From contig CAMYJL010000003.1 of assembly GCA_947258645.1 (NCBI GenBank), positions 1 to 37,452 on the forward strand: a DNA stretch of 37,452 nucleotides, given 5' to 3'. The notes below the pieces were generated by a model that saw nothing but the letters and a program-made list of their open reading frames with translations, did not search any database and had not been told where the DNA came from. The stretch comes from an uncultured Nitrospinota bacterium (GTDB lineage Bacteria; UBA8248). Numbering within the stretch: position 1 is the first letter of the stretch; the number at the start of each line of letters is the position of its first letter. This document shows, in pieces, positions 1-37,452 of this stretch. Made by a program: the position numbers and the translations under genes.

Positions 1-76
1 CGGCGACGCCGACAAACCGGGCCTCCTCGCCCTTACTGTCCAGCGTCATCAGAAGCGCCACATGGATATCCGACAC
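1..76 (-). CDS. Tm-1-like ATP-binding (UPF0261) protein, N-terminus only
   Basis: Only the first 25 codons lie in the window; the gene runs off the left edge. Reading from a GTG at 76, the protein begins MSDIHVALLMTLDSKGEEAR, which resembles the N-terminus of the UPF0261/Tm-1-like family, where a hydrophobic strand is followed by a T-x-D-T/S-K-G-E signature. A G-rich stretch just upstream of the GTG could act as ribosome binding site. The call is supported by context: the gene at 996-1844 on the same strand encodes the TIM-barrel partner, and in plant Tm-1 proteins and fungal homologues the two domains are fused in one polypeptide. The function of the bacterial pair is not established. The sequence is short, so the family call rests on one motif plus neighbourhood. 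Confidence 0.55.
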   Translation of the reverse strand, partial: MSDIHVALLMTLDSKGEEARFVGVA

Positions 77-136
77 CGATTCCCATCCCCGCGCGATCAG
101 CGAACAAGCAAAATTCCTCAGCCGGAGGCAAAAGGA

Positions 137-142
137 TATAAT
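137..142 (+). promoter_or_regulatory. Possible -10 box for the AhpD-like gene
   Basis: The 77-238 spacer separates the minus-strand Tm-1-like start from the plus-strand AhpD-like start. It contains a perfect TATAAT at 137-142, about 95 bases upstream of the AhpD-like ATG. The hexamer at the expected -35 position (TTCCTC, 114-119) is a poor match, so an activator or a chance match are both possible. Confidence 0.25.
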
Positions 143-238
143 CCCGGCTCCATTTCAGCGTCTTCATCATCTCAGGCCGGAGGTGCGGATTCAATAATCG
201 CCCCCGAAAGACCCGTTTTCAGAAAGGAGTTCCAGGAC

Positions 239-637
239 ATGAGCGAAAAAAAATCTTTGGCGGAGGAAATCGCCGCCCGCCGCGGAAAAGTCTATCCGGC
301 CCACGCCTTCATCGCCGAAAAGTTTCCAGATTACATGAAAGCGCTTCTCCATCTGGATGAGGTGATCCGACTCAAGAAGCGGATATTCGACGAAAAAATG
401 CACGAGTTATTTCACATCCTCGCGCTGGCTGTTGAAACTTCCAATCCCCACAATCAGCCCCACCTGAAGCAACACCTCAAAAAAGGCCTTCAGCTCGGAC
501 TGAAGCCGGAGGAGATCGGCGAGGCCCTGATGGTCTGCGTCAACCCCTGCGGCGCAAAAGTCCTGACCTACGGCGTGACCTGCATGCTGGAAGCGATGGA
601 AGAACTCAAAGCCGAGGGATGGGAGGAGGCCAGCTAG
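239..637 (+). CDS. Carboxymuconolactone decarboxylase (AhpD-like) family protein
   Basis: A 132-residue all-helical protein of the carboxymuconolactone decarboxylase/AhpD superfamily. The match is in the central helices (EMHELFHILALAVETS-like segment near residues 57-72) and the LGLKPEEIGEAL helix near residue 88, followed by a cysteine-containing CVNPCGAK segment around residue 103. The classic CxxC of AhpD is absent, so peroxidase activity is doubtful; family members without it include gamma-carboxymuconolactone decarboxylase-like enzymes and proteins of unknown role. The start at 239 is chosen because AAAGGAG lies at 223-229; the frame stays open to 62 but that part has no family similarity. 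It overlaps the convergent cupin gene by four bases and lies inside a minus-strand Tm-1/TIM-barrel neighbourhood. Confidence 0.8.
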   Translation: MSEKKSLAEEIAARRGKVYPAHAFIAEKFPDYMKALLHLDEVIRLKKRIFDEKMHELFHILALAVETSNPHNQPHLKQHLKKGLQLGLKPEEIGEALMVCVNPCGAKVLTYGVTCMLEAMEELKAEGWEEAS

Positions 638-963
638 GCCTCCGCCTTGATCACGGCCTCGCGCAACGGGGTATAGATCCCCAAATATCGGATGGGCGTA
701 TCCGTATGGAGTTGGTGCGGGACGCCCTTGGGAATATGGGCGACCTGGCCTGCCTTGATGTCGCGGGTCTCGCCGTCAATGGTGAGGCGCGCATTTCCTT
801 CGAGCAAAAGAACAAACTGCTCGACATCGTGGGTATGGTCCTGCTCGGTCGCGCCCTCCCGCTCGACAAAGACCAGCATCATGTCTTTCCCGACGATGAG
901 CTTCCGCTTCCGGCCCGGCATGTCCTGCGCCTGAATTTCATCCAAATCATAAAAATGCTGCAT
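634..963 (-). CDS. Small cupin-domain protein
   Basis: A 109-residue single-domain cupin. Cupin motif 1 is visible as HTHDVEQFVLLLEG (His43, His45, Gln49) and motif 2 as AHIPKGVPHQLHTD (His83, His86), giving a plausible divalent-metal site in a small beta barrel. Family members of this size bind small carboxylated or aromatic compounds or act as sensors; the substrate cannot be read from sequence. AAAGGAGGGGG lies just upstream of the ATG. The gene follows the TIM-barrel gene (996-1844) with 32 bases between them on the same strand, so the two are probably co-transcribed, with the Tm-1-like gene further downstream. Its 3' end overlaps the convergent AhpD-like gene by four bases. Confidence 0.85.
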   Translation of the reverse strand: MQHFYDLDEIQAQDMPGRKRKLIVGKDMMLVFVEREGATEQDHTHDVEQFVLLLEGNARLTIDGETRDIKAGQVAHIPKGVPHQLHTDTPIRYLGIYTPLREAVIKAEA

Positions 964-995
964 GGAACCCCCTCCTTTTTGATCGAATAAGATTT

Positions 996-1844
996 TTATG
1001 AATTTTTCTTCAGCCGGACAGACTTGAAAGACCGGGCCGCCGCCGGAACGGATTCCTCAATGGGAAACCGCTCCGCGGAGGAACCCCCGACATAACCGTC
1101 GAAGCGGGGCTCCCGCTCGAGCAGGGATTCGAAATCGGCGGCAGTTTCGATAGCGCCCCCGTGGCATGTGAATATGAAATCCGAAAGCCGGGATTTCAGG
1201 GCGTCAAAAATCCCGGCTGACCGCTGGGCCGCTTCGTCCAGGTCCATGACGGACTTTGATCCGATGGAGCCGCCCGAACTGTTTCCGAAATGGATGATGA
1301 TGTTGTTCACGCCGGCATCCGCCATCGCGAGCGCTTCTTCCGGCGTGGTACAAAACGCTTTTGTAAACATGCCCTGGCGGCTCGCATATCCGAGAACGCC
1401 GACTTCCAGTTCGAATCCCATTCCGGTCTCTTCCAGATCGGAGCGGAATTGCCCATCTATCAGGGCAACGGTGGGGCAGTTCATCACGCCGTCAAATCCG
1501 GCTTCCGAAAGGCGATCGACGAACCGGCGCATGTCCCGGGTGGGATCGACCCCCAGGACGCCGGCGACGACAGGACACTCTTTCACCGTGTTCAGGATGT
1601 AGCGCTCCCCCAGCTCCAGGGTCAGGGCGTTGGCGTCCCCGATGGGAAGATACCCCGCCATGGAACTCAACCCCTGCATCCGGTAATAGGCCAGATTAAA
1701 TGTCGTGACGAGATCGGCTCCCCCCCTTGCGGCGAACTTCGCCGTAATTCCGCTCCCGCACAGCGCGTCGAAAACCGCCCGTCCCGCATCCCGCTCCGCG
1801 CGAAGCCGTTCTACAGCTTGGTCTTTCGAAAATTTTCCGACCAT
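996..1844 (-). CDS. PEP hydrolase-family / Tm-1-type TIM-barrel protein
   Basis: A 282-residue TIM-barrel protein of the family called PEP hydrolase or TIM-barrel signal transduction protein (PF09370 type). Recognisable parts are the N-terminal PVFDALCGSG-like strand (here GRAVFDALCGSGITAKFAAR), the strand ending AGVLGVDPTRDM, FDGVMNCPTVALIDG, NNIIIHFGNSSGG and the C-terminal CHGGAIETAADFE and GYVGGSSAERFP. In plant Tm-1 this barrel is fused behind a UPF0261 domain; here the UPF0261-like gene starts separately at 76 on the same strand. The frame is open to a GTG at 1895, but the extra residues lack similarity and the ATG at 1844 has GAGGA at a workable distance, so I prefer it. Whether it hydrolyses phosphoenolpyruvate, another phosphoester or something else is unknown. 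Confidence 0.85.
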   Translation of the reverse strand: MVGKFSKDQAVERLRAERDAGRAVFDALCGSGITAKFAARGGADLVTTFNLAYYRMQGLSSMAGYLPIGDANALTLELGERYILNTVKECPVVAGVLGVDPTRDMRRFVDRLSEAGFDGVMNCPTVALIDGQFRSDLEETGMGFELEVGVLGYASRQGMFTKAFCTTPEEALAMADAGVNNIIIHFGNSSGGSIGSKSVMDLDEAAQRSAGIFDALKSRLSDFIFTCHGGAIETAADFESLLEREPRFDGYVGGSSAERFPIEESVPAAARSFKSVRLKKNS

Positions 1845-1936
1845 CGCTCTCATTTCCTCAGTATTTTCGGGATATTCCCGCTTACAAAAATACACCTAAC
1901 TTATTGACATTAGACGAAATAGACAATTCTCCCGTC

Positions 1937-1958
1937 GGGCGATCAAAATCTATCGCCC
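1937..1958. repeat. Inverted repeat upstream of the TIM-barrel gene
   Basis: GGGCGAT at 1937-1943 and ATCGCCC at 1952-1958 form a perfect 7-base inverted repeat with an 8-base AT-rich spacer. It lies about 90 bases upstream of the TIM-barrel start, inside the 240-base intergenic region before the NYN gene end. It could be a dimeric-regulator operator or a weak hairpin; no T-tract follows. The rest of this spacer shows no gene. Confidence 0.35.
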
Positions 1959-2135
1959 TATAAAACAAGGAATTGCGGCCATCTCAGAATTTGTGGATAA
2001 TAATGGAATCAAAATTCGAATATGGCGAAACGCTTTTTTTACCGGATTTTTCCTCAAAACTGGTGGTCCCGACCGCCCGAGCCGTTCCGCCCCGTTTCGA
2101 CGCGGGCGGGGCGGCACGGGGCCACCGCTGCCCTC

Positions 2136-3119
2136 TTAAGAAGCCATTTCTGCCGATTCCCTCTCCGGCACCCCATTTCTTTTGGCCTCTGACTTTTTTC
2201 TCTGGGGCCGGCGCATGCCCCCCACGGTAGAACGTTTGGGACCGGTCGCGCCCTTGGGACTTGCCGCACGCTTTGGTGCCTTCCGCCGCTTGGGGGCCGC
2301 TGCGGAAGATTTCGGCGATTTTGGAGCGGGTTCATGTGCCTCCGCGCCGTCCCCGTTCGATCGCTCCCGCCCGAAACCGGCAATAATAAAACTTCCGCTT
2401 CGATCATCTTTTCGAAGCTGAATGTAGCCCCGCTTCTGGGCATCCTCCAAAAGGGAGCTGAAATTCCGGTACCCGTGCGCACCCTCGGCAAAAGACGGGC
2501 GCTTTCGCTTCATGGTCTCCTTGACGATGGATGACCAGAGGATTGTCACATTTTCCCTTTGAAGCGCTTCGATAGAATCGAACAAGAGATCGAAGGCGTC
2601 TTTTTTCTCCTTCGAAACGCTGCTTTCCACCTTCGGCTTGTCGCTTCCATCGTTCGTGAGATCTTCGTAGAAAATGAATTCATCGCAATTCTCGGCGAGG
2701 AGGTTCGAGGTCGATCCTTTCATCCCCAGGCCAATCACATGCTTCCCGTTTTCCTTCAGCTTCGATACGAGGGGTGAAAAATCGCTGTCTCCGGAAGCGA
2801 TGACAAAGGTGGAAATATGTTCCTTGGCGTAGCACATGTCCATCACATCGACGACCAGACGGATGTCGGCGGAGTTTTTCCCCGTCACGGACCGGCGCGG
2901 AATTTCAACCAGCTCGATGCCCGCCTCGTGAAGCGCATCCTTGAATTTTCCAAAGCGTGACCAGTCGCAATAGGCCCGCTTCATGACCACTTTCCCTTTT
3001 TCGACCAGACGGGCCAAAACCCGCTGGATGTCAAACTCTTCCCTGCTCGAACGGGTAAACCCGCGCGCCAGGTTCTCAAAATCGATATACAGCGCAATTC
3101 CTTCGTTTCGTTCGTTCAT
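2136..3119 (-). CDS. NYN-domain (LabA/DUF88-type) protein with predicted OST-HTH/LOTUS domain
   Basis: A 327-residue protein with three parts. Residues about 7-150 are a NYN (PIN-like) domain: ALYIDFENLARG with Asp13 and Asn16, NSADIRLVVDVMD with Asp85 and Asp91, and IASGDSDFSPLV with Asp111 and Asp113, which together form the usual acidic metal site of RNA-cleaving NYN proteins. Residues about 170-252 look like an OST-HTH/LOTUS winged helix, an RNA-binding module, including AHGYRNFSSLLEDAQKRG and a strand SGSFIIAGFG. Residues about 262-320 are a low-complexity Lys/Arg/Ser/Pro tail likely to bind nucleic acid. GAGGAAATAA precedes the ATG. It lies 150 bases beyond the MoxR/VWA operon on the same strand. 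The likely role is RNA processing or decay; the target is unknown. Confidence 0.9.
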   Translation of the reverse strand: MNERNEGIALYIDFENLARGFTRSSREEFDIQRVLARLVEKGKVVMKRAYCDWSRFGKFKDALHEAGIELVEIPRRSVTGKNSADIRLVVDVMDMCYAKEHISTFVIASGDSDFSPLVSKLKENGKHVIGLGMKGSTSNLLAENCDEFIFYEDLTNDGSDKPKVESSVSKEKKDAFDLLFDSIEALQRENVTILWSSIVKETMKRKRPSFAEGAHGYRNFSSLLEDAQKRGYIQLRKDDRSGSFIIAGFGRERSNGDGAEAHEPAPKSPKSSAAAPKRRKAPKRAASPKGATGPKRSTVGGMRRPQRKKSEAKRNGVPERESAEMAS

Positions 3120-3270
3120 TTATTTCCTCTTTGGGCGGCATGCGGCTTTCGGGCCGCCGCCGCCATCATTTTTCTTAAAAAGAGCGGGAGAGTGTGGGCG
3201 GAAATCGATACGTCACAAAAAACCCAAGAGCGGGAAAATCAACCGGCCATCTCCCCTCTGTCATTTCGAC

Positions 3271-5403
3271 TCAGCTGCGATCCGCGACACGTCCCTCGGT
3301 CACCAAAATCGCGGCCAGAAAGAGAAACAAAATGACCCCCAGATCCATCCAGCCTTCTATGGCGCCGACAGGCTCGGAATCATCCGCCCGGATCGAACGT
3401 ACGGTCAAGTCGATTCCCGGCAGCCGATCGCGCAGCTCGTTATCGCCCAAGGACGCGAGAATCATCTCAGAGGGCGGAATGTTCGCCGCGATCAGTTCCA
3501 ACCCGTCCGGCTTTCGAATTTCATAGAAACCCGCCCGGAAGGTTCCGTCGAATCTGGCGAGGACGGCTCCGCCCTCCGCTCCCTTCTGGCCCGAAGCGGG
3601 CGGGCGCAGACGATCATCGTCCGGCGAGCGCTCCAAACGCAACGTCTCCTCGTCCCCTGACGGCGAGCGAACCTGTACGACTTCTCCGATTTGGTAGGTC
3701 TTCGAGCGCACTTCGATGGGCTCGCCGGTTTGAATGCCCGCCACGGTGCCTTCCGCCCCACTCCCGAGGAAATCGACCAGTCCCCGCAGAAAAGGCACAA
3801 AAACGGGACGGACGGGAATGTCCGTCCATTCGCGATCGCAGGTGGCGCCCCATACGGCGACCCTTCCAGCCCCGGCACGGCCCACCACGAGTACCGCCCT
3901 TCCATCCGGAAGGGTCAAAAGAACCCTCCCGTTTCCCACGGACTTAAGAGGGGAAACCCGGCGCAAGCGTGTGCGGGAAAACAGACGGGAGGGGTTCCTC
4001 CCCATCCTGGAGAAAACGGGATGGTCCCACGAATCCACGGGGACCACCGCCTCTTGCGGGGGAGTCATTCGGTAAGGCGCATCCGGAACGGCCGGCAGCC
4101 AACCCGCTCCCGGAACGGTTCGGGCGGCCAGCGACCCGCTCGCCCAGAGGAGCCCTCCCCCCCGCTCAACGAAACGCCGCAGCAGGCCGGCCGCATCCAC
4201 CGGCCATTCGCCCACATTGCAGGCGATCACCAGATCGTACCTGTCCCAGTCCACGCTGCCCATCTCATAGCCCGCCGCCACCTCGACGTGGACCGGGGAG
4301 TTCCCGCCCGGGGGCGCTGCGCGCAGCGCGTTGGAAATGTAAAAAGACTCACTTTCGATCAAGCCCCGCCGCGGATCGCCGTCGATGACGAGCACCCGGT
4401 TCTTCCGGCCGATTTCCGCCGAGAAGTAATAAAGATTGGTCGGAATCAATTTATCCGGACTCGCCTCAATCCGCCCGCGGAAGATTCCTCCCTCCGGCGC
4501 GAGCACCCGGAAGCTGACCTCTTTTTCCTCCCCGTCTTTCAGGTTCAGCTCCGCCTCATCCATCTTTTTCTCTTCCAGATAGAGCGAAACACGAACCTGC
4601 TCCCGCTCTCTCTCGCCCTGGTTAGCGATACGGGCCACGACGACAAAAGGGGTGTTCGCCCGCGGAGGCCAGGGGCGAAGCCGCACGTCCCGCACAGCGA
4701 TATCCTGCGTCCCCGATTCAGGCGCCACGCGCACGAACTGGATACGGGTATGGGGAAGAAGGCGCCGCAACCCTCTGACTCGAAGCTCCTCCCAGTCACT
4801 CCGGGCCATGTCGCTCAACACGATAATGCTGCGCCGATCCACCTCGGCCGCCGTTCCCGACATGGCCTCCTGGATGGTCCGGAAAGGCCGGCCGGCCGCA
4901 TCCGACTGGCGGATGGAGGCGAGCCGGGAAAGCGCGGCTCTTTTTCCAAGAACAGGCGGCCGTCCCGACTCTTTGGCCACCGTCGCCCATAGACTGACCC
5001 TGTCCTGAGGAGATAGCCGCTGGATGAGCCGCTCGGCCGCGCGCTTGGCCAGGTCAAACCGGGTTCCATGCCCGGTCCGATAGGCCATGCTCGCCGAGTT
5101 GTCGACGATGAGGGTGAGAAGAACGGGCGACCAGCTGCTCCCGACGGCCCACCCCTGATTGGAGAGCAGCGGCCGCGCCGCCAGGATCGCGACGAGAGAG
5201 ACCGCGGAAATCCGGAGCGCAAGGAGAATCCAGTTCTTCAGCTGGCTCCGCCTCGCAATTCGCCTTTGGGTCCGGAGGAGAAATTCAAAGGTCGGGAGGC
5301 GCACGATCTGGATTCGACGTCTCCGCAAAAAATGGATCAGAATAGGCAGGAGGAAAAGAGATAACCCCCAGAGCATGTAGCTATGAAAAAACTGAAGCCC
5401 CAT
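3271..5403 (-). CDS. BatA-like membrane protein with VWA domain
   Basis: A 710-residue membrane protein and the last gene of the MoxR operon. The N-terminus has the paired helices of the BatA N-terminal domain (about 9-26 and 57-77) separated by a basic loop LRRRRIQIVRLPTFEFL. A von Willebrand factor A domain follows (about 93-250) with an intact MIDAS start DNSAS at 101-105. Next comes a beta-rich section, then a class I glutamine-amidotransferase-like fold (RVLVIDGDPRRGLIES, later ERGGGLLWASGSL), and a final membrane helix LGVILFLFLAAILV near the C-terminus. I chose the ATG at 5403 because it begins the canonical BatA helix and sits just after the DUF58 stop with AAGGA upstream. The VWA domain probably faces the periplasm and works with the MoxR ATPase; the client is unknown. 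Confidence 0.9.
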   Translation of the reverse strand: MGLQFFHSYMLWGLSLFLLPILIHFLRRRRIQIVRLPTFEFLLRTQRRIARRSQLKNWILLALRISAVSLVAILAARPLLSNQGWAVGSSWSPVLLTLIVDNSASMAYRTGHGTRFDLAKRAAERLIQRLSPQDRVSLWATVAKESGRPPVLGKRAALSRLASIRQSDAAGRPFRTIQEAMSGTAAEVDRRSIIVLSDMARSDWEELRVRGLRRLLPHTRIQFVRVAPESGTQDIAVRDVRLRPWPPRANTPFVVVARIANQGEREREQVRVSLYLEEKKMDEAELNLKDGEEKEVSFRVLAPEGGIFRGRIEASPDKLIPTNLYYFSAEIGRKNRVLVIDGDPRRGLIESESFYISNALRAAPPGGNSPVHVEVAAGYEMGSVDWDRYDLVIACNVGEWPVDAAGLLRRFVERGGGLLWASGSLAARTVPGAGWLPAVPDAPYRMTPPQEAVVPVDSWDHPVFSRMGRNPSRLFSRTRLRRVSPLKSVGNGRVLLTLPDGRAVLVVGRAGAGRVAVWGATCDREWTDIPVRPVFVPFLRGLVDFLGSGAEGTVAGIQTGEPIEVRSKTYQIGEVVQVRSPSGDEETLRLERSPDDDRLRPPASGQKGAEGGAVLARFDGTFRAGFYEIRKPDGLELIAANIPPSEMILASLGDNELRDRLPGIDLTVRSIRADDSEPVGAIEGWMDLGVILFLFLAAILVTEGRVADRS

Positions 5404-5408
5404 TGTCC

Positions 5409-6335
5409 TTACATCCTCAGTTTCGATCGCCACGCCAGGAACCGAACAAGCGCGCGGTCCAAAGGTTCCGCCGTGGAAAGGAGCACGTAATGTATCCCCT
5501 CTCTGCGGCAATGATCCCGGGTCGTATCCAGAAACTCCTGGAGAATCTGGAGATATGGGTCCCGGACCACCTCACATTCCACCGTCATGTTCCGGTCCGT
5601 CTCCACATCCTCGACCCGCGCCAATCCCTCATATGGAAAGCCCAACTCCTCGGCGTCGAGAATATGGAACACAACGACGTCGTTCCCCTTGAGGCGAATC
5701 AACCGCAGCGCGCGCCTGACGGATTCGGGATCTTCGAGTAAATCCGAGAAAATGGCGACCATCCCCCGGCGTCGCAACCCTTCCGCCAATTGGATAAGCG
5801 AACGGGCCAGGCCGGTGCCGCCGCCAGGGCGCTCGGCTTCAAGGGTAGAGAGAAGGGCTGTCATGTGCCGCCGAACGGCCTTGGCCGGGATGAAAGGATC
5901 GTCCGACTCCCGGGAAAGAACCAGGCCGACGGCATCCGACTGCCGCAGGAGGAGATGGCCGAGAGAAGCGGCAAGCGTCGCAGCATACTCCCATTTCGTC
6001 ATGGGTCCATCCCCGAAATCCATCGAGCCGCTGGCATCGACGAGGAGATGCGCCCTGAGGTTGGTTTCATCTTCATATTGTTTGATGAGATACCGATCGA
6101 ACTTCCCGTAGGCCTTCCAGTCAATGTGCCGGAATTCATCGCCGGGCGTGTAGGGGCGGTGTTCCTCGAACTCGACGCTGAATCCGCGCGCCCGGCTCCG
6201 GTGCACACCGCTCATCAGCCCTTCGACCACATGCCGCGCGCGCAACTCCAAGTTTGAAATGCGTGCGACTACGCTGGGGTCGAAAAAGCGGCCCGTTTCC
6301 TCGGATTGATTCTTTGACCGCCCCGAGATGTTCAA
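5409..6335 (-). CDS. DUF58-domain (VWA-like) protein
   Basis: A 308-residue cytoplasmic DUF58 protein, the usual partner encoded next to MoxR ATPases. The diagnostic motif is complete: [20 protein letters not shown] at about residues 57-76, followed by the VWA-type metal site LLVDASGSM at 98-105. Later segments ([20 protein letters not shown] and [20 protein letters not shown]) fit the VWA fold. Its start codon overlaps the stop of the MoxR gene (ATGA, 6332-6335), and the BatA-like start follows its stop within six bases, so translation is likely coupled. By analogy with MoxR-DUF58-VWA systems it should bind the ATPase and help insert metals or assemble a client complex. Confidence 0.95.
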
Positions 6336-7384
6336 GCGGCCTCCGATGCCTCGGCCGGAGGCGTTACCGTCTCGAGGAGCTTATCGACGAGAGCCACCGA
6401 ATCAAATCCTTCGGCCTGGCCCCGGAAATTAATGAGAATCCTGTGACGGAGAACCGGCCTGGCCAGTTCACGGACATCCTGAATGGACGCCGCATACCGC
6501 CCGTGCAGCAGGGCGCGGGCCCTGGCGCCGAGAATGAGATATTGGCTCGCCCGGGGCCCCGCGCCCCATTCCACGAAATCTCGGACGAATTCGGGGGCGC
6601 TATCATCCGTCGGCCGCGAGGCGCGTGCCAAGGACACCGCATAGTCCACCACATAGGGCGCGGCCGGAACCCGGCGAACCAGATCCTGATAGGCCATGAT
6701 TTGCCTTCCGTCGAGCACTTTTTCCAGCTTCGGAATGTAGTCTGACGTCGTCTGCGTCACAATATCGGCTTCTTCGGCAAGGCTGGGATAATCCACGCCA
6801 ATCTCAAACATGAAGCGATCCAGCTGCGCCTCGGGAAGCGGGTATGTCCCTTCCTGTTCGACCGGGTTTTGGGTCGCCATCACGAAAAATGGCGGCTCAA
6901 GGGAATGGGTCTGCCCGCCCGCAGTCACCCTCATCTCCTGCATGGCCTGGAGGAGTGCGGCCTGTGTTTTCGGCGGCGTGCGGTTAATCTCATCGGCCAA
7001 AAGAATCTGGGAAAAAACCGGCCCTCGGATGAAGCGGAAAATTCGCCGTCCTTCGACCGTCTCGTCGAGAATGTCCGTACCCGTAATGTCGGACGGCATC
7101 AAATCCGGCGTAAACTGGATTCGATTGAAGTCCAACTGGAGCACCTCGGCCAAGGTCCGGATCAAAAGCGTTTTGGCCAATCCCGGCACGCCCACCAGAA
7201 GGCAATGTCCCCTCGACATGAGCGAAATCAACACAAGGTCGAGAACCAATTGCTGACCCACGATCACCTTTCGAATTTCTTGAAGCGTTTCCTCCCGTTT
7301 TTTCCCTATCTCCCGGGCCACCTCAATGTCGGCTTGATTCATCTCCCGGTTTTCGCCATTGGCATCGTCTCGATTTTCGTTCAT
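6332..7384 (-). CDS. MoxR-family AAA+ ATPase
   Basis: A 350-residue AAA+ ATPase of the MoxR family. Walker A is GVPGLAKT (65-72) and Walker B is LLADEINR (128-135). The MoxR-specific surroundings are also present: [18 protein letters not shown] at about 88-105, [12 protein letters not shown] after Walker B, sensor-1 region [20 protein letters not shown], and the arginine-rich C-terminal lid [12 protein letters not shown]. The first 15 residues are polar, and a second Met lies at residue 15, so the start could be slightly downstream. It lies nine bases after the metalloprotease gene and overlaps DUF58 by four bases. MoxR proteins use ATP to help assemble or activate VWA-domain client complexes. 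Confidence 0.97.
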
Positions 7385-7393
7385 ATGCCCACC

Positions 7394-9130
7394 TCAATTT
7401 CCTTGTAATTTTTGAACCCGCTCAAATTCGCGTTGGGCGTTTTTCGGCAAACCCAATTTTTTGTAGAGGACAACCAGGCGTTCGTGCGGCAAGGGGTCGA
7501 ACGGATTAATCTGAATGGCCTCTTCCCATGCCTTGCGGGCCAATTTCGCATTCCCGCTCATCTCATATGCGATGCCCCGATGCGTATACGTTGCTCCATA
7601 ATCCGGATCGATTTCGACAGCTTTTTGCAAATTCCGCAGGGCTTTTTTAGGGAGGCCCATGCGGAGTTCCACCCGCGCCAGTCGATTCAACAGAGTCGGC
7701 GAATAGGGCTCGTCGCGAAGAGCGCGTTTATATTCCACCCATGCCGCTTTCATTCGTCCCCGCATCCAGAGACGATCGGCCAGCCGCGTCCTCCGGCGCG
7801 CCACCGCGTTCTTCAGAATCGCCAAATCCGCTCCGCTTTCATCCACTGGGCCGGTGGCCTTCAACCTGAATTCACGGACAACCGCCCCCGGATGGAGGCG
7901 AAGATTTTGCCGCTTCAAATCCTCCTGCCAGATTTTTTCGAATTTCTCGAGATCCACCTTCAACAGCGCCTCAAGGGCAGGCGTCGCCGTTTGCGGAGGC
8001 CCCGTCGACTCAAGCTCAATCAGGCTTGGCCGGGCCATCATCGCCCGCACGTCACCGGCCTCCGCGGATTGGGATCCCGCAGGGGCTTTCGCCTCCGGAC
8101 TATCGAGAATCGCTTTGAACATCCTTGGCAGCGCGTCCTTACCGGCACGCCGGCGGATAAAATCAACCGCAGAGGCCGATTCCGCATAGGCCAACTGGAC
8201 GGCTTCGGCGGTCTTCAAGTAAATCAGGCTGGGCTCCATGCTCTTGAAAGGAATGAAGGCCTTCTGGTTCATCGCCCGCGCGAGAAGAGTCACCTCCGAC
8301 GGATTCAACGGAGGAAGCTTGAGCCGCCTCCATTTTTTCTCCATATGTTTAGCGATGCCTTCATGCAGCCAGATGGGAGCCTTATTCCGTGTCGCCAGAA
8401 CAATTAAATAGTGGACATATTCATGCGCAGCCGTATCCAACCAGCGATATCCCCGCTGCAAAACCCCCGGGGAGATAATCATCACCTTGTTGAACTTGGT
8501 TAGACCGACAACCCCTTTTTCGATATCCCGCCGCGTCAGGGTTGAGGCCTTGTGAAACCGCTCGGTATCGGAAAAGATTTCCAATCGCACGCGCTTTTCG
8601 GGTCTCACACCCAATACCTTGCCGAAAACTTCATAGGCGGCCTCCATGGCTTCCGCCAGATACGGAAGAAGAATCATATCGCCCTTCGGATCGTGCCAAA
8701 TATCGAAATGCTTCGTTTGAAATTTACGAAATCCCGCCAAAGCCGACTGCGACTGCTTCACATGGAGGCGGAGCTCAAGCCATTCGATGACCCCGGGATT
8801 TTCCTGGATCGACGTGCTCAGGTTCTTGATGTATTCCGCGTAATTTCCGCGCAGGTAGGCAATCGCTCCCTTGAGCGCATCCCACGCCGGAAAATCAGGT
8901 TTCTTTCGGCGAAGCTCCGACAATATCTCATCGGCCTTTTTTAAATCCCAGGCCCTCATCTCATCAACAACCCGCTGATACCCCTCCGGCCGCTTTGAGT
9001 CGGCGGGAAAAGGACCCGAAGTTGCGGCCGGCACGGCGCCCCCCTTTGTTGGAATGCTCAACAGGACGAACACCGCCGATGCCAAGACAAAAGCCAGGAG
9101 ACGTTTCTTGTGATTTCCGAGGTGCTTCAT
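7394..9130 (-). CDS. Exported gluzincin-like metalloprotease with TPR repeats
   Basis: A 578-residue protein with an N-terminal signal sequence or anchor (KKRLLAFVLASAVFVLLS, about 8-26). A zinc-metalloprotease core follows: HEYVH at 236-240 and downstream WLHEGIAKHME at 254-263, where Glu257 is placed as third zinc ligand in the MA (gluzincin) clan. An N-terminal TPR-like section precedes it and two to three clear TPRs end the protein (PYSPTLLNRLARVELRMGLP, then DPDYGATYTHRGIAYEMSG, about 465-570). Such proteins are commonly annotated as peptidase MA-like domain proteins. Its start overlaps the DUF4175-like gene by four bases and MoxR follows after nine bases. It probably acts in the periplasm; the substrate is unknown. 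Confidence 0.85.
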   Translation of the reverse strand: MKHLGNHKKRLLAFVLASAVFVLLSIPTKGGAVPAATSGPFPADSKRPEGYQRVVDEMRAWDLKKADEILSELRRKKPDFPAWDALKGAIAYLRGNYAEYIKNLSTSIQENPGVIEWLELRLHVKQSQSALAGFRKFQTKHFDIWHDPKGDMILLPYLAEAMEAAYEVFGKVLGVRPEKRVRLEIFSDTERFHKASTLTRRDIEKGVVGLTKFNKVMIISPGVLQRGYRWLDTAAHEYVHYLIVLATRNKAPIWLHEGIAKHMEKKWRRLKLPPLNPSEVTLLARAMNQKAFIPFKSMEPSLIYLKTAEAVQLAYAESASAVDFIRRRAGKDALPRMFKAILDSPEAKAPAGSQSAEAGDVRAMMARPSLIELESTGPPQTATPALEALLKVDLEKFEKIWQEDLKRQNLRLHPGAVVREFRLKATGPVDESGADLAILKNAVARRRTRLADRLWMRGRMKAAWVEYKRALRDEPYSPTLLNRLARVELRMGLPKKALRNLQKAVEIDPDYGATYTHRGIAYEMSGNAKLARKAWEEAIQINPFDPLPHERLVVLYKKLGLPKNAQREFERVQKLQGN

Positions 9131-12100
9131 CGGGTCAGCCTCTCATAGTAGTTTTCAATTTCCTGCCGCAACGAATCCGGAAGTCCTTCCTTGAGCGCTT
9201 CCATGACTTCCTCGCGGAACTTCTCCGGCACCTTGTATTGCTCCCGATCGGGGATCTGAACCTCGCTGAAATCAACGCCCTGCTGGCCATCCTGTCCCTC
9301 GCGTCCGGGCCGTCTCGAAATATCCTGTCCAGGCGAAGTGGGGTTCCGCGCCCACCAGCCACGGCCGCGATTTGGCATACCCGAAAAACCACGCGGCGTT
9401 CCCATCCCGAGCCTTCCGCGTTGCGCCATCTGTTGCATGGACTGCTGCATTGCATTCTGCCCCTGCGCGAGCAATTCAAGCACGCGCTCTTCATGAGGAA
9501 TCGCACTCGAAGCGCTGGCCTCTCTCAGGGAATTTTCGGCCTTCTTCATCGCCCCTTTCGCCTCACTGAGGCGGCTCAGAACACTCGGATCGATAAACGG
9601 ATACAACTGCATGAGGCGCCGGAGGCGCTCTTCAATTCCGGCCAGCCGCCCCTCGAGGGCATGCTGTCTTTTTCGGAGCGTCCTGAGCGTATCGCGCTCC
9701 TTCGGGGAAGACCGCTTCTCCGCTTTTTGGAGAAAACCGTCCAGCCACTTCCGCCCACGCTTCCACCGGGCGTTTTGTTCCTTCTTGTCCTTGTCCTCGA
9801 GGCAAGGCTCTCTCTGAACCGCGCGTTCGATCTGTCCCAGGCGCCGATAGACCTCGCCCCACTCGCCCTTTTCCATGAACATTTCAATCTCGCCCAGAAT
9901 GGTGCGGTGTTCGAGCCGGGCCTGTTCCAGTTGCGCTTTCTTTTTTTCCGCCTGTTCCCCTTCAGTCTGATCTTCTGAAAACGGGTCACAATCGGCCTTT
10001 TGAATTTGATCGACCAGGGAACGCTCCTCCCGAATGATTTTTTTATACCGGGAGTCGAGCGATTTGAGCCCCTTCGGCCATCCCTTCTTCAATCGCTGCA
10101 CGGCGCTGTCGAAAACATCCGCCGTTTCATCCAAGATCGACTGTTGCTCCTTGAGAATGGCCGCGAGTTCGCTCTGGCGCCTTTGCATCGGCCTTCCGCC
10201 CCGCTGGGCCTGCATCTGTCGGCGCTGCAGACCTCTCATGGCGTTTCGCATTCGCTGAATCTGACTCATCAGCCGCCGGAGCGAATCGAGGGCTCCCCGG
10301 ATATTGCCGCGGGCCATTTGCTGGCGGATCCGATCAAACGCCTGCATCATGTCCCGCATCGGCAAGTTCCGCATCCCGCGCTGATTCATGAACTCCGCCG
10401 GCATGCGCTGGGCCAGGCCGGCAAGCTGCTGCATGAGCTTTCTCAGCTCTTGCTGCAACCGCGCGAGTTCTTTTTCGACCCGCCGTTTGCCCGCTTCATC
10501 GACTTCACCCGACCTGCGCATCTCCTCGAGGGCGCGGGCGAGGGATTCCTGGCGCCGCATCATCGCGTCCGCCATCCGACCGGCCCGATCCATCCGAACA
10601 TTCCGCAGGATGTCCTCTCCCATGGAAGCCAGGCGCTCAATGGCCTCTGTCGTCTCCTCCTGGCGCGCCAGGCGCTCATCCTCGCGTGCCTTCCTTTGCT
10701 TTTTGGTCAGGCGGGCCCGCCCTTTTTCGGCCTCTTGCGGGCGGAGATGGCGGTTCAGCAAATCCTTCAGGCGGTCGGCAAGCGAATTCAAGTCCATGTT
10801 CGCCAGGGTCTCCCGCGGGTTATTGGGACGAAGCATGGACTTCGCGCCCATCACTTTATGTAAAATCTGCGCAGTCTTCTCGCGAAGGGAGTCTCTGGCC
10901 GCTTCCTTTTGGGCTCGCTCCCGGGCCTCCCGGCCCTTTTGGCGTCCCTTTTCCTTGCGCCCCCCTTTCGAAAGTTCAGGAGGAACCGCCTCGTTTTCGA
11001 GATAGTCGCCGAGCAAATCGAGGAGCTTCGATGAAATCTCGTTGAGTTCCTTGTCCAGCGACGCAATGACAGCCTCGCGGTTCCGGATGCGAATCTTATA
11101 AAAAGGGCTGGTCCCCCATTTGGGGCCGCTGACCGTATCGGTATCCTCCGCGATAACGCGGTAGTTGAGGGATTCGCCCGGCCGGAGCCCCAGGGCCCTC
11201 ACATCGATGACGTATACGCCCTGCGCGCTTTTTTCCGACTTCTCCCCGCTCCAGAGCCGGATCCGCCGCGGCGGCTTTTTCCCGACCTGTACCTCGATGT
11301 GCACGATTCGCACCCCGAAATCATCTGCAGCGCGATAGCGCATGTGGACGAGGTCGCCCGCCTCCACAACCAGATCCTTGGCCGGATCTGTGATTTTCAC
11401 TTCAGGGGGTGAATCCGGAATGATGTCGATGCGGTAGCGGGAAGGCGCCAGATTCACGAATCCATCAAAATCCTTGAGACGAACCGAATAAGAACCGGGG
11501 CTCCCCACCAGGAGCAGCCCCTCGAAAAATTCGTTTTTCCCGGCCTTGAGCGGAATCTTCCATCCGTCTGCCAGGGCGATGAGCGCTTCTCTCACCGGCT
11601 TGTTCGGTTTCGTGCGCACCAGAACCGACGAGCCCAAATACGCCCGGATGTTGCCCCCGTCCTCGCCCCGCTCGGGCTGAAGACCGGTGTACTCGGGCGG
11701 AAAGTTGACGACCTCCACCATTTCCGCGCGTGGAGGGGCCACCACCTTCAATTCGACCGGAGCGGAAACAAACCGCCCCGACCGGGCCGTTACCCGCGTA
11801 TCGCTTTTTCCCCCGCTCCAGGTAACCCGGAAGCGATTCTCACCGGCGGCTTCCATGGGAAGGCGAGAAACCATCACTCGACCGCCCTCCTGCCGGAGAG
11901 CCAAAAACTCAAGGTCCACCCCATCGGGATTCCTCCCTTCGGTACGGACCTCGAATGAGACGGAAGAGCCCGGAAGAATCCGCTTGGCGGACGCCGAGAG
12001 GTATAAATGCGTGATGCGCGAAGGCATGAGGTCGACGGCGTTCGCCAGCAGGTACCCGGCCCGGGGATACATCCCCGGCCAGAGCAGACCCATCAGGACG

Positions 12101-12597
12101 GCCGTGGCGCCCAACGCCGCCACCAGCCGCCCCAGCCGGCGGGGCGCCTCATCCGAAACAAAGGATTTGGCTTCCAGACTTTCCACCTGGGCGGCGGTTT
12201 CGATGACCAGGGCATCGATGAGCTCCGGCGAGGTGGGATCGTCCGCCCTCAAATCCGCTTTCATCGGGAACAACTGCAGCGAGCTGATCAGGTTGTTTCC
12301 GAAATCTGGGTGTTCGGACTCGATCTCGAGGGCCACCCGCTCCCGCGCCGGGGGGCGCTTGATGATCCAGAAGGCCCGGGCAGCGACTCCGATGAAAAGA
12401 ACCAGCGACACCGCCAGGTAAACAACCGCGCTGTAGCCGAAAAGCGGCTGAGAGACCACCGCGGCAGGAGCGAGCAGAAACACCGACAACGCACCCAGGA
12501 CGACGATAACCCTGGCTTCGCGGCGACGTACCTTCTGCCTGCCCTCAATGACGGCGTCCAGAAACCCCAAAACTCTTTGAAACGATTTCTCTGGCAT
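9127..12597 (-). CDS. Large DUF4175-like membrane protein with long coiled coil
   Basis: A 1156-residue protein, the largest in the window. Two hydrophobic helices lie near residues 28-48 and 55-80, and a third near 153-175. A beta-rich, Ig-like region follows up to about residue 520, including PDSPPEVKITDPAKDLVVEA and a strand-rich FGVRIVHIEVQVG. The remainder is a very charged, Arg/Gln/Met-rich coiled-coil region (for example RRQMQAQRGGRPMQRRQSEL) ending in a YKVPEKFREEVMEALKEGLP helix. This layout matches DUF4175 proteins, which often sit in MoxR/DUF58/VWA clusters. GAGGCGGG lies upstream of the ATG. A gap of 164 bases separates it from the VWA gene upstream, the only sizeable gap in the operon; I found no convincing promoter there. 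Its stop overlaps the metalloprotease start. Confidence 0.8.
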   Translation of the reverse strand: MPEKSFQRVLGFLDAVIEGRQKVRRREARVIVVLGALSVFLLAPAAVVSQPLFGYSAVVYLAVSLVLFIGVAARAFWIIKRPPARERVALEIESEHPDFGNNLISSLQLFPMKADLRADDPTSPELIDALVIETAAQVESLEAKSFVSDEAPRRLGRLVAALGATAVLMGLLWPGMYPRAGYLLANAVDLMPSRITHLYLSASAKRILPGSSVSFEVRTEGRNPDGVDLEFLALRQEGGRVMVSRLPMEAAGENRFRVTWSGGKSDTRVTARSGRFVSAPVELKVVAPPRAEMVEVVNFPPEYTGLQPERGEDGGNIRAYLGSSVLVRTKPNKPVREALIALADGWKIPLKAGKNEFFEGLLLVGSPGSYSVRLKDFDGFVNLAPSRYRIDIIPDSPPEVKITDPAKDLVVEAGDLVHMRYRAADDFGVRIVHIEVQVGKKPPRRIRLWSGEKSEKSAQGVYVIDVRALGLRPGESLNYRVIAEDTDTVSGPKWGTSPFYKIRIRNREAVIASLDKELNEISSKLLDLLGDYLENEAVPPELSKGGRKEKGRQKGREARERAQKEAARDSLREKTAQILHKVMGAKSMLRPNNPRETLANMDLNSLADRLKDLLNRHLRPQEAEKGRARLTKKQRKAREDERLARQEETTEAIERLASMGEDILRNVRMDRAGRMADAMMRRQESLARALEEMRRSGEVDEAGKRRVEKELARLQQELRKLMQQLAGLAQRMPAEFMNQRGMRNLPMRDMMQAFDRIRQQMARGNIRGALDSLRRLMSQIQRMRNAMRGLQRRQMQAQRGGRPMQRRQSELAAILKEQQSILDETADVFDSAVQRLKKGWPKGLKSLDSRYKKIIREERSLVDQIQKADCDPFSEDQTEGEQAEKKKAQLEQARLEHRTILGEIEMFMEKGEWGEVYRRLGQIERAVQREPCLEDKDKKEQNARWKRGRKWLDGFLQKAEKRSSPKERDTLRTLRKRQHALEGRLAGIEERLRRLMQLYPFIDPSVLSRLSEAKGAMKKAENSLREASASSAIPHEERVLELLAQGQNAMQQSMQQMAQRGRLGMGTPRGFSGMPNRGRGWWARNPTSPGQDISRRPGREGQDGQQGVDFSEVQIPDREQYKVPEKFREEVMEALKEGLPDSLRQEIENYYERLTR

Positions 12598-12761
12598 ATC
12601 CCGCCTCTATCTCGCGGTGTTCCAGCCGACGCCGGAGCCGCGCTTATCTCATTATCCTACTTTACGCGCATATTGCCTATGGGAAGATTTTCTCTCATTT
12701 TCGGATGAACGCTCACCCTTTCCCTTCTTCAATCGACAGGAGATATCCACTCGTCCCCGCT

Positions 12762-15095
12762 TCACGCGAGCCCCCAAAGACGCCTCAGCGTCCACTCCCC
12801 CGCGGGCAAGAGAATCAAGATGAACGCCACCCAGGGGATACTCCAAAGCCGGACATCCCGCACCTCAACGAGAACGGGCGGAACCTTTCCTTTCAACACC
12901 TCGAGGACGCGATCCCCGAAGACCCGCTTTTTGTCCTCCCCCTCACCGGCAGGAAGAAAAACCCCGCCCGTCTTTTTCGAAAGCACCCGAAGGCGCTCCC
13001 AATGCGGTCTCACGTCCGCCCATTCCGCGCCCCCCGCTTCTCCTCCGACGGCGACCGTTCGAATCGAGTGTCCCAGCGGCTTCTCCCCCATGAGGGCGAT
13101 GACTTCCGCGCGATAGCTCCCCTTCCCGCGGGGACGGAACCTGGCCTCGAATTCACCCGTCTCCGGGCGGTAAACCGCCGGCATCTGATGGAGGCCTCCG
13201 TAGGGATCGCGGAGAGACAACCGAACCCGGGCCCCCGCAGCGGGCTCGAACTTGACGTCGCGCACCTGCATCCGAATAACATAGGAACCGTCTTTGCCGG
13301 GCACCGCCTCGGGAAGAATCTGCACCTGGGAAGTCGCCGGGTCGCCCGACAGCCATCGAATCATCTGCGCAACCAGACGAAGATAAAGGCGATTGGTTTT
13401 CTCGTCGGCCACCATCCCGTAATTCCAGCGCCACATATCATCGGTCAGAATCGAAAGCACCCGTCCTTCCCCTATCCGGCGCACGGCAATCAGCGGGGCT
13501 CCGTTAAACTCTCCTTCGGCCTGGGACGAGAGGAGAACAGCCCCCTCTTCTCCCGCCACCGTCAGATTTCCTTGACGCAATGCCGGGAAACCCGACCAAA
13601 GCCGCTCGTTCGAACGGGGATCGGATGAAAGACGCATGATGGGATGGCGGCTTCCCGCGGTGGTGAGCTTCCCGGTCATGCGAACACGAGCGGAAAAATC
13701 ATCCTTTCGCAAAAGCCGGACCGGCAACACCCTTTCGAGCGGAGACAGAACATACCCCCCCGAGGAAAAGGAATTTTTTCCCCCTAAAATCAGAAATCCG
13801 CCTCCACCTCGGATATAATCGTTTACACGCTGCAAATAATAGTTGCTGAAATACTGGTTTGCCGCGAAGTTGTCGAAAATGACGATGTCAAAATTTTTCA
13901 ACTCTTCCAGAAAAAGCGTATCGACAGGGAAAGGAACGAGACTGAGCTGCCGGGTGGGCACTCCTGGGTCGTCTTCGGATGTGCGGAGAAAAACAAACGA
14001 CACCAGATCGATGGAAGGATCCCGCTTCAGAGCCATCCGAAGGAAACGGTAATTCCATGTGGGCGCACCGGAGATGGTGAGAATCCGAATTTTGTTCCGG
14101 CGGACCTCAAGCGGAATTTCAACCCGGTTGTTCGACTCCACCAACTCGCCCCGTTGAACCGGAGTTTCAACAGCCAAAACCTGGCTCCCCACATCACGGG
14201 GCGTGAACCGAAACCGGACTTTCTTGCCGGAAGAATCCCGACGGACATCCACCGTCTGCGTGCTGACAACACGACCGTCCCGCGTCAGGGCGATCGGGAG
14301 TTTTTTCCCCACGAAACCATGGACCAAAAGTGTGACCTCCAGCTGGACTTCCTTCCCTTCAAAGGCAAGCCGGGGGGCCCGGACATCGTGCAGGGAAATG
14401 TCCCGGAATCTTCGGGACGATCCGAATCCAAGCGTCAGGACGGGAGGCATCCGCCCCACATCCTCTGGAGGCCAGCTACTGCCCGCCGTATCTCCCCCAT
14501 CCGACAAAAGCAGAATGGCAGCCGGGCGATCCTGCTTATTCTCCCCAGGCTCCCCTGCGCCGCCGTCATTTCCGGCAACCCCAAGGCGAATGGCGCGGAG
14601 CGAATCGCTTCCCGGACCCGCCGCCTCCAGGTTCATCATGTCTTCCTGCCGAAGCGGGTTGCTCACCGTATCGAAACCCGCCACACGGACATCGTAACTT
14701 TCGGAAAGCCGCTGAAGTAACCCACCCCCTTCGGCGGAACCAGGGACTTCTACCGAATCACTCCGCTTCAACAAAATACCCATCGCAGATTCCAGGCGGG
14801 AGCGATTTTGGGACTCATCCTTGACGCTCATGCTTGCCGAGGTATCCACCAGGACGAGCACCCGGGGCGGCAACGCCCGGTTTTTTTCTTCCAAAATCGT
14901 GGGGCCCGACAGGAAAAAAAGGATCACGACATACAGCAGCGCACGAAGGGAGAGGAGGATGGCGGCGCGGCCTCCCGATACCCTCTCGCGGATAAAAGGG
15001 ATCCGCCGGCGCAGGCTGTCCGCGAAAACGACCGCCAGTAATATGATGAGCCACGCCGGGGCGCCGGCAGGCCAATGAATCGTATTCCAATCCAT
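12762..15095 (-). CDS. VWA-domain membrane protein with glutamine-amidotransferase-like domain
   Basis: A 777-residue membrane protein. Two helices start it (about 13-28 and 44-64), then a VWA domain with MIDAS VLVDTSASM (Asp84, Ser86, Ser88), then an immunoglobulin-like section, and then a class I glutamine-amidotransferase-like fold (IRILTISGAPTWNYRFLRMA, with YIRGGGGFLILGGKNSF about 110 residues later). A beta-sandwich region follows and a C-terminal helix (IPWVAFILILLPAG, about 752-765). The arrangement is like the BatA-type protein at the other end of the operon, so the two are probably distant paralogues facing the periplasm on the same complex. It starts four bases after the DUF4159 stop, indicating coupled translation. 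Confidence 0.88.
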   Translation of the reverse strand: MDWNTIHWPAGAPAWLIILLAVVFADSLRRRIPFIRERVSGGRAAILLSLRALLYVVILFFLSGPTILEEKNRALPPRVLVLVDTSASMSVKDESQNRSRLESAMGILLKRSDSVEVPGSAEGGGLLQRLSESYDVRVAGFDTVSNPLRQEDMMNLEAAGPGSDSLRAIRLGVAGNDGGAGEPGENKQDRPAAILLLSDGGDTAGSSWPPEDVGRMPPVLTLGFGSSRRFRDISLHDVRAPRLAFEGKEVQLEVTLLVHGFVGKKLPIALTRDGRVVSTQTVDVRRDSSGKKVRFRFTPRDVGSQVLAVETPVQRGELVESNNRVEIPLEVRRNKIRILTISGAPTWNYRFLRMALKRDPSIDLVSFVFLRTSEDDPGVPTRQLSLVPFPVDTLFLEELKNFDIVIFDNFAANQYFSNYYLQRVNDYIRGGGGFLILGGKNSFSSGGYVLSPLERVLPVRLLRKDDFSARVRMTGKLTTAGSRHPIMRLSSDPRSNERLWSGFPALRQGNLTVAGEEGAVLLSSQAEGEFNGAPLIAVRRIGEGRVLSILTDDMWRWNYGMVADEKTNRLYLRLVAQMIRWLSGDPATSQVQILPEAVPGKDGSYVIRMQVRDVKFEPAAGARVRLSLRDPYGGLHQMPAVYRPETGEFEARFRPRGKGSYRAEVIALMGEKPLGHSIRTVAVGGEAGGAEWADVRPHWERLRVLSKKTGGVFLPAGEGEDKKRVFGDRVLEVLKGKVPPVLVEVRDVRLWSIPWVAFILILLPAGEWTLRRLWGLA

Positions 15096-15099
15096 CGAT

Positions 15100-15924
15100 T
15101 TAACCTTGGTTCAGACGGCGTTGGATGATGGGATGATGAATCAGGTCTTGCTTGTAGTTTCCCGTCATGGCGTAAAGGGCGATGTTCACGGCAAGCTGGA
15201 AAGCGGCTTTTCGCTGCGGCTCTCCGCCAGGCCGGCACTCTTCGGCCCACCCGCCGTCCGGCCGCTTTGCCCAGGCGCCGCCCAGATCGTTCCGGCAGAA
15301 GACAACAGGCGTGAATTTTCCCAGTTGAACCCCTTCCAGGGCCTGGCTGATCGACTGCCTTCCTCCGATCGACCCTATCAAGTAATAGCTTCGAAACACC
15401 GCGTGTCCACTCGACAGAGGCTCGAGAGGCTCGCGGGGGAAAAGCCGCCGGATGAGTTCCCTCGCCGATCGACCGAATCCTTCGTTCAAAAAGCCGAGGC
15501 CATCGTCTACCAGGAGAAAACCCCCGTAGGTCAAATGACGCTGAAGGCGCTCGATGTCTTTATTGCTGGGTATCTCAAATTCATAGCGGCCCGAGAGGTA
15601 GAGAAAAGGATGGTCGAACAACGCCGGATCAGAGAGCGTGACAACCCGGGCATCGCCCGCGACGTCGATACTCGTGCGATTTCCCACTTCCTCGAGCATC
15701 GAAGAGAGGGCGGAGGGATATTCCTGCCAGCGCCCTCCCCTGTACCGGATGTGCCCGGGGACAAAACCGGGCGGAAATATTTCAGATTGAGACTCTTCGG
15801 AATCAGAAGGGGTTTCCGGCCCACTCTGGCCGAACGCCGCCCACGGAAAGGCGAACGCACCCGCCGCGAGACCCGCCGCGCCTTGCAGGACGTTTCGCCT
15901 GCTCCAATACCGATCAGGGGACAT
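15100..15924 (-). CDS. DUF4159 protein with Tat-like signal peptide
   Basis: A 274-residue DUF4159 protein. The N-terminus carries a twin-arginine type signal: SRRNVLQGAAGLAAGAFAFP at residues 8-27, ending near AAFGQ, so export in folded form is likely. The mature part has DUF4159 hallmarks: IRYRGGRWQEYPSAL, the strand DHPFLYLSGRYEFEIPSN, GGFLLVDDGLGF and a C-terminal NIALYAMTGNYKQDL. The fold is related to class I glutamine amidotransferases and the family is a regular member of MoxR/VWA clusters. It overlaps the preceding metallo-beta-lactamase-fold gene by 11 bases and ends four bases before the VWA gene. The molecular role is unknown. Confidence 0.88.
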   Translation of the reverse strand: MSPDRYWSRRNVLQGAAGLAAGAFAFPWAAFGQSGPETPSDSEESQSEIFPPGFVPGHIRYRGGRWQEYPSALSSMLEEVGNRTSIDVAGDARVVTLSDPALFDHPFLYLSGRYEFEIPSNKDIERLQRHLTYGGFLLVDDGLGFLNEGFGRSARELIRRLFPREPLEPLSSGHAVFRSYYLIGSIGGRQSISQALEGVQLGKFTPVVFCRNDLGGAWAKRPDGGWAEECRPGGEPQRKAAFQLAVNIALYAMTGNYKQDLIHHPIIQRRLNQG

Positions 15925-16795
15925 CTTCAGCCGGAGAAAGAACCATGTAGGTCGTGGGGGGCGGAAGCTGCCGCAGCGAGAATGACACCTCGGGCGACTT
16001 CGGCCGTTTGACCCGATCGATCCCCTCCGCCTTCAGGGCGGCGTAAAACTCGCCGGGAAGCTCGGGACCAAAATAATGCATCGGAATGACCACATTCGCG
16101 CCGATTCGCTTCACAATCTTGGCCGCTATCCGGTGGGGAACCGTGAAGCCCCCGTCGATCGGGATGAGCACGACGTGAATTTTCCCCAACGCCCGGAACT
16201 GGCTCTCGGAAGGCCCGAGCCTCGCGTTCCCGAAATGAGCGATGCAAACTCCGGCCGCCTGAAAGATAAATATCGTGTTCTCGACGAACGGCACATCCGT
16301 CCCCTCGGAAAATTGCGGGAACGCCATCAGCCGGAGGGAGCGAAACGTTTTTTCCAATGCACGGGGTTTGCCCTCGGGCGTCACGCCGAAATAAATGGGG
16401 GCTTTCTTCTCGTAGGGCGCGGTCTGGGAATGGGTCTCGTGAAAGTTGCTGACGGTGATGGCATCCGGCGTCGGGTTCACCACCGTAAAGTATGGATCCA
16501 TCAGGACCCTCGCCCCCTCGGGGCCAGTGATCAGAAAGCTCGAATGTCCCAGATAGCGGAGGCGCACGCTCTTTTGTGCCGCGGCGAGGCGCGCAGGAGG
16601 AAACTGAGAGCCACGGGGGGTCCACGAGACCGGGATAAAGCTTCCGTCGCGGCGAACAAGGCCGGGTTTGCATATGGCCTCAGCAAGAGACGCAAACAGG
16701 ACAACGGCACTCAGGAGCGACACGCCGAAAACGGCATATCTCGCCCCTGCGCGCGGCAAGTTCGGCCCTCTCCCGTGAAAATCACAGAAGGTCAT
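15914..16795 (-). CDS. Exported metallo-beta-lactamase-fold protein with altered metal motif
   Basis: A 293-residue protein with an N-terminal signal-like helix (about 20-41) followed by a metallo-beta-lactamase fold of the UlaG/UPF0173 type. Visible elements are RYLGHSSFLI (80-89), VLMDPYF (98-103), ITVSNFHETHSQ (113-124), VCIAHFGN (183-190), VLIPIDGGFTV (209-219) and VVIPMHYFG (235-243). The motif normally written S-H-x-H-x-D-H reads S-N-F-H-E-T-H, so the first His and the Asp of the active site are replaced, and the usual H-x-G-D-T is H-F-G-N-A. Metal binding and hydrolase activity may be changed or lost. It is the first gene of the MoxR operon and overlaps DUF4159 by 11 bases. The ribosome binding site is weak. 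Confidence 0.82.
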   Translation of the reverse strand: MTFCDFHGRGPNLPRAGARYAVFGVSLLSAVVLFASLAEAICKPGLVRRDGSFIPVSWTPRGSQFPPARLAAAQKSVRLRYLGHSSFLITGPEGARVLMDPYFTVVNPTPDAITVSNFHETHSQTAPYEKKAPIYFGVTPEGKPRALEKTFRSLRLMAFPQFSEGTDVPFVENTIFIFQAAGVCIAHFGNARLGPSESQFRALGKIHVVLIPIDGGFTVPHRIAAKIVKRIGANVVIPMHYFGPELPGEFYAALKAEGIDRVKRPKSPEVSFSLRQLPPPTTYMVLSPAEDVP

Positions 16796-16926
16796 ATCAT
16801 TCTCGACACTGGAAACTCGAAGGCGGCAAGCCTTTTACCACTTCACACAATCCAGCGGAGAAAACCGCCGGATATCGGGCAGACTCAACAGGTAGAACAA
16901 CCGGAAGGCGGGATTCGGACAAAATC

Positions 16927-16946
16927 GGGACCGGCCTCACGGTCCC
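16927..16946 (-). terminator. Stem-loop in the operon leader, terminator- or attenuator-like
   Basis: GGGACCG (16927-16933) and CGGTCCC (16940-16946) form a perfect 7-base stem with a 6-base loop. Read on the minus strand it is followed by GATTTTG. It lies after the DUF4149-like stop but also inside the leader made from the promoter at 16960-16987, so it may end read-through or attenuate the MoxR operon. The T-tract is short. Confidence 0.35.
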
Positions 16947-16959
16947 CCCTCTGCAAAGA

Positions 16960-16987
16960 ATTATACAATATAAAAACCATTCGCCAA
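16960..16987 (-). promoter_or_regulatory. Sigma-70 type promoter for the MoxR/VWA operon
   Basis: On the minus strand, TTGGCG (16982-16987) and a perfect TATAAT (16960-16965) are separated by 16 bases in an AT-rich patch that stands out from GC-rich surroundings. The first gene downstream starts at 16795, giving a leader of roughly 155 bases. The eight genes below it are packed with overlaps or tiny gaps, except for one 164-base gap. Confidence 0.6.
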
Positions 16988-16995
16988 ATAGCCCC

Positions 16996-17532
16996 TCAGC
17001 CCCCCCGGCGGGCTGTGCTCCAGAGCGCCCCGCCCAGAAGGCCCGCCTTCACCATGTCCGAGATCACATACGCCCCGTGGGCGAAAGCAAACTGACGAGC
17101 CGCCTCGGCCTCCCGCGCCCGGTCCGCGAAATCGAGTGCCCGGCCACCCGCCTCAATCGCCGGCCCCAGCCAGAACACGTGCGCCAGCACGATCGCCAAC
17201 AGCGCTCCCGGCAGGAGGACCGCCAGAAGCCCGCCCTCCCCCTGGCGGTAGAGCCCTGCGCCCAGGATCACGATCGCCACCACGAGCTGCGCCGCATTCC
17301 ACCCCCGGAACAGCCGCCGGTTCACCTCCCCCGCCGCGTGGTGCAGCAGCGCCGCCCGCCGCCCCTCCGGCATCGGCGCCAGCTTCTCCGCCAGCGCCGG
17401 GTTCTTCTTCGCCGAGAGCACCTCGAACGTCCCCGTCGCCGACCACCAGACAAACAGCGTCACCGCCAGCCACGCAGAGAGCAGGATGAGGACGATCGAA
17501 TTCATAACGGACAATCTGGCCGGAGCGTTCAT
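16996..17532 (-). CDS. DUF4149-like integral membrane protein
   Basis: A 178-residue membrane protein with four predicted helices: about 12-30 (IVLILLSAWLAVTLFVWWSA), 80-95 (AAQLVVAIVILGAGLY), 103-122 (LLAVLLPGALLAIVLAHVFW) and 154-170. The arrangement, with a short helix-linking segment rich in Ala, Glu and Arg before the last helix, resembles DUF4149 proteins, but I do not recognise it with certainty. The start is not decided: the ATG at 17532 has GGAAA at a reasonable distance, while a second ATG at 17505 has no clear ribosome binding site. It stands alone upstream of the MoxR operon promoter, and its 3' end lies only nine bases from the -35 box. Function unknown. Confidence 0.7.
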   Translation of the reverse strand: MNAPARLSVMNSIVLILLSAWLAVTLFVWWSATGTFEVLSAKKNPALAEKLAPMPEGRRAALLHHAAGEVNRRLFRGWNAAQLVVAIVILGAGLYRQGEGGLLAVLLPGALLAIVLAHVFWLGPAIEAGGRALDFADRAREAEAARQFAFAHGAYVISDMVKAGLLGGALWSTARRGG

Positions 17533-17763
17533 TCAGGGTTTCCAAAAAGCGGGCGGGCATCTGATTGGTCGAACCGATCCTAAATCATGAAACCGATTAT
17601 TCCTATCATAAAAGTGTGACGGGATTGTTACGGGATGTCATGGGCGTCCTTCGCGGACGCCGTGCCCCGTTTTTTGTGCTCCGCCTTTATCTATCCCGCC
17701 GGCCGTTATACAAGGCTTCTTCCCGGACCATTCATATCGACTTTTCCGAACAGGAGAATCGCC

Positions 17764-18150
17764 ATGTTCCACCACGATCACATTCATCACCATTCGGCCG
17801 ACCCGGCCGGAGCGATTGACTGGTACAAGCGCGTTTTTGGCGCAGAAGAGATCGAGCGCCACGACATCCGGGGCGGCAAGGCCGTCCGCCTCGACATCGG
17901 CGGGGTGAACATCATCGTCCAAGAGAAACAATCTGACGCCGAATGGGCGCCCGCACCAAAATCCCCATCCTACGGGGCGGATCATTTCTGCTTCCGGGTG
18001 GACGATATCGAGGCGGCGGGGAAGCTGTTGCTCGAACTTGGCGCAGACATCTACGACGGCCCGCGCTCTCCCCGTGAGGGCTACGGGGTGATTCACCTCA
18101 CGGGACCGGACGGCGTGCACATCGAGCTGATCCAGCGGCCGGATCATTAG
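17764..18150 (+). CDS. VOC (glyoxalase/bleomycin resistance) family protein
   Basis: A 128-residue single-module vicinal-oxygen-chelate protein. It starts with the His-rich MFHHDHIHHHS, has the typical AIDWYKRVFGAEEIERHD segment, a second half beginning YGADHFCFRVDDIEAAG, and ends GPDGVHIELIQ. Metal ligands are probably a His in the first strand, His in DHFCF and Glu in HIELIQ, as in glyoxalase I-like dimers. AGGAGAA precedes the ATG at 17764; the frame is open further upstream but has no family similarity. The product might be a lactoylglutathione lyase-like isomerase or a dioxygenase-type enzyme; substrate cannot be assigned. It stands alone, convergent with the EamA transporter, with two palindromes between them. 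Confidence 0.88.
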   Translation: MFHHDHIHHHSADPAGAIDWYKRVFGAEEIERHDIRGGKAVRLDIGGVNIIVQEKQSDAEWAPAPKSPSYGADHFCFRVDDIEAAGKLLLELGADIYDGPRSPREGYGVIHLTGPDGVHIELIQRPDH

Positions 18151-18171
18151 GCGTCCCTTTTCCATCTGCAG

Positions 18172-18221
18172 GGGCGCTCCTGTGTGAGCGCCCTACACCG
18201 GGCGGCCACGCAGGGCCGCCC
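18172..18221. repeat. Pair of GC-rich palindromes (REP-like or bidirectional terminator)
   Basis: Two perfect 8-base inverted repeats lie side by side between convergent genes: GGGCGCTC/GAGCGCCC (18172-18179, 18186-18193) and GGGCGGCC/GGCCGCCC (18200-18207, 18214-18221), each with a 6-base loop. They may form hairpins that end transcription from both sides. The second unit resembles dispersed palindromic repeats seen in other GC-rich genomes (inference from memory). No T-tracts follow. Confidence 0.6.
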
Positions 18222-18239
18222 CTACCGGGACACCAACCC

Positions 18240-19139
18240 CTACCCGAACGCGGTGACGAGGACGCCCCCGGCGACGATGAGGCCAGCCGCGAGGACGAGA
18301 CGCGCCGTGATGCGCTCGAGCTTGCCAAGAAAAAGGGCGCTTAGGATGACGACAAACAGGGGGTAGAGGCGGCTGATGGGGAGGATGACCGACACATCGC
18401 CGATCACCAGCGCGCTCCAGTAGAGGATCGCGCCGAAGAGGTTGAGAAACCCGGCCACGAGAAACAGGCGGAAGCTCCACCCTTCCGCCTGGATCCGCCC
18501 GCCGCCCGGAGCAAACTTCTTCCCCGCCAGCATCATGAGGCTGCCCGCCGCGAACGCCACCCCGAGGCCCAGCATCGGCGTATTCTGATGGGCGTAGGCG
18601 AGCTTGGCGAAGACAGGCACGATCGCGTAGACGACCGACGAAATGACCGGAAAGATCACCGCCCCGCGCAACCAGTCCCGGAGGGTTCCGGCGACCCTTT
18701 CTTCCGGGACGGCGAGGAGCATCACCCCGCCCACGATGCCCGCAGTCCCCATGATCGTCATGGCAGACGGACTCTCACCCAGGATGAGCACCGCCATCAA
18801 CACGCCCCAGATCGGGGTCGCCGACTGGATCGGGGTGGACCGGCTGACGCCCATGCGCTCGATGCCGATGTAGTGGGTGATGGTGCCGATGCCCTGACCG
18901 AAAAAACCGATGACGACAAACCAGAGAAGCGGCGCCACGGCGGTCGTGAACAGCGTCCCCCGGACGAGCGCGGCCGCCAGCCCGCCGATCGCCACCACCG
19001 TGTTGACGGTGAGGAGCGCCGCGATGGGCGTCCCCCCCTGCATTCCCCGGCGGAGGATGACCAGCGTGCAGGCGTAAAGAAGAGACGACCCCACGGGCAG
19101 AAGCTCCACGGGGCCGGCATATGGATAGAGGCCAAACAT
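18240..19139 (-). CDS. EamA/DMT-superfamily transporter
   Basis: A 299-residue inner-membrane transporter with about ten hydrophobic helices in two EamA repeats. The end of repeat 1 is marked by [19 protein letters not shown] (about residues 100-118), and the second by [20 protein letters not shown] and [19 protein letters not shown] near the C-terminus; both show the conserved Pro-then-Glu pattern of drug/metabolite exporters. The frame is open far upstream to 19556, but only from the ATG at 19139 is there transporter-like sequence; no strong ribosome binding site marks it, and a GTG a few codons later is possible. It is divergent from the zinc-ribbon gene at 19233. The substrate is unknown. 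Confidence 0.88.
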
Positions 19140-19232
19140 CCGGCGGACTATACGCCCGCGCACGAGGGATGGCGAGGGCATTGCCTGTAAGGCCGGATTT
19201 CCCCATGATGCGCCGCCGGGAGGAAAATCCCA

Positions 19233-19421
19233 ATGTCCGAGCCCGTTTCCCGACAACCCCCTATCGAATGCCCCAATGGCTGCGAAGAAGCCGAATTGCG
19301 GAAGCTCGGCTCCAGTGTCCCGTTCGACTTGGGAGGCCGGCCCGCCGGCCCCGGCGTGACGCTGTATCAATGCCTGGAGTGTGGTGCGATCTTTCAAGTC
19401 AAGCGAAGGCAAACAGAATGA
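19233..19421 (+). CDS. Small zinc-ribbon protein
   Basis: A 62-residue protein with two cysteine pairs, CPNGC near residues 13-17 and CLECG near 47-51, ending in [11 protein letters not shown]. The spacing suits a zinc ribbon in which the first pair is C-x3-C and the second C-x2-C. GGGAGG lies about ten bases before the ATG, which supports translation. Small single zinc ribbons of this type are common as accessory or regulatory proteins, but I cannot assign a partner. The gene is divergent from the EamA transporter and lies 176 bases upstream of the cyclophilin gene, possibly in the same transcript. Confidence 0.65.
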
Positions 19422-19558
19422 GGCGGCCCCACAGCGAAATTCCTGAACGGCTGGGTGAGAATTCCTTCGCCCCCCCCATTCCCCCTCCCCCGCTCTTCTG
19501 CTACCCTCCCGGTTCAAATTCGGCGCGCAGAGGTGCGCCGCATCCAGACAACCCACTG

Positions 19559-19575
19559 CCGGGCCTGGAGCCCGG
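19559..19575 (+). terminator. Hairpin before the cyclophilin gene
   Basis: CCGGGC (19559-19564) and GCCCGG (19570-19575) form a 6-base stem with a 5-base loop, followed by TGTTTTCC if one base is skipped after the stem. It could end the zinc-ribbon transcript, or be a leader hairpin, because the cyclophilin ribosome binding site (AAAGGAG, 19584-19590) comes directly after it. A second GGCGC/GCGCC hairpin lies about 35 bases upstream. Confidence 0.3.
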
Positions 19576-19597
19576 TGTTTTCCAAAGGAGTTTTCAC

Positions 19598-20095
19598 ATG
19601 GCTTTATCGGCGGTGATCACTACGAATCGGGGCGAGATTCATCTGGACCTGAACGAGGACAAGACGCCGGTCACGGTAGCGAGCTTCGTCAACCTGGCCC
19701 AGCGCGGCTACTACGACGGGTTGGCGTTTCACCGCGTCATCCCCAACTTCATGATCCAGGGCGGCTGCCCCCTCGGCACGGGAACGGGAGGGCCCGGCTA
19801 CATGTTCCAGGACGAGTGCACGCCCGACCTCCAGCACGAGTGCCCCGGCATCCTCTCGATGGCGAACGCGGGGCCGGGAACAAACGGCTCGCAATTTTTC
19901 ATCACCCACGTCGAAACGCCCTGGCTGGACGGCAAGCACACCGTCTTCGGACGCGTCACCTCGGGGCAGGATGTGGTCGACGCCATCGAGCAAGGCGATT
20001 CCATCGAAAAAATCGCTATCAATGGCGACACGGCGTCACTCCTCGAAGCGCAGAAGGGAAACGTCGAGGAATGGAACGAGGCGCTGGACGGCTAG
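19598..20095 (+). CDS. Cyclophilin-type peptidyl-prolyl cis-trans isomerase
   Basis: A 165-residue cytoplasmic cyclophilin. The catalytic region [14 protein letters not shown] (residues 44-57, with the catalytic Arg46) is intact, as is [20 protein letters not shown] (94-113), including Gln98, Phe99-100 and Trp109, and HTVFGRV. These residues form the proline-binding pocket of the family. There is no signal peptide, so a cytoplasmic PpiB-type folding helper is likely. AAAGGAG sits eight bases before the ATG at 19598. The C-terminus continues about 25 residues past the usual end with an acidic tail. A GNAT gene follows 39 bases downstream on the same strand. Confidence 0.95.
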
Positions 20096-20134
20096 CCGCA
20101 AAATCATCCAGGGGATTGCCGGGAGGGCGGCGCC

Positions 20135-20635
20135 ATGGATGAGCCCGCTTATTCCATCCGCACGGCAGAGAAAGACGACCTGCCGGGCATCGCCGAGATT
20201 TACAACGACGCCGTCGCGACGACGACGGCGACCTTCGACACCGAGCCCAAGTCGCTGGCCGAGCAGGCGGAATGGTTTCGGACGCACACCGGGAAGTGGC
20301 CGATCATCATAGCTGCGGAAGATGGGAGCGTGCTCCGCTGGGCCTCGCTGAGCCAGTGGTCGACGCGGCACGGGTATTCCAGAACGGCGGAGCTTTCGTT
20401 TTATGTGGCGGGCCCCCACCGGGGCCGGGGGATCGGCCTCCGCCTCGTGGCCGAAATCATCAGGCGGGGAAAAGAGGACGGGCTGCATACTCTCATCGCC
20501 ATCGTCGCGGACGAAAGCGAGGTGAGCACACATATTCTCACGTCACTTGGGTTCGAGCGGGCGGGCCACCTGTGGGAGGTGGGCCGCAAGTTCGGGCGCC
20601 TCCTCGATGTCCATCTTCTTCAGCTGATCCATTGA
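20135..20635 (+). CDS. GNAT acetyltransferase (phosphinothricin/MnaT-like)
   Basis: A 166-residue GNAT-fold acetyltransferase of the phosphinothricin N-acetyltransferase/MnaT type. The N-terminus IRTAEKDDLPGIAEIYNDAV and TTATFDTEP are typical, followed by GYSRTAELSFYVAGPHRGRG, which holds the acetyl-CoA binding motif (HRGRGIG, about 96-102), and HILTSLGFERAGHLWEVGRK near the C-terminus. These enzymes acetylate amino groups of small molecules such as methionine sulfone or phosphinothricin; the true substrate is unknown. GGGAGG lies about eight bases before the ATG. The last 60 bases of the gene recur at about 90 percent identity at 21186-21246, a relic described separately. Confidence 0.9.
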   Translation: MDEPAYSIRTAEKDDLPGIAEIYNDAVATTTATFDTEPKSLAEQAEWFRTHTGKWPIIIAAEDGSVLRWASLSQWSTRHGYSRTAELSFYVAGPHRGRGIGLRLVAEIIRRGKEDGLHTLIAIVADESEVSTHILTSLGFERAGHLWEVGRKFGRLLDVHLLQLIH

Positions 20636-20694
20636 GCTTCGGAAAGGGGGCTTGCCTCACGGGAGGGATTTCTCATTTCCGGCCTCCAACCTCT

Positions 20695-21060
20695 TCAAGA
20701 CCCAATATGATTTCCGGCAAGAAGTACTGTCAGGAGAGAAGAGAGGATATCCTGCTCACCCTCTGAAATACGAATATCCAGGCCCACGTCCCACGAGAGG
20801 GGACCGGGCTGGACCTGGGCGATCCAAACCACCCGGCTCCTCAGGCCCATCAGAGAGGTGTAGAGTACCTTGACCGTGCAATCGAATTCGGTTCCGATAT
20901 CAGGAGGGCTCTTCAAACGGAGACGGAAACCACCCGCGCTGAAATCCTCCGGCTGAATGGGCGCTTCTGTCAGCGCTGGAATTAAGACGAGAAGATTCGG
21001 GGATTTTTGATTCTGCTCGAAGGAATTGTCGAATCGCGCGAACCGTCTCTTGTCTTCCAC
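20695..21060 (-). CDS. PilZ-like domain protein, copy A
   Basis: A 121-residue single-domain protein that looks like PilZ. It has an N-terminal Arg cluster (RRFARF, residues 5-10) and a DFSAGGFRLRL strand that fits the D/N-x-S-x-x-G signature of cyclic di-GMP binding, followed by beta strands (TEFDCTVKVLY, GLRSRVVWIAQV) and a C-terminal helix EGEQDILSSLLTVLLA. It starts with GTG; AAGG lies upstream. The protein at 21323-21697 is a clear paralogue, with similar motifs in the same order. The Arg cluster does not fit R-x-x-x-R exactly, so ligand binding is uncertain. Confidence 0.7.
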   Translation of the reverse strand: MEDKRRFARFDNSFEQNQKSPNLLVLIPALTEAPIQPEDFSAGGFRLRLKSPPDIGTEFDCTVKVLYTSLMGLRSRVVWIAQVQPGPLSWDVGLDIRISEGEQDILSSLLTVLLAGNHIGS

Positions 21061-21184
21061 GATACCGGCCTTGGCCTTTTTGACACCGCTGAATCAAGCG
21101 CAAAAACAACTCGGGTTCGGCCGGCCCATACACAAATAAAGATGGAGCGGAAAGATGTTTTGTGCAAACGGTTTTTGCGCGAAC

Positions 21185-21247
21185 CGGGAGGCAGGCCGCA
21201 AGTTCGGGTGCCTCCTCGATGTCCATCTTCTTCAGATGATTTATTAA
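21185..21247 (+). pseudogene. Relic of a GNAT acetyltransferase C-terminus
   Basis: Twenty codons ending in TAA encode REAGRKFGCLLDVHLLQMIY, matching the last residues of the intact GNAT protein (WEVGRKFGRLLDVHLLQLIH) with six substitutions. The DNA of 21186-21246 matches 20574-20634 at about 90 percent with a constant 612-base offset. No GNAT sequence is seen upstream, so this is a fragment left by tandem duplication or the end of a deleted paralogue. It lies between the two PilZ-like genes, each of which sits just past a GNAT tail, suggesting that the duplicated unit was GNAT tail plus PilZ gene. The rest of the 21061-21322 gap shows no gene. Confidence 0.7.
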
Positions 21248-21322
21248 CTAAGCTGGCCGGTTTTCGATCTTCCGGATTTTTGACGAAAGCCCGATCCGCC
21301 CGTGCGCGTTTCCCTTCCGTTT

Positions 21323-21697
21323 TCAGTCGCCCGGGTGGCTTCCGGTGAGAATCGCGGTCATGAGAGAAGAGAGCACGTCCCGCTCTCCCTCTGAAATTCG
21401 GATAGACAGGCCCGCGAAGCACGAAGGGGGAAAGTGCCGGGGCTCGGATACCCACGCCACGATGCCCCTGAGTCCTGACAGAGTGATGTTGAATACTTTC
21501 ACGGTGCAGTCCACCTCGATTCCGACCTCTGGAGGCTTCGCTAATTTGAGGCGAAAGCCGCCCGCGCTGAAATCCTCGGGCTCGATAGGCCCGTCTGCCA
21601 ACGCTGGCACCGTCACCAGGAGCAGCGGGGTATTCTGATCGGCATCAAATTTATTCTCGAATCGGGTGAACGCTCTTTTTTCTTCCTCTTCCGCCAT
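21323..21697 (-). CDS. PilZ-like domain protein, copy B
   Basis: A 124-residue paralogue of the protein at 20695-21060. It shares the Arg-bearing N-terminus (KRAFTRFENKFD), EPEDFSAGGFRLKL near residue 40, the strand VDCTVKVFNITLSGLRG and the C-terminal ISEGERDVLSSLMTAILTGS. The two copies are roughly half identical by eye, with the DFSAGGFRL block unchanged. The start is ATG; its ribosome binding site is weak. The pair probably binds cyclic di-GMP or derives from a binder; role unknown. The duplicated arrangement with a GNAT tail on the other strand indicates tandem duplication. Confidence 0.7.
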   Translation of the reverse strand: MAEEEEKRAFTRFENKFDADQNTPLLLVTVPALADGPIEPEDFSAGGFRLKLAKPPEVGIEVDCTVKVFNITLSGLRGIVAWVSEPRHFPPSCFAGLSIRISEGERDVLSSLMTAILTGSHPGD

Positions 21698-21821
21698 ATG
21701 GGTCTAACCCCTTTTATTGCTGGGGGGCGCTCTTCGAAATTCTCCCTTTACCCCATCGCACGACACGGGTCCGAAATCAACCCGCCTTCCGAAAATCACT
21801 TGGTGGGCGGTGTCGAATCCG

Positions 21822-22169
21822 TCAATTCCGGACAAAATACATCGTGAGCAGAAAGACCAGCCCTTCCCCCCCGGCATCCGCGTGAACGGCATGCGGCAGG
21901 CGCGCGGGCATGTGAAAGAGCACGGCCGGCTGGGCCGGGAACGATTTTTCCTCCATTTCAAAGGTGCCCGACCCGCGGAGGATGTGCACCGTCGCCGGAT
22001 GAGCGGCGGTGTGTTCGAGCAACTCCTCTCCGGGCGCGAGGCAGAAGAGGATGGCCTGGCCGTAGCTTCTCTTGAAGACCGCGCGGCTCGTGATGCCGTC
22101 CTCGGCCATCTGCACCAGATCATTCAGGTTCGCCGCGAGGCTCTCGCTCTCCGTCTCCGCATTTGGCAT
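21822..22169 (-). CDS. Cupin-domain protein
   Basis: A 115-residue cupin. Motif 1 is HTAAHPATVHILRGSGTFEM (His53, His57 and His62) and motif 2 is LFHMPARLPHAVHADAG (His93, His96). The ATG at 22169 follows the 2-hydroxyacid dehydrogenase stop by 11 bases, with GAGGGTG upstream, so the two are co-transcribed; the frame runs further upstream but overlaps the dehydrogenase without similarity. The enzyme or sensor role is unknown, but the pairing suggests handling of a small organic acid. The 21698-21821 spacer downstream shows no gene. Confidence 0.85.
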   Translation of the reverse strand: MPNAETESESLAANLNDLVQMAEDGITSRAVFKRSYGQAILFCLAPGEELLEHTAAHPATVHILRGSGTFEMEEKSFPAQPAVLFHMPARLPHAVHADAGGEGLVFLLTMYFVRN

Positions 22170-22180
22170 GTTCACCCTCT

Positions 22181-23182
22181 TCAAGTCTTCGCTGCCTTGC
22201 GCCGGTTTTTCCACACCTCGGGGTTGACCAGGTTGGGCGGTTTTTTCCCCGACAGGGCGGCGAGGCAATTTTTCGCTGCGAGCATCCCCATGGCCGTTCT
22301 CGTCTCAAGTGAAGCACTCCCCAGATGGGGGAGGAGAACAACGTTTTCCAGCTTCCGCAGAGCGGAATCGACGAAGGGCTCTTCCTCGAAAACGTCCAGC
22401 CCGGCCGCCTGGATACGCCCCGCGCGAAGCGCCACCGTCAGCGCCCGCTCGTCCACGATGGGTCCCCGGGCGGCATTCACGAGGATGGCCGTCGGCTTCA
22501 TCATCCGAAGTTCGGCCGTACCGATCAGGTGGCGTGTCTCGGCAGTCAGAAGGGTGTGAATGGTGACGATGTCGGACCGCTTGAGGAGACTCGCGAACGA
22601 CGAATAACGGGCCCCCAGTTTCCTCTCCTCACCGGCCGGAAGCCGACGGGGATCGTTGTAGAGGATTTTCATCCCAAATCCGTGCGCCCGCCGCGTGACG
22701 GCCCGGCCGATTTGCCCCATCCCGAGGATTCCCAGCGTCTTCCCGTGAATATCCTGGCCGAGCATCTGGGTGGGCTGCCAGCCCTTCCATTTCCCGGATC
22801 GGACGAACCGGTCCCCTTCGGCGATCCGGCGGCCCGCCGCCAGAATGAGCGCAAAGGCCAGATCGGCGGTGGTGTCGGTGAGCACCCCCGGCGTATTCGT
22901 CACCGGGAGCCCTCTTTCGGTGGCTGCATCGACATCGATGTTGTTGTAGCCCACGCCGTAGTTGGCGATGACGCGGAGATCGGGGGCAGCATCCATGATC
23001 TCGCCCGTCACCGGCTCGGTCACCGTCGGGATCAGCCCTTCGGCATTCCGGACAACGCGAATGAGCTCGGCCCGCCGGATATTGTCCTTCCCTTTGTAGA
23101 TATCAAGGCGCGAGCGACCGCCCAGATACGCCTCGGCCGATTCGGGAATCCTTGCGCAGAGAAAGATACGCGGCTTGCTCAT
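22181..23182 (-). CDS. D-isomer-specific 2-hydroxyacid dehydrogenase (glyoxylate/hydroxypyruvate reductase-like)
   Basis: A 333-residue NAD(P)-dependent 2-hydroxyacid dehydrogenase. The Rossmann motif is TLGILGMGQIGRAV in the middle of the protein. The catalytic Arg is in NAARGPIVDE, the Glu in LDVFEEEP and the His in LLPHLGSAS, so all three active-site residues are present. The N-terminal catalytic part shows VIANYGVGYNNIDVDAATER and the GLPVTNTPGVLTDTTADLAF entry, typical of glyoxylate/hydroxypyruvate reductases. The ATG at 23182 has GGGAGGAG upstream; an ATG seven codons earlier is less likely. A cupin gene follows 11 bases later. Confidence 0.93.
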   Translation of the reverse strand: MSKPRIFLCARIPESAEAYLGGRSRLDIYKGKDNIRRAELIRVVRNAEGLIPTVTEPVTGEIMDAAPDLRVIANYGVGYNNIDVDAATERGLPVTNTPGVLTDTTADLAFALILAAGRRIAEGDRFVRSGKWKGWQPTQMLGQDIHGKTLGILGMGQIGRAVTRRAHGFGMKILYNDPRRLPAGEERKLGARYSSFASLLKRSDIVTIHTLLTAETRHLIGTAELRMMKPTAILVNAARGPIVDERALTVALRAGRIQAAGLDVFEEEPFVDSALRKLENVVLLPHLGSASLETRTAMGMLAAKNCLAALSGKKPPNLVNPEVWKNRRKAAKT

Positions 23183-23243
23183 GAACTCTCCTCCCATTGA
23201 CAAAGCGGAATCTCGGTCCCGGAACGATCATGGCGAATTTGCA

Positions 23244-23834
23244 TCAGGCAGGTGATACCTCGGCCCCCTCCCAATCCTGCCACTGGACCTGATCCGACAA
23301 CGCTTCCACCGGATTATGGAAGCCATCCTGCAAGCGGTTCCATGCGTTGAACAGACAGCAGAATAGCGTCAGCTCGACGATCTCCCGCTCGCTGAAAAAT
23401 TCCTTCATCGCTGCGAAAGCGGCATCGTCGCCCGGCGCTGTGTTTTCGGTGAGCGCCGCCGACCAGCGAATAACCGCGCTCTCGCGATCGTCGAACAACC
23501 CGCTCGACTCCCAGTCACCGGCGAGCGCCTCAAAATGCTCTTCCGACAAGCCCGAGGCTCGACCGAGCCCCTTGTTGTGCTCCGTTCATATGGTGCATTG
23601 GTTCATGACGCTCGGGGTGAGGATGGCCAGCTGCATGAGGCGCATCCGCTCCGGCTCGCCACGCCATTGACCACGCAGCGAGCGGGTGAGTTCGATGATG
23701 TGGCCGAGGGCATCGGGCGAGTGGGCCAGCGCCCGGTAAAAACTGGGGACTGTCCCCCAGGTCTTGCGGGAGCGCTCGAAATAAGGCTCGTGCGGGCCCT
23801 TGACGTCGTCGCCGACGGGTGTGATTCGTGCCAT
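23244..23834 (-). CDS. AhpD/CMD-family protein with in-frame TGA, predicted selenoprotein (CxxU)
   Basis: Read through one in-frame TGA at 23586-23588, this is a full-length 196-residue carboxymuconolactone decarboxylase/AhpD-family protein. The N-terminal half ends LAILTPSVMNQCTI, and the frame continues TEHNKGLGRASGLSEEHFEA to the end. With selenocysteine at residue 83 the motif reads C-T-I-U-T-E-H, so U takes the place of the second Cys of the AhpD CxxC. C-terminal EREIVELTLFCCLFNAWNRL is typical of the family. A stem-loop at 23546-23575, just 3' of the TGA in the mRNA, fits a bacterial SECIS. GGAGGAGA precedes the ATG at 23834. A nonsense mutation or sequencing error is the alternative, but it would have to hit this exact codon. 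Selenocysteine would suit a peroxidase-like thiol redox role. The gene is divergent from the PIG-L gene. Confidence 0.82.
23546..23575 (-). promoter_or_regulatory. Predicted bacterial SECIS element inside the AhpD/CMD gene
   Basis: In the mRNA, the TGA is followed after 21 bases by the apical loop GGUC. The upper stem is GGCUC/GAGCC (23565-23569 with 23556-23560) and a lower stem ACAAG/CUUGU (23571-23575 with 23546-23550) closes it, with an asymmetric internal loop between. A G in the first loop positions and a loop within about 16-37 bases of UGA are the known rules of bacterial SECIS, and the loop resembles the AGGUCU loop of E. coli fdhF. Confidence 0.7.
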
Positions 23835-23962
23835 GGGATTCTCTCCTCCGGTTAGAACATTCGCATGAAAAGATTTATTTATCTTAGCTTGGCGGACGGG
23901 CTTTGTCTTGTTATAAGACGCTCCTGTTGGACGCCGCCGTCCTCCCGCTCCAGGATACGAAA

Positions 23963-24670
23963 ATGGACCACCAAAGCATCCTGATCATCGCCGCCCACCC
24001 GGATGACATCGACTTCCGCTCGTCGGGCTCCGCCGCGCTCTGGACCCGTCAGGGCCGCCGGGTGGCGTACGTCGTCGCCACCAGCGGCGAGAAGGGCTTC
24101 AACGGAAACGGCAAACTCTCAATCGAAGAGCGCCAAGCCATCCGCGAGGGCGAGCAGCGCGCGGCGGCGGCGGCGGCCGGTGTCGAGCAGGTCCATTTTC
24201 TCAAGCACCCGGACGGCGAGTTGGCCAATACGCCCGAGCTTAGGCGTGATCTCGTGCGTGTCATGCGGCAAGTGAAGCCCGACCTCATCGTTTCGGGCGA
24301 CCCCTCCCTGGACGCCTACGACAGCTTCTACGGCTACCACAGCGACCACCGCGCTATCGCCCAGGCCACTTTCGACGCCCTTTACCCGGCGGTCGGGAAC
24401 GAGAACTTCTTCCCAGAGCTGCTCAAAGAGGGTCTTGAGCCTCACCGGCCCAAGGAGGCCTATTTTTCGGGCCGCGGGGCGACCCTGAACGTCTGGGTTG
24501 ATATCGCGGAGACCTTCGAGGCGAAGCTTCGGGCGCTTGCCTGCCACAAGAGCCAGATCGCCGACATCAAGGAAATTGAGCCGCGCCTCCGGGAGTGGTC
24601 CCGCGAGATGGGAAAAGAGAAGGGCCTTGCGTGCGCCGAATGCTACAGACGACTTGAGATTCCAGACTAG
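23963..24670 (+). CDS. PIG-L (LmbE-like) deacetylase family protein
   Basis: A 235-residue member of the PIG-L/LmbE family of zinc-dependent N-deacetylases that act on N-acetylglucosamine-type substrates, for example in bacillithiol, mycothiol or surface glycan pathways. The catalytic AHPDDIDF lies at residues 11-18, where the usual A-H-P-D-D-x-E has Asp instead of Glu, and the second metal motif is GYHSDHRAIA near 118-127. The middle holds VVATSGEKGFNG and a Leu-Arg-rich VRVMRQVKPDLIVSGDP. The ATG at 23963 has AGGA about nine bases upstream; the longer frame from 23903 has no similarity. It is divergent from the selenoprotein gene. Substrate not known. Confidence 0.88.
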   Translation: MDHQSILIIAAHPDDIDFRSSGSAALWTRQGRRVAYVVATSGEKGFNGNGKLSIEERQAIREGEQRAAAAAAGVEQVHFLKHPDGELANTPELRRDLVRVMRQVKPDLIVSGDPSLDAYDSFYGYHSDHRAIAQATFDALYPAVGNENFFPELLKEGLEPHRPKEAYFSGRGATLNVWVDIAETFEAKLRALACHKSQIADIKEIEPRLREWSREMGKEKGLACAECYRRLEIPD

Positions 24671-24679
24671 AACCATTTG

Positions 24680-24702
24680 AATTTTATTGACTAAATAAAA
24701 TT
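24680..24702. repeat. AT-rich inverted repeat between PIG-L and GNAT genes
   Basis: AATTTTATT and AATAAAATT form a perfect 9-base inverted repeat around a 5-base spacer, ten bases after the PIG-L stop. The AT-rich patch stands out in GC-rich DNA. It could be an operator, a weak terminator stem or part of a promoter for the following gene; a TTGACT inside it has no matching -10 box. Confidence 0.35.
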
Positions 24703-24796
24703 AAATCTTTAGCTCGCAAGCCTCCCTGGCTCCCCCGACCGTTTATTGCTAGCATTTCTGACATCACCCTGCCCGTCGGGAAATATCTGGCTTCCC

Positions 24797-25297
24797 ATGA
24801 GCGAAAACCTGACCATCGAACCCCTTTCCGGGGAGAATTTCGGCGATTTTCTCTCCCTTATGGAGAAATTCGCCGCGTACGAGAACCTCGACCCACCGGA
24901 TGAGGAATCCCGGCGAAGACTGGAGCGGGACGGGCTGTCCGAAAATCCCGGGTTCGAGGCCTATGTCGGGAGAGTGAGTGGAAAGGCGGTTGGCTACATC
25001 ACATTTTTCACAACCTATTCCACCTTCCGGGGCCTGCCCACTTTGTTTCTGGAGGATATATTCGTGCTGGCCGAGGAGAGGCGGAACGGGCTCGGCCAGA
25101 AGCTGTTCGATTTTTACCTGGATCAGGCCCGGGAGCGGAACTGCGGGCGGGCGGAATGGTGTGTTCTGGACTGGAACGAACCCGCCATCCGGTTTTACGA
25201 GAAGAACAGGGCCGATCGCCTGGACTGGCTCTTCTACCGGCTCGATGGGGAGAGACTTGCAAACCACCCAGGCCGCTCCTCTCCGGCACCGGAATGA
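24797..25297 (+). CDS. GNAT acetyltransferase (diamine N-acetyltransferase-like)
   Basis: A 166-residue GNAT protein most like the diamine/spermidine N-acetyltransferase group. The key block is LFLEDIFVLAEERRNGLGQK, which contains the acetyl-CoA binding signature (ERRNGLG), followed by EWCVLDWNEPAIRFYEKNRA, where the W-N-x-x-A-x-x-F-Y pattern is diagnostic for the fold. The N-terminus has FGDFLSLMEKFAAYENLDPP. The ATG at 24797 is preferred because similarity starts there; a TTG at 24746 would add 17 residues of no similarity, and no strong ribosome binding site marks either. The gene lies between PIG-L and the aldehyde oxidoreductase on the same strand. Confidence 0.85.
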   Translation: MSENLTIEPLSGENFGDFLSLMEKFAAYENLDPPDEESRRRLERDGLSENPGFEAYVGRVSGKAVGYITFFTTYSTFRGLPTLFLEDIFVLAEERRNGLGQKLFDFYLDQARERNCGRAEWCVLDWNEPAIRFYEKNRADRLDWLFYRLDGERLANHPGRSSPAPE

Positions 25298-25364
25298 GAT
25301 AGAATCAGGCGCGTATTCACCGAGACGCACGCAAACCGACATTTTTTCTACATGAGGGAATTCC

Positions 25365-27209
25365 ATGTTTGGCTACCAAGGAAGAATTCTGCACGTTGAC
25401 CTCACCTCAAAAACCAGCCGCGTCGAGGAGTTCGACGAGGCCTTCGCCCGGAAATACCTCGGCGGCAACGGCTTCGCCGCCAAAATCGTCTGGGATTCCG
25501 TGGAACCCGGCGTCGACCCGCTCTCGCCCGAGAACGTGATTGTCTTCGCCGTCGGCCCGTATACCGACACGGCCATCCCCAGCGCGAGCCGGTGCTGCAT
25601 CGGCTCGAAAAGCCCGCTCACGGGCCTTTTCTTCGACAGCACCTTCGGCGGCCAGTGGCCCATCATGCTCAAGCGGACGGGCCACGACGCCATCGTTCTC
25701 CACGGCAAGGCGGACACTCTCACCTATCTTTCCATCACGGAATCGGGCGTGGTGTTTCGCGAAGCGGGCGATCTCAAGGGAAAGTGGATCAGCGAGACCT
25801 GCGACGCCATTTCTGACGGCGAGGGCGGCGCGGATGTCCTCGCCATCGGCCCTGCTGGAGAAAACATGGTCCGCTTCGCCAGCCCGGCGCACACTTGGCG
25901 CAAGAGCCGCGACGGCATCGCCGGGCGTGGCGGCATGGCAGCCGTCATGGGAAGCAAGAACATCAAGGCCATCGCCCTCAAGGGCAAGACCAAGACGGCC
26001 GTCCCCGATCCAACGGCGCTGCGCGCCTTCGTCAACGAGACCGCCGAAGGGGTCCGGAACGGCACCGCCGCGCTCCACAAATACGGCACGCCCATCCTCG
26101 TCAACATGATCAACAAGATGGGCGCGCTGGGGACGATGAATCTCCAGAAAGAGGTTTTCGACAACTGCGAGCCGATCAGCGGCGAGGTCATGCTGGAGAA
26201 CTACCTCGACAAGGACACGACCTGCCTCAAGTGCCCGGTTGCCTGTGGCAAGGATTACGAGATGAAAGGCGGCAAATGGGACGGGCTCAAGTGGAAGATG
26301 CCCGAGTACGAATCCATCTTCGCCCTCGGCACCATGCTTGGAATCGACGACCCCGGCGCCCTGCTGCGGGCCAATCAGCTCTGCGACGAGCTCGGGCTGG
26401 ACACGATCTCGGCGGGCGTCACCATGTCGCTCGCCTACGAATGCTACGAGCGGGGCCTCCTCACCCAAGAAGACACCAGGCGCGACCTCAAGTGGGGCGA
26501 TCCCGACCTCATGCTCGAGCTTCTCGAAGACATCGCCCACCGGCGTGGCTTCGGAGCCCGTCTGGCCGAAGGCGGCCAGCGCCTGGGAGAAGAGATCGGC
26601 AGCGATGCGCTCCAATTCCTCTACGCGGCCAGAGGGCTGGAGCTTCCAGCCCACAGCGCCCGCGCGCTCAAGGGAATGTCGATCGGCTACGCCACCGGCA
26701 CGCGGGGCGGAAGCCACCACGACACGCGGCCGACACTGCAGTACGCCGCCGACCACGACAACACGACGACCGAGGGCAAGCCCGCCTTTGCGGTTCAGAC
26801 CCAGAACTACACCGCCTTGGGCGATTCTCTCACCCAGTGCCGCTTTACATCGGAGCGCGGCTACGGCGCCATGATCAACGAGAATTTTGCGAAGATGCTC
26901 AATTTCGTAACCGGATGGGACACCACGGTGGAGGAGCTGGAGACCACGGGCGAGCGCATATGCAACCTCGAGCGCGCCTTCCAGGTGCGAGAGGGGGTGG
27001 ACCGCTCGAAGGACATGCTGCCCCACCGCGTCATGCACGAACCCATCCCGGACGGGCCCCACAAGGGAATGCACTGCCCGCCGGATGAGTTGGAAAAGAT
27101 GAAGGACGAGTATTATGGGCTCCGGGGGTGGAACGGCAATGGCATCCCCACGGAAGAGACGCTGAACCGTCTGGGTCTGAACGAGGTCGCCAGCGCGATT
27201 TTATCCTGA
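25365..27209 (+). CDS. Aldehyde:ferredoxin oxidoreductase (tungsten enzyme)
   Basis: A 614-residue tungstopterin aldehyde:ferredoxin oxidoreductase. The N-terminal domain opens GYQGRILHVDLTSK and continues YLGGNGFAAKIVWD, typical of AFOR family proteins. Cluster ligands are C287-x2-C290-x3-C294 (TCLKCPVACGKDY) plus Cys492 (SLTQCRFTSE), matching the 4Fe-4S coordination of the archaeal enzyme. MSIGYATGTRGGSHHDTRPT fits the pterin-binding part. The ATG at 25365 has GAGGG close upstream. It oxidises aldehydes to acids with ferredoxin, or the reverse, and needs tungsten or molybdenum and a bis-pterin cofactor made elsewhere. No partner ferredoxin gene is adjacent. Confidence 0.95.
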   Translation: MFGYQGRILHVDLTSKTSRVEEFDEAFARKYLGGNGFAAKIVWDSVEPGVDPLSPENVIVFAVGPYTDTAIPSASRCCIGSKSPLTGLFFDSTFGGQWPIMLKRTGHDAIVLHGKADTLTYLSITESGVVFREAGDLKGKWISETCDAISDGEGGADVLAIGPAGENMVRFASPAHTWRKSRDGIAGRGGMAAVMGSKNIKAIALKGKTKTAVPDPTALRAFVNETAEGVRNGTAALHKYGTPILVNMINKMGALGTMNLQKEVFDNCEPISGEVMLENYLDKDTTCLKCPVACGKDYEMKGGKWDGLKWKMPEYESIFALGTMLGIDDPGALLRANQLCDELGLDTISAGVTMSLAYECYERGLLTQEDTRRDLKWGDPDLMLELLEDIAHRRGFGARLAEGGQRLGEEIGSDALQFLYAARGLELPAHSARALKGMSIGYATGTRGGSHHDTRPTLQYAADHDNTTTEGKPAFAVQTQNYTALGDSLTQCRFTSERGYGAMINENFAKMLNFVTGWDTTVEELETTGERICNLERAFQVREGVDRSKDMLPHRVMHEPIPDGPHKGMHCPPDELEKMKDEYYGLRGWNGNGIPTEETLNRLGLNEVASAILS

Positions 27210-27256
27210 GACGATTTCACCCGGAAATTTTGTACTTGCATGCAGGAAACCCGTGA

Positions 27257-27284
27257 CGGGCGGCTTCTATCGAGGAGCCGCCCG
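27257..27284 (+). terminator. Strong hairpin after the aldehyde oxidoreductase gene
   Basis: A 12-base stem (27257-27268 with 27273-27284, one T-G wobble) closed by the tetraloop ATCG lies 48 bases after the stop codon. It lacks a following T-tract, so it may be a Rho-dependent site or a transcript 3'-end stabiliser. It lies at the left end of the 336-base gene-free stretch 27210-27545, which also holds the IHF-like site, the sigma-54 promoter and the flgE leader. Confidence 0.5.
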
Positions 27285-27380
27285 GTCTACTTGCCTCTGG
27301 GTAAATTTTTCCCGGGCGGTGCAATTCTCCCCTCTCCTCCGCGGATTCCCTTTCCCGTGACAAGCGTATAACTTTTTATA

Positions 27381-27393
27381 AATCAATATATTA
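27381..27393 (+). promoter_or_regulatory. IHF-like binding site upstream of flgE
   Basis: AATCAATATATTA matches the IHF consensus WATCAA-N4-TTR exactly, within an AT-rich tract of about 45 bases. It lies 17 bases upstream of the -24 element of the sigma-54 promoter, where IHF could bend DNA so that an upstream-bound activator reaches the polymerase. IHF sites are often a little further upstream, so this is tentative. Confidence 0.45.
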
Positions 27394-27410
27394 TAACGAT
27401 TTTTCATTTC

Positions 27411-27424
27411 GGCACGCCCCTTGC
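27411..27424 (+). promoter_or_regulatory. Sigma-54 promoter of flgE
   Basis: GGCACG-CCCC-TTGC has the invariant GG and GC with exactly ten bases between them and matches the consensus TGGCACG-N4-TTGC except for the first T. It lies 121 bases upstream of the flgE start. Sigma-54 control of hook genes is well known in polar-flagellated bacteria, so the position makes sense. Confidence 0.75.
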
Positions 27425-27446
27425 TTTATTCCACCCCGAGAGAGTA

Positions 27447-27514
27447 GGCGCGGAGATAAAAGCCGCGCTCCGGGGGCAAAACTGCCTCCATCCGGGAACG
27501 GGGCAGATCTCCCC
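27447..27514 (+). other. Structured 5' leader of flgE
   Basis: The leader downstream of the sigma-54 promoter could fold into three hairpins: GCGCGG/CCGCGC (27448-27453, 27463-27468), GGGGGCA/TGCCTCC (27472-27478, 27483-27489, one wobble) and GGGG/CCCC (27500-27503, 27511-27514). The ribosome binding site AAAGGAG is free after them. I compared it with the cyclic di-GMP riboswitch pattern and did not find its conserved bases. Confidence 0.35.
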
Positions 27515-27545
27515 TACCGGCAAATTCTCAGTAAAGGAGTCTCTC

Positions 27546-29636
27546 ATGGGTCTTTTCCCCGGGCTTTCCACCGGCGCCTCCTCGATGCAGAACGCCTCCG
27601 ACCAGATTCAGGTGATCGGGAACAACCTCGCCAACGTGAGCACCCCTGGCTTCAAGCGAAGCCGCGCGCTCACGAACGATGCGTTTTACTCCACGCTCAC
27701 CGGCTCGCTCAACCAACAGATCGGCCACGGCGCCAACCACGTCGCCGTTCAGAGAATCGTCACGGAGGGCAGCACGAGAGCCACTGGCAATGCGCTGGAT
27801 ATGGCCATCGGCGGCGGCGGATTTTTCGTGCTTTCAGATCCCGTCAACTCGAATCAATTTTTTACGCGCGACGGATCGTTTACACTGGACAACACCAACA
27901 CCCTGATTCACAACGGGACCGGAAACTTCGTCCAGGGTTTTCCAGTAACCAACGGCGGCGTCGGAACAACCGCCGCTAATATCACGGTCCCCTCAGGAGT
28001 CAACGTCGGCACGGCCACCACCGCCGTCAGCTTCCAGGGAAATCTGGACGCCACCGCGAGCATTCTGGGCACAGCGGGCTCGTTTCGCTCCGCAGCGATT
28101 CAGGACGCCTTTCAGGTCGTCACCGGGACAAACGATCAGATCGTCTTCGAACTCAGCGGAGGCGCTGGCCCCATCACCGCCAGCCTGACCACGGACGGCG
28201 GCCTTGCCTCCGGCACCACGGTCAACGGCACCGCCGTCGCCGCGGCCCTCAAAACGGCACTGGAAGCGACCAATGCCTCCGGCGACACCTACACCGTCAC
28301 ATATGATCAGGCCGGCGACACGTTCAAAATCATCAACCCCCTCGGAAACAGCAACGCGCTCACCCTTCGAAACAGCAACGCTGCCTCGACGGCCTCGGGC
28401 CTGCTTGGATTCATTGCGTCCGATTCAAACGCCATTCCCCCCGCGGGCCAGATCGTCAGCGACGCGGGCGTGGCCTTTAACATTCTGACCGGCCTCAACG
28501 ACACCCTGAACCTGACGATCGATGGAACGCCCATCACGATCACGGTCCCCGCCGGCAACTACACGGGCGCAGAGCTGGCCTTTCAGATCGAGCGTCAAAT
28601 TCAGGCGGCCCCGGGCGATTTCGAAGGGTCGGCGGTCACTTACGATGCCGTCGCAACACCGGATCGCTTCAACATCATCGGTCCCCGAACGGGTGGCTCC
28701 TACACCATCAACCAGCCCTCGAACGCGGGCACGCCCACGATCGCCGTCACCGGCACGGCCACCACCGTCACCGGCGGCACCATGTTCAACCCGTTTGCCT
28801 TCAACACCGGAACCGCCTTGGCCGGAACGGGCCAATTCGACGCCTCCGATCCCTTCAAGACAAGCACAGACAACACTACCATCGACATCATCGACTCCCT
28901 GGGTGAAACCCACTCGTTGACGATATTTTTCCGCAAAGTAGGCAACAATCAATGGGAGTGGCATGGCGCGATTAAAGGCGCCGACCTGACAACGACAACG
29001 CCGGCCACTTCGTTCGAGGAAGTCGTCAGCGGGCGCGTTCTTTATAATTCGGACGGGCTGCTCGAGACGGAAACGACCACGGCGGGATCGGGCGTGTTCA
29101 ACATGGCCGCCGTCGGGGCACCGCCCATTCCGGTTCCCGCTCCCGGCCAGGCCATCACCTTTGATTTCGGAACTTCAATCGTCACAGATGGCGGCACAGG
29201 AGATGACGGCATGGTCCAGTTCGGGGCCGACCCCGACCAAAAAGCTGTTTCGTTGACCTCGTTCATCACCGACGGCGTACCGAAAGGCGCCTTTGAAAGC
29301 CTCCAAGTGACGGCCCAGGGCGATATCAACGTGAGATTCACAAACGGAGTAACTACTACGATCGGAAGGCTGGCCCTCGCCCTGTTCAACTCGGCCGAGT
29401 CTCTCTCCGCGGTATCGGACAACCTCTTTGTCGAGACGGCCGATTCCGGGACGGCGATTATCGCTCAGCCAAATACAGTGGGCACCGGGAAAATCATCCC
29501 TGACTCGCTCGAAACGTCCAACGTCGAACTCGCCAGCGAGTTTGTCGAGCTCATCCTAGCCCAGCAGATATTCCAGGCCAACGCACGGTTGATCACCACA
29601 TCCGACGAAATCCTTCAGACCCTCTCGAACATCTAG
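27546..29636 (+). CDS. flgE: Flagellar hook protein FlgE
   Basis: A 696-residue flagellar hook protein. The N-terminal D0/D1 region has the hook/rod signature NASDQIQVIGNNLANVSTPG (residues 16-35), then GNALDMAIGGGGFFVL and the FTRDGSFTLDN strand. The C-terminus SNVELASEFVELILAQQIFQ and ANARLITTSDEILQTLSN forms the partner D0 helix. The long middle (about 145-410) has two related beta-rich units, each with a G-T/L-N-D start (GTNDQIVFEL and GLNDTLNLTI) and a D-x-F-x-I-I/V strand, resembling flagellin-type IN motifs. The hook is longer than the roughly 400 residues in enterics, as in many environmental bacteria. It is translated from AAAGGAG before ATG 27546, behind a sigma-54 promoter. No other flagellar gene is in the window. 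Confidence 0.95.
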   Translation: MGLFPGLSTGASSMQNASDQIQVIGNNLANVSTPGFKRSRALTNDAFYSTLTGSLNQQIGHGANHVAVQRIVTEGSTRATGNALDMAIGGGGFFVLSDPVNSNQFFTRDGSFTLDNTNTLIHNGTGNFVQGFPVTNGGVGTTAANITVPSGVNVGTATTAVSFQGNLDATASILGTAGSFRSAAIQDAFQVVTGTNDQIVFELSGGAGPITASLTTDGGLASGTTVNGTAVAAALKTALEATNASGDTYTVTYDQAGDTFKIINPLGNSNALTLRNSNAASTASGLLGFIASDSNAIPPAGQIVSDAGVAFNILTGLNDTLNLTIDGTPITITVPAGNYTGAELAFQIERQIQAAPGDFEGSAVTYDAVATPDRFNIIGPRTGGSYTINQPSNAGTPTIAVTGTATTVTGGTMFNPFAFNTGTALAGTGQFDASDPFKTSTDNTTIDIIDSLGETHSLTIFFRKVGNNQWEWHGAIKGADLTTTTPATSFEEVVSGRVLYNSDGLLETETTTAGSGVFNMAAVGAPPIPVPAPGQAITFDFGTSIVTDGGTGDDGMVQFGADPDQKAVSLTSFITDGVPKGAFESLQVTAQGDINVRFTNGVTTTIGRLALALFNSAESLSAVSDNLFVETADSGTAIIAQPNTVGTGKIIPDSLETSNVELASEFVELILAQQIFQANARLITTSDEILQTLSNI

Positions 29637-29669
29637 CGTCAACTGATGACGAAAGCGGCTGGACGCCCG

Positions 29670-30383
29670 CTAACCGGTGGGCGGCCAGATGCGCGAGCCC
29701 ACCAGGGGCGAGCCCGGCGGATGGAGCAGGTAGCCGTGGACGCGGTGCGTCCACTCCGTCTCCTCGAGGGCCACATAGTTGGCCTCCCGCGCTTCAAGCG
29801 AGACGAATTCATATAAAACGGAATGCCTCGGTGAGCCCGCCGAGGCGAGCAGCTTCCGGGCGCCGATGCACCCCTTCGTACGCTCGACCCCGACCATGCG
29901 CTCCTGGGCGTACCAGGCCTCGAGATCCTCATCGTACCCCTGCGCATCGTAGCGGCCCATCTGAATCGCCTTCCCAATCGTACCGGGCTCGCGCGAACCG
30001 GCGTCCGGCCCTTCGGCCCGCCACTCCTCGCAGAAGATGAAACCGAGCGCCTGGAGGCGGCGTGCGACCATCTCGCGCGTTTCATCGCTCTGCCTCTCTT
30101 TGAGTTGAGAGGGGCTCGGGTCGAAAAACGTCCGCGTGGACTCGCCGCCAAAAAGCGCGATATACCCCGCGCCGGAGGCCAGCGACGGATCGTCCGACTG
30201 GCCCAGCCGGTCCAGCACCTTCTCGAACGCCGCGCCCGGATGTACGACCTCATAATGGGCGGCCCAGAGGTAGCCAGGCCGCGAGAGTTTTTCGGGAATG
30301 TGCACTTTGTGGAACCAGTCCAGATATTCCTCCCGGCCCTCATCCGCCAGGTCATAGAAAATGGCCCAAACCGCTCTGTCCAT
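29670..30383 (-). CDS. EthD-like / dimeric alpha-beta barrel protein, two halves
   Basis: A 237-residue protein that looks like two ferredoxin-like alpha-beta barrel units in tandem, as in EthD/DUF4286-type proteins. The first half opens RAVWAIFYDLADEGREEYLD and holds WFHKVHIPEKLSRPGYLWAA; the second repeats the pattern with GKAIQMGRYDAQGYDEDLEA, WYAQERMVGV and a strand HSVLYEFVSLEA. The W-x-x-x-x-H/R-I-P and GY/GC-x-x-A/GAR patterns suggest homology of the halves. Function is unknown; such proteins are often linked to aromatic or ring-degradation pathways. It is the last gene of the minus-strand set starting with the ferredoxin; its 3' end is convergent with flgE. Confidence 0.65.
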   Translation of the reverse strand: MDRAVWAIFYDLADEGREEYLDWFHKVHIPEKLSRPGYLWAAHYEVVHPGAAFEKVLDRLGQSDDPSLASGAGYIALFGGESTRTFFDPSPSQLKERQSDETREMVARRLQALGFIFCEEWRAEGPDAGSREPGTIGKAIQMGRYDAQGYDEDLEAWYAQERMVGVERTKGCIGARKLLASAGSPRHSVLYEFVSLEAREANYVALEETEWTHRVHGYLLHPPGSPLVGSRIWPPTG

Positions 30384-30453
30384 CGCGCTTCCATCTCCCT
30401 GTCAATCAATACTCCAAATTTGCGCGTGCCGCCCGATCGCCCAGGCGGCGCTA

Positions 30454-31275
30454 TCACCTGATCTCGAAAGAAACGCGCCCCAGTTTCCCGTAATCGGCCA
30501 CGTATTTCCCCGGTTTTCCAGGTAAGAGCTTTCCCAGCGCGCCCGTCATGAGAATATGGCCGGACTCGATCCGCCAGCCGCGCGCCACCATCGCGTTCAC
30601 CAGCCACAGCGCGGATTTCCATCGGCTTTCCATCGCTCCCTCCCAGCGGTTGATCTCGCGCCCGTCCCACGAGAGAGCCACCGTGAGCGGATCGAAATTT
30701 ACGCTCCCCGATTTATGGGAAACGCCCACGATAAACGAGGCCACCGCGGCGTTGGCGGAGATAACGTCCACCCCCTTGAGACGCTTCATGTCCGCGAAAC
30801 CCAGCTCCGGCAATTCGATGGCGGGCATGACGGCGCGGATTCGCTCCCGAAGCGCCGCAACGATCCGAACGGGCTGCGCGATTGGCCGGCCGACCTCGAA
30901 GGCCACCTCGGTCTCCAGCGCCAGCCTCCTGAATTTGGACCGGTCGACGACGGGTGTGCCCTCGTTCCTCCCGGACGCCAGGAGGACACCCGCCATCGGG
31001 GCCCTGAGGCCGAAGCGCTTCTGGCTGGCCGGGGAGTTCAGGCCCGCCTTGAAGCCCCCCACGCGATCGTTGGCGAGGATTCTGCTCACAAAAACCTTTT
31101 GCACCCTGTAGGCGGTCTCGAGATCGAGGCTGGGGTAGGCCTTGGAGAGAAGGGGTGTCAACCGCTTCTCCGTCCGAGCCTTCCAGAGGAGCTCCGTCAT
31201 TTCGGAAATCCGGGGCGCCGAGGCGGCCACCATCATTCCCCCGAGAGTAACCGCCACGGCGTATCGTGTGCGCAT
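30454..31275 (-). CDS. 2-keto-4-pentenoate hydratase (MhpD/FAH-fold)-like protein with signal peptide
   Basis: A 273-residue member of the fumarylacetoacetate hydrolase/2-keto-4-pentenoate hydratase superfamily. The AYRVQKVFVSRI helix, GGFKAGLNSPASQKRFGL, RRLALETEVAFEVG (metal-binding Glu-x-Glu) and GHILMTGALGKLLPGKPGKY are typical. Unusually, the start at 31275, fixed by AAGGAG about ten bases upstream, gives an N-terminus RTRYAVAVTLGGMMVAASAP that looks like a Sec signal peptide. Family enzymes are normally cytoplasmic, so export would be notable; it could also be a diverged, exported homologue with a different task. It follows the acyl-CoA dehydrogenase gene by 60 bases and precedes the EthD-like gene by 70. 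Confidence 0.8.
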   Translation of the reverse strand: MRTRYAVAVTLGGMMVAASAPRISEMTELLWKARTEKRLTPLLSKAYPSLDLETAYRVQKVFVSRILANDRVGGFKAGLNSPASQKRFGLRAPMAGVLLASGRNEGTPVVDRSKFRRLALETEVAFEVGRPIAQPVRIVAALRERIRAVMPAIELPELGFADMKRLKGVDVISANAAVASFIVGVSHKSGSVNFDPLTVALSWDGREINRWEGAMESRWKSALWLVNAMVARGWRIESGHILMTGALGKLLPGKPGKYVADYGKLGRVSFEIR

Positions 31276-31335
31276 CAATGCGGCTCCTTCCCGCCCGCGC
31301 AGCCGGCCGGGACGAATGCGGCCGAACCTCAAAAA

Positions 31336-32493
31336 TCAGCCCGCCGAATACTTCTCGACCAAACGCCGCGCGATGACGATCCGCTGGATGTCGTTCGTCC
31401 CCTCGCCCACCTGGAGCAGGATGGCGTCGCGGTAGTAGCGCTCGATGGGAAGTTCCTTGATGTAGCCGTAGCCGCCGTGGATGTGAATTGCCGCCTCGGA
31501 GGCGCGCTGAGCAGCGTCGGTGGCGAAGAGTTTTGCCATTCCCGCCTCGAGGTCGCACCGCTCGCCGCTGTCCTTCATCGCGGCGGCCCGGTAGGTGAGC
31601 TGGCGGGCGGCCTCGAGGGAGGTTGCCATATCGGCCAGCTTGAGCTGGACGGCCTGGTGCTCGGCAATGGGCTTGCCCATCGTGCGCCGCTGCTGGGCGT
31701 ATTTCACCGATGCCTCAAAGCAGGCCCTGTGAAGCCCGAGCGCACGGGCGGCCACCTGAATCCTCCCGAGCTCGAGTGCAGCCATGAGCTGCTGAAAGCC
31801 CCGGTTCTCCTCGCCGATCAGGCAACCGGCGGGCACGGCGCACTCGTCAAAAACAAGCTCGCCCGTACGGATCCCCTTGTAACCCATCTTGTCGAGATGG
31901 CGGCTCACCTGAAAACCGGGCAGGTTGCGGTCCATCATGAGGCAGCTGATCCCCCGGTGGGGCTTGTCGGCAGCCGGGTTGGTGCGGACCATGACGCCAA
32001 AATGGGTGCCGTGCTCGCTGTTCGTGATGAACATCTTCGACCCGTTCACGATGTAGTCGTTACCGTCACGACGGGCGGAGGTGCGAAGGGCGGCGACATC
32101 CGTGCCGCCATCGGGCTCGGTGATGCCGATCCCGGTCCGCATCTCCCCCGAGGAGAGCCTGGGCAGCCACTCCCTCTTCTGCTCGTCGCTCCCGAACTCG
32201 CTCACCATCCACGAAACCATCGAATGGGCGCCGATGACCCCGGTCAGGGTCATCCACCCCCGCGCGAGTTCCTCGGTCAGAACGACAAAGCTCAGGGCGT
32301 CCATCCCTGCGCCGCCGTGCTCTTCCGGGACAATCGCGCCGAAATAGCCCAATTCCTTCATCCGGTCCACGAGGGGATGAGGATATTCGTCTTTGTGCTC
32401 GAACTCACTCGCGACGGGGATCACTTCCCGATCCACGAACTGGCGCACGCTCCCCTCGAGCGCCCGCTGAAAATCGTTAAGACGGTAGTCCAT
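31336..32493 (-). CDS. Acyl-CoA dehydrogenase
   Basis: A 385-residue FAD-dependent acyl-CoA dehydrogenase. The N-terminal helix domain starts RLNDFQRALEGSVRQFVDRE, the middle beta domain has GITEPDGGTDVAALRTSA and NGSKMFITNSEHG, and the C-terminus has HIHGGYGYIKELPIERYYRD and VGEGTNDIQRIVIARRL, where the Glu of G-E-G-T is at the usual catalytic base position. The start ATG has GGGGGAG upstream and lies inside the preceding methyltransferase gene (17-base overlap), so translation is coupled. The enzyme dehydrogenates an acyl-CoA to the enoyl-CoA with electrons passing to ETF; chain length preference is not evident. Confidence 0.95.
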   Translation of the reverse strand: MDYRLNDFQRALEGSVRQFVDREVIPVASEFEHKDEYPHPLVDRMKELGYFGAIVPEEHGGAGMDALSFVVLTEELARGWMTLTGVIGAHSMVSWMVSEFGSDEQKREWLPRLSSGEMRTGIGITEPDGGTDVAALRTSARRDGNDYIVNGSKMFITNSEHGTHFGVMVRTNPAADKPHRGISCLMMDRNLPGFQVSRHLDKMGYKGIRTGELVFDECAVPAGCLIGEENRGFQQLMAALELGRIQVAARALGLHRACFEASVKYAQQRRTMGKPIAEHQAVQLKLADMATSLEAARQLTYRAAAMKDSGERCDLEAGMAKLFATDAAQRASEAAIHIHGGYGYIKELPIERYYRDAILLQVGEGTNDIQRIVIARRLVEKYSAG

Positions 32494-33133
32494 CGCTCCC
32501 CCTTTCGCGGGTCTGGCTTTCCACCTCCGCCACCCCCCGGTACATCTCTCCCCCTAGCCGGGGGACCCTGGGCATCCGGAAACGGTCGAGCCGGACAATC
32601 TTCAGGCCCGCCTCCCGGATACACTCGTCAATCCGACGATTGAGATTGCAGCCGCATCCAAAAATATTCTGAATGGGGTTGAGCCGATCCTGCCACCGGG
32701 CGATGCGCTCATCGTCGCTCCGGCCATGTTCGAGAAAAATAAACCTGCCCCCCGGCTTGAGGACACGCCCCCCTTCCTTCAGGGCGGCGTTCAAATCCGG
32801 AATCGTGCAGAGAGTCCAGGTGGAGACCACGCAGTCGAAGCGGCCATCCTCGAACGGGAGTCCCTCGGCGCTCAAAATCTCCCGGCGGACGGGCATGGGC
32901 GCGGTTGCGATCCGCCGATCGACGCGGCTGACGAGCATGTTCTCCGGCTCGACGGCGGTTAACGAGCGGACTTCCCCCGGATAATGCGGCAGGTTCAGCC
33001 CGGTGCCGAATCCGATCTCCAGAACTTCGCCGAATGCGGTGGCCAGCGCGCTTTCCCTCTCTTTCTGGAAGTGCGGCCCACGCATCGACCAGTCCATCAA
33101 CCAGGGGAAGATGGTGTCCGCGTAAATGCCCAT
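32477..33133 (-). CDS. Class I SAM-dependent methyltransferase
   Basis: A 218-residue class I methyltransferase of the Methyltransf_11 type. The SAM-binding motif is VLEIGFGTGLNLPHYP (about residues 37-52), with LTAVEPENML for the acidic residue at the end of the second strand, ILSAEGLPFEDGRFDCVVST as motif II/III and EGGRVLKPGGRFIFLEHGRS as post III. These resemble phospholipid or quinone methyltransferases, but the substrate cannot be assigned. A GCGCNLNRRIDECIREAGL segment, with two closely spaced Cys, lies near residue 160. Start ATG at 33133 lies 11 bases after the ferredoxin gene; the end overlaps the acyl-CoA dehydrogenase start by 17 bases. Confidence 0.9.
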   Translation of the reverse strand: MGIYADTIFPWLMDWSMRGPHFQKERESALATAFGEVLEIGFGTGLNLPHYPGEVRSLTAVEPENMLVSRVDRRIATAPMPVRREILSAEGLPFEDGRFDCVVSTWTLCTIPDLNAALKEGGRVLKPGGRFIFLEHGRSDDERIARWQDRLNPIQNIFGCGCNLNRRIDECIREAGLKIVRLDRFRMPRVPRLGGEMYRGVAEVESQTRERGSDGLPS

Positions 33134-33144
33134 ACGACATCCCC

Positions 33145-33483
33145 TCAGATCATCGAAAAACCCTTCGGGGCGTCCGGCTTCCTGAGCCGCTCGACGGGCT
33201 CTCCCCGGTCGAGATGGGAATCCACGATTTCCTCGGCGTCCTCCACCCGGACGCCCTCGTACCAGACGTTATCCGGCATGACGCAGATGATCGGCCCGCC
33301 CGAGCAGATGTCGAGACACGACGTCATGAGCACCCGCGCCTTTCCCTTGAGCTTTTTCTCGGCGACCAGATCCTTTATCCGTTCGCGAACCTCTCGCGAA
33401 CCCACCCCCGCGCAGCACCCTTTCGGGTGGCCGGGCTCGCGCTCGTTGGTGCAGACGAGCACATAGCGTTTCTTGTCAAACAT
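33145..33483 (-). CDS. Thioredoxin-like [2Fe-2S] ferredoxin
   Basis: A 112-residue thioredoxin-like ferredoxin. The cluster ligands fit the family spacing: Cys11 in LVCTNE, Cys23 or Cys24 in KGCCAG, then Cys56 and Cys60 in MTSCLDICSGGP, with GGPIICVMPDNVWYEGV as typical tail. These proteins carry a single [2Fe-2S] cluster and act as electron carriers or assembly factors. CAGGAG precedes the ATG. It is the first gene of a five-gene minus-strand set (methyltransferase 11 bases later, then acyl-CoA dehydrogenase, hydratase-like and EthD-like genes). It is divergent from lutA, with 171 bases between; I found no convincing promoter there. Confidence 0.9.
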   Translation of the reverse strand: MFDKKRYVLVCTNEREPGHPKGCCAGVGSREVRERIKDLVAEKKLKGKARVLMTSCLDICSGGPIICVMPDNVWYEGVRVEDAEEIVDSHLDRGEPVERLRKPDAPKGFSMI

Positions 33484-33654
33484 CCTGCTCTCCTGTTTTC
33501 GATAAAGTCATGGTTTGCCCGTCCAAACTAACATCTCCCCCCCGGACCCATCAATTGCGGGTCATCGGCCCCCTGATGGTCCCGGCAGGAGCGAAAATGA
33601 TGGTAAGATGAGTCAATTCATTAGGCTTCATCTGACACCGGGAAGGATTTTCAC

Positions 33655-34479
33655 ATGCTCGACGCCGAACCGGACGCAACGGGCGGAGGAGGAACGCCGG
33701 GCGCTTTCCCTCCCCCTCGGCGCATCATTCTGTATCCCACCTGCCTGGTCGATACCTTTTTCCCTGGAGTGGGGGAAGCGGTGGTGCACCTCATCGAGCG
33801 GATGGGCATAGATATCCACTTCCCCGAGGGGCTTACCTGCTGCGGCCTTCCCCATTTCAACAACGGCTTCCGAGAGGAATCGCGCCGGACGCTCCGGGGC
33901 CAGCTCGATTTGCTCGCGGGCGAGGATCCGATCGTCGTGCCCTCGGGTTCGTGCGGCTGGATGCTCCACTGCGTCCTGCCCACCCTCTTCAACGACGACC
34001 CTTGGATCCGCGAGCGGGCCGAGCAGATTGCCGGCCGCGTCGTCGAACTCTCCCAGTTCCTGAGTCGCCACGTCCCCGCCGAAGCCCGACGCCAGCTTCC
34101 CGGAAAGGTGGTCTATCACGATTCGTGTCACCTCCTCCGGGGAATGGGTGAGCGGGATGCGCCCAGAAGTCTGCTCGACACTGCCAGCGAATGCCGCGAG
34201 GAGATGGCGGGTGCGGATCGCTGTTGCGGATTCGGCGGCTCGTTCGCCGTGAAATTCCCCGAAGTCTCCTGCGCCATGCTCGATGAGAAGATCGCCGCGG
34301 CCGAGAAGGTCGGCGCCGACTGGATGGTGGCGGCCGACGCGGGGTGCATGCTCCAGATCGGCGGCGGGCTTGCCCGCCGGAAGTCGAAAATCTTTCTGCT
34401 TCACCTCGCCCAGGCACTCGCCGGGCCCGGAGCACCCGGCTGGCCCGAGGATGCACCAATCCGAAAGGCGGGGTCATGA
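33655..34479 (+). CDS. lutA: LutA-like (Fe-S)-binding protein, CCG domain
   Basis: A 274-residue protein with two CCG (cysteine-rich) domains, as in LutA/YkgE of the lactate utilisation system. The Cys motifs are YPTCLVD and GLTCCGLPHFNNG in the first half, with SCGWM, and YHDSCHLLRGMG and DRCCGFGGSFAV in the second, all in the expected order. The paired CCG modules bind Fe-S clusters in heterodisulfide-reductase-like subunits. GGGAAGGA precedes the ATG. Its stop overlaps the next start (ATGA, 34476-34479). With the LutB-LutC fusion it should form an oxidase for L-lactate or a similar hydroxy acid; the electron acceptor is not known from this window. Confidence 0.9.
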   Translation: MLDAEPDATGGGGTPGAFPPPRRIILYPTCLVDTFFPGVGEAVVHLIERMGIDIHFPEGLTCCGLPHFNNGFREESRRTLRGQLDLLAGEDPIVVPSGSCGWMLHCVLPTLFNDDPWIRERAEQIAGRVVELSQFLSRHVPAEARRQLPGKVVYHDSCHLLRGMGERDAPRSLLDTASECREEMAGADRCCGFGGSFAVKFPEVSCAMLDEKIAAAEKVGADWMVAADAGCMLQIGGGLARRKSKIFLLHLAQALAGPGAPGWPEDAPIRKAGS

Positions 34480-36683
34480 CCAGACAGTTCAACCAACGTG
34501 CCATCGGGGCGATTGCCGACCGGGGCCTTCAGCAAGCCCTCAAGGTGGCGACGGGCCGCTTCGGGGACCTCCGGCAGACCGCCTTCGAGTCCACTGCCGC
34601 GCCGCTGGCCCTTCGGGCGAAGGCGCGGGAGATCCGCCGCCGCACCTTCGAAAACCTCGATAAACACCTGAACAATCTATTTGAATCTCTTGATCAAATT
34701 GGCGTTCATGTTCACGCCGCGCCGGACGCCGATGCGGCCCACCAGATTATTCTCGACATTGCCCGTCGTCACGGGGTGAAGTCCGCCGTGAAGAGCAAAT
34801 CCATGGCATCTGAGGAAATTCACCTCAACCGGGCGCTGGAGGACGCTGGGATCACGCCCTTCGAGACAGACCTCGGCGAGTGGATACTCCAGATAGCGGG
34901 CGAGACACCGAGCCACCTGGTCGCCCCTGCCCTCCACAAAACGCGGGAGCAGATCGCGGCTCTGTTCGCCGAAAAATTCGACCCGAACATCGGCGATGCG
35001 CCCGAAGACCTGACCGCCATCGCGCGGGCGAAGCTCAGGGAAGAATTCCTTCGCGCCGGGATGGGCATTAGCGGTGTCAACTTCGCCGTCGCCGAGACGG
35101 GGACGCTCTGCCTCGTCACAAACGAGGGCAACGGGCGAATGGTCACAACGCTTCCAAAAGTCCACGTCGCATTGATGGGAGTCGAAAAGGTCGTCCCGAC
35201 GATAGATGAGGCGCTGACGCTCCTCGCCGTCCTCCCCCGAAGCGCCACTGGGCAGAAGCTGAGCAGCTACTTCACGATGGTAACGGGCCCCCGCCGCCCA
35301 GACGAGACCGACGGCCCCGAGGAGATGCACCTCGTCATCCTCGACAACGGGCGCTCGCGCCATCTGGGCGGCCCCTTTCACGAGGCGTTCTATTGCATCC
35401 GCTGCGGCGCTTGCCAGAACGCCTGCCCCGTGTTCCAGACGGTGGGGGGCCACGCCTACGACTCGGTGTACGGCGGGCCCATCGGGTCGATCTTAAGCCC
35501 GATGCTTCGCGGGCTGGACGTCTCGGGAGATTTGCCCGCCGCCTCCAGCCTGTGCGGCGCGTGTCAGGAGGCCTGCCCGGTCTTCGTGGACATTCCCCGG
35601 ATGCTGATCGAGATGCGCGAGGCCCGCGTCGCCCAGAAGAAGATTCCACTCACGGAGCGGCTGGCATTCCGCCTCGGCGGGATGGCCATGCGAAGCCCCA
35701 TGATGTGGGAGCTGGGCCTCAAGATGCTCCCGTGGCTGACAAAACCCTTCACGCGGGAGGGAAAAATCGCCCGGCTGCCGGGCCCCCTCGGCGCATGGAC
35801 CCGGGGGCGCGAACTGCCTGCCCCGGCTGAAAAAAGCTTTCGTGCCCGCTGGCGGGAGCGCCAGCGCGGTCAGGTGAAAAAAACAGCACCCACGCCGCAG
35901 CCGGAACCCTCGAATCAAAACGGCGGCGGGGACGAAGTCGTCCAGAGAGCCCGCGTCGCGCTTCAGATGGCGGGCGGCGCTACGCACGCGCTTCCCGATC
36001 CGCCCCCCGGCCCGCTGCCCGAGGTCGAAATTGCGGACCCGACTGAGCGCTTCCGGAAAGAACTGGAGGCCGTGGGCGGATATGCCTATTCACCGGCTTC
36101 GATTCAGGAAGCGAAAAAGATCGTCCTTGACCTGGCCCGCCGCTGGCCGGGCCAGCCTGTCGCCGTGAGCGAAAATCTGCCGCTTCCCGTCGCCGACTGG
36201 ATGAAAAAAGAAAACTTTGAGGTGATCCCGCCGCCTCCCCCCGGAGAGGACGGCCGCGAGCGCATCGCCCAGGCGGGTCTGGGGATCACGGACACGAGCT
36301 GGGCCATCGCAGAGACGGGGACGCTTGTTCTCCTCAGTCAAAGCCACCGGCCCCGGCTGTTCTCCCTTCTCCCGGAGGTGCATCTCGCGCTCGTTCCCCA
36401 GAAGCGGATCGTCCGCCACCTGTCGTCGCTTGGGCCGCGCATTCACGGTGCCCTCACGATCGACGAGAACGTGGGCGCGACACCGCCCAGTTGCGTCAAC
36501 CTGATCACGGGCGCCAGCCGCTCGGCCGACATCGGCCTCATCCTTGTCCAAGGCGTACACGGACCCAAGGAGGTCCACGCCATTATTGTACGGGAGGACC
36601 TGCAGACCGGCACCGGCGCGGACCCGGGCGCCGCCGTTACAAGCGACGACACATCGTCTCCGTTTTCTTTCGAAGAAGAATAA
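34476..36683 (+). CDS. LutB-LutC fusion, Fe-S and LUD-domain protein
   Basis: A 735-residue protein uniting two lactate-utilisation components that are usually separate. The first part is LutB: a LUD domain (GISGVNFAVAETGTLCLVTN near 192-211) and Cys-rich clusters CIRCGACQNACPVF (Cys307, 310, 313, 317) and LCGACQEACPVF (Cys360, 363, 367). After a low-complexity Pro/Gly linker (about 465-510) a second LUD domain like LutC follows (about 520-710) with TDTSWAIAETGTLVLLSQ and VHGPKEVHAIIVRE near the end. The two LUD domains probably arose from a common ancestor. Translation is coupled to LutA by ATGA. The presence of all three components suggests L-lactate oxidation to pyruvate, but related substrates are possible. 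A bidirectional terminator follows. Confidence 0.9.
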   Translation: MTRQFNQRAIGAIADRGLQQALKVATGRFGDLRQTAFESTAAPLALRAKAREIRRRTFENLDKHLNNLFESLDQIGVHVHAAPDADAAHQIILDIARRHGVKSAVKSKSMASEEIHLNRALEDAGITPFETDLGEWILQIAGETPSHLVAPALHKTREQIAALFAEKFDPNIGDAPEDLTAIARAKLREEFLRAGMGISGVNFAVAETGTLCLVTNEGNGRMVTTLPKVHVALMGVEKVVPTIDEALTLLAVLPRSATGQKLSSYFTMVTGPRRPDETDGPEEMHLVILDNGRSRHLGGPFHEAFYCIRCGACQNACPVFQTVGGHAYDSVYGGPIGSILSPMLRGLDVSGDLPAASSLCGACQEACPVFVDIPRMLIEMREARVAQKKIPLTERLAFRLGGMAMRSPMMWELGLKMLPWLTKPFTREGKIARLPGPLGAWTRGRELPAPAEKSFRARWRERQRGQVKKTAPTPQPEPSNQNGGGDEVVQRARVALQMAGGATHALPDPPPGPLPEVEIADPTERFRKELEAVGGYAYSPASIQEAKKIVLDLARRWPGQPVAVSENLPLPVADWMKKENFEVIPPPPPGEDGRERIAQAGLGITDTSWAIAETGTLVLLSQSHRPRLFSLLPEVHLALVPQKRIVRHLSSLGPRIHGALTIDENVGATPPSCVNLITGASRSADIGLILVQGVHGPKEVHAIIVREDLQTGTGADPGAAVTSDDTSSPFSFEEE

Positions 36684-36692
36684 ATTTCCCAC

Positions 36693-36732
36693 AAAAAAAG
36701 CCCCCGAACCGGTTTCCCGGTCCGGGGGCTTT
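36693..36732. terminator. Bidirectional intrinsic terminator between lutBC and glnA
   Basis: A stem of 13 base pairs with one mismatch (GCCCCCG-A-ACCGG against CCGGT-C-CGGGGGC, plus three A-T pairs) is closed by a TTTC loop. A run of seven A's at 36693-36699 gives seven U's on the minus strand after the stem, ideal for glnA, and the plus strand has TTT after it, enough for lutBC. Confidence 0.9.
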
Positions 36733-36777
36733 CATGTTCTCCCGCTTGTCAGGCACCAGGGCCTGTACGCGTTCCGC

Positions 36778-37452
36778 CTAGATGTCGTAGTAGAGCTCGA
36801 ACTCGTGGGGATGCGGGCGCAGACGGATGGCGTCCACCTCGGCCTCGCGCTTGTAGTCGACCCAGTTCTGGACGACATCCTCGGTGAAGACGTCTCCCTT
36901 GAGCAGGAAGTCGTGGTCGGCCTCGAGGTTGTCGAGCGCCTCGGGGAGGCTTCCGGGCGTCTGCTTGACGTCGGCCTTCTCCTCGGGGGCAAGGTCGTAG
37001 AGGTTCTTGTCCACGGGATCGGGCGGCAGGATCTTGTTCTGGATGCCGTCGAGCCCGGCCATAAGCATGGCGGAGAAAGCCATGTAAGGGTTGCAGGAGG
37101 GGTCCGGGCAGCGCAGCTCGACCCGCTTTGCCTTTTCGCTGTGCGAGTACATCGGGATACGGATGCAGGCGCTCCGGTTTCGGCAACTGTACATGAGGTT
37201 GATCGGGGCCTCGTAGCCGGGGACGAGCCGGCGGTAGCTGTTCGTGGTCGGGTTGGTGAAGCCGAGCAAGGCCGGGGCGTGCCGGAGGAGGCCACCGATG
37301 TAGTAGAGGGCGGTCTGGCTCAGGTCGCCGTAGGTGCCGGACTGGAAGAAGGTGTTCTTCCCCTTTTTCCAGATGCTCTGGTGGGTGTGCATGCCGGTGC
37401 CGTTGTCGAGGAAAACGGGCTTGGGCATGAAGGTGGCCGTCTTGCCGTGCCG
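36778..37452 (-). CDS. glnA: Glutamine synthetase type I, C-terminal part
   Basis: The last 224 residues of a GSI-type glutamine synthetase; the gene starts beyond the right edge. Typical pieces are [20 protein letters not shown] and [60 protein letters not shown], and [20 protein letters not shown], where Tyr in N-L-Y-D-L is the adenylylation site of the GSI-beta group. The C-terminus ELYYDI lies just before the stop at 36778. The enzyme makes glutamine from glutamate, ammonia and ATP and is expected to be controlled by GlnE-type adenylylation. A strong terminator follows. Confidence 0.97.

Follow-up and report, generated by a model that had tools for sequence, protein, structure and literature searches.

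We identified a minus-strand gene that would encode a 196-residue selenoprotein of the AhpD/CMD-like "peroxidase-related" superfamily, with an in-frame TGA at codon 83 read as selenocysteine (Sec), a reading to which we assign a probability of about 0.95. The gene lies in the window, by which we mean the whole stretch of DNA that was analysed (37,452 nucleotides of contig CAMYJL010000003.1, from an uncultured Nitrospinota bacterium). The reading is based on the TGA itself, its conservation among relatives, a hairpin located downstream of it, selA, selB and selC genes in the same assembly, and purifying selection upstream and downstream of the TGA alike; Sec insertion itself, like the redox chemistry and the substrate, is what we infer. 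Knowledge of AhpD-like CxxU selenoproteins goes back to 2005, and the window gene adds to this known kind. Less expected were the ten confirmed Sec paralogues in this genome, the many found per genome across the lineage, and a C-x-x-U-x-x-H-N signature.

Gene structure and reading frame

The coding sequence occupies positions 23244 to 23834 of the minus strand, running from an ATG start codon at 23834 to a TGA terminator at 23246-23244, and comprises 196 sense codons, the 83rd of which would specify Sec. The initial annotation gave the correct coordinates and codons and left the strand unstated; a plus-strand reading of 23244-23834 was rejected because it yields no sensible protein. A ribosome binding site, GGAGGAGAG (23841-23849, minus strand), lies six bases 5' of the ATG, and direct reading of the sequence bore out the earlier description of a 196-codon gene with a strong ribosome binding site and a single in-frame TGA. 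This internal TGA (23586-23588, minus strand) falls within the local peptide ...NQC80-T-I-U83-T-E-H86-N87..., in which Cys80 (codon at 23595-23597, minus strand) forms the first residue of a C-x-x-U motif and His86-Asn87 (codons at 23574-23579, minus strand) occupy positions +3 and +4 from Sec.

Conservation of the TGA and coding selection

Relatives were sought among the 18 genomes of the class to which this genome belongs; in this collection, the class coincides with the whole phylum and comprises one family and six genera. Across these 18 genomes, 100 relatives were recovered at E ≤ 1e-20, all of which (100/100) carried one in-frame TGA, with one TAG additionally present in three of them. 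In a family alignment of 50 distinct members, the column of codon 83 was TGA in 47 and Cys in three, the latter being CxxC paralogues (L064, L074 and L075) with Cys at the exact Sec column. These paralogues are the kind of Cys homologue that the initial annotation had suggested looking for, and their presence favours the selenoprotein reading.

An orthologue set of 11 genes from 11 genomes, the window gene included, had TGA at codon 83 without exception (11/11). The other ten orthologues (from G004, G005, G007-G009, G011, G012, G014, G016 and G017) shared 59-79% identity, and two of the set are found in public records, namely, JAVEPB010000080.1 (bacterium isolate ODZ_NOB7a) and JAPYQX010000232.1 (Nitrospinota bacterium isolate PW3.concoct.202). 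Comparison with four orthologues (L028-L031) gave dN/dS values of 0.07-0.10 upstream of the TGA and 0.11-0.20 downstream of it, values that are rough, with synonymous sites near saturation. Coding selection is strict on either side of the TGA. The conserved TGA in orthologues and the low dN/dS on both of its sides agree with the earlier view that this is not a decayed gene.

In G102, from another phylum, the relative combines Sec with a +4 His (CEYUTRAH), and selA is present. Two more genomes had no TGA: G153, with no selA match above the cut-off, and G192, although selA is present there. Viral contigs, when scanned, yielded no relative.

A predicted SECIS hairpin downstream of the TGA

A bacterial SECIS hairpin is predicted at positions 23554-23571 (minus strand), inside the coding sequence, on the basis of its fold, conservation, covariation and a covariance model. 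The mRNA directly 3' of the TGA reads ACGGAGCACAACAA-GGGGCUC-GGUC-GAGCCUC; the hairpin begins 14 nt downstream of the TGA, and its 7-bp stem (GGGGCUC/GAGCCUC) carries a 4-nt GGUC loop positioned 21 nt after the UGA. In the published bSECIS model, the apical loop has 3-9 nt with a G in the first two positions, and the upper stem has 4-16 bp (PMC13188914), a description that this stem and loop, just downstream of the UGA, fit. The minimum-energy fold (-13.8 kcal/mol) includes the hairpin but is only modestly better than shuffled sequences (z = -1.5), and the case for a SECIS element is one of conservation and covariation, not of single-sequence folding. An Rfam scan of the whole window returned no match at the gathering score.

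Across the 47 family members, the position of the loop 21 nt after the UGA was constant. Standard pairs occupied 85% of cells; shuffling lowered this to 71%, and sliding the pairing partner gave no more than 56%. The covariation score was 0.457 against 0.235, and none of 500 shuffles attained the observed score. Among 45 distinct sequences, 27 close the loop with C-G and 16 with U-A. On its left, this pair uses the third, silent position of a Leu codon (CTC/CTT), and on its right a base that decides between Arg and Gln, so that a silent Leu change tracks an Arg/Gln change. At least three switches of this pair are forced by well-supported branches, in a tree that was built with those columns included. 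The Gly codon in the loop was GGT in 41 of the 45 sequences, a codon that accounts for 12.5% of those for Gly in the rest of these genes. Within the genome, the covariance model of the hairpin matched only the ten family genes; having been built from family members, it shows their count and is not an independent discovery of them.

Selenocysteine machinery and the meaning of the TGA

The assembly, which comprises 509 contigs and is ~92% complete, encodes a selC tRNA-Sec with a UCA anticodon (C9:30590-30682, 74.1 bits), as well as selA (579 bits) and selB (388 bits), which are separated by ~1 kb on C57. SelB and tRNA-Sec would decode the UGA at codon 83, directed by the downstream GGUC-loop hairpin, a step for which the sequence support is strong. 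The proposal that the genome should carry Sec machinery was therefore borne out for selA, selB and selC but not for selD, which was not found in the ~92% complete assembly, either by profile search or with a relative's protein as the query. With the assembly at ~92% completeness, the absence of selD would most simply reflect a missing stretch.

Among the 18 lineage genomes, selD was above the cut-off in 14, each with one TGA, and selA was likewise above the cut-off in 14; G003, a 96% complete genome, was also without a selD match above the cut-off. The SelD of relatives (L077-L086) is interrupted by one TGA, i.e., it is a Sec-containing SelD. The two best sub-cut-off selD candidates in the window's own genome were rejected as SelD, the one on C55 looking like a HypE/AIR-synthase-type protein and the one on C36 like ThiL, labels that are tentative.

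Two other explanations of the internal TGA were weighed, and both are extremely improbable. A pseudogene, or a TGC or TGT turned into TGA by a sequencing or assembly error, would accord with a single internal stop in an assembly as fragmented as this one (509 contigs), in which selD was not found, but the hairpin covaries, coding selection stays strict beyond the stop, and the recurrence of TGA at this codon in all 11 orthologues, each from a different genome, as well as in 47 of the 50 family members, leads us to reject this explanation in practice, with a read error, which the initial annotation had wanted checked, excluded by the independent genomes. If TGA instead encoded an ordinary amino acid genome-wide, as in Trp or Gly codes, the many open frames in the lineage that cross one TGA would be accounted for, but 9 of 13 checked window genes terminate in TGA, as the initial annotation had argued on seeing other genes end in this codon. 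Furthermore, the internal TGA of aligned family members sits at the redox position that is Cys in relatives, the genome has a tRNA-Sec with a UCA anticodon, and the known Sec protein SelD of relatives also has one internal TGA; genome-wide recoding was rejected on these grounds.

Protein family, fold and redox motif

A Pfam scan of the window protein gave no family match at E ≤ 1, CMD (PF02627) included, and a CMD match at E ≤ 0.01 was present in 28 of the 35 family members scanned. The nearest NCBIfam models were TIGR01926 and NF053654, of which TIGR01926 aligned to residues 8-170 of the window protein with 51.3 bits, below its curated cut-off of 81.8. This alignment spans both sides of the TGA, but the Pfam result and the sub-cut-off score show that the earlier claim of full CMD similarity for both halves of the gene was overstated.

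The AlphaFold2 model of the window protein (mean pLDDT 91) predicts an all-helical AhpD-like fold, its best PDB matches being AhpD-like proteins. Sequence and fold searches of the PDB recovered Atu0492 (2gmy), PA0269 (2ijc, 2o4d and 7xw1), Mlr4105 (3c1l) and Deinococcus radiodurans AhpD (6k40), and more weakly the debrominase Bmp8. The four AhpD-like proteins are Cys-containing and share the fold of the model (Foldseek E about 1e-6 to 1e-4, TM-scores of 0.59-0.88), with the redox motif aligned and with 18-30% identity to the window protein.

The AhpD relay, as in Mycobacterium tuberculosis AhpD, consists of a CxxC pair with a His at +4 after the second Cys. Alignment places this relay His at +4 in Atu0492 and PA0269, both of which have CxxCxxMH, whereas the window protein has CxxUxxHN, with Asn where AhpD relatives have His. 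The C-x-x-U-x-x-H-N signature extended to the Sec members as a whole (Asn at +4 in 47/47 and His at +3 in 46/47), and the three CxxC paralogues have Met-His at the +3/+4 positions. A catalytic AhpD in the strict sense combines CxxC with a relay His at +4, and the window protein has CxxU, His at +3 and Asn at +4; because the +4 relay His is Asn, an AhpD-like peroxidase mechanism is not assured.

The first residue of the motif is Cys in 45 of the 47 Sec members and Ser in two, L051 (G017) and L053 (G016), which have the motif SDYU. Since these two members keep Sec with Ser in place of the first Cys, the alignment suggests that the selenol, and not the first Cys, would be the essential nucleophile. 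Two paralogues in G015 that adjoin Sec members (L066:1747-2244 and L068:1083-1568) have the motif S-A-Y-C, with Ser replacing the first Cys and Cys standing where the Sec would be; it is possible that such neighbours, one with Sec and one without, form pairs.

Gene neighbourhood and probable chemistry

The divergent neighbour of the window gene is a PIG-L/LmbE-type deacetylase (23903-24670, plus strand, with a program-assigned ORF start; Pfam PIG-L, 93 bits), the best NCBIfam match of which is the bacillithiol protein BshB1 (93 bits against a cut-off of 182.5). A second conserved neighbour, an aldehyde ferredoxin oxidoreductase (25365-27209, plus strand; Pfam AFOR_N and AFOR_C), adjoins the orthologues in G004, G007, G008, G014 and G017. 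Both neighbours occur beside orthologues in genus g1 and two further genera (g3 and g6), and neither was seen beside those in g4 and g5 within the stretches examined. Because the BshB1 match is well below its cut-off, a possible link to a low-molecular-weight thiol via the deacetylase is only a lead.

Judging from the fold and motif, the U83 selenolate would most likely attack a peroxide or disulfide-like substrate, and Cys80 would resolve the resulting intermediate. We consider it probable, with some reserve, that the protein is an oxidoreductase that uses its selenol on peroxides or disulfides. Family names make peroxide the default guess for the substrate, and disulfide or dehalogenation chemistry also has room because the relay His has been lost.

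A selenoprotein without peroxide-reducing chemistry, acting as a low-molecular-weight-thiol oxidoreductase or as a reductive dehalogenase like Bmp8, is the alternative with an appreciable, if lesser, chance of being correct. The Asn found at the +4 His position in every Sec member, the additional match of the fold to Bmp8, and the conserved deacetylase with its sub-cut-off resemblance to BshB1 are consistent with such chemistry, and the presence of ten Sec paralogues per genome may point to different substrates. However, the closest matches by structure carry antioxidant or AhpD labels, and identity to Bmp8 is only about 18%.

Sec paralogues and relation to known selenoproteins

Alignment and the covariance model together confirmed ten Sec paralogues in the genome (G000), distributed over contigs C3 (which holds the window), C64, C85, C90, C141, C157, C177 and C186, with two on C267; one CxxC family member is located on C34. 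Similar sets of Sec paralogues were observed in the other 17 lineage genomes, with thirteen members listed with one TGA in G015. It is conceivable, though on balance doubtful, that one AhpD-like ancestor gained Sec together with CxxUxxHN and radiated to at least ten selenoenzymes per genome, with substrates beyond peroxides and with this fold as the mainstay of selenium use.

The initial annotation was right that CMD/AhpD selenoproteins had already been reported. Twenty-seven AhpD-like CxxU selenoprotein sequences came from the Sargasso Sea (PMC1088965), the GOS data yielded 299 sequences of AhpD-like 1 along with a described AhpD-like 2 (PMC2398784), and a 2026 review tabulates an "AhpD-like protein, TIGR01926, CxxU" (PMC13188914). 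The window protein belongs to the same family as the Sargasso and GOS proteins, with Sec at the second CxxC position and an alignment to TIGR01926, and differs from them in its CxxUxxHN signature, the published forms being compared by description only.

Two further NCBIfam families are named as (seleno)proteins. NF053654 (GroundWater_YciW, "YciW-related (seleno)protein") matched all 35 family members scanned, with a best E value of 1.2e-48, but the window protein, at 47.3 bits against a curated cut-off of 310, is a relative and not a member. NF041238 (AhpD_rel_CFYUT (seleno)protein), a curated Sec-containing AhpD relative, matched 20 of the 35 members at E ≤ 0.001, and the window protein scored 14 bits against its cut-off of 175. 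Within the literature that the search covered, we found no report of a set of about ten Sec AhpD paralogues per genome, of the HN signature, of Sec use in Nitrospinota or Tectomicrobia, or of an expansion of AhpD selenoproteins.

Annotation that halts at the TGA would fragment the window gene and its paralogues, hiding much of the thiol/selenol redox chemistry of the lineage. Annotation of further members could draw on the CxxUxxHN signature together with the covarying GGUC hairpin. The paralogue set of these 18 genomes, almost wholly Sec-based, also offers a natural test of the retention of Sec over Cys within one fold.

Elsewhere in the window, positions 3271-16795 (minus strand) hold a run of genes encoding BatA-like, DUF58, MoxR-type ATPase, TPR/peptidase MA, DUF4175 and DUF4159 proteins, which resembles a MoxR/BatA-type cluster.
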